From Sphingomonas panacisoli (lineage in GTDB: Bacteria > Pseudomonadota > Alphaproteobacteria > Sphingomonadales > Sphingomonadaceae), in assembly GCF_007859635.1 (NCBI RefSeq), contig NZ_CP042306.1, positions 1,426,001 through 1,490,000 of the forward strand: DNA of 64,000 nucleotides, given 5' to 3'. Every line of letters starts with the position of its first letter. Within the stretch, counting starts at the first letter, position 1. The notes under the pieces are model-generated. The model made no database searches. It was not told the origin of the DNA and saw only the letters and a list, made by a program, of their open reading frames with translations. Positions 1 through 64,000 of the stretch are shown here, in pieces. A program made the translations under genes and the position numbers.

Positions 1-92
1 CCAACATCGACGACACCAACCTGTCGGTCGACGACAACGCGACCGTGCTGAACGACACCGTTCCGGCCGACAACGTCGCCAACGCAAACTGA
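1..92 (+). CDS. 3'-terminal fragment of an unidentified protein
   Basis: The last 29 codons of a gene that begins left of the window, with the frame starting at base 3 and a TGA at 90-92. The visible tail is rich in Asn, Asp, Ala and Val (ends NVANAN) and resembles a low-complexity C-terminus. No family can be assigned. A strong terminator follows 30 bases after the stop, which supports a genuine gene end. Confidence 0.5.
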   Translation, partial: NIDDTNLSVDDNATVLNDTVPADNVANAN

Positions 93-122
93 TCCGACGG
101 CGCTTCGGCGCTGACGATTAGC

Positions 123-161
123 GGGCCGCGGCACCCACGGGTGGCGCGGCCCTTTGCTTTT
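123..161 (+). terminator. Rho-independent terminator
   Basis: GGGCCGCG (123-130) pairs perfectly with CGCGGCCC (145-152), and CACCC/GGGTG (132-136/139-143) extends the hairpin. TTTGCTTTT follows directly. It ends the partial gene at the left edge. Its T-run stops only 17 bases before the rpiA ATG. Confidence 0.85.
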
Positions 162-178
162 CTGGTACCGCATTGGCG

Positions 179-862
179 ATGCAGGACGACGACAAGAAGC
201 TCGCGGCCGAAGCGGCGGTAGCGGAAATCGCCGACGGCATGCGTGTCGGTCTAGGCAGCGGCTCGACGGTCGCGTTCGCCATCGCCGCAGTCGGGCGAAG
301 GTTGGCGGAGTGGCCGTCCGCAACGTTCTTTTCGACCTCGCAGCGAACGACCAACGCGGCGCGCGCCGCTGGCATCCCGATCGCTCGGTTTGCCGATCAG
401 ACCGAGCTCGACTTGGTGATCGACGGCGTCGATGAGATCGATCCGCAATTCCGCGCGATCAAGGGCGGGGGCGGGGCGATGCTCCGCGAGAAGATCCTGG
501 CCAGTGCGGCGCGGCGCATGGTCGCGATCGCCGACGGCACGAAGCGTGTTGCGACGCTCGGCACCGCGCCGGTGCCGGTCGAAATACTGCCGTTCGCGCG
601 CAGTTTCGTCGCCGTCCGCACCACGGCGCTGGGCGCCGACCCGGTCTTGCGGATGACCGTCGCGGGCAAGGAATTCCGCACCAATCAGGGCAATCTGATC
701 CTCGACTGCCATTTCGGCCCCATTGCCGACCCCGCACGACTCGCGATCGACCTCCAGGCGATCCCCGGCGCGCTAGGCCACGGCCTGTTCCTGACGGAGA
801 TCGCCGCCGCGTACATCGCCGCCGACGGCATCGTTACGAAAATGGAACGTGCGGGCGTGTGA
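179..862 (+). CDS. rpiA: Ribose-5-phosphate isomerase A
   Basis: Interconverts ribose 5-phosphate and ribulose 5-phosphate in the non-oxidative pentose phosphate pathway (cytosol). The 227-aa product has the phosphate-binding loop GLGSGST (residues 24-30), DGVDEID (82-88) and KGGGGAMLREK (95-105), in which Glu104 matches the catalytic Glu of the E. coli enzyme. Length is normal. An in-frame TTG lies at 173, but ATG 179 fits the family N-terminus better. There is no clear Shine-Dalgarno sequence, and a terminator hairpin lies just upstream. It heads the rpiA-tkt-tal-gnd cluster. Confidence 0.95.
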   Translation: MQDDDKKLAAEAAVAEIADGMRVGLGSGSTVAFAIAAVGRRLAEWPSATFFSTSQRTTNAARAAGIPIARFADQTELDLVIDGVDEIDPQFRAIKGGGGAMLREKILASAARRMVAIADGTKRVATLGTAPVPVEILPFARSFVAVRTTALGADPVLRMTVAGKEFRTNQGNLILDCHFGPIADPARLAIDLQAIPGALGHGLFLTEIAAAYIAADGIVTKMERAGV

Positions 863-947
863 CGGCTGGAACCGTCCGGCGACGCGCCATATAGGGGCCG
901 CAACCTCCGCGCCATGACGGCGTTATGCAGGCGAAGCGGGAGCTACC

Positions 948-3032
948 ATGTCCGATACCGAAACCACCACCCGCGACGTCGATCATCTGAAAGAGGACGG
1001 ATCGATCGAGCGCCTGACGATCGATACGATCCGCACGCTGTCGATGGACGCGGTGCAGAAAGCCAATTCCGGCCACCCCGGCACGCCGATGGCGATGGCA
1101 CCGGTGGGCTATACGTTGTGGTCGCAATTCCTGCGCTACGATCCGTCCAAGCCCGACTGGCCCAACCGCGACCGCTTCGTGCTGTCGGTCGGACATGCGT
1201 CGATGTTGCTCTATTCGTTGCTGCATCTGGCCGGCGTCGAGGAAATCGATCGCAACGGCAGGAAGACCGGCAAGGAAGCGGTCAGCCTGCAGGACATCGA
1301 AGATTTCCGCCAGATCGGGTCAAAGACGCCCGGGCATCCCGAATACCGCCACACCACCGGGGTCGAGACCACGACGGGCCCGCTGGGCCAGGGTTGCGGC
1401 AATTCCGTGGGCATGGCGATCGCCGAGCGCTGGCTCGCCGCGCGCTACAATAAGCCCGACCACACATTGTTCGATCACGACGTCTACGCGCTGGCGGGCG
1501 ACGGCGATTTGATGGAGGGCGTCAGCCAGGAAGCGGCGAGCCTCGCGGGGCATCTGCGCCTGTCGAACCTGTGCTGGATCTACGACAGCAATCACATCAC
1601 GATCGAGGGCAAGACCAGCCTGACCTTCGACGAAGATGTCGGCAAGCGCTTCGAGGGCTATGGCTGGAACGTCATCCACGTCGACGACGCCAACGATTGC
1701 GACGCTCTGGCCCAGGCGTTCGCAGCGTTCCGCAAGACCGACGACCGGCCGACGCTGATCATTGTCCATTCGATCATCGGTTACGGCAGCCCGATTGCCG
1801 GCACGTCGAAGGCGCACAGCGACGCGATGGGCGAAGCGGTGATCGCGGAGACCAAGCGCGCTTATGGCTGGCCCGAGGACAAGAGCTTCTACGTTCCCGA
1901 CGGCGTTGTAGAGCATTTCAATGGTTGCGTCGCTGATCGCGGCCGTCCGGCGCGCGAGGCGTGGGAGGCGACGCTCGCGAGTTATCGCACCGCGCATCCC
2001 GATCTGAGCAAGGAACTCGACGCGATGCTGTCGGACACGTTGCCCGACGGCTGGGACGCCGACATTCCGGTATTCGAAGCCGACGCCAAGGGGCTCGCGA
2101 GCCGCGATGCCGCCGGCAAGGTGCTCAACGCGATCGTGCCGCACGTGCCGTGGCTGATCGGCGGCTCGGCCGATCTCGCGCCCTCGACCAAGACCGACAT
2201 CAAGGGTGCGTCGTCGTTCGAGCCGGGCAGCTACGATGGCTGCAACTTCCATTTCGGCGTGCGCGAGCACGGCATGGGTGCGGTGGTGAACGGCATGACG
2301 CTGTCGCATCTGCGCGGATACGGCTCCACCTTCTTCGTGTTCCTCGACTATATGCGCCCGCCGGTGCGGCTGTCGTCGCTGATGGAAATCGGCGCGGTAT
2401 GGGTATTCACGCACGATTCGATCGGCGTGGGGGAGGACGGCCCGACGCATCAGCCGATCGAGCACCTCGCCATGCTGCGCGCGACGCCGGGAATGGATAC
2501 GATCCGGCCCTGCGACGCGAACGAGGCGGCGGCGGCGTGGAAAGCGGTCATGAAAGATAGCGGCCACCCGCACGCGCTCGTCCTGTCGCGCCAGGCCCTG
2601 CCGACGCTCGACCGGTCGAAATATGCCAGCGCCGACGGGCTCGAAAAGGGCGCGTATGTGCTTGCTGACAGCGACGATCCCGAACTGATCCTGATCGCGA
2701 CCGGCTCCGAAGTCGGGTTGGCCATTCAAGCGTACGAGCAGCTCAAAGGCGAAGGCGTCGCTGTGCGGGTCGTATCGATGCCCAGCTGGTTCCGGTACGA
2801 GAAGCAATCCGACGCATATAAGGAAAGCGTGCTGCCCAAGGCAGTTAGCGCGCGTGTTTCGATCGAGATGGGAAGCGAGATCGGCTGGGACCGCTATATC
2901 GGGCTCGACGGCAAGGCGATCAGCATGGCGACCTTCGGGGCGTCGGCGCCAATCGCCAAGCTGCAGGAAAAGTTCGGGTTCACCGTCGATAATGTCGTGA
3001 AGACCGCCAAATCGTTGCTGGAGACAAAGTGA
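948..3032 (+). CDS. tkt: Transketolase
   Basis: Thiamine-diphosphate enzyme that moves two-carbon units between sugar phosphates. The 694-aa product has the SGHPGTPM motif near the N-terminus, the TPP/Mg motif [13 protein letters not shown] (about 184-196) and [10 protein letters not shown] (about 435-444), which holds the Glu that activates the cofactor. The N-terminus is about 25 residues longer than the E. coli enzyme. A GGGAG sequence precedes the ATG. Its TGA overlaps the tal ATG (ATGA), so the two are probably translationally coupled. Confidence 0.96.
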
Positions 3033-4144
3033 TGGGACGCCTCAACGAACTCGAGAAACTCGGCCAGGCGGTGTGGCTCGACTTTATCGATCGCAAGCTG
3101 CTCGCCGAGGGCGGGCTGAAGAAACTGGTCGACGAGGACGGTATTACCGGCGTCACCAGCAACCCCTCGATCTTCCAGAAGGCGATGGGCGAGGGCGACG
3201 CCTATGACGACGAGCTCGCCAAATTCGATCGCGCCAACCCCGACGCGTCGGCGATGGCGCGCTACGAGCATCTCGCGATCCGCGATATTCAGGAAGCTGC
3301 CGACACGCTGCGCCCGGTGTACGACCGGCTCGACGCGAAAGACGGCTATGTGAGCATGGAGGTGTCGCCCTATCTGGCGAACGACACCGACGAGACCGCG
3401 GCGGAGGCCGAGCGGCTGTGGTGGACGGTCGATCGGCCGAACCTGATGATCAAGATTCCCGGCACGCCGGCGGGCGTTCCGGCGATCGCGACGTCGATCG
3501 ACAAGGGCATCAACGTCAACGTGACATTGCTGTTCGGGATCGAGGCGTACAAGGCCGTCGCGCTGGCGTTCGTCGAGGGTCTCGAAAAGCGCGCAGCGCG
3601 GGGCGAAGCGATCGACAAGATCGCATCGGTTGCGAGCTTCTTCGTGTCGCGTATCGATACCAAGATCGATGATGCGATCGACGAGGGCAAGGGTGGCGAC
3701 GCGGCCAAGCCGCTGGCCGGCAAGGTCGCGATCGCCAACGCGAAGCTCGCGTATCAATGGTATCTCGACTTCATCAAATCCGACCGTTGGCAGGCGCTGG
3801 CCGCCAAGGGCGCGATGCCGCAGCGGCTACTCTGGGCGTCGACGGGTACCAAGAATGCGGCCTATTCCGACGTGCTCTACCTCGACACGCTGATCGGCAA
3901 GGACACGGTCAACACCGTGCCGCCCAAGACGATGGACGCGTATCGCGACCACGGCACCGCGGCGGAAACGCTGACGCAGGACGTGGATGGCGCGAAGCAC
4001 GTTCTGGCGGAGACCGAACGGCTCGGCCTCGATCTGAACGGCGTGACCGACACGCTGGTCGAGGAGGGCGTCGCGTCCTTCTCCAAGGCGTTCGACGAAT
4101 TGCTCGCGTCGATCGCGGCCAAGCATCCGGCAGAAGCAACTTAA
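3032..4144 (+). CDS. tal: Transaldolase
   Basis: Transfers dihydroxyacetone units between sugar phosphates and completes the non-oxidative pentose phosphate route with tkt. The 370-aa product is the longer type related to mycobacterial and cyanobacterial transaldolases. The Schiff-base Lys is expected in MIKIPGT (Lys141), and GVTSNPSIFQKA near residues 40-52 is typical. The ATG overlaps the tkt stop by one base. A palindromic repeat separates it from gnd. Confidence 0.95.
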   Translation: MGRLNELEKLGQAVWLDFIDRKLLAEGGLKKLVDEDGITGVTSNPSIFQKAMGEGDAYDDELAKFDRANPDASAMARYEHLAIRDIQEAADTLRPVYDRLDAKDGYVSMEVSPYLANDTDETAAEAERLWWTVDRPNLMIKIPGTPAGVPAIATSIDKGINVNVTLLFGIEAYKAVALAFVEGLEKRAARGEAIDKIASVASFFVSRIDTKIDDAIDEGKGGDAAKPLAGKVAIANAKLAYQWYLDFIKSDRWQALAAKGAMPQRLLWASTGTKNAAYSDVLYLDTLIGKDTVNTVPPKTMDAYRDHGTAAETLTQDVDGAKHVLAETERLGLDLNGVTDTLVEEGVASFSKAFDELLASIAAKHPAEAT

Positions 4145-4152
4145 CTCAGTCC

Positions 4153-4221
4153 CGTCCGTTCGCCCTGAGCTTGTCGAAGGGCGTTGTCTCACCGTGCTTC
4201 GACAAGCTCAGCACGAACGGG
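4153..4221. repeat. Sphingomonad intergenic palindrome (CTGAGCTTGTCGAAG type)
   Basis: CCGTTCGCCCTGAGCTTGTC (start of left arm) and its near inverted copy in GCTTCGACAAGCTCAGCACG (right arm) form a long imperfect hairpin between tal and gnd. Repeats with this core are common in sphingomonad intergenic regions. It may affect mRNA stability between the two genes. Confidence 0.8.
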
Positions 4222-4236
4222 TGAAGGTCTGACTAC

Positions 4237-5223
4237 ATGAAAATCGGGATCATCGGCCTCGGCCGGATGGGTGGGAACATCGCGCGGCGGTTGATGCGCA
4301 ACGGGCACGAGACGGTGGTCTACGACCGCTCGCCCGAGACGGTGAAAGCGCTGGCCGGCGAAGGCGCGATCGGGGTCAATTCGCTCGACGACATGAAGGC
4401 CAAGCTCGATGGCCAGGCGATCTTCTGGGTGATGCTTCCCGCAGGCGATCCGACCGACAGCACGATCGAGACGCTGGCGGGTATGTGCGCCGCCGGCGAC
4501 ATCATCATCGATGGCGGCAATACCTTCTACAAGGACGATATAAAGCGCGCCAAGCATCTGGCGAAAAAGCAGATTCACTACGTCGATGTCGGCACGTCGG
4601 GCGGCGTATGGGGCCTCGAGCGCGGCTATTGCATGATGGTCGGCGGCGAGGCCGACGTCGTGAAGACGCTCGACCCGATCCTGGAGGCACTGGCGCCAGG
4701 GCTCGGCACGATCCCGCGCACGCCGAACCGGATGGAGCAGGAGGGCGAGGACCCGCGCGCGGAGAAGGGCTATATCCACGCCGGCGCCGCGGGGGCGGGG
4801 CATTTCGTGAAGATGGTGCACAACGGCATCGAATACGGCCTGATGCAGGCCTATGCCGAGGGTTTCGACGTGCTGAAGGGCAAGAATTCGGAGAGCCTGC
4901 CCGAGGACGAGCGCTACGACCTGAACCTGACCGACATCGCCGAGGTGTGGCGGCGCGGCAGCGTAATCTCGTCCTGGTTGCTCGATTTGTGCGCACAACA
5001 GCTCGCCAAGGACATGGATCTTGCCCAATTCACCGGGCGGGTTGCGGATTCGGGCGAAGGACACTGGACCGTCGAGGCGGCAATGGAAGAGGCGGTTCCC
5101 GCGTACGTCCTGACCGCGGCTTTGTTCTCGCGCTATCGCAGCCGCGTCGAGCACACCTATGGCGACAAGTTGCTGTCGGCGATGCGGTTCGGGTTTGGCG
5201 GGCATGTCGAGATGCCGCAGTGA
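4237..5223 (+). CDS. gnd: 6-phosphogluconate dehydrogenase, decarboxylating (short form)
   Basis: Oxidatively decarboxylates 6-phosphogluconate to ribulose 5-phosphate. At 328 aa it belongs to the short class, not the ~470-aa E. coli type. N-terminal Rossmann motif GLGRMGGN (7-14), substrate loop [14 protein letters not shown] near residue 120, and [13 protein letters not shown] with catalytic Lys192 and Asn. The second strand ends YDRSPE; an acidic residue there occurs in NAD-preferring relatives, but Arg-Ser also occurs in NADP enzymes, so cofactor choice is open. The stop overlaps the GTG of the next gene. Confidence 0.92.
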
Positions 5224-6029
5224 GCATTCGGCTGGTCGTGTCGGACGTCGACGGCACGCTGGTTCGGAAGGACAAGTCGCTCAGTCCGCAAGTGATCGCG
5301 GCGGTCAAGCGGCTGCGCGAGGCGGGCGTGCCGTTCACGCTGATCAGCGCGCGGCCGATGTCCGGCATGATCCCGCTGATCAAGCCGCTCGGCATCGATA
5401 TCCCGCTGGCGGCGGTGAATGGCGGGATCATCTTCCGCCCCGATGGCGCGGTCCTGTCGGCATGCCATGTCGAGCGCGCGGTGGTGGAGGGCGTGTTCGC
5501 GATCATCGGCGACGCGCCGGTCGATACGTGGGTATTCGCCGACCAACGGTGGTACGCGACGAGCGATCAGGGCGTGCATGTCGAGCATGAACGCGTCGCC
5601 TCCGCGCAAAGCCCGGTGCTCCGCGACGAGTTCACCGACCTCTACGACCGCGTCGACAAGCTGACGATCGTCAGCGACGACGCGGCTCTCCTCAAGGGGC
5701 TCGCCGAAAAGGCGAAGGCGAAGTTCGGCAGCGCGGCGACGATCGCGCAGAGCCAGACCTACTATCTCGACGTCACCGGTATCACCGCGAACAAAGGCGA
5801 CGGCGTCGCGGCGCTCGCGAAAATGCTCGGCATCGACATGGCCGACGTCGCGGTGTTCGGCGACATGGAGAACGACGTCCCGATGTTCGACCGCGCCGGT
5901 TTCTCGGTCGTGATGGGCCAGGCGCCCGACGCGGTGAAGGCCAAGGCCGACGAGGTTTCCAGCAGCAACGAAGAGGACGGCGTCGCGCATGCGATCGACG
6001 CGTTCGTCCTCCCGAAGGTGACAGCATGA
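5220..6029 (+). CDS. Cof-type HAD-IIB family phosphatase
   Basis: Probable sugar-phosphate or cofactor phosphatase of the HAD superfamily, 269 aa. Motif I is SDVDGTLV (Asp9 nucleophile, Asp11), motif II lies in LISARPMSG, and motif IV is [12 protein letters not shown] near the C-terminus, preceded by NKGDGVAAL as in Cof/YidA proteins. The GTG start at 5220 forms a GTGA overlap with gnd, which suggests coupling. The substrate cannot be read from sequence; the position next to gnd suggests a sugar phosphate. Confidence 0.88.
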
Positions 6030-6778
6030 AGAAACTGATCGCGTTCGACCTCGACGGCACCCTGGCGCTGTCGAAGCAGCCGCTCGACGACCGTATGGCG
6101 AACGCGCTCGCCGACCTGCTCGATGTTTGCAAGGTAGATATCATCTCGGGCGGCGACTGGCCGCAGTTCGAGAAGCAGGTGGTCGGGCGGATGATCGACC
6201 GCGCGAACCTTTCAAACCTGTTCATTCAGCCGACGACGGGGACCAAGCTGTACCGGTTCATCGACGGCGAATGGAAAGCGATCTACGCCGAGTTGTTCAG
6301 CGCGGACGAGCGCAAACACATCATCGACGCGTTCGACAAGGCGATGGCGGAGGAGGGGCTCGACCAAGGCAAGACCTGGGGCGATCGCGTCGAGGACCGC
6401 GGCAGCCAGGTAACCTTTTCCGCGCTGGGCCAGCAGGCGCCGCTCGAGGAAAAGGACAAGTGGGATCCCGACCACGCCAAGCGGAAGAAGCTACAGGCCC
6501 GGCTCAGGACGATGCTGCCCGATCTGTCGATCAATATCGGTGGCTCGACCTCGATCGACGTGACCCGCAAGGGCGTCGACAAGCAATATGGCTTGCGCAA
6601 GTTGCTGCCCGAGGCTGGCGTTACCGCGGACGAAGTGCTGTTCCTGGGCGACGCGATCTTTCCGGGCGGGAACGACTATCCGGCGAAGGAAATGGGGCTC
6701 GACACGATCAAGGTCGATTCGATCGAGGATACGCGCCGGGTCATCGAGACGATCGTCCTGGTGTTGAAGGGGAAATAA
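6026..6778 (+). CDS. HAD-IIB phosphatase, phosphomannomutase-like
   Basis: 250-aa HAD enzyme with nucleophile motif FDLDGTLA (Asp8, Asp10). Unlike its neighbour, the C-terminal half has GGSTSIDVTRKGVDKQYGLR and then FLGDAIFPGGNDYPAKEMG, with acidic residues near 209. These closely follow the GGQISFDVFP...WDKRY and FGDKTMPGGND segments of eukaryotic phosphomannomutase (PMM1/PMM2). It may be a hexose-phosphate mutase or phosphatase. It overlaps the preceding gene by ATGA, so it is co-translated with the Cof-type gene. Confidence 0.8.
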   Translation: MKKLIAFDLDGTLALSKQPLDDRMANALADLLDVCKVDIISGGDWPQFEKQVVGRMIDRANLSNLFIQPTTGTKLYRFIDGEWKAIYAELFSADERKHIIDAFDKAMAEEGLDQGKTWGDRVEDRGSQVTFSALGQQAPLEEKDKWDPDHAKRKKLQARLRTMLPDLSINIGGSTSIDVTRKGVDKQYGLRKLLPEAGVTADEVLFLGDAIFPGGNDYPAKEMGLDTIKVDSIEDTRRVIETIVLVLKGK

Positions 6779-6779
6779 T

Positions 6780-6937
6780 CCTCCCTGAGCTTGCTCGGGG
6801 AGGGGGACCATTTGCGAAGCAAATGGTGGAGGGGCGTGAGCGAAGCGAACGTGGCGCCGTCCTCGCCGCGATGCGGCTGCGGCCCCTCCGTCAGCGCTGT
6901 GCGCGCTGCCACCTCCCCATCTTCGATAGGGAGGATT
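6780..6937. repeat. Dispersed intergenic repeat, copy A
   Basis: About 158 bases between two convergent genes. It begins CCTCCCTGAGCTTGCTCGGG and contains the palindrome CCATTTGC/GCAAATGG, a CCTCGCCGC...GCGGCTGCGGCCCC block, and an end GGGAGGATT that mirrors the left end. A second copy with the same order of blocks is at 46820-46975. The last bases supply the stop codon of the Rieske gene. Confidence 0.85.
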
Positions 6938-8079
6938 CAGCCTATTAACGCCGCTTCCGCAGCGTCGTGGAACACCTTGATCCCGCCTTCCAGCCCGCCC
7001 AGCGTCAGCCGATCGATCGCGCCCGACATCAGCCCTTCCTGGCCCAGCGCCGCCGCGCGGAAATCCTCCGCGCCGAACACGCCGCCATCGAGCAGATTCC
7101 AGCTCTTTTCCCAATGCGTCAGCGCCTTGTCGGTGGCGGGCGGCTCCGGGATCAGCATGAAATCCTCGACCAGTACGCGGTCGACCGCGCGCGGCATCAG
7201 CGTCATCAGGTTCATGTAATCGGGGCTGACGATCAGGATCGTCGCGGGGAACATCTGGTAGGTGTATGTGATCGCACGGCGCAAGGTCGGCCAATCCTCC
7301 GCCGCGCATTCGATCGCTTCTACGTCGCGCCCCACAGCGGAGCGTTGGTGCGATCCGATGAGGTCGCCTGATGCCACGCCGTCCTTGAAGAACGGGCCGA
7401 TCGTCGCGGCGTGAAGGCGCTGGACGTGATAGCTTTCCAGGAACGCGTCCATGATCAACTTCCAGTTCGCCGCGACGTCGTGCGTGCGTCGCTTGAACAG
7501 ATGCTGCCCCGCCAGGTCGAACGCGTCGAAATCGTGGCCGAGCGTATCGGGTTCCGCGAAGTCGGCGCTCTCGTCGAACGCGAACCAGATCAGCCCGCCG
7601 GCCTCGCGCGTCGGCAGACGCTTCAGGCCGAGCGCCGCCTTGTCGAGCCCGGGAAAGGCGTCGGTGCGCGGCAGCGCGAGCAGCTTGCCGTCCAGGCCGT
7701 AGGTCCAGGCATGATAGGGGCAGACCAGCTTGCTCGCGCAGACCATCTCGCCACCTTCGACCAGCCGCGTGCCGCGATGCTGGCAGACGTTGAGGAACAC
7801 GTGCGCCACACCCTCGCGATCGCGCGTGACGAGCAATGGCTTGCCATAGCCGTCATGCGGCACCGCCATGCCGGGTTCGGGCAGCAGCGCTGACGGCGCG
7901 ATCACGAGCGGGCGTCGCCCGAACAATCGCTCGCGCTCGGCCGCGTAGCGCGCCGGATCGGTATAGGCCGCCGCGTCGATGCGCGTGATCGTCGGCTCGC
8001 GCCGCGCGCCGCCCTCCGCCAGTTGTTTCGCCAGCGCGAGTTGTCCCGGCGTCGGAGCGATCTTGGCCGCCACGTTCAT
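6937..8079 (-). CDS. Rieske 2Fe-2S aromatic ring-hydroxylating oxygenase, alpha subunit
   Basis: 380-aa oxygenase component. The Rieske cluster ligands are Cys99, His101, Cys120 and His123 (CQHRG ... CPYHAW). The mononuclear iron site is ESYHVQRLH, with His218 and His223. The start is placed at the ATG preceded by GGGGAGAGGAAG; upstream in-frame codons lack family features. There is no beta subunit, ferredoxin or reductase gene nearby, so substrate and electron donor are unknown. It is divergent from the AmpG-like permease with 62 bases between starts. Confidence 0.88.
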   Translation of the reverse strand: MNVAAKIAPTPGQLALAKQLAEGGARREPTITRIDAAAYTDPARYAAERERLFGRRPLVIAPSALLPEPGMAVPHDGYGKPLLVTRDREGVAHVFLNVCQHRGTRLVEGGEMVCASKLVCPYHAWTYGLDGKLLALPRTDAFPGLDKAALGLKRLPTREAGGLIWFAFDESADFAEPDTLGHDFDAFDLAGQHLFKRRTHDVAANWKLIMDAFLESYHVQRLHAATIGPFFKDGVASGDLIGSHQRSAVGRDVEAIECAAEDWPTLRRAITYTYQMFPATILIVSPDYMNLMTLMPRAVDRVLVEDFMLIPEPPATDKALTHWEKSWNLLDGGVFGAEDFRAAALGQEGLMSGAIDRLTLGGLEGGIKVFHDAAEAALIG

Positions 8080-8141
8080 GGGCTTCCTCTCCCCGTATTT
8101 GCGGCTAGTGTCTGCCGTAACGATAAGGGGAGCAAGCCTGA

Positions 8142-9830
8142 ATGAGCGAAGCGTCGGCACGACCGAAAGGCCTGAAGGTGTTCGCGGCGGCGCTCCGCAC
8201 GCGAAAATCGGCGTCGATGCTGGTGTTCGGGTTCTCGTCGGGCCTACCGGTCGCGTTGCTCGTCGGCACGCTGACCGCGTGGTTAGGCGAAGTCGGGATC
8301 AAGCTGGCGACGATCGGGGTGCTGTCGTGGATCGGGCTGACCTACGCGTTCAAGTTCCTGTGGTCGCCGCTCGTCGATCGCGTGCAACTGCCCGGCATTG
8401 GCGCGCTGGGGCGGCGCAAGAGCTGGATCGTCTTGTGCCAAGTGATCATGATCGCCAGCCTCGTCGCGATCGTTGCGACCGACCCCACGGTGCATATCGC
8501 GCGGTTCGCTCTATTCGCGTTCTTCGGTGCGTTGGCGTCGGCGACGCAGGATATCGCGATCGACGGTTGGCGGATCGACGTCGCCGACGAGGAGGCGCCG
8601 GTCGAATTGCTGTCGGCGGTGTATCAGCTCGGCTCGCGCACCGCGTCGATCGTCGGCGGCGCGGTGGCGCTGTATCTGGCGGCGCGGATGTCGTGGCCGA
8701 CCGTGTATCTGGTGATGGCCGGGCTAATGGTTGTGACGCTGGTGCTCGGACTCGGGGCGCCCGATACCGAGCGTCCGCCGAGTACGCCGATCAGTGTACT
8801 GGCCCAGCCCGGCGAAGTCACCCCCCGCGTCCGCGCGATCGCGCTGATGATCGTCGGCGCCAGCTGGACCTGGGCGATCGTCACGCTGGTGATGTTCATG
8901 ATCAGCATGCTGGCCGACGTCCCGCCCGGGGGCGTCCGACCGTCGGCGGGCGATTTCCTCAAGACCTGGGGCGTCGTCATCATCGTCGCGACCGTGTTCG
9001 TGCCGTTGATCGTCGCGGCGGTCGTCAACCGCATGAAGGCGCGCGGGCAGGGGGTGCAGACCGTCGAGGACACCGTCCGCTCGGGCGCGCGCACCGCCGC
9101 GAACCACCTGTACGGCGCGTTGATCGCGCCACTCGCCGATCTGACCGAGCGGTTGCGCTGGGGCGTGCTGCTGATCATCGGCCTGATCCTGACCTATGCG
9201 CTGTGCTACAACGTGTGGGCGTCGTTCGCGTACCCGTTCTATCTCGATTTCATGCATTATTCGAAGGACGAGGTCGCGTTCGCCTCGAAGATCTTCGGCA
9301 TCATCATGTCGATCGTCGGGGTCAGCGTCGGCGGTTTCCTGTTCATCAAGATCGGACGGTTCCCGACCGTATTGATCGGCGCGATCCTGCCGATCTTTGG
9401 CAATTTCGTCTTCGCCGATCTCGCCGACGGATCGCCCTATATCGACATGGTGCTCCACACGACGCGGCTCGACCTGTTGGTGCAGACGTTCGGCGGCGAC
9501 CTGCGCATGGCGCGGCTGCTGCTGGCGATCTGCTACGAGAACATCTCGACCGGCATCGCGGGCGCGGCACTTGTCGCGTTCGTGTCGGGCGTGGTCAGCA
9601 AGAAGTTCGCCGCGGTCCAATATTCGGTGCTGTCGTCGATGACCTTCCTGGTCGGGGCGCTGATGCGCGCACCGGTGGGTGAGGCGATCCCGATCTACGG
9701 CTATGGCGACGTGTTCCGCTGGCTGTCGCTGGCCGGCGTCATCGCGATCGCGTTCGTGCTGCTCGAATGGTGGCGGTCGTCTTATGTCGCGCGCGCCGAG
9801 GAACCGGGACACACCGGCAAGCCTGCATGA
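8142..9830 (+). CDS. AmpG-family MFS permease
   Basis: 562-aa inner-membrane transporter of the major facilitator superfamily. FGFSSGLPVALL (about 28-39), LWSPLVDR and LGRRKSW early in the chain are hallmarks of AmpG permeases, which import anhydro-muropeptides for cell-wall recycling. More than 12 hydrophobic segments are visible, with a polar loop near 290-320. Length is like the longer Pseudomonas AmpG. AAGGGGAG lies about 10 bases before the ATG. The final codons overlap the next gene by ATGA. Confidence 0.85.
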   Translation: MSEASARPKGLKVFAAALRTRKSASMLVFGFSSGLPVALLVGTLTAWLGEVGIKLATIGVLSWIGLTYAFKFLWSPLVDRVQLPGIGALGRRKSWIVLCQVIMIASLVAIVATDPTVHIARFALFAFFGALASATQDIAIDGWRIDVADEEAPVELLSAVYQLGSRTASIVGGAVALYLAARMSWPTVYLVMAGLMVVTLVLGLGAPDTERPPSTPISVLAQPGEVTPRVRAIALMIVGASWTWAIVTLVMFMISMLADVPPGGVRPSAGDFLKTWGVVIIVATVFVPLIVAAVVNRMKARGQGVQTVEDTVRSGARTAANHLYGALIAPLADLTERLRWGVLLIIGLILTYALCYNVWASFAYPFYLDFMHYSKDEVAFASKIFGIIMSIVGVSVGGFLFIKIGRFPTVLIGAILPIFGNFVFADLADGSPYIDMVLHTTRLDLLVQTFGGDLRMARLLLAICYENISTGIAGAALVAFVSGVVSKKFAAVQYSVLSSMTFLVGALMRAPVGEAIPIYGYGDVFRWLSLAGVIAIAFVLLEWWRSSYVARAEEPGHTGKPA

Positions 9831-10588
9831 TCATGCTGCTGCTGATCTACGGCATCCCGATCCTGTGCCAGGTCGCGTGCGTGGTCCATTGCATCAAGAT
9901 GGGCCGCAACCAGATCTGGATCTGGCCGATCGTGCTGTTCCCGGTGGTCGGCTGCATCGCCTATTTCATCATCGAGGTAATGCCGGGGATGCAGGGCAAC
10001 CGTCACGTCCGCACGATGAAGGCGCAGGCGGCGAAGGCGATCGATCCCGAGCGCGAGGTCCGGCTGGCGCGCGATGCGCTGGGGCTGGCGGACACGGTCG
10101 CGAACCGCATCCGGCTGGCCGATGCGCTGGCGGCGGTGAAGCGGCCGGATGAGGCGATCCCTTACTATCGCGAGGCGCTGGCCGCGCAGCCGCTGCCCGA
10201 TCCGCGCACCGAGACCAAGCTGGCCAACGCCTTGTTCGAGGCGGATCAGGTCGATGAGGCGCTGACCACGGTCGAGGGCATCAAGGAACCGAGCGGACAG
10301 AGCGAGCGCGACAAGCTGAACCTGCTCCGCGCGCGGCTATACGATCATGTCGGGCGGCAGGACGAGGCGTTCGACATCTATCGCGACATCGTGACCCGCA
10401 TGCCGGGCGAGGAGGCGCGGTGCCGCTATGCCGCGCTGCTGCTGGAGATGGGGCGCAAGCGCGAGGCGCAGGGCGTGCTCGAGGAAGTCGAGGACCGGAT
10501 GAAGCGGCTCGACAGCCACCAGCGGCGGGCGGATGCCGAGATGTATCGCTGGGCGACCGACAAGCTCAAGGAACTGCGCGCGGGCTAG
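9827..10588 (+). CDS. Membrane-anchored TPR protein
   Basis: 253 aa. Two N-terminal hydrophobic segments (about 1-17 and 27-48) around CIKMGRNQIWIW resemble the PLDc_N membrane domain. A helical region follows with degenerate tetratricopeptide repeats (RLADALAAVKRPDEAIPYYR, then ANALFEADQVDEALTTVEG and further copies to residue 235). It probably scaffolds proteins at the inner membrane. It is coupled to the AmpG-like gene by ATGA. Its TAG stop shares CTAG with the opposing gene. Confidence 0.8.
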   Translation: MIMLLLIYGIPILCQVACVVHCIKMGRNQIWIWPIVLFPVVGCIAYFIIEVMPGMQGNRHVRTMKAQAAKAIDPEREVRLARDALGLADTVANRIRLADALAAVKRPDEAIPYYREALAAQPLPDPRTETKLANALFEADQVDEALTTVEGIKEPSGQSERDKLNLLRARLYDHVGRQDEAFDIYRDIVTRMPGEEARCRYAALLLEMGRKREAQGVLEEVEDRMKRLDSHQRRADAEMYRWATDKLKELRAG

Positions 10589-11028
10589 CCGCCGATCGGC
10601 AGCCCCAAATCGGCAAACGCGGCGGACAGCGCGGCCGCGCTGGCGACGATCGCGTCCGCGCGGCGTTCGGCCATCACGTCGGCGAGCAGCAAGCGGGCGG
10701 CATCGGGGCGGCGCTCGGCATGGCCGATCGCGGTGAGTAACGCCGCCTCCGCCCAGGTCATGCGCGCGCAGCAGCATGGCGCGATCGCGATCGTCGTCGT
10801 GGCGGTGGCCGCGAGTTCGGCCATGAACGCGCGCGCCAGCACCAGCGGGCGACGAAATCCGCTGCCGAAAGCGACGACGAACGTCTGCGCGACATGCGCG
10901 TCCGCCAGGCCGTGCGCGCCCATCCGCCGGATCGCGAGGAGGAGCAGGCGGTCGCCCGTAGCCTCCGGCAACGGATGCGGCAGCGTCGTGGGATTGGGGG
11001 CCGGCGAGGGGGCAGGAAGCGTGGTCAA
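10585..11028 (-). CDS. DUF6628-like conserved protein
   Basis: 147 aa, Ala-rich and mostly helical, with GDRLLLLAIRRMGAHGLADA near residue 30, a cysteine triplet in APCCCARMT near 88, and LLLADVMAERRAD. It resembles the uncharacterised DUF6628 proteins of sphingomonads as I remember them. No catalytic motif is evident. It converges with the TPR gene, the two stops sharing one CTAG. Confidence 0.65.
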   Translation of the reverse strand: MTTLPAPSPAPNPTTLPHPLPEATGDRLLLLAIRRMGAHGLADAHVAQTFVVAFGSGFRRPLVLARAFMAELAATATTTIAIAPCCCARMTWAEAALLTAIGHAERRPDAARLLLADVMAERRADAIVASAAALSAAFADLGLPIGG

Positions 11029-11096
11029 AGCGGCGACTCCGTCGTTGGATCGCCAGTCTCCGGATTTCGCTATTGATAGTCAATCGCAATAATGGA

Positions 11097-12410
11097 TCAG
11101 GTCGGCAGTTCGTCGTTGGCGGCGAGCACTTCACCGGCGAGATAGAGCGATCCGAGGATCAGGACGCGGCGCGACGCATCGCTCTTCGCCAGGTGCCGAA
11201 GCGCGTTGGGCACGGTGGCGGCGGTGCGTGCCGACATGCCGAGGCTCTTGGCGATCGCCGCGAGGTCGGTGGGCGCGTGATGCTCGTGATGCGGCACGGG
11301 AACCGCGATCAGCTGCTCGGCAAGCGGCGCGATCGGCGCCAGCAGACCGCGCGGGTCCTTGTTCGACAGCATACCGACGATCAAATGCCAGCCTTCCTGA
11401 TGCTGCGATCCCAGCGCGGCTGCAATCGCTGTCCCCGCCGCCGGGTTATGCCCGCCGTCCAGCCAAACCTCGCTACCAGCCGGCAGCAAGCGAGTCAGCG
11501 GCCCGTCGCCCAGCCGCTGCATCCGCGCCGGCCAAGTCGCCCCCTCGGCCGCCGCGGCATAAGCGACGGGCGGGATCGTCAGCGCTCGCTGGTGCCGCAG
11601 CATCGCGATGGCAAGCGCGAGGTTGCCCGGCTGATGCGGCCCGACGAGGCGGGGCAGCGGCGTGGTCACCTTGCCTGCGGTGTCGCGATAGGTGACGTGG
11701 TCGGCCTCCGCTGCCCAGAACCAATGCCCGCCCTCCGCCGCGACCGGCGCACCTGCCGTTCGCGCGACGGCGGCGATCCGCGCCTCGATCTTCGGCGGGT
11801 AGCGCATTGTCACCAGCGGCACGTGCGGTTTGGCGATGCCGGCTTTCTCCGCGGCGATGCCTTCCGGATCGCTGCCGAGAAAGCGCTCGTGATCGATCCC
11901 GAGCTGCGCGATCCCGGTGACGATCGGGTCGGCGATGACGTTGGTCGCGTCGAGTCGCCCGCCGAGCCCGACCTCGACGATGCACGCGTCCGCGGGCGTG
12001 CGCGAGAAAGCAAGGAATGCGGCCGCCGTCGTCACCTCGAAGAAGCTCGCGCCGATATCACCGCCGGCATCGAGCACTTCCGCGAGCAACGGCGCGAGCT
12101 CGGCATCATCGATAAGGCTACCGTTCAGCCGGATCCGCTCGTTGAAGCGCACGAGATGCGGGCTCGAATAAACGTGCGTCGTATAGCCCGCCGCCTCGAT
12201 CGCGGCGCGTAGGAAGGCGCAGGTCGATCCCTTGCCGTTGGTGCCGGCGACGTGCAGCACCGGCGGCAAGTGCAAGTGCGGATTGCCGATCCGTGCGAGC
12301 AGTTCGGAGATCCGCTCCAGCCCCAAGATGTCCGCCCCGGGCGACAACGCCCAAAGCCGATCGAGCTGCGCCTGGACGGCGGGATCGGTCGAGCGGGCGT
12401 GGTCGGCCAC
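11097..12410 (-). CDS. folC: Bifunctional folylpolyglutamate / dihydrofolate synthase
   Basis: ATP-dependent ligase that adds glutamate to dihydropteroate and folates. 437 aa with P-loop GTNGKGST (56-63), SSPHLVRFNERI as folate-binding region, and a C-terminal Mur-ligase-like domain with DGGHNPAA. Translation starts at GTG 12410, ten bases after the accD stop, with no strong Shine-Dalgarno sequence. The order trpA-accD-folC on this strand is conserved in many proteobacteria. Confidence 0.95.
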   Translation of the reverse strand: MADHARSTDPAVQAQLDRLWALSPGADILGLERISELLARIGNPHLHLPPVLHVAGTNGKGSTCAFLRAAIEAAGYTTHVYSSPHLVRFNERIRLNGSLIDDAELAPLLAEVLDAGGDIGASFFEVTTAAAFLAFSRTPADACIVEVGLGGRLDATNVIADPIVTGIAQLGIDHERFLGSDPEGIAAEKAGIAKPHVPLVTMRYPPKIEARIAAVARTAGAPVAAEGGHWFWAAEADHVTYRDTAGKVTTPLPRLVGPHQPGNLALAIAMLRHQRALTIPPVAYAAAAEGATWPARMQRLGDGPLTRLLPAGSEVWLDGGHNPAAGTAIAAALGSQHQEGWHLIVGMLSNKDPRGLLAPIAPLAEQLIAVPVPHHEHHAPTDLAAIAKSLGMSARTAATVPNALRHLAKSDASRRVLILGSLYLAGEVLAANDELPT

Positions 12411-12420
12411 GTGAGTGCAG

Positions 12421-13275
12421 TTACGCGGCTTTACGCCGGTCGCAGAGGTAACCGATGACGTTCGCCAGCGTCGTCTTCAGCTCGGCCCGTTCGACGACCA
12501 TATCGAGCATGCCGTGGTCGAGCAGATATTCGGCGCGTTGGAATCCTTCCGGCAACTTCTCGCGGATCGTCTGTTCGATCACGCGCTGACCGGCGAACCC
12601 GATCAAGGCACCCGGCTCGGCGATCTGGATGTCGCCCAGCATCGCATAGCTTGCGGTGACGCCGCCGGTGGTTGGGTCGGTCAGGACGACGATATAGGGC
12701 AGCCCGGCGTCGTGGAGCATCTCGATCGCTACGGTCGCGCGCGGCATCTGCATCAGCGACAGGATACCTTCCTGCATCCGTGCGCCGCCCGCCGCGGTGA
12801 AGATGACGTAGGGCGCCTTGCGGTCGATCGCCGCCTCGACCCCGCGCACGAACGCCTCGCCCACCGCCAGGCCCATCGATCCGCCCATGAACGCGAAGTC
12901 CTGGACGCCGACGACGGCGGTGCGACCGTCGATCGTGCCGATCGCGTTGATCAGCGCGTCGCTCTCGCCGGTCGCGGCGCGCGCGGCCTTGATGCGATCG
13001 ACGTACCTTTTCTGGTCGCGGAACTTCAGGGGGTCCTCGGGTACGCGCGGCGCATCGACCAGGTCGTAGTCCTCGTCGAACAATTGCGCGAACCGCTCGG
13101 TCGGGCCGATCCGTTCGTGATGCCCGCAATTCGGACAGACGCTGAGATTGTCTTCCAACTCCTTGGCGAACACCATCTGCCCACACCCCTTGCACTTGTG
13201 CCAGAGGTTGTCGGGGCTCTCCTTCTTCGGGATGACGTAGGACAGCGCGTTGCGGACGTTGGTCAGCCAACTCAT
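12421..13275 (-). CDS. accD: Acetyl-CoA carboxylase carboxyltransferase, beta subunit
   Basis: With AccA (encoded at 60.6 kb) it forms the carboxyltransferase that makes malonyl-CoA for fatty acid synthesis. 284 aa with an N-terminal four-cysteine zinc ribbon (Cys28, Cys31, Cys47, Cys50) and a crotonase-fold domain with [14 protein letters not shown] and [11 protein letters not shown]. The ATG overlaps the trpA stop by ATGA. Confidence 0.96.
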
Positions 13276-14063
13276 ACGGATTCCTTCCTCGCGGCGCGCA
13301 CGGCGCTCGACAGGGTTTCGATATAGGCGCGAACGTGGCGCGGCGCATCCTCGCCATGCTCGCCGATCAGTTCGACGATCGCCGAGCCGACCACGACGCC
13401 GTCGGCGACGCGCGCGATCGCGGCGGCTTGGTCGGGCGTGCGAACGCCGAAGCCGACTGCGACGGGCAGGTCGGTCGAGGCTTTCAGGCGCGCGACGGCA
13501 TCCTCGATCGAGGCTTGCGCGGCCTGCTGCTTGCCGGTGATTCCGGCGACCGAGACGTAGTAGAGGAACCCGCTCGCGCCTTCGAGCACCTGCGGCAGAC
13601 GCGCGGCATCAGTGGTGGGGGTAGCGAGGCGGATATTGGCGACGTCGCATGCTCGGAGGGCGGTGCCGAGGCTGTCATCCTCCTCGGCGGGAACATCGAC
13701 GCAGATCACGCCGTCCACGCCAGCGTCGCGTGCGGCGGCGGCGAACCAGTCCGGCCCACGCCGCGTCATGGGGTTGGCATAGCCCATCAGGACGAGCGGC
13801 ACGTCGGCATGGCGCGCTCGGAAGTCGCGGGCGATGCGCAGGATGTCGGCGGTCGTCGTGCCAGCGCCGAGGCTACGCAGATTCGCCTGCTGGATCGCGG
13901 GGCCATCGGCCATCGGATCGGTGAACGGCATGCCGAGCTCGATCACGTCCGCCCCGCCCTCGACCAGCGCGTCGAGGATCGCGGGGGTCGGCCCGTCGCC
14001 GGCAGTGACGAAGCAAACGAGCGCCGGTTGGCCTTTGGCGAAGGCTCGCTCAAGCCTATTCAT
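13272..14063 (-). CDS. trpA: Tryptophan synthase alpha chain
   Basis: Cleaves indole-3-glycerol phosphate to indole, which is channelled to TrpB. 263 aa. [14 protein letters not shown] carries the catalytic pair Glu42 and Asp53 (Glu49 and Asp60 in E. coli). The ATG lies only four bases from a palindromic repeat that fills the trpB-trpA spacer, so the usual Shine-Dalgarno position falls in the foot of the hairpin. It is coupled to accD by ATGA. Confidence 0.96.
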
Positions 14064-14067
14064 TCTT

Positions 14068-14175
14068 CGTCACCCCGGCCTTGTGCCGGGGTCCACCGGG
14101 CCGCAATCGATACGCCGCAAGCCTCTTGTCCAGCACTTGCTGCGCGGTGGATCCCGGCACAAGGCCGGGATGACG
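14068..14175. repeat. TGACG-type REP palindrome in the trp operon
   Basis: The left arm starts CGTCACCCCGGCCTTGTGCC and the right arm ends CAAGGCCGGGATGACG; each arm is itself a hairpin and the two pair over about 30 bases. Related copies lie at 23574-23653 and 25507-25584. It occupies almost the whole spacer between trpB and trpA. Confidence 0.85.
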
Positions 14176-14190
14176 GCGGGTAAGCGCTCC

Positions 14191-15402
14191 TCATATCGCC
14201 ACGCCCAACGCCTCGGCGACGGTGAAGATGTCCTTGTCGCCGCGGCCGGACACGTTGACGACGATAATCTGATCGCCGTTCATTTCCCGCGCCTTGGTCT
14301 CCAAAGCTGCTAGCGCATGCGAGCTTTCGAGCGCGGGGATGATGCCTTCGAGCTTGCAGCACAGTTGGAACGCGTCGAGCGCTTGCTGGTCGGTGATCGG
14401 CACGTAATCGACCCGACCACTCTCGTGCAGCCAGCTATGCTCCGGCCCGATCCCCGGATAGTCGAGCCCCGCTGAGATCGAATGCGCCTCGGTGATCTGA
14501 CCGTCCTCATCCTGCAGCAGATAGGTCTTGTTGCCGTGCAGGATGCCGGGCGCGCCGCCGGTCAGGCTGGCGGCATGCTGGCCGGTGTCGATGCCGTGGC
14601 CCGCCGCCTCGACGCCGACCATCTTCACGTCGGCATCGTCGAGGAACGGGTGGAACATGCCGATCGCGTTCGACCCGCCGCCGACCGCCGCGATCAGCAG
14701 GTCGGGCAGGCGGCCTTCCGCTTTCAAAATCTGTGCCCTGGTCTCGGTTCCTATCACGCTTTGGAAGTCGCGGACGAGTTCGGGATAGGGATGCGGACCA
14801 GCTGCCGTGCCTATAATATAGAAAGTGTCGTGGACGTTCGCGACCCAATCGCGCAGCGCCTCGTTCATTGCGTCCTTCAGCGTCTGCGCGCCCGACGTTA
14901 CCGGCTGAACTTCCGCGCCCAGCAATTTCATCCGGAATACGTTGGGCTTCTGCCGCTCGACGTCCTTCGCGCCCATGAAGATCGTGCACGGCAGGCCGAA
15001 GCGCGCCGCGACCGTGGCGGTGGCGACGCCATGCTGGCCCGCGCCGGTTTCGGCGATGATCCGCGTCTTGCCCATCCGCATCGCGAGCAGGATCTGGCCG
15101 ATGCAATTGTTGATCTTGTGCGCGCCGGTGTGGTTCAACTCCTCGCGCTTGAAATAGATTTTGGCGCCGCCGTAGTGCCGGGTCAGCCGCTCGGCGAAAT
15201 AGAGCGGGCTGGGGCGGCCGACATAGTTCGCCATCAGATCGTCGAACTGCGCCTGGAACGCCGGATCGGCCTTCGCCGCGCGATATTCGCGTTCAAGGTC
15301 GAGGATCAGCGGCATCAGCGTCTCGGCGACGTAGCGGCCGCCGAACTGGCCGAAATGCCCGCGCTCGTCTGGCTGGGCGCGATAGGAATTGGGGGCGGTC
15401 AT
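14191..15402 (-). CDS. trpB: Tryptophan synthase beta chain
   Basis: PLP enzyme that condenses indole with serine to tryptophan. 403 aa, standard TrpB1 length. HTGAHKINN carries the PLP Lys96, and [13 protein letters not shown] is the phosphate-binding loop. It overlaps the end of trpF by ATGA. The gene reads into the repeat-filled spacer before trpA. Confidence 0.97.
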
Positions 15403-16031
15403 AGCTGCCCAACCGCCTGAAGGAACGCCGCGATCTTGTCCACATCCTTGACGCCAGGCGCGGACTCGACCCCGGTGGAGACGTCGACCAGCGTCGCGCC
15501 GGTGCGTCGTACCGCCTCGGCGACGTTATCGGCGCTCAGGCCGCCCGATAGCGCCCAGGGCAGCGGATGCTGGAACCCGTCGAGCAGCCCCCAATCGAAC
15601 CGCACCCCCATGCCGCCGGGCAAGGCACCGTCTGGCGTCTTGGCGTCATAGAGAATTTTGTCGGCCGCTTGCCGATAGTTAGAAGCGGTGTCGAGGTCGG
15701 CGCGCGTCTTGACCGCGACCGCGGCCCACACCTCGCGCCGACTATACTCCTTCAGCGCGGCGGCGCGTCCCGGCGTCACGTTGTGCAGTTGGATTGCGTC
15801 GAGCGCGCCGCTTTCGATCGCTTGATCGATCAGCGCGTTGCACGGATCGACGAACACCCCGACCTTCGCGATCCGCGCGGGCACGCGCGCGGTCAGCCCG
15901 CGCACCGCGTCGAACGACACGGCGCGGGGAGAGGGCGGATAGAACACGAATCCGACATGGCTCGCCCCGCCGGCGATCGCGGCGTCGAGCGTTTCGGGGG
16001 TGCTGAGCCCGCAAATCTTAACCGAAACCAT
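15399..16031 (-). CDS. trpF: Phosphoribosylanthranilate isomerase
   Basis: Amadori-type isomerisation of N-(5-phosphoribosyl)anthranilate, a beta/alpha barrel of 210 aa. [10 protein letters not shown] at the N-terminus contains catalytic Cys7, and [15 protein letters not shown] near the C-terminus carries the catalytic Asp and phosphate site. It is the first gene of the trpF-trpB-trpA-accD-folC run. It is divergent from the small membrane-protein gene, with 54 bases between starts that must hold both promoters. Confidence 0.95.
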
Positions 16032-16085
16032 AGGACCAGCGCGCTACCCGATGCCGGCGCCACGGCAAAGGGCCAAGGGGACACG

Positions 16086-16481
16086 ATGCGGTACCGGCTG
16101 ACCAGCGACCGATACGAATTGAACAAGGTCGAGCGGTGGGCGATCGAAGGGCTGATCGCGTGGCGGATCATCGCGATGTTCGCGATCGGCATCATCGCGA
16201 CGCATTTCCTGACCGGCTTTTATGTCGACGCGGGTCTGTCGAAGGATATGGCCGACGTGGCCGTCTTCCTGACGCTGAACGTGACGTTCTTCGCTGCCTG
16301 CTACAAATATTGGAGCCGGTCGATTTTCCCGATCGCACCGGCGGGCTGGCGTCGCGGCACCAAGGCCAAGGTCGCTGTCATCGTCCTGATCGCGCAGTTG
16401 AGCGTGCTCGCCTTCGCGCCGCTTGGCGTGCAATTGATGGTAGCGCTGGCGCTCGCCTGGTACCGGTTCAACGTCGCCTAG
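16086..16481 (+). CDS. Small multi-spanning membrane protein, unknown
   Basis: 131 aa with three or four hydrophobic stretches (about 24-44, 49-73, 96-128) and a basic loop WRRGTKAK. I recognise no family. AAGGGGAC lies just before the ATG and supports the start. It sits between trpF and pyrF on the opposite strand, and its stop shares CTAG with the pyrF stop. Confidence 0.7.
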   Translation: MRYRLTSDRYELNKVERWAIEGLIAWRIIAMFAIGIIATHFLTGFYVDAGLSKDMADVAVFLTLNVTFFAACYKYWSRSIFPIAPAGWRRGTKAKVAVIVLIAQLSVLAFAPLGVQLMVALALAWYRFNVA

Positions 16482-17152
16482 AGCGTCGCGCCGATTTCGC
16501 GTGCGGCAAGGTCGGGATCGTCCGCGCCGGTAATCGGGCGGCCGACTACCAGGATCGACGCCCCCGCATCGAGCGCGGCGCGCGGCGTCACCACGCGCTT
16601 CTGGTCGCCGATATGGCCGTTCGCCGGGCGTACGCCGGGAACGACGAAGAAGCCCTTCGGCCAGTGCTTGTGCGCGGCGGCGACCTCGTCGCCCGAACAG
16701 ACGATGCCGTCGAGCCCGGCGTCCATCGCGAGATCGGTCAAGCGCAGCACCTGATCATGCGCCGATCCCTCGATACCAGTCGTGCGCAGATCGTTCTCGT
16801 CCAAGCTGGTCAGCATCGTCACCGCGACCACCTTGGTGCCGAGCGGCGCGGCCGCCTTGGCATCCTCCAGCATCGCGCGGCCGCCGGCGCCGTGGACGGT
16901 CAGCACCGCCGGGTCGAGCCCGCGCAGCGCCTGCACTGCCTTGCCGACGGTGTTGGGGATGTCGTGGAGCTTGAGGTCGAGGAAGATCGGCAGGCCGAGA
17001 TCGTGCATTTCCTGCACGCCGTGCCGCCCGTTTGCCATGAAGAATTCGAGGCCCAGCTTGATCCCGCCGACATGGTGGCGGACGCGATTGGCGATCGCCT
17101 TGGCCCGGTCGATGTCCGGCGTGTCGAGCGCGACGAAGATGCGGCTGGTCAT
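16478..17152 (-). CDS. pyrF: Orotidine-5'-phosphate decarboxylase
   Basis: Last step of UMP synthesis. 224-aa barrel with the charged catalytic set FLDLKLHDIPNT (Asp59, Lys61, Asp64) and the C-terminal phosphate motif VVGRPIT. The start at the ATG within GGTCAT (minus strand) gives the family N-terminus MTSRIFVALD and overlaps the upstream LapA-like gene by ATGA. Confidence 0.96.
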   Translation of the reverse strand: MTSRIFVALDTPDIDRAKAIANRVRHHVGGIKLGLEFFMANGRHGVQEMHDLGLPIFLDLKLHDIPNTVGKAVQALRGLDPAVLTVHGAGGRAMLEDAKAAAPLGTKVVAVTMLTSLDENDLRTTGIEGSAHDQVLRLTDLAMDAGLDGIVCSGDEVAAAHKHWPKGFFVVPGVRPANGHIGDQKRVVTPRAALDAGASILVVGRPITGADDPDLAAREIGATL

Positions 17153-17481
17153 AGCAGCTTGTCGGCCGGCGGGAGAGGTACGGGCGGCGTGACAGGCGTC
17201 GGCACCGGATCGGCTGCGAGGATCACCGGCGTTGGCTTCAGGTCGGCGATCACGCGCTCGGCGGTGTTGAGCCGCTGCGCCAGGCGCCAGCGCTGCGTGC
17301 GGAGGTAGAGATAGGTCGGCAACCAACCGGCCAGGAACGTCAACAGCATCAGGAACGGCAGGTTCACCTCCGCGACCAGCCCGCCCCACAGATTGATCGT
17401 GACCCACGTCCAGTTGCCGAAGGTGAAGATCGCCGCGACGAACGCCAGCAGAACCCACAGCAGGATCTTGAGGAATTGCAT
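17149..17481 (-). CDS. LapA-like inner-membrane protein
   Basis: 110 aa. Two transmembrane segments (about 3-22 and 40-60) separated by a short periplasmic loop with NWTWVTINLW, then a cytoplasmic helix LRTQRWRLAQRLNTAER and a Pro-rich tail. This layout matches the LapA/DUF1049 family, whose gene often precedes pyrF or trpF in alphaproteobacteria. A role in LPS assembly is known for E. coli LapA only; here it is inferred. Coupled to pyrF. Confidence 0.65.
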   Translation of the reverse strand: MQFLKILLWVLLAFVAAIFTFGNWTWVTINLWGGLVAEVNLPFLMLLTFLAGWLPTYLYLRTQRWRLAQRLNTAERVIADLKPTPVILAADPVPTPVTPPVPLPPADKLL

Positions 17482-17519
17482 GCGGGGAGGCTAGCGGGGT
17501 GGGGAGCGTTTGGCCAGCC

Positions 17520-19805
17520 TCAGCCCACTTCCTTGCGCAACGCCTCGATCAGTCCGGGCACGGCGGTCAGCCGCTCTTCCTCCTCGTCCAAAATCGCATG
17601 GAAGGCCTGGCGCTTGATCGCCGCGACCCGGCCCGGCTTCATCCGCGCGCGTGGCGGCAGCGCGGAGACGACGATGTCGATCATCCGCTCGGCGCCGTGG
17701 AGGCGGCCCCACAGATAATCGTTCTCGCGATAGGCACGGCTGAAGAACGCGCCGAAATCGTTGAATTGGATACCCTTCAGCGTCGCCTCGGCACCGCCCC
17801 GACGGATCGCGCCGGCATCTTCCGGCGAAATGCGGTCGACTTTGATCGGGTCGAACTCGTCGAGCCCTTCGCCCTGGAGCAGGGGCAGGGTCGCGACGTC
17901 GAAGAACGGGAAGCCGAGATAGGCGAGGAGGAGCGGGCGCTTGACGCTCTTGGTCATGCCCTCGAACGCGGCGGCCATCTTGATGTCGGTCTCGTCGTCG
18001 AGCCCGCGCAGGTTGAGCGAGTCGGCAAGCGCTTCGAGCAGCGGTTCGGCGTCGTTGCGCATCGATCGGACGGTACGACGCAGCTTGGCATGCGCGTCGG
18101 TGCGTTTGGCCTCCAGGTAGCCGGCGAGCGCGTCGTAGATCGCCTCGCGTGCCGCGGCGAGTTCCGCCTCGCTCAGTTCGTCCTCCAGCTCGGCCAGCCG
18201 CCGAGCGACCAGCCGCAACCGGCGGATGCGGAAGCCGAGGTCGAACGAGCGCAGGAACAGGATCGCCGATGGGCTCGCCTTGCCCGCGAAGGTCAGCCCG
18301 CCGTCCATCGCCTGGATCGCGCCCTCCACGGCGTGGCGGATGCGGTGCAGCCGTTCGGGCGCGAGCTCGCCGCCGACCGAATGGAGCAGGTTCGCGATCA
18401 GATCGACTACGCCCGCGACCTTGAGGTGACCATAGGCGGCATAGCCGAAGCCCGATTTGGCGGCTGCCGCGTTCTGCGCCTTGGCCCGCCATGCGCCGAG
18501 CCGCGCGGGCGTGGGGGAATCGAGGAACAGCGTGTAGCCGAACAGCGATTCGATCTGTGACTCGACCTCGGGTCGGATCGACCGCGTGATCGCGCGCATG
18601 CGGTCGATGCGTTCGCTCCGCTCGCGGATCGCCTCCAGATTGTCGCGAATCGGTTGCTGGCGGGGGATTTCGGAGATCGCGCCGATGATCGTCTGGAAGA
18701 AGCCGGGCGTCGTCGCCGCCGTCGCGCCGAACTGGAAGCTCGCGCCGGGCGAGGGGTCGATATAGATGAAGCGCCGATCGACCTCGCGCTTGGCTGGGCG
18801 TTCGCGCAAGGCATCCATCGCCGGGCGGAACGGCGCATTGACCAGCACCGAGCCGTCGATCAGCACCGCACTCTCGACCGCGTTGACCGCATGCTGGCGC
18901 GGCAGCGCGCGTTCGAGGAACGCGCTGCGATTCGGCCAGGACAGGCTGCGTTGCTCGAGTACGCGGTCGAGTTCCCCGACCGAGAAGGGCGGGAACGCCC
19001 CCGGAAAGCTCGACGTAGCCCGCGCGGCGAAGGTCAGTTCGGCCGGATCGGCGAACGCGCCGGTGCCGTGGTCGCTGAACGGAATGATCAGGCGATGCTC
19101 GGTCTCGACCACTTCAGCGGGCGAGTGCAGTTCGAGCCGTTCGGGATGGCCGCGGAAATCGGTGACGGTGACGAACAGGTCGAGCGGCTGGCCGTTGGGG
19201 AGCAACCGCCCGTCGCCGCCAGCCGCGTGCATCGCCTCCAGCGCGTCGATGATCAAATTGACGAAGCGCTCGCCCCCGAACGGCGGCTCGAACCAGCGCG
19301 AGCGGACGAAATGCGCGAGCTTCGCCTTCACCTCGGCCCGCGCGCCCGCCTCGACCAGTTCGTCGATCCGCGCCGCGCCGCGCTTCTGCGCCATCCACGC
19401 GATCGGCAGCGCCCATTGCTTGGTCCAGATATGGCGCGGCGCCTGGTTGGGATCGATCAGTGCCTCGATATCGGCGGAATCGAGCCATAGCTTTGTCAGC
19501 GGTTCCAGGCTCTGCCCGGTCGCGATCGCCTGCGACAGGAACACGCCGTTGATCCCGCCCGCACTGGCCCCCGCGATGATGTCGGGCAGGACACGCAGCC
19601 GCAGATCGGCTTCCTCCGCGATCTCGCCCAGCAGATCGTGATAGACGCGTTCGATCGGGTGCAGCGCCGGCGGGTCGTCGGCGTGGAACGCGCGCGACGC
19701 CCGCGCCAGACGCCAGATCTCCTTGGTGATGCCGTGCATGTACACCGCCAGGCTGATCCCGCCGTAGCAGACCAGCGCCATGCGCAGTTCCTTCTCCCGC
19801 CTCAC
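17520..19805 (-). CDS. Patatin-like phospholipase (TIGR03607-type)
   Basis: 761-aa protein with an N-terminal patatin domain: LALVCYGGISLAVYMHG-like start (KELRMALVCYGG), nucleophile elbow GASAG with Ser81, and catalytic Asp in LIDGS (about 317), followed by a long helical C-terminal half. Probable acyl hydrolase acting on membrane lipids. The GTG start at 19805 overlaps the stop of the upstream gene as GTGA and gives the expected family N-terminus; the ATG at 19781 is an alternative with a good Shine-Dalgarno sequence. Confidence 0.85.
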   Translation of the reverse strand: MRREKELRMALVCYGGISLAVYMHGITKEIWRLARASRAFHADDPPALHPIERVYHDLLGEIAEEADLRLRVLPDIIAGASAGGINGVFLSQAIATGQSLEPLTKLWLDSADIEALIDPNQAPRHIWTKQWALPIAWMAQKRGAARIDELVEAGARAEVKAKLAHFVRSRWFEPPFGGERFVNLIIDALEAMHAAGGDGRLLPNGQPLDLFVTVTDFRGHPERLELHSPAEVVETEHRLIIPFSDHGTGAFADPAELTFAARATSSFPGAFPPFSVGELDRVLEQRSLSWPNRSAFLERALPRQHAVNAVESAVLIDGSVLVNAPFRPAMDALRERPAKREVDRRFIYIDPSPGASFQFGATAATTPGFFQTIIGAISEIPRQQPIRDNLEAIRERSERIDRMRAITRSIRPEVESQIESLFGYTLFLDSPTPARLGAWRAKAQNAAAAKSGFGYAAYGHLKVAGVVDLIANLLHSVGGELAPERLHRIRHAVEGAIQAMDGGLTFAGKASPSAILFLRSFDLGFRIRRLRLVARRLAELEDELSEAELAAAREAIYDALAGYLEAKRTDAHAKLRRTVRSMRNDAEPLLEALADSLNLRGLDDETDIKMAAAFEGMTKSVKRPLLLAYLGFPFFDVATLPLLQGEGLDEFDPIKVDRISPEDAGAIRRGGAEATLKGIQFNDFGAFFSRAYRENDYLWGRLHGAERMIDIVVSALPPRARMKPGRVAAIKRQAFHAILDEEEERLTAVPGLIEALRKEVG

Positions 19806-20497
19806 GCGGATTCGATCCTGGCCCAGATCGGCAGATGGTCGGACGCGGTGCGCGATGCGGGCGAGTGGTGCACGCCGCAGTCGGCGATCTTGAGCTCGGG
19901 CGAGGCCATGATCCGGTCGAGCCGCCCGACCGGCCGCCGCGCGTGAAAGCTCGGCCCTGTCGCCGCGATCGTGAAGCGCTTGGCGAAGTCTTTCAGGCAC
20001 CCCGAATGCCGGGTCCATTCGTTGAGGTCGCCCATCATCACCGTCGGCAATCGGTCCGTGCTGGCGTCGAGATGCGCGATAATCGCATCGGCCTGGCGCC
20101 GCCGCATCAATCCGGACAAATCGAGGTGCATCCCGACGATCCGCACGCGTTCGCCGTTGACGCGCAGGTCGGCCATCACCGCGCCGCGCGGCTCAAGCGT
20201 AGGCAGGTGGATCGCCTCGCAGTCGGTAATCGTGGAATCCTTGCGCACCAGCAGCACATTGCCGTGCCATCCGCTTGAATGCTCGCGCTTGCCGAACGGC
20301 ACCGCCTTCCACGGCGAATGATCTTCGAGGTGATGTGGCGCTAGGATCGCCGCGCGTCGCCCGAACCGGCGATCGGCCTCCTGCAGCGCGATCACGTCGG
20401 CATCGATCTCGCGGAGCACCTGGAGGATGCGATCGGGACTGCGAATGCGGTCGGTCCCGATCCCCTTGCGGATGTTATAGCTCGCGACCTTGATCAT
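19802..20497 (-). CDS. Endonuclease/exonuclease/phosphatase family protein
   Basis: 231-aa EEP-fold metal-dependent hydrolase: SYNIRKGIG at the start, ALQEAD with the metal-binding Glu, MMGDLNEW and the C-terminal SDHLPIW with catalytic His. The substrate may be nucleic acid, a phosphoinositide-like lipid or another phosphodiester. Translational coupling (GTGA) to a patatin-like lipase suggests the two act together on lipid head groups, which is inference. Start at the first ATG giving the family N-terminus MIKVASYN. Confidence 0.85.
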   Translation of the reverse strand: MIKVASYNIRKGIGTDRIRSPDRILQVLREIDADVIALQEADRRFGRRAAILAPHHLEDHSPWKAVPFGKREHSSGWHGNVLLVRKDSTITDCEAIHLPTLEPRGAVMADLRVNGERVRIVGMHLDLSGLMRRRQADAIIAHLDASTDRLPTVMMGDLNEWTRHSGCLKDFAKRFTIAATGPSFHARRPVGRLDRIMASPELKIADCGVHHSPASRTASDHLPIWARIESA

Positions 20498-20562
20498 GTG
20501 AGCGTGCGTAACGTCCTCGGCATGGTGCGGGTTGCGTGTAAGCCGCGTATTGGGGGCGGGCA

Positions 20563-20925
20563 ATGACCGACTCATCGATCGCCGACGTCGCCCGCGTGCG
20601 CGCTCTGCTGGTGGAAGCGGCGCGCGAGGGACGGGCGATGAGCTATTCCGAACTACTCGGCGCGCTGGGGCATCGTTTCACGCGTCCCAAGATGCGCGCG
20701 ATGTGCAAGACGCTCGATATTATCGACGAAGCGGCGATCGTGGCGGGCGAACCCGAACTGGCGGTGCTGGTCGTGCGGGAGTCGGATCGCTTGCCGGGGC
20801 AGGGCTGGTGGGGCGGCGCGCGGGCGTTCGTGCTGGGCTATGATGGACCGTGGACCGGGCCGCGTGCCGCGAAGCTGGTACGCGAGCAGCAGCAGGTCGC
20901 GTTCGATTATTGGGCGGATCGGTGA
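20563..20925 (+). CDS. Conserved hypothetical protein
   Basis: 120 aa. Contains GRAMSYSELLGALGHRFTRP and a C-terminal WWGGARAFVLGYDGPWTG. It is Arg/Ala-rich and soluble, perhaps a winged-helix-like fold. I see no PRPP-binding or catalytic motif. GGGGGCGGG before the ATG may act as ribosome binding site. Its TGA ends exactly where the CCA of the opposing tRNA gene begins. Confidence 0.65.
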   Translation: MTDSSIADVARVRALLVEAAREGRAMSYSELLGALGHRFTRPKMRAMCKTLDIIDEAAIVAGEPELAVLVVRESDRLPGQGWWGGARAFVLGYDGPWTGPRAAKLVREQQQVAFDYWADR

Positions 20926-21001
20926 TGGTGCCGGTTGCAGGAATCGAACCCGCGACCTTCGGTTTACAAAACCGCTGCTCTACCAGCTGAGCTAAACCGG
21001 C
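20926..21001 (-). tRNA. tRNA-Thr (anticodon TGT)
   Basis: 76 nt including an encoded CCA. The acceptor stem GCCGGTT pairs with AACCGGC. The D arm is GCTCAGCTGGTAGAGC, the anticodon loop TTTGTAA carries TGT, and the T arm is GCGGG TTCGAAT CCTGC. The base of the anticodon stem is G-A. Its 5' end lies 17 bases past the stop of the preceding minus-strand gene, so it may be cut from the rarA operon transcript. Confidence 0.95.
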
Positions 21002-21018
21002 ACGGCGGTCCCAATGCG

Positions 21019-21885
21019 TCAGGCGACGCCGAAGGTCCAGCCCTCGGTTCGGGCGATTTCGGGTGTCAATTGCGCGGGAGCCCACAATTCGGGCCGTCCA
21101 GCATTGGCGCGCATCCATGCCGACGCGAGGATGGCATCGGTCGAATGGTCGTCATATCTCGCGAGCGGGGTGTGTGGGCGCGTGTGCAACGCGGCCAGTG
21201 CTTCGTCGAGGGCCTCGGGGGTACGCAGCTTGCTCAAGCCCTTGCGCAACCCCGCCGCCCGCGCGGCGATCGCGGTGTAGATTTCGACGATCGTCATGCC
21301 CGACGCCGGCGCCGGATCGAACGGCCAGACCGGCACGCGGCCGTCGAGATGGTGGAGCAGGCGCATGCCGGCGAAGCTCGCTTTTGCGACCTGTGCCGCG
21401 CCGATCGCGTCGTAGACCGTTGTCGCCTTGCCGAACCCTGCAGCGTTGTGGATCGCCTCGGCGCGGCGGAAATGGAGGAATTTGGCTTTCTCGCCGTCCG
21501 CTGCACCGAGGTAGAAATGCGTGCCGCGCCGATTGTCGAGGAACGATGCCGCGCCCAGGTCCTCGTCCGGGCTGTTGGCGTCGACATAGGCCCAGAACGA
21601 TTTTGCGTCCGTCTGCGTGCTCTCGCCGGGCAGAAACGCGCCGCGCTCGATGAACGGCGCGCAGAAACTCATGTCGAACCCGACCAGCATCGGTTCTGCG
21701 CGATGGGCCAGCAGCCATTCTAGGATCTCTGTCCGCGACCAAACGCCACCCGGCGGATCGATCAGCGTCGGCGCGGCGTCGCCTTCCTCGCACACCGCCA
21801 GCGCGATACCCCTGTGCCGGCTGCCCTTCGCGCCCGACCAGTCGATCGCGGCGAACGTCCGGAAATGGTCAGGGCCGCTCGCCAA
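21019..21885 (-). CDS. DUF429-like predicted nuclease
   Basis: About 288 aa. The N-terminal FAAIDWSGAKGS and the later VGFDMSFCAPF place acidic residues as in RNase-H-fold proteins of the DUF429 type. IVEIYTAIAAR and DDHSTDAILASAWM in the C-terminal half fit that family. No ATG precedes the conserved start. TTG 21885 is proposed; it overlaps the upstream gene by 17 bases, so the exact start is uncertain. Third gene after rarA and the YjbR-like gene. Confidence 0.7.
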   Translation of the reverse strand: MASGPDHFRTFAAIDWSGAKGSRHRGIALAVCEEGDAAPTLIDPPGGVWSRTEILEWLLAHRAEPMLVGFDMSFCAPFIERGAFLPGESTQTDAKSFWAYVDANSPDEDLGAASFLDNRRGTHFYLGAADGEKAKFLHFRRAEAIHNAAGFGKATTVYDAIGAAQVAKASFAGMRLLHHLDGRVPVWPFDPAPASGMTIVEIYTAIAARAAGLRKGLSKLRTPEALDEALAALHTRPHTPLARYDDHSTDAILASAWMRANAGRPELWAPAQLTPEIARTEGWTFGVA

Positions 21886-22222
21886 ACGCCGCCCGCTGCG
21901 CCTTCGACGCCTTGTCCCACCACGCGCGCTTGATGACGTTCCGAACCCGGTCGGGATCGCTCGATCCATACCGTACCAACAGCCCCGGCCAGCTTTCGTA
22001 ATGCTTCGTTTGCCAGAAGGTGTCGGGGTCGGTTTCGAGCAGCAATTCCTTCTCGTGATGCGGGCTCGGCACGTGGAAGCTGTCGGGCTCGCGGCCGGGA
22101 GAGACGAACGCCTTCTTGTTCACCTTCGGGCACGGCGTACCGTAGAAGCTTTCCATGTACGTGTCGGGCAGGGTCAGCGCGAACACGACGACCTGATCCC
22201 AGCTGTCGATCGTATCAGCCAT
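21869..22222 (-). CDS. MmcQ/YjbR family protein
   Basis: 117 aa with a DNA-binding-like double-wing fold. ALTLPDTYMESFYGTPCPKV and the ending WDKASKAQRAAF follow the YjbR pattern. Known members bind DNA in vitro but have no settled role. It overlaps rarA by 8 bases and the next gene by 17, so it belongs to the same transcript. Confidence 0.8.
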   Translation of the reverse strand: MADTIDSWDQVVVFALTLPDTYMESFYGTPCPKVNKKAFVSPGREPDSFHVPSPHHEKELLLETDPDTFWQTKHYESWPGLLVRYGSSDPDRVRNVIKRAWWDKASKAQRAAFGERP

Positions 22223-23531
22223 CGCGCTTCCTCAACCCGTCCCAATACTCCAACCGCTCTCGGATGCGCTTCTCGAATCCGCGATCGGTCGGCGTGTAGA
22301 ACGTCTGCGGCGCCATTTCCTCGGGCCAGTAATTGTCGCCCGAAAAGCCATGCTCGGTATCGGGATCGTAGGTATAGCCCTTGCCGTAGCCGATATCCTT
22401 CATCAGCTTGGTCGGCGCGTTCAGGATGTTCTGCGGCGGCATCAGCGAGCCGGTTTCCTTCGCCGATTTCCATGCCGCGCCCATCGCCTTGTAGCTCGAC
22501 ACCGATTTGGGCGCGGTCGCGAGGTACAGGCACGCCTGGACCAGCGCGAGCTCACCCTCCGGCGAGCCGAGGAAATCGTAGGTGTCCTTGGCGGCGATGC
22601 ATTGGACCAGTGCGTTCGGGTCGGCGAGGCCGATATCCTCGACCGCCATCCGCACCAGCCGGCGCAACACGTAGAGCGGCTCCTCGCCCGCGGTCAGCAT
22701 CCGTGCGAGGTAATAGAGCGCCGCCTGCGGATCGCTGCCGCGCACCGCTTTGTGCAAGGCGCTGATCAGGTTGTAATGCCCCTCGCGATCCTTGTCGTAG
22801 ACGGCGACGCGGCGCTGCAGGAACGCGCCGAGCCCGGCGGGGTCGAGCGGTTCGGGCAGGTCGACCGAAAACAAGGTCTCGACCTGGTTGAGCAGGAAAC
22901 GCCCGTCGCCATCGGCGCTCGCGACCATCGCGTCGCGGGCTTCGGGGGTGAGGGGGAGAGGGCGGCCTTCCAATTCCTCGGCGCGGTCGAGCAATTTGGA
23001 CAAGGCGGCATGGCCCAGCCGGTGGAGGATCAGCACCTGCGCGCGGCTGAGCACAGCGGCGTTGAGTTCGAAGCTGGGGTTCTCGGTGGTCGCGCCGACC
23101 AAGGTGACCGTGCCGTCCTCGACATAGGGTAGGAAGCCGTCCTGCTGCGCGCGGTTGAAGCGGTGGATCTCGTCCACGAACAGCAACGTCCGCTTGCCGA
23201 CGCGCGCGTGCTCGCGTGCCTCGGCGAACGCCTTCTTGAGGTCGGCGACACCCGAAAACACCGCGCTGATCGCGACGAAGCGCAACCCCACCGCATCGGC
23301 GAGCAGCCGCGCGATCGTCGTCTTGCCGGTGCCGGGCGGGCCCCACAGGATCATCGACGACAGCCGGCCCGCCGCGACCATTCGCCCGATCGCGCCGTCA
23401 GGGCCGGTGAGGTGCTCCTGGCCGACGACGTCCGCCAGCTTCTGCGGGCGCAATTTGTCGGCGAGCGGGGCGTTCTCATGGATCGTGTCGGGAGCGGCTT
23501 CGGGTTCGAAACCGGCGAAGAGGTCGGCCAT
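22215..23531 (-). CDS. rarA: Replication-associated recombination protein A (MgsA)
   Basis: 438-aa AAA+ ATPase that acts at stalled replication forks. Walker A GPPGTGKT (64-71), Walker B LLFVDEIHRF (Asp120-Glu121), sensor segment GATTENPSFE, and the MgsA C-terminal domain with KAVRGSDPQAALYYLARML. Full length. A TGACG palindrome lies between its start and the divergent PadR promoter. Confidence 0.96.
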   Translation of the reverse strand: MADLFAGFEPEAAPDTIHENAPLADKLRPQKLADVVGQEHLTGPDGAIGRMVAAGRLSSMILWGPPGTGKTTIARLLADAVGLRFVAISAVFSGVADLKKAFAEAREHARVGKRTLLFVDEIHRFNRAQQDGFLPYVEDGTVTLVGATTENPSFELNAAVLSRAQVLILHRLGHAALSKLLDRAEELEGRPLPLTPEARDAMVASADGDGRFLLNQVETLFSVDLPEPLDPAGLGAFLQRRVAVYDKDREGHYNLISALHKAVRGSDPQAALYYLARMLTAGEEPLYVLRRLVRMAVEDIGLADPNALVQCIAAKDTYDFLGSPEGELALVQACLYLATAPKSVSSYKAMGAAWKSAKETGSLMPPQNILNAPTKLMKDIGYGKGYTYDPDTEHGFSGDNYWPEEMAPQTFYTPTDRGFEKRIRERLEYWDGLRKRDG

Positions 23532-23573
23532 GTAGGGAAGATAGGCGTTCGGTCAGGGAAATCCCACCCCCAC

Positions 23574-23653
23574 ATCACCCCGGCCTTGAGCCGGGGTCCC
23601 GCTTTTCCGGCCACCAGCAGTTAGCGGGACCCCGGCTCAAGGCCGGGGTGACG
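23574..23653. repeat. TGACG-type REP palindrome
   Basis: The left arm begins ATCACCCCGGCCTTGAGCCG and continues with GGGTCCCGCT. The right arm is an exact inverse, AGCGGGACCC then CGGCTCAAGGCCGGGGTGAC. It lies between divergent rarA and the PadR gene. Same family as 14068-14175. Confidence 0.88.
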
Positions 23654-23688
23654 AATATATAGAGCAAAGCTGATCTCAAAAACTTTAT

Positions 23689-23727
23689 AAGATATATCTT
23701 GACGCAATCGAGCTGCGATATATCTTA
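23689..23727 (+). promoter_or_regulatory. PadR-gene promoter with two GATATATC operator boxes
   Basis: AAGATATATCTT (23689-23700) is a perfect 12-base palindrome, and GATATATCTT recurs at 23717-23726, 26 bases centre to centre. A sigma-70-like promoter TTGACG (23699-23704) with a 16-base spacer and TATCTT (23721-23726) overlaps both boxes. This arrangement fits autorepression by the regulator encoded 33 bases downstream. Promoter and operator are inferred from sequence only. Confidence 0.65.
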
Positions 23728-23759
23728 GAGCCATCGTGATACAGAAAGGATTTCCACGA

Positions 23760-24356
23760 ATGTTCTATTATTTCGAAAACCGGGGGCGCCACGGCTGCCA
23801 CCCCGGCATGCGTGAAGCGATGCGCGGCGGCTGGGGTCACCATGCCCGCCATTGGGGCGGTCGCGGTGAGCGCGGCGGGCGCGGCGAGGGTCGCTCGCGA
23901 CGCATGTTCGACGGCGGCGAGCTGCGGCTCGTGCTACTCAAGCTGATCGCCGACGAACCCCGCCACGGCTACGACCTGATCCGCGAGATCGAGGGCCTGA
24001 CCGGCGGCGCCTATGCCCCGAGCCCCGGCGTCGTCTATCCGACGCTGACCATGCTCGACGACATGGGCTTCATCGCGCAGCAGCAGAGCGAGGGCGCGAA
24101 GAAGGCGTTCGCGATCACCGACGCCGGCACCGCCGAACTCGACGCCAATAAGGAGCTGGTCGATACGTTGATCGCGCGCCTGACGTCGCTCGGCGAGGAG
24201 CGGCAGAAGACCGATTCCACCTCGGTCCGCCGCGCGATGGGCAACCTTCGCGAGGTGTTGGTCAATCGGCTGCGTTCGGGCGACGTCGATGACGATGTGC
24301 TGCACCAGGTCGTCGGCCTGATCGACGAAGCCGCGCAGAAGATCGAGCGGCTGTAA
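23760..24356 (+). CDS. YqjI-like PadR family transcriptional regulator
   Basis: 198 aa. About 45 N-terminal residues are rich in His, Gly and Arg (with one Cys), then a PadR winged helix starts at GGELRLVLLKLIADEPRHGY and includes SPGVVYPTLTMLDDMG, and a C-terminal dimerisation helix follows. The layout matches E. coli YqjI, a metal-responsive repressor with a His-rich N-terminal extension. AAAGGA lies nine bases before ATG 23760, so the upstream in-frame GTG is not needed. Paired boxes in the promoter suggest autoregulation. Confidence 0.85.
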   Translation: MFYYFENRGRHGCHPGMREAMRGGWGHHARHWGGRGERGGRGEGRSRRMFDGGELRLVLLKLIADEPRHGYDLIREIEGLTGGAYAPSPGVVYPTLTMLDDMGFIAQQQSEGAKKAFAITDAGTAELDANKELVDTLIARLTSLGEERQKTDSTSVRRAMGNLREVLVNRLRSGDVDDDVLHQVVGLIDEAAQKIERL

Positions 24357-24361
24357 GCATC

Positions 24362-24496
24362 AATCCCTCTCCCATTGGGAGAGGGGCAAGGCGCGTAAGC
24401 GCCGCGGGGTGAGGGTAGCGTGCGATCCACTCTCGACCCTCACCCTCCCGCCGCTCTACGAGCGGCTCCTGCCCTCTCCCCATGGCAGAGGGATTT
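24362..24496. repeat. Intergenic palindromic repeat (CCCTCTCCC type)
   Basis: The element starts AATCCCTCTCCCATTGGGAG and ends CCCTCTCCCCATGGCAGAGG. Internal parts include CTCCC/GGGAG hairpins and a GAGGGT...ACCCTC pair. It lies between the PadR gene and DUF2218 and probably forms a long hairpin in their shared transcript. Only its general style resembles 6780-6937. Confidence 0.75.
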
Positions 24497-24507
24497 GAAG
24501 GAACCCC

Positions 24508-24828
24508 ATGACCATTTCCTCGATCGCCAAGGTGCCGACCGCGAGTGCGAGCAAATATCTCCAGCAGCTATGCAAGCACTGGCAGCACAACCTGACCGTT
24601 GAATTCACCGCCGATCACGGCACCGTGGCTTTTCCGAAAGATGCGCGCGGCGCGGACTGGCCGGGCGACGCGCTGGTCACGTTCGATGCGGTCGCCGACG
24701 CGCTCGACGTGCGGATCGACGCGAGTGCCGAAGGTCAGCTCGACGCGCTGAAAGGCGCGGTGGCGCGCCATCTCGACCGCTTCGCCTTCCGCGAGGCGCC
24801 GCTGACGTTCGATTGGCAACCGGTTTGA
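24508..24828 (+). CDS. DUF2218 domain protein
   Basis: 106 aa. TASASKYLQQLCKHWQH at the N-terminus and FTADHGTVAF follow the DUF2218 pattern. In many proteobacteria DUF2218 genes accompany a siderophore-interacting reductase and a PadR/YqjI regulator; the regulator is present here but the reductase is not. AGGAACCCC precedes the ATG. Likely transcribed with the PadR gene across the repeat. Confidence 0.8.
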   Translation: MTISSIAKVPTASASKYLQQLCKHWQHNLTVEFTADHGTVAFPKDARGADWPGDALVTFDAVADALDVRIDASAEGQLDALKGAVARHLDRFAFREAPLTFDWQPV

Positions 24829-24832
24829 GCGA

Positions 24833-25012
24833 TCAGGCCGAATGCTGCGCGATGATTGCCGCGATCTCTTCCATCTTGCCGACCACGAGCAACGAGTCGC
24901 CGCCAACCATGCCGATCTTGGTCTGGCCGTTTTCGTCGTTGCGCAGATAGGCGATGTTCTGCAGCGCGACCAAATAGTCGCCGCCGCGCGAATGGATGGG
25001 AACGAGTTGCAC
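24833..25012 (-). CDS. Small conserved-looking protein, FlbD-like pattern
   Basis: 59 aa from a GTG start preceded by GGAGATC. The sequence begins VQLVPIHSRGGDYLVALQNI and contains AYLRNDENG, IGMVGGDSLLVV and KMEEIAAII. The order (two short strands, a turn, a strand, then a terminal amphipathic helix) recalls FlbD-type proteins, but no flagellar genes are in the window, so function is unknown. It converges with DUF2218, 4 bases apart. Confidence 0.65.
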   Translation of the reverse strand: MQLVPIHSRGGDYLVALQNIAYLRNDENGQTKIGMVGGDSLLVVGKMEEIAAIIAQHSA

Positions 25013-25072
25013 GGTTGATCTCCAGGACTGGCGATTTGCCTAGTCCGGCGAACCTCTTTTTGGCGTTAACGC

Positions 25073-25480
25073 TCAGGCGGCGTAGCGCTCCGCCGTCGCG
25101 CGGATCAACGCGATCATGTTGGGGATGCCCTGCGTGCGGTTCGAACTGAGCTGGTTGCGGAGGTCGAACGGCGCCAGCGCGGCGTCGATATCGGTCGCCA
25201 GGATGTCGGCGGGCCGACGGCCCTGCACCGCCGTCAGCACCAGCGCGATGATGCCCTTCGTGATCGCCGCGTTGCTGTCGGCGAGAAAGTGGAGCGTGCC
25301 GTCATCGCGGCGGGTGGGATAGACCCAGACCGAGGCGGAACAGCCACGGACCAGAGTGGCGTCGGTCTTGAGCGGTTCCGGCATGTCCTCGAGGCTGCGG
25401 CCCAGGTCGATCAGCAATCGATAGCGGTCGTCGGCGTCGAGGAATTCGTATTCGTCTTGTAGGTCGGCGAAGTCGCGCAT
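25073..25480 (-). CDS. sufE: SufE family cysteine-desulfurase partner
   Basis: 135 aa. Accepts sulfane sulfur from a SufS-type desulfurase and passes it to the scaffold. VRGCSASVWV holds the acceptor Cys47. DSNAAITKGIIALVL and the C-terminal LSSNRTQGIPNMI are family signatures. It is alone here; the suf operon is elsewhere. Confidence 0.92.
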   Translation of the reverse strand: MRDFADLQDEYEFLDADDRYRLLIDLGRSLEDMPEPLKTDATLVRGCSASVWVYPTRRDDGTLHFLADSNAAITKGIIALVLTAVQGRRPADILATDIDAALAPFDLRNQLSSNRTQGIPNMIALIRATAERYAA

Positions 25481-25506
25481 GGCGGCGCTATAGCGTATCT
25501 TCCATT

Positions 25507-25584
25507 CCCGTCACCCCAGCGAAAGCTGGGGTCTCGGGCGAGTGAACCTGCGGCCCGAGATGCCAGCTTGCGCTGGCATGACGG
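25507..25584. repeat. TGACG-type REP palindrome
   Basis: CCCGTCACCCCAGCGAAAGC (left) and AGCTTGCGCTGGCATGACGG (right), each a small hairpin and together an inverted repeat. It begins three bases beyond the stop of the last gene of the Psp operon and may act as its 3' boundary. Confidence 0.85.
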
Positions 25585-25587
25585 AGC

Positions 25588-25836
25588 TTAGAGATCCACC
25601 CCCGACGCGATCGCTTCGAGCTTGCGGATGCGTTCCTTGAGGTCCGCGATCTCGATCCGGGCGCTGGCGTTGGGCAGGCTCGGGCCGTCGGCCTGGGCAT
25701 GCTCGCCGAACGCGTGCAGTTCGCGTTCCTTGAGCGCCAGCCAGCCTCGCCAGCCGGCGAGCGCGGCCATGCAGACCATGCCGAGTCCGGCCAGGCTCGC
25801 GCCCGCCATTGCGAAGTACAAATTGGGGTCGGTCAT
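25588..25836 (-). CDS. Psp-locus small membrane protein with coiled coil
   Basis: 82 aa. One transmembrane helix (about 7-30), a linker with an acidic/polar stretch, then ADLKERIRKLEAIASG at the C-terminus, a short form of the coiled-coil signature shared by its neighbours. ATG 25836 has GGAG nine bases upstream; the in-frame ATG at 25851 is less likely. Last gene of the pspA-led operon. The function is presumed to be in membrane stress sensing. Confidence 0.75.
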   Translation of the reverse strand: MTDPNLYFAMAGASLAGLGMVCMAALAGWRGWLALKERELHAFGEHAQADGPSLPNASARIEIADLKERIRKLEAIASGVDL

Positions 25837-25868
25837 GACAGACGTCTCCATTTGAAAGGGCGGCCGCG

Positions 25869-26135
25869 TCAGCGGTCGGTGTCGCGCAGCTTCTCGATCT
25901 CGCGGTCGAGGGTGCTGCTGGTGTTGGTGTCGGTGATCACGCGTTCCAGAACGGCGATCCGTTCCTTCAGCCCGCGAATGTCCTCGCGCAGTTGGCGGTT
26001 CTCGGCCGCCGCCGCGTCATTGCGCAGGCTGAATTCGTTACCCTGGTTGTCGCGGCCGACGCCCATCCTGGCGCGGATGATCCCGCCGATGGTGACGATG
26101 GCGACGATCGCGATGACCATTTCGAAGGGGTTCAT
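25869..26135 (-). CDS. PspB-like small membrane protein
   Basis: 88 aa. N-terminal transmembrane helix (about 4-20), a polar region with NEFSLRNDAAAAENRQ, then RGLKERIAVLERVITD and EIEKLRD near the end. The last block is almost the same as in the proteins at 26298 and 26583. Start at the ATG after CCCC, with in-frame sequence upstream rejected as non-conserved. 32 bases before the next gene. Confidence 0.75.
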   Translation of the reverse strand: MNPFEMVIAIVAIVTIGGIIRARMGVGRDNQGNEFSLRNDAAAAENRQLREDIRGLKERIAVLERVITDTNTSSTLDREIEKLRDTDR

Positions 26136-26161
26136 GGGGAGGGTCCCTTGGCTCGAAGTCG

Positions 26162-26287
26162 TTATTCGGCGGGTTGGATCTGCGCGTCGCGCATCGCGCG
26201 GCGGCGGGGGCGATCGACCCGTTCGGTCAGCCACACCGCGATGCCCGTAGGGATCGCGATGATGACGGTGAAGATAATCAGTCCCAT
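26162..26287 (-). CDS. 41-aa membrane microprotein in the psp operon
   Basis: MGLIIFTVIIAIPTGIAVWL forms a complete transmembrane helix, followed by TERVDRPRRRAM and a polar tail. GAGGAAAATACG before the ATG gives a good ribosome binding site, and it fits tightly between two PspB-like genes (10 and 26 bases). Too short for most gene callers. Unlike its neighbours it lacks the coiled-coil signature. Confidence 0.6.
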   Translation of the reverse strand: MGLIIFTVIIAIPTGIAVWLTERVDRPRRRAMRDAQIQPAE

Positions 26288-26297
26288 CGTATTTTCC

Positions 26298-26567
26298 TCA
26301 GTTCAGCGGCGCGGGTTCGTCGCGCAGCTTTTCGATTTCTTCCGCGACGTCGATGCCGCGATCGGTGACGATGCGTTCGAGTACCCGCATCCGTTGTTCG
26401 AGCCGTTCGGTCTGCGCCGCGTACTGCGCGGCTTTTTCGGCGACCTTGTCGGCCTGGAGTTCCAGCTGGCGCTGGCGGTAGGCGAACCAGGGCTTGACGT
26501 AGACGCCGCCGAAGATCGCGAGCAGGCCGCAGCTGATGCCCAGGATCGGAATGATAAGGGGGCTCAT
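26298..26567 (-). CDS. PspB-like small membrane protein
   Basis: 89 aa. Transmembrane helix at about 4-24, then a long amphipathic helix with QLELQADKVAEKAAQYAAQ, ERLEQRMRVLERIVTD and EEIEKLRDEP. This resembles PspB, which pairs with PspC to release PspA from PspF, but it is a second copy in the locus. Good spacing to its neighbours (15 and 10 bases). Confidence 0.78.
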   Translation of the reverse strand: MSPLIIPILGISCGLLAIFGGVYVKPWFAYRQRQLELQADKVAEKAAQYAAQTERLEQRMRVLERIVTDRGIDVAEEIEKLRDEPAPLN

Positions 26568-26582
26568 GGTCTAATCCTTCCT

Positions 26583-26897
26583 TCAGTCGCGGGTGCGGAG
26601 GTCTTCGATTTCGCGGCTGACGCGCTCGGCGGGATCGGTGGCGATCCGTTCGAGTACCCGCAGCCGTTCCTCGAGGCGGCCGATCTGGCCGGTCAGGCGC
26701 TCATTCTCGCTCGACAACAGTTCGATCTTGCGCTGTGCCTCGATGTCGCTGCCGTCGTTGCCACCGCGGAAGCGGTTGCGGCGGCTGGAGCGATCCTCGA
26801 GCGGCAGGCCGTGCTTGGCCCGGATCGACATCTTGATAATCCCACCGAAGATGCCCATCGCGATGATCGCCAGGACGAAGAGTTGACCGTCGTGCAC
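26583..26897 (-). CDS. PspB-like small membrane protein
   Basis: 104 aa. N-terminal transmembrane helix (about 6-22), a basic segment DRSSRRNRFRGG, then an extended coiled coil with ENERLTGQIGRLEERLRVLE, RIATDPAE and REIEDLRTRD. It shares the LERI-TD...EIE-LR signature with the two following genes, which suggests tandem duplication. 26 bases after pspC. Confidence 0.78.
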   Translation of the reverse strand: MHDGQLFVLAIIAMGIFGGIIKMSIRAKHGLPLEDRSSRRNRFRGGNDGSDIEAQRKIELLSSENERLTGQIGRLEERLRVLERIATDPAERVSREIEDLRTRD

Positions 26898-26923
26898 TGT
26901 CTTTCTCCCTTGTCAGCCGCGGC

Positions 26924-27301
26924 TCAGCGCAGGCTGTCGATTTCGTCGGCCAGCCGGCTGTTGCGGCTGGTGTAGAGGGTCTCGATGTCGGCGAGCCGGC
27001 GGTCGAGATCGCGGAACTTGGAGCGGACCTCGGCGGTCGAGCGCGACGGATTGGTGCGCACGCCCTGCCAGAACTTCGCATCCTCGGCGTCTTCGTACAG
27101 GCCGTGCGGCTTGCAGGGGGCGACCCAGGCGGTGATGAAGTAGGCGGGGATGACCCAGCCCGAGGTGATCAGCGCCAGGACCACGGTGCCGACGCGAACC
27201 ATCGTCACATCGATGCCGGTATAGTCGGCGATCCCTGCGCACACCCCGAGGAACTTCTTGTTCTGCTTGTCGAGGTAGAATTTGGTACGGCTGGCGGACA
27301 T
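26924..27301 (-). CDS. pspC: Phage shock protein C
   Basis: 125 aa. PspC domain near the start: FYLDKQNKKFLGVCAGIADY, then IDVTMVRVG and a hydrophobic helix (about 38-60) with SGWVIPAYF. The C-terminal half is a coiled coil (FRDLDRRLADIETLY ... RLADEIDSLR). The start follows GGAGGAACTGAG, which overlaps the end of pspB. Inner-membrane stress sensor acting with PspB. Confidence 0.92.
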   Translation of the reverse strand: MSASRTKFYLDKQNKKFLGVCAGIADYTGIDVTMVRVGTVVLALITSGWVIPAYFITAWVAPCKPHGLYEDAEDAKFWQGVRTNPSRSTAEVRSKFRDLDRRLADIETLYTSRNSRLADEIDSLR

Positions 27302-27302
27302 C

Positions 27303-27572
27303 TCAGTTCCTCCGGGTGGTAAAGTCGGTGGGATCGGCGGCGAGCGGCATGCTCGTCTTCCAATCGGGGTGGTCGGCGGCAACGATGCGTTCGACCGTCG
27401 AAACGCGATCTTCGAGGCGGCGAGCGAGCGAGTAGAGCTCGTCGAGCAGCTTCTCGTCCTCGTTCGTGATCTTCGGTGCTTGCTTCCATTTCGTGACGTA
27501 GTGGAAGATCAGCCAGGGCAGGCCGATGAACAGCATCCCGACGATCATGACGGGCAGCAGAAACTCGTCCAT
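27303..27572 (-). CDS. pspB: Phage shock protein B
   Basis: 89 aa. Transmembrane helix at 4-25 (LLPVMIVGMLFIGLPWLIFH), then a cytoplasmic helix with LLDELYSLARRLEDRVSTVE, as in PspB. One base separates it from pspA and from pspC. Together with PspC it is thought to transmit membrane damage to PspA. Confidence 0.92.
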   Translation of the reverse strand: MDEFLLPVMIVGMLFIGLPWLIFHYVTKWKQAPKITNEDEKLLDELYSLARRLEDRVSTVERIVAADHPDWKTSMPLAADPTDFTTRRN

Positions 27573-27573
27573 C

Positions 27574-28242
27574 TTACGACCCCTTCTTCATGCGGGCCTT
27601 GAGCGCGGCGAGCTCGGCATCGACCTTCTCGGACGCCTTCAGCTCGGCCATCTCTTCTTCCAGCGTCTTGGGCTCGGCACCCAGGCCGGCGGCCTCGGCG
27701 CGACCCTCGGCGAGGTCGACATGACGTTCGAGAATGTCGAAGCGCGAGAAGGCGTCCTGCGTGCGGCTGGCCGAATAGACCTCGCGCAGCTTGAAGCGGT
27801 TGTTGGCGCTTTCCAGCCGGGTCGCGATCGAGCTCTGGCGGTTGCGCGCCTCGCTCAGCTTCTTCTGCAGCTTGGCGATGTCTTCCTCGGACCCGCGCAG
27901 CGCGTCGTCGAGAACGGTGACCTGGCTGGTCAGCTCGGCGATCATGTCGGTCGCCTTCTGGCGCTCGACCAACGCGGCCTTGGCCAGGTCCTCGCGATCC
28001 TTCGACAGCGCCAGTTCGGCTTTCTCGGTCCAGCTTTCCTCGAGCTGGGCGAGCTTGCTCATGTGACGCCGCATCTCCTTCTGGTCGGCGATGGTGCGCG
28101 CGGCGGAGGCGCGAACCTCGACCAGCGTTTCTTCCATCTCCAGGATGATCATGCGGATCATCTTCGCCGGATCTTCCGCCTTATCGAGAAGGTCGGTGAA
28201 GTTGGCGGCGATGATGTCGCGGGTTCGCGAAAAAATGCCCAT
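27574..28242 (-). CDS. pspA: Phage shock protein A (PspA/IM30)
   Basis: 222 aa, predominantly coiled coil, ESCRT-III-like. The N-terminal MGIFSRTRDIIAANFTDLLD is the amphipathic membrane-binding helix, followed by EDPAKMIRMIILEMEETL. Known roles: membrane repair, and inhibition of PspF in unstressed cells. GAGGAG lies 9 bases before the ATG. It follows the exported peptide ORF and a hairpin in the sigma-54-controlled transcript. Confidence 0.96.
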   Translation of the reverse strand: MGIFSRTRDIIAANFTDLLDKAEDPAKMIRMIILEMEETLVEVRASAARTIADQKEMRRHMSKLAQLEESWTEKAELALSKDREDLAKAALVERQKATDMIAELTSQVTVLDDALRGSEEDIAKLQKKLSEARNRQSSIATRLESANNRFKLREVYSASRTQDAFSRFDILERHVDLAEGRAEAAGLGAEPKTLEEEMAELKASEKVDAELAALKARMKKGS

Positions 28243-28284
28243 GTTGAAGTTACTCCTCGGAATTTACGCTTTACTCGGTGGGGT

Positions 28285-28321
28285 TGCCGGGGCGGGCAGC
28301 AAGGGGGAAACCCGCCCGGCA
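28285..28321 (-). promoter_or_regulatory. Intercistronic hairpin upstream of pspA
   Basis: TGCCGGGCGGG and its near complement CCCGCCCCGGCA form a stem with an approximately 14-base loop, between the 48-aa peptide ORF and pspA. There is no T-run, so it is more likely an mRNA stability or processing element than a terminator. Confidence 0.5.
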
Positions 28322-28328
28322 GTGGCCG

Positions 28329-28475
28329 TTACGCCCGGGGGGCGGCGGCGACCTGGGTCGGTTGAGCCTGGGCGACTGCCGGGCCGAGCGCCGCCATCAT
28401 CAGCGACGAACCGCAAACCAGCGTGCTGACGACCACCACGAAAGTGCGGCCCAGACCGTTCGAAAAGTTGTTCAT
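28329..28475 (-). CDS. 48-aa exported or membrane peptide, first ORF of the psp operon
   Basis: Starts MNNFSNGLGRTFVVVVSTLV, continues through a small-residue region to a possible signal-peptidase site AVAQA, and ends in a Pro/Ala tail. AGGGAG lies 8 bases before the ATG. It is the first open frame after the sigma-54 promoter, so it should be induced with pspA. No homologue known to me. Confidence 0.65.
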   Translation of the reverse strand: MNNFSNGLGRTFVVVVSTLVCGSSLMMAALGPAVAQAQPTQVAAAPRA

Positions 28476-28528
28476 TGTACTAGCTCCCTAGAATTTCGGT
28501 GCGCCTCGATTGGCGTTGCTGGAGTAAT

Positions 28529-28544
28529 TGCAGCTACCGTGCCA
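28529..28544 (-). promoter_or_regulatory. Sigma-54 promoter of the psp operon
   Basis: Reading the minus strand, TGGCACG-GTAG-CTGCA matches the sigma-54 consensus TGGCACG-N4-TTGCW at all but one position, with the GG and GC dinucleotides exactly 10 bases apart. It points at the 48-aa ORF and pspA; transcription should start about 12 bases downstream, near 28518. Confidence 0.8.
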
Positions 28545-28560
28545 ATTGCGAAAAACGGCG

Positions 28561-28638
28561 GAAAACTGCGGTTTTCGAACGAGACGTCACTCGACTTGGC
28601 GCATTCCGCTTGCCAACGGTTGGCAAAATACGCCAAGT
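28561..28638. promoter_or_regulatory. Probable PspF enhancer (upstream activating sites)
   Basis: Nested perfect dyads: ACTTGGCG (28594-28601) with CGCCAAGT (28631-28638), and within it TTGCCAA (28610-28616) with TTGGCAA (28620-28626). A further dyad GAAAAC/GTTTTC is at 28561-28576. They lie 17-100 bases upstream of the sigma-54 promoter and immediately before pspF, so bound PspF could both activate the operon and repress its own gene. Confidence 0.65.
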
Positions 28639-28645
28639 CTTAGGG

Positions 28646-29662
28646 ATGGAGCGTACGACGCACGTCATCGGCCAATCCGGCGCGTTCCTGGACGCGCTCG
28701 AACGCGCCAGCCGCGCGGCCGCGCTCGACCGTCCGGTGCTCGTGATCGGGGAGCGCGGGACGGGCAAGGAGCTGGTTGCCGAGCGCCTCCACCGCCTCAG
28801 CCCGCGCTGGGACCAGCCGCTGATCGTCATGAACTGCGCCGCACTGCCGGAGACGTTGATCGAGGCCGAACTGTTCGGACACGAAGCGGGCGCCTTTACC
28901 GGCGCGACCAAGGCTCGGGCGGGGCGGTTCGAGGAGGCCGATGGCGGCACCTTGTTCCTCGACGAGCTCGGTACGCTGTCGATGGCGGCGCAGGAACGGC
29001 TGCTGCGCGCGACCGAATATGGCGAGGTCACGCGGATCGGCGCCTCGCATCCGGTCCGGGTCGATGTGCGCATCGTCGCGGCCACCAACGAACATTTGCC
29101 GGAGAAGGTCGAGAAGAACCAGTTCCGCGCGGATTTGCTCGACCGATTGAGCTTCGAGGTGGTGACGCTGCCTCCCTTGCGCGCGCGACCGGGCGATGTC
29201 GGCGTGCTCGCCGATCATTTCGGGCGGCGCATGGCGGCGGAAATGGAGCGCGACTGGGAGGGTTTCTCGCCCGAGGCGATCGACGCGCTGATCGACTATC
29301 AATGGCCCGGCAACGTCCGCGAGTTGCGCAACGTCGTCGAACGCGCTGTCTATCGCTGGGAGCAGCCCGGCCCGATCGCACTGATCGAGTTCGATCCGTT
29401 CCAGTCGCCGCACCGCCCCGGCGCCGCGACAAGCGCGCAGCCTGTACCGGCGCCCGCGATGCCCGCGGCGCCCTCCGCAGGGCCGACCGAAGCCGAACCC
29501 GCCGACTTCAAATCCCGCGTGGCACGGTTCGAACGCGACGTGCTGGCCAAGGCGCTCGCCGCCAACCGCTTCAACCAGCGGCACACCGCCGACGCCCTCG
29601 GGCTGAGCTACGACCAGCTCCGCCATGCTCTTCGGCGGCACGACCTGCTTCCCGGCGGGTGA
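28646..29662 (+). CDS. pspF: Phage shock operon activator PspF
   Basis: 338-aa sigma-54 activator with no N-terminal receiver domain. AAA+ core with Walker A GERGTGKE (35-42), the sigma-54 loop GAFTGA (82-87) and Walker B GTLFLDELG (Asp106-Glu107). R-finger region RADLLDRLSF. The C-terminal Fis-type helix-turn-helix includes HTADALGLSYDQL. No obvious Shine-Dalgarno sequence: TAGGG abuts the ATG, so initiation may be weak. Divergent from the psp operon it should control. Confidence 0.94.
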   Translation: MERTTHVIGQSGAFLDALERASRAAALDRPVLVIGERGTGKELVAERLHRLSPRWDQPLIVMNCAALPETLIEAELFGHEAGAFTGATKARAGRFEEADGGTLFLDELGTLSMAAQERLLRATEYGEVTRIGASHPVRVDVRIVAATNEHLPEKVEKNQFRADLLDRLSFEVVTLPPLRARPGDVGVLADHFGRRMAAEMERDWEGFSPEAIDALIDYQWPGNVRELRNVVERAVYRWEQPGPIALIEFDPFQSPHRPGAATSAQPVPAPAMPAAPSAGPTEAEPADFKSRVARFERDVLAKALAANRFNQRHTADALGLSYDQLRHALRRHDLLPGG

Positions 29663-29734
29663 CCGAAATATCCAATACGCCGCGCGGCGGCTATTGCATT
29701 GATCGGGCAGAATAACACGGGTGGGGTAACGGGG

Positions 29735-30229
29735 ATGATGTTGAGTTTGGCGGCGGCGCTGAGCATGGCGATGGCGATGCCCATGGCGTCCGATGGTCCG
29801 GTCAAGAAATATGACGGCGGCTGGGATCTCTACAAGAACGACGACAATTGCGCGCTGCTGCGCTCCTATGCCGGCGACACCATCCTGCGCATCGCCTATT
29901 ATCCGAAGGAAGACACCGCGCGCGTCTCGGTGATCGACGGCCAGCTGAAGGGCGTCGTCGACGGCGCCAGCTACAAGTTCCAGCTGTACTTCGTAAACGG
30001 CGAGAAGATCGACAAGGGGTGGGGCACGGTGAACTTCAAGGGCGTGAAGTTCCCCGATCTCGGCTCCGGCTACAAGTTCGCGGTCAGCGGCAAGACGTTC
30101 CTGGCGGACATGGGCAAGAACCGTCTGCTGGGGATCATGGACGGCGACGATGTCGTAGAAAGCCTTAAACTGGATTCGCTGTCCGACGCGCTCGTCGGAC
30201 TGGAGGCGTGTTCGCTCGGCGTCGGCTGA
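29735..30229 (+). CDS. Secreted hypothetical protein
   Basis: 164 aa. MMLSLAAALSMAMAMPMASD is a signal peptide; the mature part is a beta-rich domain with GGWDLYKNDDNCALLRSYAG, FQLYFVNGEK and VNFKGVKFPDLGSGYKF, ending in LEACSLGVG. Two cysteines in the mature part could form a disulfide. GGTGGGG lies upstream of the ATG pair at 29735. Single gene with its own terminator. Family not recognised. Confidence 0.7.
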   Translation: MMLSLAAALSMAMAMPMASDGPVKKYDGGWDLYKNDDNCALLRSYAGDTILRIAYYPKEDTARVSVIDGQLKGVVDGASYKFQLYFVNGEKIDKGWGTVNFKGVKFPDLGSGYKFAVSGKTFLADMGKNRLLGIMDGDDVVESLKLDSLSDALVGLEACSLGVG

Positions 30230-30250
30230 GCTTTTTTCCGGGGGACGAAG

Positions 30251-30286
30251 GGGCGTCGCGTGGATCGTCCACGCGGCGCCCTTTTT
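30251..30286 (+). terminator. Rho-independent terminator
   Basis: GGGCGTCGCGTGGA (30251-30264) pairs with TCCACGCGGCGCCC (30268-30281) with one G-T pair, followed by TTTTT. Ends the secreted-protein gene. Confidence 0.88.
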
Positions 30287-30397
30287 GTATCGGCATGCGA
30301 TGGAATCGCTTGCGCAACGACCCCGGCGGACCCATTTGGCGAGGACCGGCGTTTGCCCCTGCGAACCCCGACCATAGCCCCATGAAGGAGAAGCCCG

Positions 30398-31009
30398 ATG
30401 GCTTTCGAACTCCCCCCGTTGCCGTACGCCTATGACGCGCTGGAACCGACCATCAACGAAGAGACGATGAAGTTCCACCACGACAAGCACCACGCGGCCT
30501 ACACCGCCAAGCTCAACGAAGGCGTCGCCGCCGATCCCAAGCTGGAAGGCAAGTCGATCGAAGACATCCTCGGCATGATCTCGTCGCTGCCGCCGCTCGT
30601 GCGCAACAATGGCGGCGGCTATTGGAACCACGATTTCTTCTGGAAGATCATGGCGCCGGCCGGCTCGACGCAACCGTCTGGCAAGCTGAAGGACGCGATC
30701 GACGCCTATGGCGGGCTCGACAAGCTCAAGGAAGATTTCAACGGCAAGGGCGCCGGCCAGTTCGGGTCGGGCTGGGCGTGGGTCATCACCGATGCGTCGG
30801 GCGCGCTGAAGGTCACCTCGACTCCGAACCAGGACAACCCGCTGATGGACGACGCCAAGGACAAGGGCACCCCGGTCCTGGGCAACGACGTGTGGGAACA
30901 CGCTTATTACCTGACCTATCGCAACGACCGGCCGGGCTACCTCAAGGCATGGTGGGACGTGGTGAACTGGGACGAGGCCGGGCGGCGGTACGACGCCGCG
31001 GTGGGCTGA
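30398..31009 (+). CDS. Superoxide dismutase, Fe/Mn family
   Basis: 203 aa, dismutates superoxide. Metal ligands: His27 (FHHDKHH), His78 (WNHDFFW), Asp164 and His168 (DVWEHAYY). The outer-sphere residues are Gly74 in GGGYWNH and Gln145 in TPNQDNP, the arrangement seen in Mn-type enzymes, whereas Fe-type enzymes carry Gln at the former site. A cambialistic enzyme is possible. No signal peptide. AAGGAG lies 8 bases before the ATG; a terminator follows. Confidence 0.95.
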   Translation: MAFELPPLPYAYDALEPTINEETMKFHHDKHHAAYTAKLNEGVAADPKLEGKSIEDILGMISSLPPLVRNNGGGYWNHDFFWKIMAPAGSTQPSGKLKDAIDAYGGLDKLKEDFNGKGAGQFGSGWAWVITDASGALKVTSTPNQDNPLMDDAKDKGTPVLGNDVWEHAYYLTYRNDRPGYLKAWWDVVNWDEAGRRYDAAVG

Positions 31010-31028
31010 GTTCGGCACCAGGTACGAA

Positions 31029-31056
31029 GGGCCTCGGCGATTGCCGGGGCCTTTTT
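31029..31056 (+). terminator. Rho-independent terminator
   Basis: GGGCCTCGGC and GCCGGGGCC (one T-G pair) with a GATT loop, followed by TTTTT, 20 bases after the superoxide dismutase stop. Confidence 0.88.
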
Positions 31057-31075
31057 CTCGTCGGCATTCGTCACG

Positions 31076-31560
31076 ATCCTCCCCCGCCAGGGGGAGGTGG
31101 CAGGCGAAGCCTGACGGAGGGGGAGGAAGCGGTCAGCCCTCGCATCTGTCTTGCCGCTCCAGTGCGACAATGATGATCTGGCGCACGACCCCATCAAGGT
31201 TCGATAGCACGTCCGTCGCCGGATAGCGCAGTACTCGGACGCCCTGCGCAGCGAGCCATCGATCGCGCAGTTCATCTCGCTCGGGCCGGTCGCCCCGGTT
31301 GTGCGCTTCGCCATCGATCTCGATCGCCAGCCTCGCCGGCGCGCAATAGAAATCGAGAACATAGTTGCCCGCGTTATGTTGCTTGCGAAACCGCAGACCG
31401 GCTTCGTTGCGGCGGAGTGCCAGCCACAGGCCGATTCCGGTGGGGTCATTTGCTTGCGCAGACGTTTCGCGTTGCGTCATCCGCCTTCCGATCCATTGAG
31501 GCGCATCGCTTCCTCCCCCTCCGTCGCCTTCGGCGCCACCTCCCCCTGGCGGGGGAGGAT
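31076..31560. mobile_element. Inverted-repeat-flanked DUF559 unit (putative mobile cassette)
   Basis: The left repeat (31076-31131) and right repeat (31507-31560) are inverted copies. Both read ATCCTCCCCCGCCAGGGGGA, then GGTGGC, a variable 10-12-base centre, then GACGGAGGGGGAGGAAGCG inwards. They enclose only the DUF559 gene, whose stop lies 2 bases from the left repeat. The structure looks like a small non-autonomous element carrying an endonuclease, though no target-site duplication is obvious. Confidence 0.6.
31133..31480 (-). CDS. DUF559 endonuclease-fold protein
   Basis: 115 aa, related to the very-short-patch-repair endonuclease fold. RRNEAGLRFRKQHNAGNYVL, DFYCAPARLAIEIDGEAH (acidic PD-(D/E)XK-like residues) and VRVLRYPATDVLSNLDGV follow the DUF559 pattern. 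The function is unproven; such genes are often scattered and associated with mobile DNA. It is enclosed by inverted repeats, which is unusual. Confidence 0.85.
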   Translation of the reverse strand: MTQRETSAQANDPTGIGLWLALRRNEAGLRFRKQHNAGNYVLDFYCAPARLAIEIDGEAHNRGDRPERDELRDRWLAAQGVRVLRYPATDVLSNLDGVVRQIIIVALERQDRCEG

Positions 31561-31787
31561 GATAGTGTGCAAACGACTACCGACAGTTCAGCAGTCGCGA
31601 AGCTTGCAATGTTGGATTTCGTGGGTCAGCCTTGCCGGGCTCTTTGACATCGCAACGCCTCTGCCATCGTGCTCCTGCGAAAGCAGGAGGCCGGTGCCGC
31701 GTCCACTGCTCTATCTGGGTTCCTATTTCGCAGGACACGGCCCGCCGGCGACACCGCGCTAGTGTCACCCTGGTGTCAACTTAGCGC
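31561..31787. other. Intergenic stretch without a gene
   Basis: No convincing reading frame on either strand. It contains a short perfect hairpin, CTCCTGC (31672-31678), loop GAAA, GCAGGAG (31683-31689), which looks like a degraded half of a REP palindrome. It lies between the DUF559 unit and the end of the YciB-like gene. Confidence 0.6.
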
Positions 31788-32498
31788 CTATTCCGGCGGC
31801 AATTCGCCGATCGCGGCGTCGGCGGCGTCGTTGCCCGTCTCCGCCATCAGGCCGTGCTTCAGCATCATCGGCACGTTGGCGAACGCGAACAGCATCGTCA
31901 GCGGGATTGCGCCCCACAGCTTGAACCCCGCCCAGAACGTGATCGGATCGCCGGCATTGGGCGCAGTCAGGCGCCACACGACCTCGTTGAGCGCGGCCAT
32001 GAACAGGAAGAACAACGCCCAATTGCGCGTCACCTTGCGCCAGCCCTCGGCGCTCAACCCCGGATAGGCGGTGCCGAGCAATTGTTCGAGCAACGGCCGC
32101 CCGGTCAGCAGCCCGAACCCGAGCGTGCCGGAGAACAGCAGGTAGACGAAGGTCGGCTTCATCTTGATGAAGCTCGGGTCGTGGAAATAGACCGTCAGCC
32201 CGCCGAACACGACGACCAGCACGCCCGAAATCCACAGCATCGGGGAAATCGACCCGAGCCTGATCTGCGACACGATCATCGCGATCACGGTCGCGAGCAT
32301 GAATGCCGTCGTCGCGACGATCACGCGCGCGATGACCAGCGCCTTGGCTGCTTCCATCGTGTCGAGCCCGTTGGTGACGGTCGCGACGATGCTCCTCAAC
32401 GGCATGCTGGGCGCGAAGAAGGTGATCGCGACGAACACCAGCAACGGGGCATAGTCGATCGCAAGCCGCAGCCCGGCATTCTCTTTGGTCTTGGTCAT
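31788..32498 (-). CDS. yciB: YciB/IspZ family inner-membrane protein (septation protein A)
   Basis: 236-aa membrane protein with five or six helices. RLAIDYAPLLVFVAITFFA at the start, KMKPTFVYLLFSGTLGFG in the middle and NEVVWRLTA followed by FWAGFKLWG are family hallmarks. In Shigella it is needed for normal septation, and in E. coli it is linked to envelope synthesis. ATG 32498 overlaps the ftsY stop by ATGA. Confidence 0.92.
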   Translation of the reverse strand: MTKTKENAGLRLAIDYAPLLVFVAITFFAPSMPLRSIVATVTNGLDTMEAAKALVIARVIVATTAFMLATVIAMIVSQIRLGSISPMLWISGVLVVVFGGLTVYFHDPSFIKMKPTFVYLLFSGTLGFGLLTGRPLLEQLLGTAYPGLSAEGWRKVTRNWALFFLFMAALNEVVWRLTAPNAGDPITFWAGFKLWGAIPLTMLFAFANVPMMLKHGLMAETGNDAADAAIGELPPE

Positions 32499-33430
32499 TT
32501 CAGCAGTTCCTCGACCCCGGCGATGATCCGCGCAACCTCTTTCGGGTCGAACGGGCGGAGGTCGTCGATCTTCTCGCCGACGCCGATCGCGTGGATCGGC
32601 AGCCCGTATTTCTCCGCCGCCGCGACCAACACGCCGCCGCGCGCGGTGCCGTCGAGCTTGGTCATGACGAGCCCGGTGACCCCGGCGACTTCCTTGAACA
32701 CCTCGATCTGGCTGAGTGCGTTCTGGCCGGTCGTCGCGTCGAGCACGAGCACGACGTCGTGCGGGGAGGCGGGGTTGATGCGGCCGAGCACGCGGCGGAT
32801 CTTCGCCAGTTCGTCCATCAGTTCGCGCTTGTTCTGCAAGCGGCCGGCAGTGTCGACGATCAGCGCGTCGATGCCCTTGTCGGTCGCGCGCTTGACCGCT
32901 TCGAAGACGATTCCCGCAGCGTCGCCGCCTTCGGGGCCCTTGACCAGTTCGACGCCGACACGGTCGGCCCACGTCTGCAACTGTCCGATCGCCGCGGCGC
33001 GGAACGTGTCGCCCGCGGCGAGCATCACGCCGTAATCCTGTTCCTGCAGCAGGTGGGCGAGCTTGGCGATCGTCGTGGTCTTGCCCGATCCGTTGACGCC
33101 GATGACGAGCAGAACTTGGGGCCGCGGGAAAGCTTCGATCTCGAGCGGCTTGGCGACTTTGGCGAGCGTCTTCTCGATCTCTTCGGCGACGACCAGCCGG
33201 ATGCCGAGCTCCTCCATATCGCGCTCGAAACTGCCCTCGGCGAGCCGGGCACGGATGCGGGCGGCGGTCTGGGGTCCGAGGTCGGACGCGATCAGTGCTT
33301 CCTCGATCTCGTCGAGCGTATCGTCGTCGAGCCGCGCGGTCCCAAGCCCCGCGAGGTTACCGACCAGCCGATCAGACGTCCGCTTGAAACCACCGAGCAG
33401 ACGCTGGTGCCAGGAGGGGGAGGTGCTCAT
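32495..33430 (-). CDS. ftsY: Signal recognition particle receptor FtsY
   Basis: SRP receptor GTPase that docks ribosome-SRP complexes at the membrane. 311 aa: helical N domain (about 10-95), then the G domain with GVNGSGKTTT (111-120), DTAGRLQNK and TKLDGTARGG. The acidic A domain of E. coli FtsY is absent, as in many alphaproteobacteria. Coupled to yciB; its start overlaps the mtaB stop by ATGA. Confidence 0.96.
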   Translation of the reverse strand: MSTSPSWHQRLLGGFKRTSDRLVGNLAGLGTARLDDDTLDEIEEALIASDLGPQTAARIRARLAEGSFERDMEELGIRLVVAEEIEKTLAKVAKPLEIEAFPRPQVLLVIGVNGSGKTTTIAKLAHLLQEQDYGVMLAAGDTFRAAAIGQLQTWADRVGVELVKGPEGGDAAGIVFEAVKRATDKGIDALIVDTAGRLQNKRELMDELAKIRRVLGRINPASPHDVVLVLDATTGQNALSQIEVFKEVAGVTGLVMTKLDGTARGGVLVAAAEKYGLPIHAIGVGEKIDDLRPFDPKEVARIIAGVEELLK

Positions 33431-34651
33431 GCGGGTATGCTCAGATTGGCGGGCGTGATGGTCACGGGAACGATGTCACCTACGGCGTGAATACGGTCGA
33501 GCCGGATGTCGGCGAAGTTGGCGGTGTGGCCGCGGTCGCCGGGGGCTTCGACCAGGACATGTTGCGTGGTGCCGATTAGCGAACGCATCCACGCCGCCTT
33601 GCGCCGCGCGGCCGCCTCGCGGAGCCGGGCGGCGCGCTCGCGACTAACCGTCGGATCGACCTGCGGCATCCGCGCGGCGGGGAGTGCCAGCGCGGGGCGA
33701 GTAGGGGAAGATGTGCGCGTGGACGATGTCGCAATCGCCGATCAGCGCGAGGCTGTTGGCGGCCATCGCTTCGTCCTCGGTCGGGAAACCGGCGATCAGG
33801 TCGGCGCCGATCGCGATATCCGGCCGCGCGGTCTTGAGTCGCTCGACCAGGCGCACCGCGTCGGCGCGGGCGTGTCGGCGCTTCATCCGCTTGAGGATCA
33901 TGTCGTCGCCCGCCTGCAGCGACAGATGGAGGTGCGGCATCACCCGCGCTTCCTCGGTCAGCAGCGCGAACAGGCGATCGTCGATCTCCGGCGCGTCGAT
34001 CGACGACAGGCGAAGGCGGGGCAGGGTAGTGCGCGACAGGATGCGCTCGACCAGGCTGCCGAGCGTCGGCTGGCCGGGCAGATCGGCGCCATAGCTGGTC
34101 AGATCGACCCCGGTCAGCACGACCTCGTTCTTGCCCGCCGCCAGGACGCGCTCGATCGCCTCGATCACCGCGCCCGCAGGCGCCGACCGGCTCGGCCCAC
34201 GCCCGAACGGGATCGCGCAGAAGGTGCAGCGATGGTCGCACCCATTCTGCACCTCGACGAACGCGCGCGACTGGTCGAGCGCGACCGCGAGGTGCGGCGC
34301 GATCTCGGTCACGCGCGCCATGTCGCGGACGATCAGTGCGTCGGATGCGGCCCACGCTTCGGGCAGCAACTTGTCGCTGTTGCCGATCACGCGATCGACT
34401 TCGGGCATCGCGGCGAAGCTCGCCGGATCGATTTGCGCCGCGCAGCCGGTCACCGCCAGCATCGCGCTGGGCCGCGCGCGGCGCGCCTTGCGGATCGCGG
34501 CGCGGGTCTGCTTGACGGCGGTGTTGGTCACCGCGCAACTGTTCACCACGACGACGTCGCGGTCGCCGAGCAAAGCGCGGATCGTTTCGCTCTCGGCGAT
34601 GTTGAGACGGCACCCCAGGCTGATGACCTCGGGCTGCGAAAGAGACGACAT
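33427..34651 (-). pseudogene. mtaB: tRNA t6A37 methylthiotransferase MtaB, frameshifted
   Basis: Radical-SAM enzyme that adds the methylthio group to t6A37 of tRNA. The N-terminal cluster ligands are Cys14, Cys40 and Cys71; the radical-SAM triad is CDHRCTFC (Cys139, Cys143, Cys146). After FPYSPRAGTP (about residue 322) the frame breaks at a run of four Gs on the plus strand (33679-33682). Dropping one base joins it to AARMPQVDPTVSRERAARLR and a TRAM-like tail ending 33427. The whole would then be 407 aa. Sequencing error, recent mutation or slippage are all possible. Confidence 0.85.
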
Positions 34652-35228
34652 GGCGGGTGATCTAGAGGTGAGTGCGAGCCAAGTCCACGACAAGGCGAGA
34701 GAGGTGCTGCACTTCTGGCTGGACGAGACACCGACGGAGAAGCGGTTCGCCAAGGACGAAGAACTCGATGCCGAGATCCGCGAGCGGTTCGGGGCGCTAC
34801 GCGACGCGGTGTTGGCGAGTGACGCGAAGGGCTGGACCGACGATCCGGTGGACCTGCTCGGCGCGATCATCCTGCTCGACCAATTCTCCCGCAACATGCA
34901 TCGCGACACGCTGCGCGCGTTCGAAGCCGACAAACTGGCGCTTCGGTTAGCCAAGGAGGCCGTCGCCAAGGGTTGGGACCTGGGAATGACCGGGCTGGAG
35001 CGACAGTTCGTCTATTTGCCGTTCGAACATTCCGAACGGATGGACGATCAGCGCGAGAGCGTGCGGCTGTTCACCGATCTCGGCGACGCGGAGACGTTAC
35101 GCTACGCGCATGCCCACAAGGCCGTGATCGACCGCTTCGGCCGCTTCCCGTCGCGCAATGCCGCACTCGGGCGTGCATCGACGCCCGAGGAAGAAGACTA
35201 TCTCAGCCAGCCAGGCGCCGGCTGGTAA
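34650..35228 (+). CDS. DUF924 family protein
   Basis: 192 aa, helical. VLHFWLDETPTEKRFAKDEE, ILLDQFSRNMHRDT, LPFEHSERMDDQRESVRLF and FPSRNAALGR are the DUF924 motifs. Biochemical role unknown. The ATG at 34650 shares the tetramer CATG with the mtaB start on the other strand; GTG 34671 is an alternative start. Its end overlaps the GGDEF-EAL gene antisense by 26 bases. Confidence 0.85.
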   Translation: MAGDLEVSASQVHDKAREVLHFWLDETPTEKRFAKDEELDAEIRERFGALRDAVLASDAKGWTDDPVDLLGAIILLDQFSRNMHRDTLRAFEADKLALRLAKEAVAKGWDLGMTGLERQFVYLPFEHSERMDDQRESVRLFTDLGDAETLRYAHAHKAVIDRFGRFPSRNAALGRASTPEEEDYLSQPGAGW

Positions 35229-36804
35229 CGGGCTCTTCGACCTCGTCGAACCGCGTCGTCACGAGCAGTCGCCGCTCCTCGAGCAGCCGCCGCGCATCCG
35301 CCGCAGACCGCGGGCGGCCGAAGCAATAGCCCTGACCACGCGCGCAGCCGAGCGACCGCAGCCGTTCCTCGGCCGCCTTGTCCTCGATTCCCTCCGCGGT
35401 GATCGACAGGTTAAGGCTTTCGCCCAGCCGGGTGATCGCGTTGACGATCGCGGCGCTTTCCGGGTTCTGGTTGATCGACATGACGAAGCTCTTGTCGATC
35501 TTGATCCGGTCGAACGGCAGCGCGCGCAGGTGCGCGAGGCTCGAATAGCCCGTCCCGAAATCGTCGAGCGCCAGCTTTATCCCCTGGTTCTTCAGGCTGC
35601 CGATGATCGACTGCGCCAGCGCCATGTTCTCGAACAATGCGCTCTCGGTGATCTCGACTTCGAGGCGGCTCGGCGGGAAGCCGGTTTCGGTCAACAGCTT
35701 GATGATCTTTTGCGCCAGCCACGCATCCTTGAGCTGCCATGGCGACACGTTGACCGCGAGCGTCAGGTCGGGGTGCCAGTCGCGCGCCGCAGCGAACGCC
35801 TGACGCATGACCGTCATCGACAGGTCGGCGATCATGCCGGTTTCCTCGGCGATCGATACGAAATGCTCGGCCTCGACCAGGCCGCGCTGCGGATGTTCCC
35901 AGCGCGCCAATACCTCGAACCCGACCAGACGACCGGTGGTCATGTCGATCTGCTGGTCGAAATAGGGGACGATCTCGCCGCGCGGGATGGCGGCGCGGAG
36001 CGATCCTTCCATCTCGTTGCGGGCCTGCAGTTCGCGCTCCATCGACACGTCGAACCACGCGTGGCGGTTCCGGCCGGCATTCTTGGCGGCGTAGAGCGCG
36101 ATGTCGGCGGCGCGGAGCAACGCGTCGATCGATGGGCAATTGGCGTCGCTGCGCGCGATCCCGATCGAGGCAGTGATGCTGAGGTGCAGGCCGTCGATAT
36201 GGAATGGCTGGCTCATGCGCGACACCAGGCGTTCGACGATGCGCTCGACGCTGTCGGGATTGCCGGGATCGAACAGCATCGTGCAGGCGAATTCGTCGCC
36301 CCCAAACCGCGCGAGCAGTGCAGATTCGGGCAGCACCACGGCGATTTCCTCGGCGACCGCGCGCAACAGCGAATCGCCGACGCTGTGGCCGTGCATGTCG
36401 TTGACCGTCTTGAAATGGTCGAGGTCCAGCATCATCAGCGCCACCGCCTTGTTGCGGCGTTCGGCGCGCAGCATCATCGCGGCGCCTTCCTCGGCCAAGC
36501 TGCGGCGGTTAAGATAGCCGGTCAGCGGATCCTTCGACGCGAGCAATGTCGCGCGCTCCTCAGCCGCGGCGCGTTCCAGCACTTGGCGGGTGAGCTCGCG
36601 GTGACGGCGCCAGCCGAACAGGATCAGCGCGACGTTGAGCAGCAGCGCGATGATCAGCGTCTGGTCGTTACCGCCTTTGCCCGCCAGATAGTTGGTCACG
36701 ATCATCGACAGCGCGGCACTCCCCGTGCCGACGAACATGATGATCGCGGCGACCGTGATCGCGCCACCCAACAAATCACGCCGGGCCGTGGCCGGTTCGC
36801 TCAT
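35203..36804 (-). CDS. Membrane-anchored GGDEF-EAL protein
   Basis: 533 aa. Two transmembrane helices (about 12-39 and 48-64), GGDEF domain with intact RFGGDEF (168-172), then an EAL domain in which the signature is EVL (297-299). EITESALFE, DDFGTGYSSLAHL and KIDKSFV are present, so c-di-GMP hydrolysis is plausible. The RxxD inhibitory site upstream of GGDEF is missing (PESA there). GAGGGATG supports the start at 36804. No sensory domain is visible outside the membrane part. Confidence 0.9.
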   Translation of the reverse strand: MSEPATARRDLLGGAITVAAIIMFVGTGSAALSMIVTNYLAGKGGNDQTLIIALLLNVALILFGWRRHRELTRQVLERAAAEERATLLASKDPLTGYLNRRSLAEEGAAMMLRAERRNKAVALMMLDLDHFKTVNDMHGHSVGDSLLRAVAEEIAVVLPESALLARFGGDEFACTMLFDPGNPDSVERIVERLVSRMSQPFHIDGLHLSITASIGIARSDANCPSIDALLRAADIALYAAKNAGRNRHAWFDVSMERELQARNEMEGSLRAAIPRGEIVPYFDQQIDMTTGRLVGFEVLARWEHPQRGLVEAEHFVSIAEETGMIADLSMTVMRQAFAAARDWHPDLTLAVNVSPWQLKDAWLAQKIIKLLTETGFPPSRLEVEITESALFENMALAQSIIGSLKNQGIKLALDDFGTGYSSLAHLRALPFDRIKIDKSFVMSINQNPESAAIVNAITRLGESLNLSITAEGIEDKAAEERLRSLGCARGQGYCFGRPRSAADARRLLEERRLLVTTRFDEVEEPVTSRRLAG

Positions 36805-36946
36805 GCAACATCCCTCACCAGACGACCGTGTGGACGGTCGGGTCCGGCACCCTGATCGCATTCCAGGGTCAAGAAGCCGTTAAAGCGCACGATGGTTTTG
36901 CGATTGCGAGATGGCGCTCTATGGCGGGCAAAAGTACGGAGATTAT

Positions 36947-37102
36947 ATGGCGAATCCGCAGGAAAAAGCATGGAGCGACGGCTATACCGTCGGCAAAAAG
37001 GGCAAGCCGCAGACGATGAATCCGTTCAAGAAGGGCGGCTTCATGACGGCGTGGCAGGAAGGCTGGCAGGCCGGCGTGAAAGCCCGGGAAGCTGCCCAGT
37101 AA
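36947..37102 (+). CDS. RMF-like small protein
   Basis: 51 aa, basic. EKAWSDGYTVGKKGK, NPFKKGG and AWQEGWQAGVKARE recall ribosome modulation factor (GY-AG-x-G ... P ... W-x-x-GW), which dimerises ribosomes in stationary phase in gammaproteobacteria. ACGGAG lies 6-7 bases before ATG 36947, which is preferred over ATG 36911. A terminator hairpin precedes ffh downstream. Function inferred from pattern only. Confidence 0.65.
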   Translation: MANPQEKAWSDGYTVGKKGKPQTMNPFKKGGFMTAWQEGWQAGVKAREAAQ

Positions 37103-37190
37103 GGGCATCGGGTTGCGTCGGCGCGGGCGATCGTCTAGGACCCAGCCGACCGTTCCCTTTGCGAACGCGAGATAGTGCGCCCATCTGGGT

Positions 37191-37233
37191 GACGCCGGCC
37201 GACGAGGTTTCGTCCGCCGGCGTATTTTGCGTT
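37191..37233 (+). terminator. Terminator-like hairpin upstream of ffh
   Basis: GACGCCGGC with GCCGGCGT (37191-37199 / 37216-37223) and inner GACGA/TCGTC around a GGTT loop form a long stem, followed by ATTTTGCGTTT. It probably ends the RMF-like transcript. It sits 27 bases before the ffh ATG, so it could also act as an attenuator. Confidence 0.7.
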
Positions 37234-37259
37234 TCGAGGATCGGCAGAGGAGTTTTTGA

Positions 37260-38750
37260 ATGTTCGACAGCCTGAGCGATCGTCTTGGCGGTGTGTTCGA
37301 CCGGTTGCGTGGCCGTGGCGCGCTGACCGAGGCGGACGTGCGCGGGGCGATGCGCGAAGTGCGGATCGCGCTGCTTGAGGCGGACGTCGCGCTGCCGGTC
37401 GCGCGCGATTTCGTCGAGAAAGTCACCGAACAGGCGGTCGGTCAGAACGTGCTGCGCTCGGTCACGCCGGGCCAGCAGGTCGTCAAGATCGTCAACGACG
37501 CGCTGGTTGAGATGCTCGGCGCGGACGAAAGCGAGCTCAATCTCGGCGTGACGCCACCGGCCGTCGTGATGATGGTCGGTCTGCAGGGTTCCGGTAAGAC
37601 GACCACCACCGCCAAGATCGCCAAGCGGCTGTCGGGCGGAGCGGGCGGTCGCGACCGCAAGAAGGTGCTGATGGCGTCGCTCGACGTCAATCGCCCGAAC
37701 GCGCAGGAACAGTTGGCGGTGCTCGGCGAGCAGACCGAGGTTGCGACGCTGCCGATCGTGGCGGGTCAACAGCCGGTCGACATCGCCCGCCGCGCGATCC
37801 AGGCGGCGAAGCTGCAGGGCTATGACGTCCTGATGCTCGACACTGCCGGCCGTCTGCACGTCGACCAGGCGCTGATGGACGAGATGAAGGCGGTCGCCGA
37901 CATCGCGAAGCCTCAGGAAATCCTACTCGTCGTCGACAGCCTGACCGGTCAGGACGCGGTCAACGTCGCGACCAGCTTCTCCGAACAGGTGCCGCTCACT
38001 GGCGTGGTGCTGACCCGCATGGACGGCGATGCGCGTGGTGGGGCGGCGCTGTCGATGCGCGCGGTCACCGGCAAGCCGATCAAGTTCGCCGGCACCGGCG
38101 AAAAGCTCGACGCGCTGGAGGGTTTTCACCCCAGCCGCATCGCCGGTCGCATTCTCGGCATGGGCGACGTCGTGTCGCTGGTCGAGCGCGCCGCCGAAAC
38201 TATCCAGCAGGAAGACGCCGAGCGCATGGCGCGGCGGATGGAGAAGGGTCAGTTCGACCTCAACGACCTCCGCTCGCAGCTCCAGCAGATGCGCAAGATG
38301 GGCGGTGTCGGCGCACTGGCGGGGATGATCCCCGGCATGAAGAAGGCGCAGGCCGCGGTCGATCAGGCCGGCGGTGACAAGGTGCTGCTGCGCATGGACG
38401 CGATCATCACCTCGATGACGCCGAAGGAGCGCGCCAAGCCCGAATTGATGAACGCCAAGCGCAAGATCCGCGTCGCCAAAGGCTCCGGCACTACGGTGCA
38501 AGACGTCAACAAGCTAATGAAGATGCATCAGGAAATGGCGACCGCGATGAAGCGCATCAAGAAGATGGGCGGCCTGAAGGGCATGATGGCGATGCTCGGC
38601 AAGGGCGGCATGGGCGGTCTCGGCAACGCGATGGGCGGGCCCGACATGGGCGATGCGATGAACCGGATGGGCGGGCTGCCGGGTCTGCCCGGCACGGGAA
38701 CCAAGATGCCTCCCGGTTTTCAGAATTTCATGAACGTCAAAAAGAAATAA
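37260..38750 (+). CDS. ffh: Signal recognition particle protein Ffh
   Basis: 496-aa SRP54 GTPase. N domain 1-90, G domain with GLQGSGKTTTTAK (107-119), DTAGRLHVDQ and TRMDGDARGG, then the Met-rich M domain from about 330 with a Gly/Met-rich tail (GMMAMLGKGGMGGLGNAMGG). Partner of FtsY, encoded 4 kb away. The order ffh-rpsP-rimM-trmD-rplS is conserved. Confidence 0.97.
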   Translation: MFDSLSDRLGGVFDRLRGRGALTEADVRGAMREVRIALLEADVALPVARDFVEKVTEQAVGQNVLRSVTPGQQVVKIVNDALVEMLGADESELNLGVTPPAVVMMVGLQGSGKTTTTAKIAKRLSGGAGGRDRKKVLMASLDVNRPNAQEQLAVLGEQTEVATLPIVAGQQPVDIARRAIQAAKLQGYDVLMLDTAGRLHVDQALMDEMKAVADIAKPQEILLVVDSLTGQDAVNVATSFSEQVPLTGVVLTRMDGDARGGAALSMRAVTGKPIKFAGTGEKLDALEGFHPSRIAGRILGMGDVVSLVERAAETIQQEDAERMARRMEKGQFDLNDLRSQLQQMRKMGGVGALAGMIPGMKKAQAAVDQAGGDKVLLRMDAIITSMTPKERAKPELMNAKRKIRVAKGSGTTVQDVNKLMKMHQEMATAMKRIKKMGGLKGMMAMLGKGGMGGLGNAMGGPDMGDAMNRMGGLPGLPGTGTKMPPGFQNFMNVKKK

Positions 38751-38782
38751 CTCCAAGTATCTAAGAAGGAAGTAGAACTAAA

Positions 38783-39406
38783 ATGGCTATCAGCATTCGT
38801 CTTTCGCGTGGCGGCTCCAAGAAGCGCCCGTACTACCGGATCGTCGTTGCCGACGCGCGCAGCCCGCGTGACGGCAAGTTCATCGAGAAGATCGGCAACT
38901 ACAACCCGCTTCTCGCGAAGGACAACGACCAGCGCGTCCAGATCGACACCGATCGCGCCAAGCATTGGCTGAGCGTCGGCGCGCAGCCGACCGACCGTGT
39001 CGCTCGCTTCCTCGACGCCGCCGGCGTCCGTGAGCGCGCTGCGCGTAACAACCCGAACAAGGCGAAGCCGGGCGAGAAGGCCACCGAGCGCGCCGAAGAG
39101 CGTGCCGAGAAGGCCGCTGCGGCCGCGGCTGCCGCTGAGGAGGCGAAGAACGCGCCGGCTCCCGAGCCCGAAGTGACTGCCGAGGAAGCACCCGCCGAGG
39201 GCTCGAACGCCGAAACCGAAGCGGTCGTTGCTGCCGAAGTCGAAGCCGCGACCGAAGAGCCCACGCCGGAAGCCGAAGCCGTGGCCGAAGCGGTGGCCGA
39301 GGAAACCCCGGCCGTTGACGTCAACGAGGCGACCCCCGACAGCGACGCCGGCGACGACGCTGCTGCTCCCGAGGGCGAGAGCGCTCAGGCTCCGGCCGAG
39401 GGCTGA
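38783..39406 (+). CDS. rpsP: 30S ribosomal protein S16 with long acidic tail
   Basis: The first ~80 residues are standard S16 ([20 protein letters not shown], then [13 protein letters not shown]). An Ala/Glu/Val/Pro-rich extension of about 120 residues follows, making 207 aa against 82 in E. coli. Alphaproteobacterial S16 proteins are often extended, but this tail is long. AAGGAAG before the ATG. The stop overlaps rimM as TGATG. Confidence 0.96.
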
Positions 39407-39885
39407 TGCCACAGGATACCCCCGTCACGCTCGCTGCCGTCATCGGCGCGCACGGCGTGACGGGGGAGGTCCGGCTGAAGGTGTTTGCCGACGACCTCAA
39501 GCCGTTCAAGAGCTTCAACGGCGGTGCGCTGACGCTCAAGTCGCTGCGCCCGACCCCGCAAGGCGCTATCGCGCGCTTCGCCGAGATCGCCGACCGAAAC
39601 GCCGCCGAGGCGCTGCGCGGCACCGAACTCACCGTACCCCGCACCGCGCTGCCGCCACTGGCGGACGGCGAATATTACCATGCCGACCTGATCGGACTCG
39701 CAGCCGTGTCCGACGCCGGTGAGGCGCTAGGCCGCGTCGTTCTGATCGAGAATTTCGGCGCGGGCGACGTGATCGAGATCGAGCGGCCGGACGGCAAGCG
39801 CTTCATGGTCCCGATGCGGCCGGAAGCGGTACCCGAATGGGATGCCGAGCGGCTGGTGGTGACCGCCGACTACGCTACCGCCTGA
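39406..39885 (+). CDS. rimM: Ribosome maturation factor RimM
   Basis: 159 aa. Assists 30S assembly through contact with S19. N-terminal RimM domain [19 protein letters not shown], then a PRC-barrel with [11 protein letters not shown] and [14 protein letters not shown]. It overlaps the rpsP stop by one base, and its own 3' end overlaps the antisense reductase gene by 11 bases. Confidence 0.95.
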
Positions 39886-40786
39886 GCGGCGCCTGCTCGG
39901 CGAGCAGATTGCGAATTGTCGTTGCGGCAACGCCCGCTTCGCCCATCGCGTGGCTGATCTGATCGAGCCCCTTCACGACATCGCCCGCCGCGAACAGGCC
40001 GGGAACCGAAGTACGCTGGTGGTCGTCGACCTCTAGGCAGCCGTCTTCCGTCGCCCGCGCACCCGCCGCGACCGCGAGTTCGGAGCGGATCACCGAACCC
40101 AGCGCCGGGTAGATCGTGTCGAAGGTCCGCGCCCCCTTCGCGGTATCGACGCAAATCGTATCGGCATTGACGGTGATCGGCGTGCAGGGACCGTCGAGAT
40201 GCTCGATCCCGGCAGCGTCGAGTTCGGCCCGGCAGGCATCGTCGAGATCGTGCGCCGGGCCTGGCGCGATCAAGGTCACGTCCTGCGAATAGCCGCGCAG
40301 GAACAGCGCCTCGCGCATGCCGTGGTCGCCGGTGCCGATCACGCCGATACGCTTGTCGGTCACCTCATAGCCGTCGCAGATCGGGCAGTAACGGATCAGG
40401 CCCTTGGCCAGCGCCGCGTCGTGGAGGTCGCGCGAGATGTCGGGCCTGTTGTTGACCACCCCGGTCGCGAGCAGGACGGTTCGGGCCTGCACTTGCCGAT
40501 CACCGACGCGCACGACAAAGCCATCCGGTGTTGGCGTAATCGCATCGACATGCACCTCCTCGCGCACGGCGCCGAAGCGTTCGGCCTGGCGACGCATCAA
40601 CAGGAGTAGCTCGGTACCGGGAATGCCGTTGGGATATCCCGCGTGATTGTTGGTGCGCGGGATCAGCGCGGCGCGGCTCGATCCATTGTCGAACAGGCGG
40701 ATGCGGAGATGGAACCGCGCGAGGTAGATCGCTGCGGTCAGGCCCGCCGGACCCGCGCCCACGATGATACAGTCGTCGATCTCCAT
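39875..40786 (-). CDS. Thioredoxin-reductase-like FAD/NAD(P) oxidoreductase
   Basis: 303 aa. N-terminal FAD motif [11 protein letters not shown] (9-19), redox pair CPIC (Cys134, Cys137), nucleotide motif [10 protein letters not shown] near 155, and FAD motif [12 protein letters not shown] near 265. Overall TrxB architecture, but the partner is not evident; ferredoxin- or flavodoxin-reductase-type enzymes share the fold. It lies antisense inside the otherwise conserved rimM-trmD spacing, 44 bases from the trmD start. Confidence 0.88.
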
Positions 40787-40830
40787 CCCGTCACCTTGCC
40801 ATTTCCCTTTCCAACGCGGAAGGAGCGCGG

Positions 40831-41556
40831 ATGTTCGCCGCGACCGTCCTGACGCTCTATCCGGAGATGTTTCCCGGCCCGCTCGGCGCGTCGCTGGCGG
40901 GGCGGGCGCTCGGCGCAGGCAAGTGGTCGCTCGACGCGGTCAACATCCGCGACTTCGCTATTGACAGGCATCGCACCGTCGATGACACGCCGGCCGGGGG
41001 CGGGGCAGGGATGGTACTCCGTGCCGATGTCCTCGCCGCCGCGATCGACAGCGTAGCGGACGGCCGCCCGATCCTTGCCATGACCCCGCGCGGCAAGCCG
41101 CTGACACAGCAGCGAATTCGTGAGATCTCGGCTGGCCCTGGGGCGATTGTCCTGTGCGGCCGGTTCGAGGGATTCGACGAGCGGATCTTCGACGGGCGCA
41201 ACGTCGAAGAAGTGTCGATCGGCGACTATATCCTGTCCGGCGGCGAGATGGGCGCGCTGGTGCTGCTAGACGCTTGCATTCGGCTGCTTCCCGGCGTAAT
41301 GGGCGCGCCTTCCAGCGGTGAGGACGAGAGCTTCGAAACGGGGCTGCTCGAATATCCGCACTATACCCGACCTGTCGAATGGGAAGGGCGCACGATCCCC
41401 GAAGTGCTGCGATCGGGGGATCATGCGAAGATAGCGGCTTGGCGTAAGACCCAGGCCGAGATCGATACACGGTTACGGAGACCGGATCTTTGGGAGCGCC
41501 ATGAGGGCGCTCGGGTCCAGCCTCCCTCTGGCGCGCGGCAGAAGAAGGACGAATGA
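40831..41556 (+). CDS. trmD: tRNA (guanine-N1)-methyltransferase
   Basis: 241-aa SPOUT methyltransferase making m1G37. [20 protein letters not shown], the trefoil-knot segments [13 protein letters not shown] and [16 protein letters not shown], and [20 protein letters not shown] are diagnostic. AAGGAG lies 6 bases before the ATG. It needs its own promoter because the preceding gene is antisense. One base separates it from rplS. Confidence 0.97.
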
Positions 41557-41557
41557 C

Positions 41558-41950
41558 ATGAACGTCATCCAACAGATCGAAGCCGAGAACATCGCCAAGT
41601 TCAACGAATCGAAGAAGATTCCCGAATTCCGCCCCGGCGACACGCTGAAGGTCGGCGTGAAGGTCGTCGAAGGCGAGCGCACCCGCGTCCAGAACTACGA
41701 AGGCGTGTGCATCGCGCGCTCGAACAAGGGCATGGGCAGCAACTTCACCGTCCGCAAGATTTCGTTCGGCGAGGGCGTCGAGCGCGTCTTCCCGCTTTAT
41801 TCGCCGAACATCGACAGCATCGAAGTCGTCCGCAAGGGCGCCGTGCGTCGCGCCAAGCTCTATTACCTGCGTGGCCGCACCGGCAAGTCGGCGCGCATCG
41901 CCGAGCGCCGCGACACGCGTCCGGCCAAGGGTGAAGCCGCCGCCGAATAG
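41558..41950 (+). CDS. rplS: 50S ribosomal protein L19
   Basis: 130 aa. [33 protein letters not shown] and [18 protein letters not shown] are the L19 signature, with a short Arg/Glu/Ala tail. The ATG is one base past the trmD stop. A terminator follows. Confidence 0.97.
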
Positions 41951-41976
41951 GCGCGCAGGCCTGATGGTTTTCGAAA

Positions 41977-42005
41977 GGGCGTCGGAGCGATCCGGCGCCC
42001 TTTTT
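41977..42005 (+). terminator. Rho-independent terminator
   Basis: GGGCGTCGGA (41977-41986), loop GCGA, TCCGGCGCCC (41991-42000), then TTTTT. Ends trmD-rplS. The following 230 bases to the peptidase gene are less GC-rich and hold no recognisable gene. Confidence 0.9.
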
Positions 42006-42238
42006 CGTGCGCGAATTCCACGCGGTTCAAGACATCTTCAAATGGAAAGTCACAAAGGTCACGGGATGCGCGGCGCCAAATGCGACAAACCGTTTCGAGT
42101 AGCTGCAGCCATGTCAAAGAGCAGGGGGCACGCTGACAGACGGAATCCTACATTGGAAGCACTTTACCGCGCGGCGTCCTATCGCAATAAGGCACCAACG
42201 CTCGCGGGTCGCCGGGCGACAAGGGAGTTGCAAGGGAT

Positions 42239-44470
42239 ATGCGGGCATGGCTGATCGGGTTGGCGGCGGTGGTCGCGCCTGTCATTGTTATGGGTGGGGC
42301 GGCGATGGCCGCTGATGATGGCGCACAAGCGCTGACACTGGAACGCATCTTCGCCAGTCCCGATCTCGCGGGGCCCCAGCCGCAATCGATGAAGCTGTCG
42401 CCTGACGGCAAATTGGTGACCCTGCTGAAACCGCGGCCGGACGAGAAGAACCGGTTCGACCTGTGGGCACTCGACACCGCGACCGGCAAGGAGCGGATGC
42501 TCGTCGATTCCAAGAAGGTGGGTAGTGGCGCCGACCTGTCCGAAGCCGAAAAGATGCAGCGCGAGCGCGACCGCTCGCTAACGGGCAAGATCGGTATCGT
42601 CGCCTATGACTGGGCACCCGACGGCAAGTCGATTCTCGTACCGCTCGACGGCGACCTCTACCTCGCGACGCTCGACGGCAAGGTCACCCGGTTGACCAAT
42701 TCGCCGGGCGGCGAACTCAATCCGGTGATCAGCCCGGCCGGCGGGTATGTCAGTTTCGTTCGCGACCAGAATCTTTATGTTCAGCCGCTCGGCGGCGGCG
42801 CCGCCAAGGCGCTGACCAGCGACGGCGCGGGCACGGTGCACTGGGGCGAGGCGGAATTCGTGGCGCAGGAGGAAATCCACCGCCGCACCGGCTATTGGTG
42901 GTCGCCCAACGATCGTCTGGTAGCGGTCGAACGGTTCGACGAAGCCCCGGTCGGCATCGTCACGCGTGCGGCGATCGGCGCGGACGGGACCAAGGTGTAC
43001 AACCAGCGCTATCCGGCGGCGGGTACGCCCAACGCAACGGTGGTGATGTACGTGATCGATCCGGTCACCGGCGCGCAGGTGAAGGCCGATCTGGGGAACG
43101 ATCCCGACATCTATATCGCGCGGGTCGAATGGACGCCCGACGGCAAGACCCTGTTGGTCCAGCGCGAAAACCGCGAACAGACGCAGCTCGATATGCTCGC
43201 GGTCGATCCGGCGACGGGAAAGACCAAGACCTGGTTCAGCGAGAAAGCGGCACCGAAGAGCTGGATCAACCTGACCGACAATTACCGGTCATTGAACGAC
43301 GGCAGTCTGATTTGGTGGTCGGAGCGTGACGGGTTCGGCCATCTCTATCGCTTCGCCAAGGGTAAGTGGACCCAGCTGACCAAAGGACCGTGGGTCGTCA
43401 CCAAGCTGGTCGGCGTCGATCAGACCCGCGGGCGAGTCTACTTCGTCGGTAACAAGGACGATTTCCTCGAGCGGCAACTCTATGCCGTCGATATCGCCAA
43501 GCCCAACCAGATCACGCGGCTGACCGAAAATGGCTGGTGGAATGGCGGCGCGGTGATGGACGATGCGGCGACGCGCGTGATCGTGACGCGATCCAACCCC
43601 GACCAACCGCCGCAGACCTATCTTGCCGACCCGACGGGCAAGCGGATCGCGTGGATCAACGAGAATGCGGTGAAGCCGGGGCATCCCTTCTATCCGTATC
43701 TCGCCCAGAAAAAGCAGCGGACGTTCGGGAGCTTCAAGGCGAGCGACGGAACGACGCTCTACTACGAAATGATCACGCCCAAGCTGGAACCCGGCAAGCG
43801 TTACCCTGTCTTTTACTGGCATTATGGCGGCCCGGGCACGGGGCAGGCGGTGACGCGCGAATGGGGCGATCCGCTCAACGGCTATATCGCCGACCAAGGA
43901 TACATCTTTTTCCGCGTCGATAACCGCGGCGTCAACAATCGGGGTAAGGCGTTCGAGGACCATCTGTATCGCGCGATGGGCAGCGTGGAAGTGGAGGATC
44001 AGCTAGCCGGCGCGAAGTGGCTGAAGACGCAGTCGTACGTCGATCCCGATCGGATCGGCATCTATGGCTGGTCGTATGGCGGGTACATGACGCTCAAGAT
44101 GCTCGAAGCCAATCCAGGGGTCTACGCGGCAGGGGTTGCCGGCGCGCCGGTCACGAAGTGGGAATTGTACGACACCCATTACACCGAGCGATACCTGGGC
44201 AACCCGAAGACCGATCCGAAAACCTACCTGACGTCGAACGCGATGGCCGATGCGACCAAGATCAGCGATCCGTTGTTGCTGATGCATGGCATGTCGGACG
44301 ACAATGTCGTGTTCGAAAACTCGACGGCGTTCGCTGCAAAGTTGCAGGCCGCCAATCGCCCGTTCGAAATGATGTTCTACCCGGGCAAGACCCACGCCGC
44401 GGTCAGGAATGCCCATGCGTGGGGCACGATTCTGGATTTCTTCGACCGCAAGGTGAAGAACAAGCGCTAG
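42239..44470 (+). CDS. S9 family prolyl oligopeptidase / dipeptidyl peptidase IV
   Basis: 743 aa with a signal peptide (MRAWLIGLAAVVAPVIVMGG ending AMA), so periplasmic. N-terminal beta-propeller (about 60-480; includes WVAQEEIHRR-like EFVAQEEIHRRTGYWWSPND), then an alpha/beta hydrolase with GWSYGG (Ser612), MSDDNV (Asp687) and KTHAAV (His719). The EE pair in the propeller is the substrate-N-terminus anchor in DPP4. AAGGGAG and AAGGGAT precede the ATG. Its stop shares CTAG with the opposing gene. Confidence 0.92.
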   Translation: MRAWLIGLAAVVAPVIVMGGAAMAADDGAQALTLERIFASPDLAGPQPQSMKLSPDGKLVTLLKPRPDEKNRFDLWALDTATGKERMLVDSKKVGSGADLSEAEKMQRERDRSLTGKIGIVAYDWAPDGKSILVPLDGDLYLATLDGKVTRLTNSPGGELNPVISPAGGYVSFVRDQNLYVQPLGGGAAKALTSDGAGTVHWGEAEFVAQEEIHRRTGYWWSPNDRLVAVERFDEAPVGIVTRAAIGADGTKVYNQRYPAAGTPNATVVMYVIDPVTGAQVKADLGNDPDIYIARVEWTPDGKTLLVQRENREQTQLDMLAVDPATGKTKTWFSEKAAPKSWINLTDNYRSLNDGSLIWWSERDGFGHLYRFAKGKWTQLTKGPWVVTKLVGVDQTRGRVYFVGNKDDFLERQLYAVDIAKPNQITRLTENGWWNGGAVMDDAATRVIVTRSNPDQPPQTYLADPTGKRIAWINENAVKPGHPFYPYLAQKKQRTFGSFKASDGTTLYYEMITPKLEPGKRYPVFYWHYGGPGTGQAVTREWGDPLNGYIADQGYIFFRVDNRGVNNRGKAFEDHLYRAMGSVEVEDQLAGAKWLKTQSYVDPDRIGIYGWSYGGYMTLKMLEANPGVYAAGVAGAPVTKWELYDTHYTERYLGNPKTDPKTYLTSNAMADATKISDPLLLMHGMSDDNVVFENSTAFAAKLQAANRPFEMMFYPGKTHAAVRNAHAWGTILDFFDRKVKNKR

Positions 44471-45681
44471 AGCTCTCGAAGGGCGGCGATCAGGCGGTCG
44501 ATCTCTTCGATCGTGGCGTAGTGGCACAGACCGACGCGGAGCAGTCCGCCCGCGTCGGTCAGGTCCAAGCGGGCGATGACCTCAACCGCGTAGAAATGGC
44601 CAGCCCAGGCGAAGATCCCACGGTCGGCGAGGTGTTGGGCGATGGCGTGTGGGTCGTGGCCGTCGAGCGTGAACGAGAAGGTCGGGACGCGTCCTTCCAT
44701 CGTTGGCGGTCCCCATAGTTTGAGGCCGGGGATCGTCGCGAAGCCCGCGAGCAGACGCTCTCCGATCGTGCGTTCGTAGGCGGTCGCTGCGGACATCGCC
44801 GCGACCAAGCGCGCGCGCCGGCTGTTGGCGGCGGGATCGACCTGTTCGCCGAGCCATTCGAGATAGTCGATCGTGCCAAGCACCCCGGCCTGACCCTCGA
44901 ACGACGGCGTGCCGGTCTCGAAGCGGTGCGCGGCGTCGTTGCCGGCCGGGCTGACCTTGTAGGCGTTAGGTGCGAGCCCGGGGCGCATCCACAGCACGCC
45001 CTGGTGCGGCCCGAAGAATTTGTACGGTGAACACGCCAGGAAGTCGCAGCCGAGCGCGACGACGTCGGTGACAACGTGCGGCACCGACTGGACGGCGTCG
45101 ATATAGGTGAGGGCGCTGCTGCGTTCCCGGACCAGCGCACAGGCTTCGGCGATCGGGTTGAGCGTGCCGAGCGCGTTGCTCGCGGCGCCAAGGGCGACCA
45201 GTTTCGTCTTCGGGCCGAGCAATGCCGCCAGATCGTCGAGCGACCAGCGCCCCGTCGCCGGATCGAAATCGAGCCAGCGCACCGTCATCCCACGGTCCTC
45301 GGCAACCTGCAGCCACGGCGCGACATTTGCGTCATGGTCCAGCCGCGTGACGATCAGTTCGTCGCCCGCCTGCCATTCTCGCGACAACGCCCGCGATACG
45401 GCGAAGGTCAGCGAGGTCGTGTTCGGCCCGAACGCGATGTCATCCGGCTGTGCGCCGAGCAGGTCGGCAATCGCGGCATGCGCTTCCGCCGACACCTGAT
45501 CGGTCTCGATCGAGGTCGCGAACGGCCCGCCTGCATTGGCGGTGCCATCGGTCAAATGCCGCGTCATCGCTGCGATCGCGGCGTCGCACGCCTGCGTCCC
45601 ACCTGGAGCGTCGAAGAATACCGTGCCGCGCTTCAGAGCAGGGAAACGCGCGCGCACCGCATCGATCGGGAAGTCTGGCAT
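44467..45681 (-). CDS. Cysteine-desulfurase-like class V aminotransferase
   Basis: 404 aa, PLP-dependent. FFDAPGGTQACDAAIAAMTR at the N-terminus and CSPYKFFGPHQGVLWMR, with the PLP Lys, are typical of the TIGR01976 group annotated as cysteine desulfurase-like. The mobile-loop cysteine that true IscS/SufS enzymes use is not visible, so another activity (lyase or transaminase) is possible. AAGGA lies before ATG 45681; the upstream ATG 45723 is unlikely. Confidence 0.85.
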   Translation of the reverse strand: MPDFPIDAVRARFPALKRGTVFFDAPGGTQACDAAIAAMTRHLTDGTANAGGPFATSIETDQVSAEAHAAIADLLGAQPDDIAFGPNTTSLTFAVSRALSREWQAGDELIVTRLDHDANVAPWLQVAEDRGMTVRWLDFDPATGRWSLDDLAALLGPKTKLVALGAASNALGTLNPIAEACALVRERSSALTYIDAVQSVPHVVTDVVALGCDFLACSPYKFFGPHQGVLWMRPGLAPNAYKVSPAGNDAAHRFETGTPSFEGQAGVLGTIDYLEWLGEQVDPAANSRRARLVAAMSAATAYERTIGERLLAGFATIPGLKLWGPPTMEGRVPTFSFTLDGHDPHAIAQHLADRGIFAWAGHFYAVEVIARLDLTDAGGLLRVGLCHYATIEEIDRLIAALREL

Positions 45682-45787
45682 CAATCTGTCCTTCGCTGCG
45701 TCCCAAGAAAAGCGCGCTTCCATTCTGGCGTCTGGGGCCTAAGTAGCAAGCGCCGCCGGGCGAGGCGGGCGATTAAGGAACGATGTG

Positions 45788-46816
45788 ATGGGTTACCGGG
45801 TGGTGGTCGCGGGCGCGACCGGCAATGTCGGGCGCGAGATGCTCAATATCCTGGCGGAACGCGAGTTCCCGGCCGACGAGATCGCGGTCGTCGCGTCGTC
45901 GCGTTCGACGGGCGATATGGTCGATTACGGCGAGACCGGCAAACAGCTCAAGATTCAGAACATCGAGCATTTCGATCCTGAGGGCTGGGACATCGCGTTG
46001 TTCGCCATCGGGTCCGAGGCAACCAAAATCCACGCCCCTCGCTTTGCCGCCGCGGGCTGCACGGTGATCGACAATTCGTCGCTGTACCGCATGGACCCCG
46101 ACGTGCCGCTGATCGTGCCCGAGGTGAACCCGGAAGCGATAGAGGGCTATCGCGCGAAGAACATCATCGCCAACCCGAACTGCTCGACTGCGCAGATGGT
46201 CGTCGCGTTGAAGCCGCTGCACGACGCCGCGACGATCAAGCGCGTCGTCGTCGCCACCTATCAGTCGGTGTCGGGCGCGGGCAAAGTGGGGATGGATGAG
46301 CTGTTCGAACAATCGCGCGACATCTTCGTCGGCAATTCCGCCACACCGCACAAATTCACCAAGCAGATCGCGTTCAACGTGATTCCGCATATCGACAGCT
46401 TCCTCGACGACGGGTCGACCAAGGAAGAGTGGAAAATGGTGGTCGAGACCAAGAAGATCCTCGATCCCAAGATCAAGGTCACCGCGACGTGCGTGCGCGT
46501 GCCGGTGTTCGTCGGCCATTCCGAAGCGATCAATATCGAATTCGAGGACGAGATCAGCGCCGCCGAGGCCAAGCGCATCTTGCGCGAGGCGCCGGGGGTG
46601 ATGCTGGTCGATAAGCACGAGGATGGCGGCTACGTCACCCCGGTCGAATGCGTCGGCGAATATGCCACTTTCGTCAGTCGCGTGCGCGAAGATCCGACGG
46701 TCGACAACGGTCTGAGCCTATGGTGCGTCAGCGACAATCTCCGCAAGGGCGCGGCGCTGAATGCGGTGCAGATCGCGGAGTTGCTCGGACGGCGCCACTT
46801 GCAGAAAGCGGCCTAA
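45788..46816 (+). CDS. asd: Aspartate-semialdehyde dehydrogenase
   Basis: Reduces aspartyl phosphate to the semialdehyde for lysine, threonine, methionine and peptidoglycan precursors. 342 aa: NADP motif GATGNVG (9-15), catalytic Cys132 in NPNCST, and SVSGAGKVGMDEL. AAGGA lies about 9 bases before ATG 45788; GTG 45785 is in frame but not preferred. Followed by a dispersed repeat. Confidence 0.96.
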   Translation: MGYRVVVAGATGNVGREMLNILAEREFPADEIAVVASSRSTGDMVDYGETGKQLKIQNIEHFDPEGWDIALFAIGSEATKIHAPRFAAAGCTVIDNSSLYRMDPDVPLIVPEVNPEAIEGYRAKNIIANPNCSTAQMVVALKPLHDAATIKRVVVATYQSVSGAGKVGMDELFEQSRDIFVGNSATPHKFTKQIAFNVIPHIDSFLDDGSTKEEWKMVVETKKILDPKIKVTATCVRVPVFVGHSEAINIEFEDEISAAEAKRILREAPGVMLVDKHEDGGYVTPVECVGEYATFVSRVREDPTVDNGLSLWCVSDNLRKGAALNAVQIAELLGRRHLQKAA

Positions 46817-46819
46817 GTT

Positions 46820-46975
46820 ATTCCTCCCCGAGTTTGCTCGGGGAGGGGGACCATTTGCATGGCAAATGGTGGAGGGGAATTGGGGAAGGCTATCCTCGCC
46901 GCTGCGCGGCTGCGGCCCCTCCACCAAGCCGCTTCGCGCCTTGGTTCCCCTCCATCTGCGATGGGGAGGATTTGA
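46820..46975. repeat. Dispersed intergenic repeat, copy B
   Basis: Starts TTCCTCCCCGAGTTTGCTCG and contains GGGACCATTTGC, ATGGCAAATGGTGGAGGGG, CCTCGCCGCTGCGCGGCTGC and a final ATGGGGAGGATTT. The blocks occur in the same order and orientation as in copy A (6780-6937). The last bases GGGGAGGA serve as Shine-Dalgarno sequence for the gene that follows. Confidence 0.85.
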
Positions 46976-46978
46976 GTG

Positions 46979-47623
46979 ATGCGGGCCGATCTCTATTTCT
47001 CGTTCCGCAGCCCCTATTCGTATCTCGCGCTGCCGCGCTGGCGGGCGATCCAGCGCGACTACGACCTCACGATCGACCTCAAGCCAGTCTATCCGCTCGC
47101 GATCCGCCAGCCCGATTTCTTCGAGCGCAACCACCCCAACTGGCTGGGATACACGATCCGCGACGTCATGCGTGTGGCGCAGCATGCAGGAATCCCCTTT
47201 GCACCGCCGCGGCCCGACCCGATCGTGCAGAACGTCATGACTCGGCAGATCGCCGACGAGCAGCCGTACATCTACCGTCTGGTCCGCACCGGTCAGGTCG
47301 CGGCGCGGCGGGGCAGGGGCTTCGCCTTTGCGGATGAAGTTGCCCAGCTGATCTGGGGCGGCACGGCCGGTTGGCATGAAGGCGATCATCTCGCCGGGGC
47401 GGCAGCGCGGGCCGGGCTCGATATGACGGAACTCGACGCCGACGCGGAAGCCGATGCACAGGCGATCGACGCCGAGGTCGCCGCGAACCAGACGGCGCTG
47501 GAGGCGGCCGGGCATTGGGGCGTGCCGACGCTCGTTTTCCAGGGAGAACCTTTCTTCGGTCAGGATCGCATCGACCTGGCGCTATGGCGGATGGAGCAGG
47601 CCGGGTTGGAGAAGCGCGGATGA
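46979..47623 (+). CDS. 2-hydroxychromene-2-carboxylate isomerase / DsbA-like protein
   Basis: 214 aa. Thioredoxin-fold of the kappa-GST/HCCA-isomerase group: YFSFRSPYSYLALPR at the start, with the active-site Ser, and HWGVPTLVFQGEPFFGQDRI near the end. No signal peptide and no CxxC. In degraders the family isomerises hydroxychromene carboxylate; in a housekeeping setting the substrate is unknown. The start follows GGGGAGGA from the repeat. Its stop overlaps the next gene by ATGA. Confidence 0.85.
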   Translation: MRADLYFSFRSPYSYLALPRWRAIQRDYDLTIDLKPVYPLAIRQPDFFERNHPNWLGYTIRDVMRVAQHAGIPFAPPRPDPIVQNVMTRQIADEQPYIYRLVRTGQVAARRGRGFAFADEVAQLIWGGTAGWHEGDHLAGAAARAGLDMTELDADAEADAQAIDAEVAANQTALEAAGHWGVPTLVFQGEPFFGQDRIDLALWRMEQAGLEKRG

Positions 47624-48057
47624 CAATCGAAGGCGGATGTCGATGCGGCGCGACGCGTTACGCCATCGCGGCCGACCACATCGACGCGATCTATTGCTGC
47701 CACTGCACCGATTGCCAGCGTTGGTCGGGCAGCGCGTTCAGCGAACAGGCGGTCGTGCGCGAAAACGCGATCAGCGCGACCGGCCCGGTCATCGAATTCA
47801 CGCTGACGACACCGAGCGGCGCGCAGTCGCACCAGCGCGCGTGCGGCGTCTGCCACAACCGGTTGTGGAATTCGAACAGCAGTCGGCCGGGGATCGTCAC
47901 CGTGCGGGCGGGAACGCTCGATCATAACCGCACCCTGACGCCGCGCGCGCATATCTGGACGAAGAGCAAGCAGCCCTGGGTCGTACTGCCCAATGATGTG
48001 CCGGCGTTCGAGGAGAATGCTCCGATCGCGGAATTCACGGCGATCCTGACCCGCTGA
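47620..48057 (+). CDS. GFA (CENP-V) family zinc protein
   Basis: 145 aa. Zinc ligands in GGCRCGATRY (Cys7, Cys9), CCHCTDCQRWSG (Cys26-Cys32) and CGVCHNRLW (Cys75, Cys78). The family includes glutathione-dependent formaldehyde-activating enzyme, but many members have other roles. Translationally coupled (ATGA) to the preceding thioredoxin-fold gene, which hints at a shared glutathione-dependent step. Confidence 0.88.
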   Translation: MTIEGGCRCGATRYAIAADHIDAIYCCHCTDCQRWSGSAFSEQAVVRENAISATGPVIEFTLTTPSGAQSHQRACGVCHNRLWNSNSSRPGIVTVRAGTLDHNRTLTPRAHIWTKSKQPWVVLPNDVPAFEENAPIAEFTAILTR

Positions 48058-48098
48058 CGGGGTGGCATTCCGCGCCTTACGCCCCTAAGTGCGCCACC

Positions 48099-48638
48099 AT
48101 GGCGCGCGCGACACGATCCGACAATTGGGGCTTTCCCCGCTGGGGCGGCTATGGCTCGTCGCGCGAGGCGACCAAGGTGCGGCTATGCGATCGGCACGGC
48201 TGTAGCGAAAAGGGCGACTGCCCGGCGCCGAAATCGCCCAACAGCCCGGAACGCTGGTATTTCTGCCAGGAGCATGCCGCCGAATATAATCGCGGCTGGA
48301 ACTACTTCGAAGGGCTGACCGCGGAGGAAGCCGCCGAGCGCGAGGCTGCGGAAACGCGCACAGCGAACGGCTACGCGCAATCGAAGCACAATGCCTGGGC
48401 GGGCCCCGGCGACGGCAGTCGATCGCGCGACGAAATGCGCGCGCTCGAACTGTTCGATCTCGATCCCGATTGCAGCTTCGACGACGTGCGTTCCGCGTGG
48501 CGCAAGATGGCCAAAGAAAACCATCCGGACCTGCGCCCCGGCGATGCCGAAGCGGCGAAGAAATTCCAGGCGATCCAGGCGGCGTACGACGTGTTGCGCG
48601 TCGCCGAGGAAGAACGGACGTGGAAGCCGGCGGGCTAA
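48099..48638 (+). CDS. DnaJ-domain protein
   Basis: 179 aa. The J domain is at the C-terminus (about 110-175; HPD at 142-144 in KENHPDLRPGD), a common arrangement in alphaproteobacterial J proteins. The N-terminal part carries RLCDRHGCSEKGDCPAPKSP and WYFCQEHAAEYNRGWNYFEG, with spaced Cys and His that may bind metal. Probably a DnaK co-chaperone. The stop overlaps the opposing glycosyltransferase stop. Confidence 0.88.
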   Translation: MARATRSDNWGFPRWGGYGSSREATKVRLCDRHGCSEKGDCPAPKSPNSPERWYFCQEHAAEYNRGWNYFEGLTAEEAAEREAAETRTANGYAQSKHNAWAGPGDGSRSRDEMRALELFDLDPDCSFDDVRSAWRKMAKENHPDLRPGDAEAAKKFQAIQAAYDVLRVAEEERTWKPAG

Positions 48639-49786
48639 CGGCCGCGCCGTGCCATCAAATCGAGATACGCGGTCAGTACCGCTTCGTTGACCGGATCCCA
48701 TTCGTAGACCTTGGCTGCGTCATGCCCCGCCTGCCCGGCGTTACGACGCAGATCGTTGTCCTGAACCAACCGCTGGATCGCGTCGGCATAGGCGCCGACG
48801 TCGCGCGGCGGGACCAGGAAGCCGGTTACGCCGTCCTCGACCAGATCGACCGCGCCGGTTGCGCGGGCGGCCACCACCGGCACGCCAGCAGCCATCGCCT
48901 CCGCAGTCACGTTGCCGAACGTCTCTGTCACGCTGGGATTGAAGAACACGTCCATCGACGCGACCGCGCGGCCCAGATCGTCGCCACTCTGGAACCCTGT
49001 GAAGGCCGCTTCCGGCACACGCTCCGCGAACCAGTCGCGCGCGGGACCTTCGCCGATCACCATCACCCGATGCGGCACGCCACGGCGCGTCAGCTCGTTC
49101 ATCACGTCGGCGAAGATATCGAGGCCCTTTTCGAGCACGAGCCGGCCGAGGAAACCGACCGCCACTTCGTCGTCGGCGATCCCCAGCGAACGGCGCCATT
49201 CGAAGCTGCGCGCTTCGGGTTTGAAGCGATTGTGATCGACCCCGCGCGACCAGATGCCGATCGGCTTGGTCACGCCCCAGCCGCGCAGCAATTCGCCCGA
49301 CGACGGGGCCGGTACGACGATCTGGTCGGCGCGGTTGTAGAACCGCGTCAGCATCTTGATCAGCAGCGGGACGGTGAACCCGATATGATAATAAGGCGGG
49401 TAAGTCTCGAACCGCGTGTGCATCGAAATGAACGAGGCGATGTTGTTCCGCCGGGCCCAGGTCAGCGCGCGATGGCCGAGAATGTCCGGCGCCGACAGAT
49501 GAACGATATTGGGCGCAAACGCTTCCAGGTCGCGCCGCGCCGCCGATGTGAGCCCGCGCGCGAGCTTGAACTCGTCGCGCCCGCCCGGCATCGGCACCGA
49601 CGGCACACTCACCAGATCTCCGGTCGGCGGAAAGGCCGGGGTGTCGGTGGTCGGCGAATAGACGCGAACCGTCACCCCACGCGACAGCAGGTGGCCGACA
49701 AGCTTGTTGAGAGCCTGGTTCGCGCCGTCGCGGACATAATTGTAGTTGCCCGAGAATAGCGCGACGCGAAGATCGCTAGGTTCCAT
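48635..49786 (-). CDS. GT4 family glycosyltransferase
   Basis: 383 aa, GT-B fold. N-terminal domain FSGNYNYVRDGANQALNKLV; C-terminal domain with GFLGRLVLEKGLDIF, the donor-binding ETFGNVTAEAMAAGVPVVAA (E-x7-E) and LVEDGVTGFLVP. Similar to mannosyl- or sulfoquinovosyl-type lipid transferases; donor and acceptor are unknown. Soluble or membrane-associated. It is divergent from the GST gene with 67 bases between. Confidence 0.88.
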   Translation of the reverse strand: MEPSDLRVALFSGNYNYVRDGANQALNKLVGHLLSRGVTVRVYSPTTDTPAFPPTGDLVSVPSVPMPGGRDEFKLARGLTSAARRDLEAFAPNIVHLSAPDILGHRALTWARRNNIASFISMHTRFETYPPYYHIGFTVPLLIKMLTRFYNRADQIVVPAPSSGELLRGWGVTKPIGIWSRGVDHNRFKPEARSFEWRRSLGIADDEVAVGFLGRLVLEKGLDIFADVMNELTRRGVPHRVMVIGEGPARDWFAERVPEAAFTGFQSGDDLGRAVASMDVFFNPSVTETFGNVTAEAMAAGVPVVAARATGAVDLVEDGVTGFLVPPRDVGAYADAIQRLVQDNDLRRNAGQAGHDAAKVYEWDPVNEAVLTAYLDLMARRGR

Positions 49787-49853
49787 CCGCCGCCCATAGC
49801 GGGATGAAACCGGCTTGCCTATCTAGGCCGCGACCAGAACATGGAGATGGACG

Positions 49854-50561
49854 ATGGCCGACCTTTCGCGCTTCCCGATCACCGGCAAATGGCCCGCAGC
49901 GGACCCGAACGTGCTGCAATATTACGGCCTGCCCACGCCCAACGGCGTGAAAGTGTCGATCATGCTCGAGGAGACCGGGCTGCCCTACGAGGTACATCTG
50001 GTCGATTTCGCCAAGAACGATCAGAAGTCGCCCGAATTCCTCAGCCTCAATCCCAACGGGAAGATTCCGGCGATCGTCGATCCGGACGGCCCCGGCGGAG
50101 AGCCGATCGGTCTGTTCGAGAGCGGTGCGATCCTGCTCTACCTCGCCGACAAGACCGGGAAGTTCATCCCGAGCGACCCGGTCGAGCGTTGGGAAACGAT
50201 TGCGTGGCTGATGTGGCAGATGGGCGGCTTGGGCCCGATGTTCGGCCAGCTCGGGTTCTTCAACAAGTTCGCGGGCAAGGACTATGAGGACAAGCGCCCG
50301 CGCGATCGGTACGTCGATGAGAGCAAGCGATTGCTCGGCGTACTCGATTCCAGGCTGGACGAACGTCGATGGATCATGGGCGATCAATACACGATCGCCG
50401 ACATCGCGACGTTGGGTTGGGTCCGTAACTTGATCACGTTCTATGAGGCGCGCGACATCGTCGGGTTCGACGATTTCACGAACGTCGCTGCATGGCTCGA
50501 GCGCGGGCTGGCGCGGCCCGCGGTGGCCAAGGGGCTGACGATTCCGGCGCGGCCGAGTTGA
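49854..50561 (+). CDS. Glutathione S-transferase, YfcG-like
   Basis: 235 aa. N-terminal thioredoxin fold with YYGLPTPNGVKVSIMLEETG, NPNGKIPAIVDPDGPGGEPI and LFESGAILLYLADKTG, then an all-helical C-terminal domain with WQMGGLGPMFGQLGFF. These are close to E. coli YfcG, a disulfide-bond reductase using two glutathiones. GGAGATGGACG precedes the ATG. Confidence 0.9.
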   Translation: MADLSRFPITGKWPAADPNVLQYYGLPTPNGVKVSIMLEETGLPYEVHLVDFAKNDQKSPEFLSLNPNGKIPAIVDPDGPGGEPIGLFESGAILLYLADKTGKFIPSDPVERWETIAWLMWQMGGLGPMFGQLGFFNKFAGKDYEDKRPRDRYVDESKRLLGVLDSRLDERRWIMGDQYTIADIATLGWVRNLITFYEARDIVGFDDFTNVAAWLERGLARPAVAKGLTIPARPS

Positions 50562-50602
50562 TTTTTGTTCCCATAACGTTCCCTTTCATCTAAGGGGCCG
50601 TC

Positions 50603-51970
50603 ATGGCCAAACCCCAGAAGCGCTACGTCTGCCAATCGTGCGGCTCGGTCGCGTCGCGGTGGCAGGGACAGTGCGTCGATTGCAGCGAGTGGAATACGCT
50701 GATCGAGGAAGTCGGCGGGAACGTCACGCCGTTCCAGGCCAAGCATAACCTACAGTCCGGCGGCCGTGCGATCGCGTTGATTGGGCTGGATGCCGAGGTC
50801 GCGTTGCCGGAGCGGATGGCGACGGGAATCGCTGAGCTCGACCGCGCGATGGGGGGCGGGTTCGTCGAGGCCTCCGCGACGCTGATCGGCGGCGATCCGG
50901 GGATCGGGAAATCGACCCTGCTGCTGCAGGCTGCGGCCGAACTCGCACGGCGTGGGCAGCGCGTCGTCTATGTGTCGGGTGAGGAAGCGGCCGACCAGGT
51001 ACGGTTGCGCGCGCGGCGGTTGGGGCTGGGCGATGCGCCTGTCGAACTCGCCGCGGCGACATCGACACGCGACATCCTGACGACGCTGGGCCAGGGACAA
51101 CCGCCAGCGCTGCTTGTCATCGATTCGATCCAGACGATGCATTCCGACTTGATCGAGGGTGCGCCAGGGACCGTGAGCCAGGTCCGCGCGTCGGCGCAGG
51201 AACTGATCCGCTTCGCGAAGGAGCGTGGATCGGCGCTGGTGCTAGTCGGACACGTGACCAAGGACGGCAGCATCGCGGGACCGCGCGTGCTCGAGCATAT
51301 GGTCGATACCGTGCTGAGCTTCGAGGGTGAACGCAGCCATCAGTACCGCATCCTCCGCGCGATCAAGAACCGCTTCGGGGGCACCGACGAGATCGGCGTG
51401 TTCTCGATGGAAACGGGCGGGCTGAGCGAGGTCGCCAACCCGTCGGCGCTGTTCCTGACGCATCGCGAGGAAGGCATGACCGGTGCAACGGTATTTCCCG
51501 CGCTGGAGGGCACGCGGCCGGTGCTGGTCGAAGTGCAGGCGCTGGTCGTGCGGCTGGCGTCGGGCGCGACGCCACGGCGTGCGGTGGTCGGCTGGGACAG
51601 CGGGCGGCTGGCGATGATCCTCGCGGTGCTGGAGGCGCGCTGTGGGCTCAGTTTCTCGACCTGCGAAGTCTATCTCAACATCGCCGGCGGCTATCGCGTG
51701 CAGGACCCGGCGGCGGACCTGGCGGTGGCGGCGGCGCTGATCTCCGCGCTCAGCGAGCGGCCGGTGCCTGCGGACGCGGTCGCGTTCGGCGAAATCGCGC
51801 TGTCGGGCGAAGTGCGGCCCGTCGCGCACGCGCCACTCCGGCTGAAGGAAGCCGCCAAGCTGGGATTCGAGCACGCGCTCGGCCCCTCGGCGACCAAAAG
51901 CGACGGGATGCGGGTCAGCGGATTCAAGACGTTGGGCGCGCTCGTTGACCATATGCTGGGGCGCGGTTAG
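50603..51970 (+). CDS. radA: DNA repair protein RadA
   Basis: 455 aa. C4 zinc finger (Cys10, Cys13, Cys24, Cys27), RecA-like ATPase with Walker A GDPGIGKS (97-104), the RadA-specific KNRFGGTDEIG, and a Lon-protease-like C-terminal domain with SGEVRPVAHAPLRLKEAAKL. Drives branch migration in recombination. Followed 11 bases later by cvpA. Confidence 0.97.
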   Translation: MAKPQKRYVCQSCGSVASRWQGQCVDCSEWNTLIEEVGGNVTPFQAKHNLQSGGRAIALIGLDAEVALPERMATGIAELDRAMGGGFVEASATLIGGDPGIGKSTLLLQAAAELARRGQRVVYVSGEEAADQVRLRARRLGLGDAPVELAAATSTRDILTTLGQGQPPALLVIDSIQTMHSDLIEGAPGTVSQVRASAQELIRFAKERGSALVLVGHVTKDGSIAGPRVLEHMVDTVLSFEGERSHQYRILRAIKNRFGGTDEIGVFSMETGGLSEVANPSALFLTHREEGMTGATVFPALEGTRPVLVEVQALVVRLASGATPRRAVVGWDSGRLAMILAVLEARCGLSFSTCEVYLNIAGGYRVQDPAADLAVAAALISALSERPVPADAVAFGEIALSGEVRPVAHAPLRLKEAAKLGFEHALGPSATKSDGMRVSGFKTLGALVDHMLGRG

Positions 51971-51981
51971 CTCTCCCGATC

Positions 51982-52620
51982 ATGGGTCTGCACACGCTCG
52001 ACATCCTGGTCCTGCTCGGCGTCGGTGCGGCGGCCGCATTCGGCTGGCTGCGCGGGTTCGTGCACGAAGTGCTGTCGCTGTTCGCCTGGGTGATCGTGGT
52101 GTTCGCGCTGAAGCTGGTCCACGCGCCGGTGACGCAAGCGCTGACCGGGATCGTGGCGACATCGACCGGCGCGGCGGTGCTCGCCTTCGCGCTGATCGCG
52201 GGCGCGGCATGGTTTGGCGGACGGATGCTGGCGCAGTCGATCGGCAAGCGGACGCGGTCGTCGATCCTCGGGCCGCTCGATCGCGCGATGGGATTCGGGT
52301 TCGGGGCGCTCAAGGGCCTGATCCTCGCCAGCCTGGCGTTCCTGCTGGTCGTCCTCGTCACCGACACTGCGGGCGGCGGGCCGAAGCAGCGGCCGGATTG
52401 GCTGACCAAGGCGCGGACCTACCCGTTGCTCAACGCGACCAGCGCGTACGTGGCGGACGTGATCGGCAAGCGGCGGACCGGACAGGCGATGTTCGGGAGC
52501 GACGGCAATGCGAGCGATGCGGTCGAAAACGACACCGCACCCGAACCCGAACCCAAGCCGAGCCCGACGCCGACCAGAGCGAAGAAGCCGGCCAAATCGA
52601 AACCGCATTCTTCTCGATAA
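51982..52620 (+). CDS. cvpA: CvpA family membrane protein
   Basis: 212 aa. Four transmembrane helices (about 5-22, 26-48, 62-85, 105-127); LVLLGVGAAAAFGWLRGFVH and HEVLSLFAWV are typical of CvpA. A Pro/Glu/Lys-rich cytoplasmic tail of about 60 residues follows. In E. coli CvpA is needed for colicin V production; its normal role is envelope-related. Probable operon with radA. Confidence 0.88.
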   Translation: MGLHTLDILVLLGVGAAAAFGWLRGFVHEVLSLFAWVIVVFALKLVHAPVTQALTGIVATSTGAAVLAFALIAGAAWFGGRMLAQSIGKRTRSSILGPLDRAMGFGFGALKGLILASLAFLLVVLVTDTAGGGPKQRPDWLTKARTYPLLNATSAYVADVIGKRRTGQAMFGSDGNASDAVENDTAPEPEPKPSPTPTRAKKPAKSKPHSSR

Positions 52621-52650
52621 TCGTCATGCTGAAACAAGTTCAGGGTGACG
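52621..52650. repeat. Short REP-like palindrome (GTCATGCTGAA type)
   Basis: CGTCATGCTGAA (52622-52633) and TTCAGGGTGACG (52639-52650) pair almost perfectly around ACAAG, immediately after the cvpA stop. It belongs to the same broad group of TGACG-ended intergenic repeats. Confidence 0.75.
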
Positions 52651-52697
52651 GTTGAGTAGGGGTCGCGCTTTCTGCTTCACTCGCCTACATCCCCGAA

Positions 52698-53132
52698 ATG
52701 AACGCGCCGCTCTACAACACCGATATCCTGCGGCTGGCGGCGTCGATCCCGCACCACGAGCGGCTGACCGATCCGATGGGTTCGTCGGAAAAGCGTTCGC
52801 CGATTTGCGGGAGCCGAGTGACGGTCGATATCGATCTCTCCGAAGGACGTGTTGCCGCCATCGGGATGGTCGTCCGTGCCTGCGCGTTGGGGCAGGCGTC
52901 GTCGTCGCTGTTCGCGGCGCATGCGATCGGCAGGACGCCGGGAGAGCTCGCGACCGCGCGCGACCAACTCACCGCGTGGCTGGCGGGCGAGGGGTCGGCG
53001 CCCGATTGGCCCGATCTCGATATCTTTACGCCGGCGTTGACGGTCTCCGCGCGGCATCCGTCGATCCGGCTCGCGTTCGAGGCTGGTGCCGACGCCGCTG
53101 CCCAAGCCGCTGCCCAAGCGGCCGCCCGCTGA
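52698..53132 (+). CDS. IscU/NifU-N-like iron-sulfur scaffold protein
   Basis: 144 aa. Cys37 in SPICGSRVTV and Cys62 in VRACALGQASSSLFA match the first two cluster cysteines of IscU. The third Cys expected near the C-terminus is absent, and the C-terminus is Ala/Gln-rich. It may bind or hand over clusters but not act as a standard IscU. TGATG overlap with the antiporter gene suggests coupling. Confidence 0.8.
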   Translation: MNAPLYNTDILRLAASIPHHERLTDPMGSSEKRSPICGSRVTVDIDLSEGRVAAIGMVVRACALGQASSSLFAAHAIGRTPGELATARDQLTAWLAGEGSAPDWPDLDIFTPALTVSARHPSIRLAFEAGADAAAQAAAQAAAR

Positions 53133-54961
53133 TGGAAGGCGTATCGATGCTCCGCGACGGGGTGGTGATGCTCGGCACCGGGCTGGTGTTCGTCATCCTG
53201 TTTCGCCGGCTCGGGCTCGGCGCGACCCTCGGCTTCCTCGTTGCCGGCGCGCTGATCGGCCCTCAAGCGCTGCACCTCGTCGGCGACGCGGAGGGTAAGA
53301 TCGGCGTCGCGGAACTCGGCATCACGCTGCTCCTCTTCATCGTCGGGCTCGAGCTCAACCCGAGCCGGTTGTGGAAGATGAAGCAGGACATCTTCGCGCT
53401 CGGCGCGCTGCAGGTACTTGCCTGTGGACTGGCGGTATCGGCGATCGTGCATTGGGTCGGCAACACGACCTGGGCGGCGGCGCTGGTGCTTGGCTTGCCG
53501 CTTGCCTTGTCCTCGACCGCGCAGGTGCTGCCGATGCTTCAATCGGCGGGGCGCCTGCGCACGCCGTTCGGCGAACGCGCGTTCGCGATCCTGTTGTTCC
53601 AGGACCTGTCGATCATCCCGCTGATCACGCTGGTCACGATCCTGTCGCGCAATCCCGCCGACAAGGGTGGGCCGCCGGGTTGGCAATTGGCGATCTACAC
53701 CGTGCTGGCGATCGTCGGATTGATCCTGGTCGGGCGGTACCTACTCCGTCCGCTGTTCCGCGTGATCGGCAATCTCGGCGAGCGTGAGATGTTCGTGTTC
53801 GCGGCGCTGTTCACCGTCATCGCGGCGGCGGCGTTGATGGAATTTCTCCACCTGTCGACCGCACTGGGCGCATTCGTCGCGGGCGTGATGCTCGCCGATT
53901 CGCCGTATCGCCACGAGCTGGAGGCCGATGTCGAGCCGTTCCGATCGATCCTGCTCGGGCTGTTCTTCCTCGCCGTCGGAATGATGCTCAACCTGTACGT
54001 CATCGCCGAACGGCCGTTTCTCGTCATCGGCATGGCGCTCGCGCTGATCGCGGTGAAGGCGGCGATCGTGATGGGCATCGGGTTGCTGTTCAAGATGAAC
54101 TGGCGCGGTGCGCTCGCGCTTGGATTGCTGCTCAGCCAAGGCGGCGAGTTCGGTTTCGTGCTGTTCGCGCAGGCGCAGCGCGCGATGCTGATCGACGGCC
54201 AGGCGGTCAGTATCTTCAGCGCGGTCATCACGCTGTCGATGGCGACGACGCCGTTCCTGATGATGGTGACCGCGAAGTTCCGCGAGGCGCCGATCGTCAC
54301 TGGCGAGCGCGAGGGACCCAAGGCGGACGGCGCCAATGCGCTGATCGTCGGTTACGGGCGGTTCGGCCAGACCGTTGCGCAGATGCTGATCGCGGCCGGT
54401 GTGCCGGTGACGCTGATCGACACCGATATTGAGATGATCGACGTCGCCGGCGAGTTCGGCGCCAAGGTCTATTACGGCGACGGCACGCGCATGGACTTGC
54501 TGCGCCAAGCCGGCGCGCACGATGCCGAACTGATCCTGTTCTGCATGGACGGCGACCAGCTCGACCCCGATCTGATCGAGGGCGTGCACGAGGCGTTTCC
54601 GCATGCGGCGATCTTCGCGCGGACCTATGATCGTCGCGGCCTGATCAAGCTCAAGGGTTCGGCAGTGTCGGGCGTCGTGCGCGAAGTGATGGAATCGGCG
54701 GTCAAGATGGGTCGGCTGGCGCTCGAGGCGATCGATGTCGATGGCGACCAGATCAACCGCGCGGAGGACATGTACCGCGCCCGCGACAAGGAACGGCTCC
54801 GCGCGCAATATGAAGCCGGCGACTTGCGGGCCGCCCGCGACCGCATCATCACCGCCGACGAGCGCAAGGAACTCGGCGCGGCGACGTCCCGTCACGCGCC
54901 TGCAGCCACGACGGTCGAGCCGGAAACGGCTGAGGAACTGGGCCGGGGGCAGGAGCCGTGA
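53132..54961 (+). CDS. Kef-type cation:proton antiporter (CPA2) with TrkA-N domain
   Basis: 609 aa. About 12 transmembrane helices (10-385; LGATLGFLVAGALIGPQALH, LGLPLALSSTAQVLPML, ALGAFVAGVMLADSPYRHEL), then a Rossmann RCK/TrkA-N domain with LIVGYGRFGQTVAQ. K+/H+ exchange gated by nucleotide or glutathione-type ligands is the family role. ATG 53132 overlaps the previous stop; ATG 53147, with GGAAGG 7 bases upstream, is an equal candidate. Confidence 0.9.
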   Translation: MEGVSMLRDGVVMLGTGLVFVILFRRLGLGATLGFLVAGALIGPQALHLVGDAEGKIGVAELGITLLLFIVGLELNPSRLWKMKQDIFALGALQVLACGLAVSAIVHWVGNTTWAAALVLGLPLALSSTAQVLPMLQSAGRLRTPFGERAFAILLFQDLSIIPLITLVTILSRNPADKGGPPGWQLAIYTVLAIVGLILVGRYLLRPLFRVIGNLGEREMFVFAALFTVIAAAALMEFLHLSTALGAFVAGVMLADSPYRHELEADVEPFRSILLGLFFLAVGMMLNLYVIAERPFLVIGMALALIAVKAAIVMGIGLLFKMNWRGALALGLLLSQGGEFGFVLFAQAQRAMLIDGQAVSIFSAVITLSMATTPFLMMVTAKFREAPIVTGEREGPKADGANALIVGYGRFGQTVAQMLIAAGVPVTLIDTDIEMIDVAGEFGAKVYYGDGTRMDLLRQAGAHDAELILFCMDGDQLDPDLIEGVHEAFPHAAIFARTYDRRGLIKLKGSAVSGVVREVMESAVKMGRLALEAIDVDGDQINRAEDMYRARDKERLRAQYEAGDLRAARDRIITADERKELGAATSRHAPAATTVEPETAEELGRGQEP

Positions 54962-55293
54962 GGTGGATCGCCGTCCTAGCCGCGTTGTCGGGCGCGATGG
55001 CGATCGCCGCCGGGGCGTTCGGCGCGCATTGGGCGCCTAAGGATGTCGCCGACTTGCTCAAGACCGGTGGACAGTATCAGATGATTCACGCCGTCGCGAC
55101 GCTCGTTGCCGTCCGAATGGATGCGCGGGGGCCGGCGGCGTTGTTCGTGGCCGGCGGCGCGTTGTTCGCGATATCGCTCTATGCCTTGGCACTGGGCGCG
55201 CCGCGGCCGGTCGGGGCGATCACGCCGATCGGCGGGGTAGCGATGATCGTCGGCTGGCTCTGGCTAGCCTGGTCCGCGTCGCGCTATCGTTAG
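54958..55293 (+). CDS. DUF423 membrane protein
   Basis: 111 aa with four transmembrane helices. LAALSGAMAIAAGAFGAHW near the start, GGQYQMIHAVATLVA and PIGGVAMIVGWLWLA are the DUF423/YgdD pattern. Starts at GTG 54958 (GTGA overlap with the antiporter) with AGGAG close by. Function unknown. Confidence 0.88.
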   Translation: MRWIAVLAALSGAMAIAAGAFGAHWAPKDVADLLKTGGQYQMIHAVATLVAVRMDARGPAALFVAGGALFAISLYALALGAPRPVGAITPIGGVAMIVGWLWLAWSASRYR

Positions 55294-56069
55294 ACGTCCC
55301 ACAGCTCCCATCGCACGGCGTAGACCGCATAGCGATCGGACTTGCCCTCCACCGCTTCGAATTGACCGTTACGCATCGCCAACCGGCAGGTGGTGGCGTC
55401 GAGGTCCGGATCGGCCTTCAGGATGACGCGGCAAGCGGTCGGACGTCCTGCTGCGGAAACCGTCACGACGATGACGGACCGCCCTTGCGCGCCACGTCTT
55501 TTTGCCTCGGCCGGATAGCTGTCCTGCGGAAACCATTTCGCGACCGAAACCCCGGGCGGCGTCGATGCCCGAGCGGCCGGATCGATGCCCCACGACCGCA
55601 GCAGGCTTTCGTTACAGGCCTTCAGGGCATTGAGGACTGGTTCCACCTTGCCGGTTGCGAATGAGAGCTGATCGCTGCCGGCTTTCATGCTGACGGCGGT
55701 CGCTTGCGCCAGTTGGGCGGCGAATTCCGCGTTGGCATAGACTTCGTAACCGCGAACATTGGTTCCCTTGGGCACCGCGCTGACATAGGCGATCTTCAAC
55801 TGCTGCCCGGACGGCTGCAACGTGATCACGGCTTGCCCGCGCCGGACCTCGTTGCCGCTCGATTTGGGTACGACGAAAAACAGGATGTGGTCGTCGCCAT
55901 CCATGGAAATCGACGGCTTGATCCCGAACAGCGTCGAATTGTCGGTAGTGCCGAAGGCGCGCGACGCGATGCACATGTCCTTCTGATAATCGACCACCCA
56001 CTTACCCGCAGGCGCCAGCGGTGCAGGCGCCGTCGCGGCGGAGAGCGCCATCGTCATCCATCCGATCAT
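55290..56069 (-). CDS. TonB C-terminal-like domain protein
   Basis: 259 aa. A short hydrophobic N-terminus (likely signal peptide), a central domain with FVVPKSSGNEVRRGQAVITL, and a C-terminal TonB-like domain with FPQDSYPAEAKRRGAQGRSV and RPTACRVILKADPDLD. It lacks the Pro-rich spacer and long anchor of classic TonB, so energy transduction is doubtful. Its ATG overlaps the aroB stop. Confidence 0.75.
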   Translation of the reverse strand: MIGWMTMALSAATAPAPLAPAGKWVVDYQKDMCIASRAFGTTDNSTLFGIKPSISMDGDDHILFFVVPKSSGNEVRRGQAVITLQPSGQQLKIAYVSAVPKGTNVRGYEVYANAEFAAQLAQATAVSMKAGSDQLSFATGKVEPVLNALKACNESLLRSWGIDPAARASTPPGVSVAKWFPQDSYPAEAKRRGAQGRSVIVVTVSAAGRPTACRVILKADPDLDATTCRLAMRNGQFEAVEGKSDRYAVYAVRWELWDV

Positions 56070-57166
56070 GTCCGCTCCTCATCCAGAAACGCCGCAACGT
56101 CCGTTAGATCGACCGAATGATCGACGAACGTCTTCCCGATCCCGCGCGCGAGCAGGAAGGGCAGGGTGCCGGCGTCCATTTTCTTGTCGTGGCGCATGTG
56201 ATTGACCAGCACTATGCCACTCGCGCGGATGCCGGCCGCCGCGACGCTATCGGGTAAGCCGACCGCCCGAAGATGGGCTGCGACGCGCTCGGCATCCTGG
56301 CGGTCGCACAGCCCGCGCCGTGCCGAATAGGCGAACGCCAGCGCCATGCCGGCCGCGACCGCTTCGCCGTGGAGCAATTTGTCGGAAAATCCTGCTTCGG
56401 CTTCGAGCGCATGGCCGAAGGTATGGCCGAGATTGAGCAGCGCGCGCTTGCCGGTGGTCTCGCGCTCGTCTTCCGCGACGATCCGTGCTTTCGCCTCTAC
56501 CGAATGCGCGATGGCGTATTCGCGCGCCGCCGGATCGCCCGCCAGCAGCTTTGCGCCGTTCGCCTCGCACCATTCGAAAAAGGCGGAGTCGTCGATCAGG
56601 CCGTATTTCACGACCTCCGCATAGCCGGCGCGCTGTTCGCGCGCTGGCAGTGTATCGAGGACGTCGGGATCGATCAGCACCGAGGCCGGCTGGTGAAATG
56701 CGCCGATCAGGTTCTTGCCGGCGCGCGTGTTGATCGCCGTTTTGCCGCCGACCGAGCTATCGACCTGCGCGAGCAAGGTCGTCGGTATTTGCACGAAGCC
56801 GCAACCGCGCTTCACGACCGAACAGGCGAAGCCGACGAGGTCGCCGATCACCCCGCCGCCGAGTGCCACGACATGATCGCCGCGCTCCACGCCATGTGCG
56901 AGCAGACGGTCGGTCAGCGTTTCCAGTTGCGCCCAGCTCTTGGTGCCTTCCCCGGCGGGCAACACGATCGCCTCGCTCGCGATTCCGGCGGCGGCGAGCG
57001 TGGCCTGAAGCGTCGCGAGATGCGGTGTGACATTGGCGTCGCTGACGATCGCCATCGACCGTCCCCGCGCGAGCGGCGCCAGCCGTTCCGCCGCGCGGCC
57101 GAGCAACCCACGCTCGATCACCACGTCATAGCTTCGGCGGCCCAGTGCGACCGGCACGATTGTCAT
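56066..57166 (-). CDS. aroB: 3-dehydroquinate synthase
   Basis: Second step of the shikimate pathway, NAD- and metal-dependent. 366 aa. ALGGGVIGDLVGF and QIPTTLLAQVDSSVGGKTAI (active site), metal ligands in NLGHTFGHALE and HGEAVAAGM, and NHMRHDKKM. Overlaps aroK and the TonB-like gene by ATGA at both ends. Confidence 0.97.
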   Translation of the reverse strand: MTIVPVALGRRSYDVVIERGLLGRAAERLAPLARGRSMAIVSDANVTPHLATLQATLAAAGIASEAIVLPAGEGTKSWAQLETLTDRLLAHGVERGDHVVALGGGVIGDLVGFACSVVKRGCGFVQIPTTLLAQVDSSVGGKTAINTRAGKNLIGAFHQPASVLIDPDVLDTLPAREQRAGYAEVVKYGLIDDSAFFEWCEANGAKLLAGDPAAREYAIAHSVEAKARIVAEDERETTGKRALLNLGHTFGHALEAEAGFSDKLLHGEAVAAGMALAFAYSARRGLCDRQDAERVAAHLRAVGLPDSVAAAGIRASGIVLVNHMRHDKKMDAGTLPFLLARGIGKTFVDHSVDLTDVAAFLDEERT

Positions 57167-57702
57167 AGTTCGAGCGCTCTCAGGATGGCGGCGACCGCCG
57201 ATTCGTGTGGCGCCTGGTCGCTGGGGATGTGGATCGGCGCCTGCGCGTAGATCGGATTGCGCACCGCCGCCAAGTCCTTCAGCACGACGAACGGATCCTT
57301 GTCGCGCAGCAGCGGACGCGTATCCCGGCGACGGACGCGATCGGCGAGGACGTGGATCGGCGCGTCGAGCCAGATCGCGATCGCTTGACCGAGGATCAGT
57401 GCGCGCGTCTCGTCGTTGATGAACGCGCCCCCGCCGGTCGCGACGACGCGCGGGCTGCCGTCGATCAACCGCGCGATGACGCGCCGTTCGCCGTCGCGGA
57501 AATACGGCTCGCCGAATTTTTCGAAGATCTCCCCCACGGTCATGCCCGCGGCCGTCTCGATCTCGTGATCGGCATCGACGAACGGCACGCCGAGGCGCGT
57601 CGCCAGCCGCCGGCCCACGGTCGATTTGCCCACGCCCATCAATCCGACGAGCACGATCGGCTTGCCGGTCCACACTTGAGGAGAGGGGGCGCTTTGCAAC
57701 AT
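57163..57702 (-). CDS. aroK: Shikimate kinase
   Basis: 179 aa. P-loop GLMGVGKST (20-28), FVDADHEIE (Asp for shikimate/Mg), GGGAFINDETRALI and RRRDTRPLL in the lid region. First gene of aroK-aroB-TonB-like. Divergent from the small membrane-protein gene, with 77 bases between. Confidence 0.96.
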   Translation of the reverse strand: MLQSAPSPQVWTGKPIVLVGLMGVGKSTVGRRLATRLGVPFVDADHEIETAAGMTVGEIFEKFGEPYFRDGERRVIARLIDGSPRVVATGGGAFINDETRALILGQAIAIWLDAPIHVLADRVRRRDTRPLLRDKDPFVVLKDLAAVRNPIYAQAPIHIPSDQAPHESAVAAILRALEL

Positions 57703-57779
57703 GGCGTTGGCGCTATACAGCGCACGGAACGCCCCGGCACAAGCGTCGTGCGGAGCGGGCCGGTTGTTCGAACGAGAGT

Positions 57780-57926
57780 ATGTATCGCATGTCGCGGATG
57801 ATGATGGTGCTGATTGCGGTGGTGGTGGTGCTGGTCGGGGGGATCGTCCTCCTATCGACGCGGGCGCACGAAAAGCCGCAGACCCGCATCGAAAAGGGCG
57901 TGTCGCTTGGCAATCTCCAGGGCTAA
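57780..57926 (+). CDS. 48-aa membrane microprotein
   Basis: MYRMSRMMMVLIAVVVVLVG starts a single transmembrane helix to about residue 25, followed by a soluble tail with EKPQTRIEKGVSLGNLQG. Its end overlaps the proposed TTG start of the following secreted protein, in another frame, so the pair looks coupled. ATG 57780 or the in-frame ATG 57789. Function unknown. Confidence 0.6.
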   Translation: MYRMSRMMMVLIAVVVVLVGGIVLLSTRAHEKPQTRIEKGVSLGNLQG

Positions 57927-59712
57927 GCTCGGCGTTTCCGCGGTCGCACTGCTCGCCATCGGCGGGGCGGCGATCGCGCAGCAGAAGCCCGAATCGATCC
58001 TGCCGCCGGGGTTCGATCAGCCGCCGGCGACCGCACCGCGGCCTGCGCCGACGCGTGCCGCGCCCGCGCCGGCTCAGTCCGCTGCGCCCGTTACGACGAC
58101 CGCACCGGTCGGCGCGCCGCCGATCGCGGCGGTTCCCGGTACGCCGCCGCCTCCTGCTGCTTCACCGACACCGACGGCGGTTCCCACCGACCCGGTCACG
58201 GGCTTGCCGATCGGCCCCGCGTTCGGATCGGTTCACTACGCTCTGCCCGAATCGTCGCAGCGTTCGCTCGACCTGGTCGGGGTCGATCCCGCCGACGGTG
58301 TCACGAACCCGGCCGCCTTCGGCAAAGCCGACGGGCAGTATATCGAAGCGTTGATGCGCAACACGCAGGCGCCGATCGCGTCGCGTTGGGTGTCGATCGC
58401 GCTGCGCCGCTTGCTGACCCAGCCGCTCGCGACGCCGCGCAACGTCAACGGGGCGGATTTCGCCGCGGAACGCGCCTTCTTGCTGTTGCGGATGGGCGAA
58501 TCGGTGATGGGCCGCGCGATCGTTCAGTCGGTCGATCCGGACAATTACACGCCGAAACTCTATCAGGTGGCGATGCAGGCCGCGCTCGCGACCGGCGATG
58601 TCGGCGCGATGTGTCCGTTGGTGACCAATGCGGTGAAGATTTCGGACGAGCCCGCCTGGGTGCTGGGCCGCGCGATGTGCGCCAGCCTCTCGTCCTCGCC
58701 GGGCCAGGCCAAGCCGCTGATGCAGCAGGCGTCGCGGGTCGCCACGGGCGTCGATCTGCTCCTGGCGCAGAAGGTCGCGGGCAAGGGCGCGAACAAGATG
58801 GACGTAACGATCGAATGGTCGAGCGTCTCGAACCTCAACAGCTGGCGTTTCGGCCTCGCGACGGCGGCGGGCGAGGACATCCCCGATACTTTGTTCGACA
58901 ATACCGGCCTGCAGATGAAATATTGGCAGGTGCTGTCGCCGCAGCTCGTCGCCTATAAGCGCGCGCATTACGCCGAACTGGCCGCAGCGCAGGGCGTGTT
59001 GTCGAACGCTGCTCTGGTCGACCTTTACGGGCTGGTCGATGCCGGGGACGACACCAACACGCCGGCCAACGCGATCGCGAACGATCTGGCGACCGCCTAT
59101 ACGGCGTCGAGCCGCGACGGCCGCCTGGATGCGCTGCGCGGGCTGTGGAAAAGCGCCGACGCGACCGAGCCGGCGCATTACGGCCGGCTCGTGCTGACGG
59201 CGCGAGCCGCCGCGCGCGTCCCCGTCGCGGCAGCGACCGACGGCAGCGACGACCTGCTCGCCTCGATGATCAGTGCCGGGATGGACGGATCGGCGCTGCG
59301 CTGGCGCAACACCGTCGCACGTGGGAGTCTCGGCTGGGCGTTGATCGCGCTTGCGGACCCGACCAGCAATGCGCGCTATGCGGCCGGCGACGTCAGCGCG
59401 TTTTCGGTGAGCGCGGAGAAGCAGAAGATGTTCGCCGCGGGATTGGCCGGGCTCGGTCGCATCGATAATGCCGCCGCGCAAAGCAGTGGCGTCGATGTCA
59501 CTGCGGAAAACAGCTGGACCCGCAAGATAGATCGCGCCGCCGCCGAGGGGCGTCCCGGCGAGGTACTGGTGCTGAGCGCGGTCGGGATGCAGACCACGGA
59601 CTGGCGCGGCGTGTCGCCGCAAGCGGTGTTCCACATCGTCAATGCGTTGCGCGTCGTCGGCCTGGGCGGCTGGGCGCGGATGGTCGCGGCGGAAGCCGTG
59701 ACGCGAGTGTGA
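57907..59712 (+). CDS. Large secreted/periplasmic protein of unknown function
   Basis: About 601 aa. From TTG 57907 (AAAAGGG upstream) the start AISRAKLGVSAVALLAIGGA is a signal peptide. A Pro/Ala/Thr-rich stretch (about 20-105) leads into an all-helical domain with repeated hairpin-like pairs, such as ERAFLLLRMGESVMGRAIVQ and LYQVAMQAALATGDVGAM, perhaps solenoid-like. No family recognised. The stop overlaps the xerD GTG. No ATG gives a better start. Confidence 0.75.
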   Translation: MAISRAKLGVSAVALLAIGGAAIAQQKPESILPPGFDQPPATAPRPAPTRAAPAPAQSAAPVTTTAPVGAPPIAAVPGTPPPPAASPTPTAVPTDPVTGLPIGPAFGSVHYALPESSQRSLDLVGVDPADGVTNPAAFGKADGQYIEALMRNTQAPIASRWVSIALRRLLTQPLATPRNVNGADFAAERAFLLLRMGESVMGRAIVQSVDPDNYTPKLYQVAMQAALATGDVGAMCPLVTNAVKISDEPAWVLGRAMCASLSSSPGQAKPLMQQASRVATGVDLLLAQKVAGKGANKMDVTIEWSSVSNLNSWRFGLATAAGEDIPDTLFDNTGLQMKYWQVLSPQLVAYKRAHYAELAAAQGVLSNAALVDLYGLVDAGDDTNTPANAIANDLATAYTASSRDGRLDALRGLWKSADATEPAHYGRLVLTARAAARVPVAAATDGSDDLLASMISAGMDGSALRWRNTVARGSLGWALIALADPTSNARYAAGDVSAFSVSAEKQKMFAAGLAGLGRIDNAAAQSSGVDVTAENSWTRKIDRAAAEGRPGEVLVLSAVGMQTTDWRGVSPQAVFHIVNALRVVGLGGWARMVAAEAVTRV

Positions 59713-60623
59713 CCGCAAACGTATCGCTCGACGACCGCGCGCTGATCGAGCGCTTTCTCGAAATGCTGGCCGCCGAAGCGGGCGCGGCGAAGAACACGCT
59801 TGCCGCCTATGCCAGCGATTTGCGGCTCGCATCGGCGGCGCTCGATGGCGCGCTGGCAATAGCGACGCCAGCAGCACTCGCGAGGCTTGGTGACGGTTGG
59901 AGCGATCTGTCTCGATCGACGGTCGCACGGAAATCGGCAGCGTTGCGGCGATTCTTCGCCTTTGTCGCCGACGAAGGGCATCGCACCGACGATCCAGGCG
60001 CCGCTTTGCCGAAGCCCGGCGCGCGGCGGGCGCTTCCCAAGGTGCTGAGCCATCACGACGTCGATCGCTTGTTCGTCGCGATCACTGAGCGGCAGGCACG
60101 CACGCCGCCCGATCCCAATGACCTTCGCCTCGCGGCGCTCGTCGAGCTGCTCTACGGCTCGGGTCTCCGCGCGACGGAGTTGGTGTCGCTCCCGCGCAAC
60201 GCGATTCAGCCCGACAGACCCTATATTATCCTGAGAGGGAAGGGCGGTCGCGAGCGGCTGGCACCGATTTCCGATCGCGCGCGAGCGGCGGTGGCTGCGT
60301 GGCGCGCGCACGTCGCGACCGACCGGCCCTGGCTGTTCCCGTCGGGCAAGTCGCATCTGTCGCGCGTCCGCCTCTATCAACTGATCAAGGCGCTCGCCGC
60401 CGACGCCGGCATCCCGCCGGACCGCGTCAGCCCGCACGTCCTGCGCCACGCCTTCGCGACGCATCTGCTGGAGGGTGGCGCCGATCTGCGCGCGCTCCAG
60501 GCGATGCTCGGTCATGCCGACATCGCCACCACCGAAATCTACACGCATGTCGACAGCAAGCGGCTGGTCGAATTGGTCAATACCCGCCACCCGCTCGTTG
60601 ACGAGGTGAAGCGCCGCGCCTAA
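59709..60623 (+). CDS. xerD: Tyrosine recombinase XerD
   Basis: 304 aa. SAM-like core-binding domain (1-95), then the catalytic domain with Arg154 (GLRATEL), Lys178 (GKGGRE), His243 and Arg246 (HVLRHAFATHLL), His269 (LGHADI) and Tyr278 (EIYTH). Resolves chromosome dimers at dif with XerC and FtsK. GTG start in a GTGA overlap. Xer length and housekeeping neighbours argue against a phage integrase. Confidence 0.93.
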   Translation: MTANVSLDDRALIERFLEMLAAEAGAAKNTLAAYASDLRLASAALDGALAIATPAALARLGDGWSDLSRSTVARKSAALRRFFAFVADEGHRTDDPGAALPKPGARRALPKVLSHHDVDRLFVAITERQARTPPDPNDLRLAALVELLYGSGLRATELVSLPRNAIQPDRPYIILRGKGGRERLAPISDRARAAVAAWRAHVATDRPWLFPSGKSHLSRVRLYQLIKALAADAGIPPDRVSPHVLRHAFATHLLEGGADLRALQAMLGHADIATTEIYTHVDSKRLVELVNTRHPLVDEVKRRA

Positions 60624-60632
60624 CCCGCGCGC

Positions 60633-61580
60633 ATGGCCACATTTCTGGATTTCGAGAAGCCGATCGCCGATTTGCAGGGGCGGATCGACGAGCTTCGCGA
60701 CACCGCCGCCGACGGCGCGATCAACATCGACAGCGACGTCACCCGGCTACAGGCCAAATCCGACGCGCTGCTCAAGTCGACCTACGCCAAACTGACGCCG
60801 TGGCAGAAGACGCAGGTCGCGCGACATCCCGAGCGGCCGCATTTCAAGAATTACGTGGCCGGCCTGTTCGAAAACTTCATGCCGCTGGCCGGCGACCGCG
60901 CATTTGCCGACGACCAGGCGATCCTGGGCGGCTTCGCGACGTTCCGCGGCAAGCGCGTGATGGTGATCGGCCATGAAAAGGGCGACGACACGGCGAGTCG
61001 GCTCAAACACAATTTCGGGATGGGCAAGCCGGAAGGATATCGCAAGGCGATCCGCTTGATGGAGCTGGCCGATCGCTTCGGGTTACCGGTGCTGACGCTG
61101 GTCGATACGTCGGGCGCGTTTCCGGGCGTGCAGGCTGAAGAGCGCGGTCAGGCCGAAGCGATCGCACGATCGACCGAAGCGTGCCTGAAGCTCAAGGTGC
61201 CGATGATCGCGGCCGTTGTGGGAGAGGGCGGCTCGGGTGGCGCGATCGCGCTGGCGGCGGGCAATCGCGTGCTGATGTTCGAACACGCCGTCTATTCGGT
61301 GATCTCGCCCGAAGGCAGCGCCTCGATCCTGTGGCGCACCGCCGACAAGGCCGCAGAGGCGGCGGATGCGATGAAAATCACCGCGCAGGACCTGAAAGGG
61401 CTCGGCGTTATCGACACGATCGTGAAGGAACCGCTCGGCGGCGCGCATCGCGACCCCGAGGAAGCGATCGGCGCGCTCGGCGATGCGATGGAGGGTGCGT
61501 TGAACGGCCTGCACAATCTGTCGCCGGATCAACTCAAGCGCGACCGTCGTGACAAGTTCCTCGCGATGGGGCGGCTGTAG
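60633..61580 (+). CDS. accA: Acetyl-CoA carboxylase carboxyltransferase, alpha subunit
   Basis: 315 aa, partner of Acc[20 protein letters not shown] at the start, [55 protein letters not shown] and [12 protein letters not shown] are diagnostic. Nine bases after xerD. A terminator follows its stop. Confidence 0.97.
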
Positions 61581-61592
61581 GGCACAAAAAAA

Positions 61593-61625
61593 GGCGGCGG
61601 AACCGAAGTTCCGCCGCCCTTCTTT
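61593..61625. terminator. Bidirectional terminator between accA and flp
   Basis: GGCGGCGGAA (61593-61602) pairs with TTCCGCCGCC (61609-61618). An A-run lies to the left and CTTCTTTC to the right, so the hairpin can terminate accA on the plus strand and the pilin gene on the minus strand. Confidence 0.85.
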
Positions 61626-61643
61626 CAAGCTGTAAGCGTGAGC

Positions 61644-61811
61644 TTACGAAGCCTTCATGTTCGACGACACGTTGCCGAAGGTCGTCTTCAGCTGGTTGCC
61701 CAGGCCCTGCATCGCGGCGATCGCGGCGACGGCAATGAGAGCGGCGATCAGGCCGTACTCGATGGCGGTGGCACCCTTCTTGTTCGTGAAAATCTTGCGA
61801 ATGGTCTTCAT
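61644..61811 (-). CDS. Flp family type IVb pilin
   Basis: 55-aa prepilin. MKTIRKIFTNKKG is a short basic leader; cleavage after Gly13 would give a mature pilin starting ATAIEYGLIAALIAVAAIAA. Glu at +5 and Tyr at +6 are conserved in Flp. Structural subunit of Flp (Tad) pili. The assembly genes are not in the window. Confidence 0.9.
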   Translation of the reverse strand: MKTIRKIFTNKKGATAIEYGLIAALIAVAAIAAMQGLGNQLKTTFGNVSSNMKAS

Positions 61812-61946
61812 GTCCGGTCTCCAAAAGGTGGAAGTACTTCAGTCACCCGGCTGGACCAGGAATGCCCCCGAACCAGCAGAACGAATCACTAGGGCTGTCA
61901 GGTTGATAAAAACTTAAAGCCCGGAAATATGTGGCCGGCCCGGCAC

Positions 61947-62123
61947 TTAACGCGCATTCTGGACCTTGGTGGAAACGTTGTTCCACAAATCGATCGTCGC
62001 GCCCGCGGTCAGTTGCAGCGCGCCGAACATCGTCAGCACGATCAGCGCGAGAATCAGACCGTACTCGACGGCGGTCGCGGCTTTCCGGCACTCGGCCAGA
62101 CGGCGAAGCAAGTGCATCATCAT
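61947..62123 (-). CDS. Flp-like pilin, second copy
   Basis: Up to 58 aa, starting MMM; which ATG (62123, 62120 or 62117) is used is unclear because no Shine-Dalgarno sequence is evident. ECRKA-ATAVEYGLILALIV retains the Flp core, but the residue before the cleavage point is Ala15 instead of Gly. The mature part is otherwise distinct from the first pilin (LQLTAGATIDLWNNVSTKVQ). A minor pilin or a diverged copy. Confidence 0.8.
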   Translation of the reverse strand: MMMHLLRRLAECRKAATAVEYGLILALIVLTMFGALQLTAGATIDLWNNVSTKVQNAR

Positions 62124-62212
62124 TTTTTTGCCGCGTACGGCTCCCCAATCTATGTCGAGGGGTACGCGGGGACCGTTAACGAAAAGCAAACAGGGCAGGA
62201 GGTTGGACCTAA

Positions 62213-62605
62213 ATGCTGATGCTGGTGGTCGCGGCGGCACTGATCGATGCTGAGGGACGCGTGCTGATGGCGCGACGGCCCGCGGGAAAACAGCATGCGG
62301 GGTTGTGGGAATTTCCGGGCGGCAAGGTCGAACCGGGCGAGGCGCCCAAGGCAGCGCTGGTGCGCGAATTGCGCGAGGAGCTGGGCGTCGAAATCGATCC
62401 GGACGCGCTCGACCCAGTGGCATTCAGCGAATCGCTGGGCGAGCGGCATCTGGTCTTGCTGCTCTATCGCTGCCGGTCGTGGCGTGGCGAGCCTCGCGCG
62501 CTCGACGCAGCGGAAATACGCTGGGTGGCGGCCGGCGATTTGACCGCGCTCGACATGCCTCCGGCCGACGGGCCGCTGGCGGCAGCGTTAGCGGCGGAGT
62601 GCTGA
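62213..62605 (+). CDS. mutT: Nudix hydrolase MutT (8-oxo-dGTP diphosphatase)
   Basis: 130 aa. Nudix box [20 protein letters not shown] then ELGV (36-58) complete with the REXXEE-type core. [18 protein letters not shown] matches MutT. Removes oxidised dGTP. GGAGG lies 10 bases before ATG 62213. Its 3' end overlaps the methyltransferase gene antisense by 18 bases. Confidence 0.92.
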
Positions 62606-63418
62606 GGCGAGCGACGCGGTCGCGCTACCGCGTTTGGCGGGCTTGGGTTGGTCGGGCGACGGCGCCCAGCCGGTCAGGAAAATGAGATCGAACCGTTCCG
62701 CGACTCGCCCGTCGGGGTCGGCGCGGTCGGCGAAGGCTTGGGCGGCGGCTGCCAGCGCGCGGCGTGTGAGTGGCACGCGGTCGCGCAGCACATTGCCCGC
62801 TGCCATGCCGCGCAGATCGGCGATCAGGCCGAACAGATCGGGGTAGCGGACGGTCAGCGTCTCGCCGTCGGCGACGGGGAGCGCGAAGCCGGCGCGGACC
62901 AGCAAATCGCCGGCCGATCGCACGTCGATCATCGGGTGGAAGCGCGCCGCGGGACGATCGGCCTCGGCTTCACGGAACGCGGCGCGGGCCTGGCTCAACG
63001 ATTGCCCGCCGACGAACGCGCCGAGGAACAGACCGTCCGGCCGCAGCGCGCGGCGGATTTGCGCGAGCGCGCCGGGCACGTCGTTGACGCTGTCGAGCAC
63101 GCCCGCCGACACCACGAGATCGAAACTTTCCGGCTCGAGGGGCAGCCTGTCCTCGTCTGCCTGTGTGCCGCCGACTTGCTTGGCGAATACCGCGCCCGCG
63201 TCGATCCTCGTTACTGCAGCGTCCGGCGGCGGTGCGAACGATCCGTCGAAACAGCCGAGATCGAGCACGTCGCGAAATTCGCGCTTCACGCTCGCCAGCC
63301 GTTCGTCGATTCCTTCGAGCATCGCCGCCCGCAGGAAATCGTGCGCGGCATAGGACGGCGCGGCACGGTCACGGCGGCGGCGGCGGGCCGCGCGGTCGAA
63401 AATTTCGGGAGAATCCAT
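62588..63418 (-). CDS. SAM-dependent methyltransferase, BioC/NDUFAF5-like
   Basis: 276 aa. [20 protein letters not shown] precedes the SAM-binding motif [13 protein letters not shown], then [20 protein letters not shown] and [17 protein letters not shown]. The N-terminal Arg-rich segment and overall layout match the alphaproteobacterial relatives of NDUFAF5 and BioC, often divergent from comF as here. Substrate unknown. Confidence 0.85.
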
Positions 63419-63460
63419 CGCTGCTCCGCTTGTGCCGCCCCGCGCGCGCGACAAGACCGC

Positions 63461-64000
63461 ATGGGGTTTCGCGATCTGCTCGGCGATACGATTGCGTTGG
63501 CGCTGCCACCGCGCTGCCCGGGATGTGGCGCGGTGGTGCGCGGCGACCACCGCTTCTGCGTCGATTGCTGGGCCTCGCTCGAGTTCATCGGGCCGCCCTG
63601 GTGCGCGACCTGCAATATGCCGTTCGCGATCGATCGCGGCGACGACGCACAGTGCGCTGCGTGCCTGGCAGGCGCGCCGCATCATAGCGGTGCACGCGCA
63701 GCCGTGGCTTATGGCCCCGTCGCCCGAACGCTCGCACTACGGCTGAAATATGGTGGGCGGCTGGCCTTCGCGACGACGGCGGCGCGGCTGATGGCGCGGC
63801 ATCTGCCGGCCGACGCGGACGTGCTGGTACCGGTCCCGCTCCATCGCTGGCGGCTATGGGGCAGAGGATTCAACCAGGCGGCGTTGATTGCCGACAAGCT
63901 CGCCCGAGGGTCGGGCGTCGGTAGCGATCCGTTTGTTCTCGCGCGCTCGCGCCGAACGCCGGCGTTGCGGGGCATGAACCCGCACCAGCGCCGCTTGGCG
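63461..64000 (+). CDS. ComF family phosphoribosyltransferase-like protein (3' truncated)
   Basis: 180 codons visible, cut by the window edge. N-terminal zinc-binding region with paired cysteines (Cys19, Cys22, Cys33, Cys36, Cys48, Cys51, Cys65, Cys68), then LRLKYGGRLAFATTAARLMA, VPVPLHRWRLWGRGFNQAAL and RRTPALRGMNPHQRR as in ComF. The PRPP loop would lie beyond the edge. Required for DNA uptake in some species. No clear Shine-Dalgarno sequence before ATG 63461. Confidence 0.9.
   Translation, partial: MGFRDLLGDTIALALPPRCPGCGAVVRGDHRFCVDCWASLEFIGPPWCATCNMPFAIDRGDDAQCAACLAGAPHHSGARAAVAYGPVARTLALRLKYGGRLAFATTAARLMARHLPADADVLVPVPLHRWRLWGRGFNQAALIADKLARGSGVGSDPFVLARSRRTPALRGMNPHQRRLA

Follow-up and report, generated by a model that had tools for sequence, protein, structure and literature searches.

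The psp operon of Sphingomonas panacisoli

The window, by which is meant the whole stretch of 64,000 nucleotides analysed, carries a psp operon on the minus strand and, divergent from it on the plus strand, the gene for the sigma-54 activator PspF (28646..29662; TIGR02974, 466.5 bits against a cut-off of 443.55, scored on the translated stretch from 28649, with the ATG start taken from the sequence). A sigma-54 (-24/-12) promoter of the form GG-N10-GC, TGGCACGGTAGCTGC, with a score of 6 out of 7, lies at 28530..28544 on the minus strand, 302 bases upstream of pspA. Between the two is o0 (28329..28475, minus), which encodes a 48-residue peptide with a hydrophobic, signal-like N-terminus. Equivalents occupy the same position in the close relatives L056 (88%) and L057 (83%), and five further loci gave weak matches of 31–36%.

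On the minus strand follow pspA (27574..28242; TIGR02977, 270.3 bits), pspB (27303..27572; PF06667, 1.1e-26, and TIGR02976, 1.3e-24) and pspC (26924..27301; TIGR02978, 116.7 bits), all over the respective cut-offs. The final ~36 residues of PspC contain the tail RRLADIETLYTSRNSRLADEIDSLR, which recurs in the genes downstream. The original prediction described five small genes closely spaced behind pspA, pspB and pspC, and all five are present on the minus strand. The first, o1 (26583..26897, 104 residues, GTG start), encodes a membrane helix, an IRAKHG linker, a coil and the full tail. It is followed by o2 (26298..26567, 89 residues), with a membrane helix, an AEKAAQYA coil and the full tail, and by o3 (26162..26287, 41 residues), a single membrane helix without the tail. 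The product of o4 (25869..26135, 88 residues) has a membrane helix and the full tail; its ATG start is preferred to the GTG at 26234, which would give a longer frame, because homologues begin MNPFEMV. The last, o5 (25588..25851, or from the alternative ATG at 25833; 87 residues), has a membrane helix and half of the tail, IEIADLKERIRKLEAIASGVDL. From pspC to o5 the gaps are 26, 15, 10, 26 and 17 bases, the last being 35 with the later o5 start. With regard to the PspF regulon, o1 to o5 have a sigma-54 promoter upstream, run in the direction of pspC and stand behind it at gaps of 10–35 bases, and the whole row is probably co-transcribed. An AlphaFold model of o2, of moderate confidence (pLDDT 73.1, pTM 0.32), is one long helix from residue 5 to 83, which does not illuminate the mechanism.

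The shared C-terminal tail

The tail module is complete in o1, o2 and o4, which end in EIE-x-LR as PspC ends in EIDSLR; o5 has its first half and o3 lacks it. The related C-terminal helices that had been claimed for the small genes and pspB, and the EIDSLR end of PspC, were all found, which confirms a set of membrane proteins with a shared tail in the psp operon. It could be argued that the likeness is one of generic coiled-coil composition, since the tail is partly coil-like and some coiled coils in the PDB gave weak scores; these chains matched at most 20 of the 38 profile positions, with E values of at least 0.03, and none of the solved structures searched was relevant. Several results make this explanation very improbable. 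A 38-position profile, A3, was built from 14 rows, three of them o1, o2 and o4 of the window and none from PspB, PspC or o5. Over the whole 3.4 Mb genome it found o1, o2 and o4 best (4e-17 to 4e-15), followed by pspC (0.002), pspB (0.07) and o5 (0.38), so that the six best places were all in this operon; two other places followed at 0.43 (window positions 17242-17304) and 0.48. An independent profile, A4, made from 15 proteins that all belong to other families of the order, matched o4 (2.4e-15), o2 (1.2e-11) and o1 (3.3e-7). In hhalign comparisons with A3, coiled-coil windows of PspA reached at most 15.5, as against 27.4 for the PspC tail and 29.4 for PspB, values attained by none of 200 class-preserving column permutations (maxima 24.7 and 21.6). 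The spacing R-x4-E-x3-T-[DS]-x11-L is fixed across profiles A1, A3, A6 and A7, o4 being two residues longer behind T-D. The tail therefore exceeds the similarity expected of coils in general.

Relation to PspB and PspC

The array proteins resemble PspB (PF06667/TIGR02976) in size, in their single N-terminal membrane helix, in the R-x4-E coil and in their location in a psp operon. Hydropathy indicated this build, one N-terminal membrane helix behind a short N-terminus and followed by a coil, in o1, o2, o4 and o5 of the window. They differ from PspB in lacking the HYxT stretch behind the helix and the W-[RK] end, and in carrying an added PspC-type end. H, Y, T and W are among the invariant columns of the PspB profile A2; the window's own pspB has HYVT and PDWK, and inspection by eye found neither H-Y-x-T nor the W near the end in o1, o2, o4 or o5. 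The PspB models scored o2 below their cut-offs (Pfam 13.4 bits against 25.6, NCBIfam 15.6 against 51.7) and likewise o4 (NCBIfam 10.3 against 51.7), and searches with PF06667 and TIGR02976 reported no match in o1, o3 or o5. By full-length profile o4 belongs to a different family.

The tail itself combines a PspB-type coil with an end that resembles the one in alphaproteobacterial PspC. The tail profile aligned with PspB over 24–26 columns (probability 87), and the coil of E. coli PspB matched its first 20 positions with 19.2 bits, a score reached by none of 2000 class-preserving shuffles. The second half (T-D/S ... EI..LR) is PspC-like rather than PspB-like in profile comparisons. It shares with the PspC tail (TIGR02978) the spacing R-x4-E-x3-T-[SD]-x11-L and the EI(D/E)xLR end, although the likeness is confined to the tail; the array proteins lack the PspC membrane domain, PF04024 giving no match in o1–o5. 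Tails of outgroup PspC aligned with the profile over 34–35 ungapped columns (probability 88; 15 of the 19 tails entered the 35-column comparison), and the end of TIGR02978 weakly matched o1, o2 and o4 (E 0.003–0.03). Searched against the genome, the outgroup PspC-tail profile found pspC as its sole match. This profile is less specific: a window of PspA scored 24.7 with it, and its score with PspB was reached in 2 of 200 permutations.

Compared directly, A3 and E. coli PspC matched weakly (3.6 bits for the protein and 5.6 for the last 55 residues, with 13 of 2000 shuffles as good), and the PspC link therefore rests on alphaproteobacterial PspC. With A4, E. coli PspC and PspB were each equalled by 5 of 2000 shuffles. 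For a profile of tails mostly from another class the figures were 26 of 5000 for PspC and none of 5000 for PspB. Orphan tails, again mostly from another class, gave probabilities of 93 with PspC tails and 90 with PspB. Derivation of the tails from PspC alone was rejected; given the weak match of E. coli PspC and the match of E. coli PspB to the first half, the tail is described as composite.

A separate PspB-like family

The array had been read as a tandem duplication of a PspB-type subunit. A related set of genes with a PspB-like build is indeed present, but an origin by copying of the local pspB is not supported: at 1e-4 the sister-family profile A4 matched o4, o2 and o1 and neither pspB nor pspC. 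The second half of the tail is PspC-like, and the scores with PspB models fall below cut-off. This corrects the view of the array genes as simple pspB copies. Judged from profile matches, the array has grown out of a distinct PspB-like family that has no name of its own. A4 covered o4 over its full length (positions 1–73 of 73), as expected of the same family as the orphan gene of the sister families, and the coil-tail parts of o2 (16–73) and o1 (35–73); o5 was not reported in this search.

Outside the sphingomonad arrays the family mostly occurs as a single gene or a pair, at a distance from pspA. A sigma-54 site scoring at least 5 was found in 1 of 28 upstream stretches (three of which belong to psp-linked copies, and one of which, in L096, has only 119 bases), as against 3% of controls, and there was thus no sign that the orphans are unlinked PspF targets in the manner of pspG. 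The lack of a clear sigma-54 site at these non-psp copies means that the family is able to function independently of PspF. No conserved neighbourhood was seen; the most widespread cluster of flanking frames is limited to 6 of 29 loci and for the most part coincides with the orphan itself. A distribution restricted to the order proved wrong: matches were also obtained in three genomes of family f133 of the same class, weakly in one of f96, and in 15 genomes of another class. Scoring covered the 8,000 candidates with the most words in common, and all but 4 of these passed E 0.001. Among the 120 matches listed none had a Pfam domain; where named, they were mostly ‘hypothetical protein’ and in a few cases ‘Phage shock protein B’. 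These results indicate a large unannotated protein family.

Conservation in sphingomonads

Of the 249 genomes of the bacterial family, 238 gave tail-module matches, as did 86 of its 91 genera, PspC's own tail accounting for the match in some. The usual Sphingomonas order behind the sigma-54 promoter is B-C-o1-(o1b)-o2-o4-o5. Mapping of the operon in sphingomonad genomes, as the original prediction had proposed, revealed that the order B-C-o1-o1b-o2-o4-o5 is kept in 106 of 107 deduplicated loci, absent or repeated members being allowed; the member that moves is x, which is rare. The one locus outside this order is at a contig end. In 100 of the 107 loci pspC is followed by three, four or five tail genes, and up to eight were counted among the operons read (L217). 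A single copy of o5 is present in 104 of the 107. The named loci were fetched by their likeness to o2, which biases both the presence of o2 and its head types. Equivalents of o3 were detected in 6 of 54 other loci (L056–L059, L062 and L073; tblastn, E <= 0.1). Of the 54 other loci, 52 have a sigma-54 site scoring at least 5 within the 500 bases before pspA, compared with 3% of 1003 random 300-base segments from other loci, the lengths of the stretches differing.

‘PspB duplicates’ in psp operons and a ‘divergent PspB fused to PspC’ were already listed (Ravi et al., 2024; PMC11237479). The repetition of PspB within an operon (for example AOL22920.1) and the PspB-like end on PspC are points of likeness to the array. 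As far as the available text of that paper goes, it describes no arrays of 3–8 genes, orphan family or variable heads, and gives no function for the duplicates; sphingomonads have no match in its main text. No functional description of the tail-gene array was found in the literature consulted. In Zymomonas, according to the accessible portions of published work, pspA, pspB, pspC and ZMO1062 change with ethanol, xylose or temperature, and no array genes are named there.

Possible functions

The mechanism by which PspB and PspC detect membrane damage is not known to have been settled. Native heads that evolution has varied on a common tail would permit comparison of alleles to separate the sensing part from the signalling part. 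The array proteins are most likely membrane adaptors with a variable head and a common tail that act on PspB, PspC and PspA, their binding being suggested by that tail. In this explanation the psp operon of sphingomonads took in small PspB-like membrane proteins of a distinct family, which then multiplied there. In each of them an N-terminus of very few residues is followed by a single membrane helix, a linker that varies, a PspB-type coil and then a PspC-type end. Their production would be driven, like that of PspA, PspB and PspC, by the PspF/sigma-54 promoter. The common tail may pair with the tails of PspB, PspC and siblings and offer PspA additional docking sites at the membrane, and the interchangeable heads may set where, or on which membrane disturbance, this pairing occurs. 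In this manner several membrane inputs or anchors would converge on one PspA-PspF switch, an explanation that, taken as a whole, we consider the best and somewhat probable. The row of differing fronts with near-identical tails suggests several interchangeable sensors or anchors and one alarm, and the ‘graded or multi-input sensor’ first proposed is plausible, with some support from the variable heads.

PspG of enterobacteria is a small membrane protein of the PspF regulon and is regarded as an effector there, as PspD perhaps is too. PspD is likewise small, membrane-bound and part of that regulon, and E. coli PspD was not reported by the A3 search. The array proteins might similarly be effectors rather than sensors, additional membrane anchors that tether PspA scaffolds to different lipid environments without input to PspF. 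They stand behind pspA, pspB and pspC with one sigma-54 promoter, and their production would be confined to times when the operon is active; their heads have almost nothing before the helix (medians of 3–8 residues), and therefore little sensing would be possible outside the membrane. The C-terminal part of PspC binds PspA in known systems and is tied to psp induction in E. coli and Yersinia. The presence of a PspC-type end in the array proteins suggests a regulatory role as well, and a purely effector function is possible but rather doubtful. Dampers, competitors that occupy PspB, PspC or PspA by means of the tail and so grade or shut off the response, would suit the late position in the operon and the lack of the PspC membrane domain. 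Damping alone does not explain the variable heads or the several copies across the family, and is improbable.

Variable heads and mosaicism

Hydropathy revealed a membrane helix in 424 of 437 single-copy o1, o1b, o2, o4 and o5 proteins. In these 437 proteins positive charge is on average higher on the C side of the helix, and the C-terminus probably faces inward; o1 does not clearly follow this charge rule, its C side being more positive in 38 of 92. Heads and tails form mosaics. A few close relatives retain the tail but carry a head whose type is found elsewhere in distantly related species. Clustering at 50%, with 5 untyped loci dropped, divided the o2 heads into types of 83 and 10 loci, with a minimum of 7 changes of type along the pspA tree; it worked for o2 only, o1 and o4 each forming one main cluster. 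An apparent change of the PspC head between L174 and L178 was an artefact of masked bases.

A bolder reading, which we regard as unlikely, is that of a receptor set in which membrane segments are swapped like cassettes by recombination and one constant tail reports to PspA. Each head would then serve for a different membrane intruder or lipid state, such as phage or bacteriocin membrane proteins, mislocalised pores or solvents, and the phage-shock system would be a modular membrane-sensing repertoire rather than a single sensor.

Mosaics might also arise without replacement of heads, from tandem copies with different heads whose tails underwent gene conversion before one copy was lost. This we take to be a serious possibility, somewhat short of even. 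In L081 and L082 the head DNA of o2 and o4, at the same gene position, is 0.52–0.70 identical and the tails 0.85–1.0, a contrast that fits local replacement at least as well. Loss of copies is compatible with any of the functional readings. Both types of o2 head stand side by side with very similar tails in 4 of the 107 loci (L137, L138, L139 and L156), as this sequence of events would lead one to expect, and they are adjacent in L223 too.

Organization of the operon

The psp operon of the window lies on the minus strand, divergent from pspF (28646-29662, plus strand). After a sigma-54 site (28544-28530, minus strand) come, in order, the gene for a 48-aa peptide with a signal-like N-terminus (o0; 28329-28475, minus strand), pspA, pspB, pspC and five small genes, o1 to o5. 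Curated NCBIfam cut-offs were exceeded by pspA, pspB, pspC and pspF; o1-o5, searched against both Pfam and NCBIfam, reached none. In o1, o2 and o4 a membrane-helix part, the head, carries a common C-terminal module, the tail, of which o5 has half. The array also holds o3 (26162-26287, minus strand), a single helix of 41 aa without the tail, for which 6 of the 54 other loci gave matches. The next gene past o5 (25073-25480) is presumably sufE. Two stem-loop-like palindromes, GCCAGCGCAAGCTGGC and CCCCAGCTTTCGCTGGGG, lie directly behind o5 (25490-25580) and are perhaps an operon terminator or a repeat element; a 24-base stretch that includes the latter is found just once within the window.

The shared tail

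A 38-position profile, A3, was built from 14 tails, including those of o1, o2 and o4 of the window, with no PspB, PspC or o5 row. The top six places in a search of the genome were o1, o2, o4, pspC, pspB and o5, of which pspB (0.07) and o5 (0.38) were weak, the next two scoring 0.43 and 0.48. The seventh-ranked match (17242-17304, minus strand; E 0.43) is probably due to chance. In profile-profile comparison A3 scored 27.4 against the PspC tail and 29.4 against PspB, PspA windows reaching at most 15.5, and column permutations were as high as either observed score in 0 of 200 trials. The shared helix of the array genes is real, and the original observation of related helices is borne out.

The match to PspB is limited to the first part of the tail. 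A profile of 14 outgroup PspB found pspB, then o2 (0.047) and o1 (0.27), with no further genome match at E ≤ 10. Outgroup PspC tails have invariant columns that include R, E, T, S and L, with the spacing of R, E, T, D and L in the array. A profile of 15 such tails matched pspC alone in the genome, which counts against a strong direct link to PspC.

Distribution in sphingomonads

Judged by o2 similarity, the closest named relatives of the window belong mostly to Sphingomonas. pspA was located in 55 of 61 genomes, and regions were taken for 54 besides that of the window. Two to five full-tail genes follow pspC in the 35 readable same-genus loci (window included; L032, which ends within pspA, excluded), and o5 is also present in 27 of them. 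A larger set of 107 loci combined the earlier loci with 79 of 80 named loci, duplicates removed; members were named from the tail alone, o1b and x being additional members in relatives. The enlarged operon claimed from the window recurs in most of this set: three to five tail genes lie beyond pspC in 100 of 107 loci (3 in 53, 4 in 37, 5 in 10), with 2 in five loci, 1 in one and 0 in one (L032). The order B, C, o1, o1b, o2, o4, o5 is kept, absences and repeats allowed, in all 106 loci with genes, and the three most frequent layouts account for 75 of the 107. Member x stands first in five loci and later in four.

Across the family, 238 of 249 genomes match A3 at E ≤ 0.01, PspC's own tail being counted in some, as it is among the four places of the window's genome. 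Twenty further regions were taken from 18 genomes, selected partly for high match counts. In 19 of them pspA, pspB and pspC precede 4 to 8 matches to A3 that score above 20 bits; two of the regions (L221 and L222) are alike copies within one genome. The lone second place, L220 of genome G120, combines the tail with another type of head, with ...RVGTLEEIATDPAERTAREIEALR; no psp genes were found in the 7.5 kb examined there.

Origin of the array

Outside the window's family, matches to A3 at 1e-4 were found in 44 of the 61 genomes of the order, at a single place in 37 and at two places in 7. pspA was also placed in 15 of the 44; each of these carries a match that lies on a different contig from pspA or over 300 kb away, and two (G049 and G059) have a second tail match that adjoins pspA. 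A pspC-like frame likewise precedes the tail genes of loci L088 and L110. These outside-family proteins are 71-116 aa long with o4-like heads, and the three that were tested gave only weak matches to PspB and PspC models (E 0.0002-0.012). A profile, A4, of 15 such proteins, none from a sphingomonad and one (L088) psp-linked, matches o4 over its full length (2.4e-15), and o2 and o1 in part. Together, the mostly pspA-distant positions and the match to o4 contradict tandem copying of pspB, the origin first proposed, and indicate that a separate, older family expanded within the psp operon to give the array.

In a sample of the class, A4 at 1e-4 was found in 7 of 289 genomes and A3 at 1e-5 in 6, five being of the window's family in each case. 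In a sample of the phylum, 36 of 299 genomes matched A3 at 1e-5, 15 of them from another class, which we guess to be Gammaproteobacteria, with one or two genes each. No pspA match was found in 17 8-kb stretches from 13 of these 15; among the frames of their own stretches, the E. coli proteins picked out one tail gene with PspC and one with PspB (E ≤ 1e-4). An unannotated one- or two-copy family (LE-x-IVTD-x5-L; loci L255-L270 and L274) was seen in genomes of another class of the phylum (families f164, f196, f197 and f177), where the stretches covered gave no match to pspA. L271 and L272 hold a tandem pair, a tail gene and a neighbour with the divergent tail RVEVLERAVLDxDRDLRRKFDGL.

Heads and tails

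Heads and tails were compared between loci, omitting a locus for any gene present there in two copies. At pspA DNA identity of at least 0.94, median head/tail identities were 0.93/0.93 for PspB, 0.95/1.00 for PspC, 0.91/0.97 for o1, 0.87/0.95 for o1b, 0.85/0.94 for o2, 0.86/0.98 for o4 and 0.93/1.00 for o5. Discordant pairs (head below 0.45, tail above 0.8) were counted in pspA classes of at least 0.94, 0.90-0.94 and 0.86-0.90. They numbered 0/52, 2/68 and 20/73 for o1, 0/19, 0/50 and 0/29 for o1b, 1/51, 2/67 and 1/61 for o2, 4/50, 9/52 and 2/74 for o4, and 0/52, 0/71 and 1/81 for o5. The four closest o4 pairs all involve L080 and therefore represent one event. PspB gave 0/58, 0/71 and 0/82, and PspC 1/58 (an artefact of masked bases), 0/71 and 0/82. 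No pair of any class showed the opposite pattern, a tail below 0.45 with a head above 0.8. The pairs lack independence, and there are few clean sister cases.

The best case is L081/L082 (pspA 0.96), in which identity is 0.29 for the o2 head and 0.91 for the o2 tail. The L081 head is closest to those of L071 and L078 (0.71; pspA 0.72 and 0.70); its tail is closest to that of L082, tied at 0.91 with those of two remoter loci, L164 and L166 (pspA 0.79 and 0.78). Between L081 and L082, 60-base DNA windows with identity under 0.75 are confined to the pspB start (0.43, 0.72), the heads of o2 (0.52-0.68) and o4 (0.58-0.70) and the stretch behind o5 (0.63, 0.73), so the pspB start can be variable too; pspC drops to 0.78, and the remainder is 0.83-1.0. 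For L079/L080 the corresponding identities in o4 are 0.36 (head) and 0.98 (tail), and L080 is without o2.

Placed on the pspA tree, the two o2 head types require no fewer than 7 changes. Such mosaicism could arise by replacement of heads or by loss of copies with alike tails, and loci that hold both o2 head types side by side are compatible with either. Either way, these comparisons indicate a tail that is held and a head that is freer. Unlike heads on near-identical tail ends (ATDPARRTAEEIE-LR) occur in L214, L224, L225 and L231, with two such members in L214, and within an operon several members have a common extra C-terminal peptide (like GVPLNIxxKExA). The common ends suggest exchange of ends between neighbours.

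Relation to known systems

ZMO1062 is numbered next to pspA in Zymomonas, and its position is possibly that of the 48-aa peptide (28329-28475). No functional account of such a psp array was found in the literature searched, many subscription papers being outside its reach. Zymomonas pspA, pspB, pspC and ZMO1062 are reported to change with ethanol, xylose or temperature, ZMO1062 being named pspD ("putative pspD") in two of the three studies (PMC3495753, PMC8645129, PMC8237431). Ravi et al. (2024; PMC11237479) list psp operons with duplicates of PspB, as well as fusions of divergent PspB to PspC; Popp et al. (2022; PMC9239133) use neither "sphingo" nor "alphaproteobacteria" in their main text.

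Topology

The PspC C-terminal part has been regarded as putatively periplasmic and as having more than one topology (PMC3068692). Judged by likeness, the tails of the array would be expected to contact PspB, PspC or PspA. A median of 3-8 residues precedes the membrane helix in the heads, and charge is more positive behind it in 56/56 o1b, 87/98 o2, 73/87 o4 and 104/104 o5, a pattern that fits tails lying inside; o1 is the exception (38/92). The predicted model of o2 is one long helix (pLDDT 73.1, pTM 0.32).
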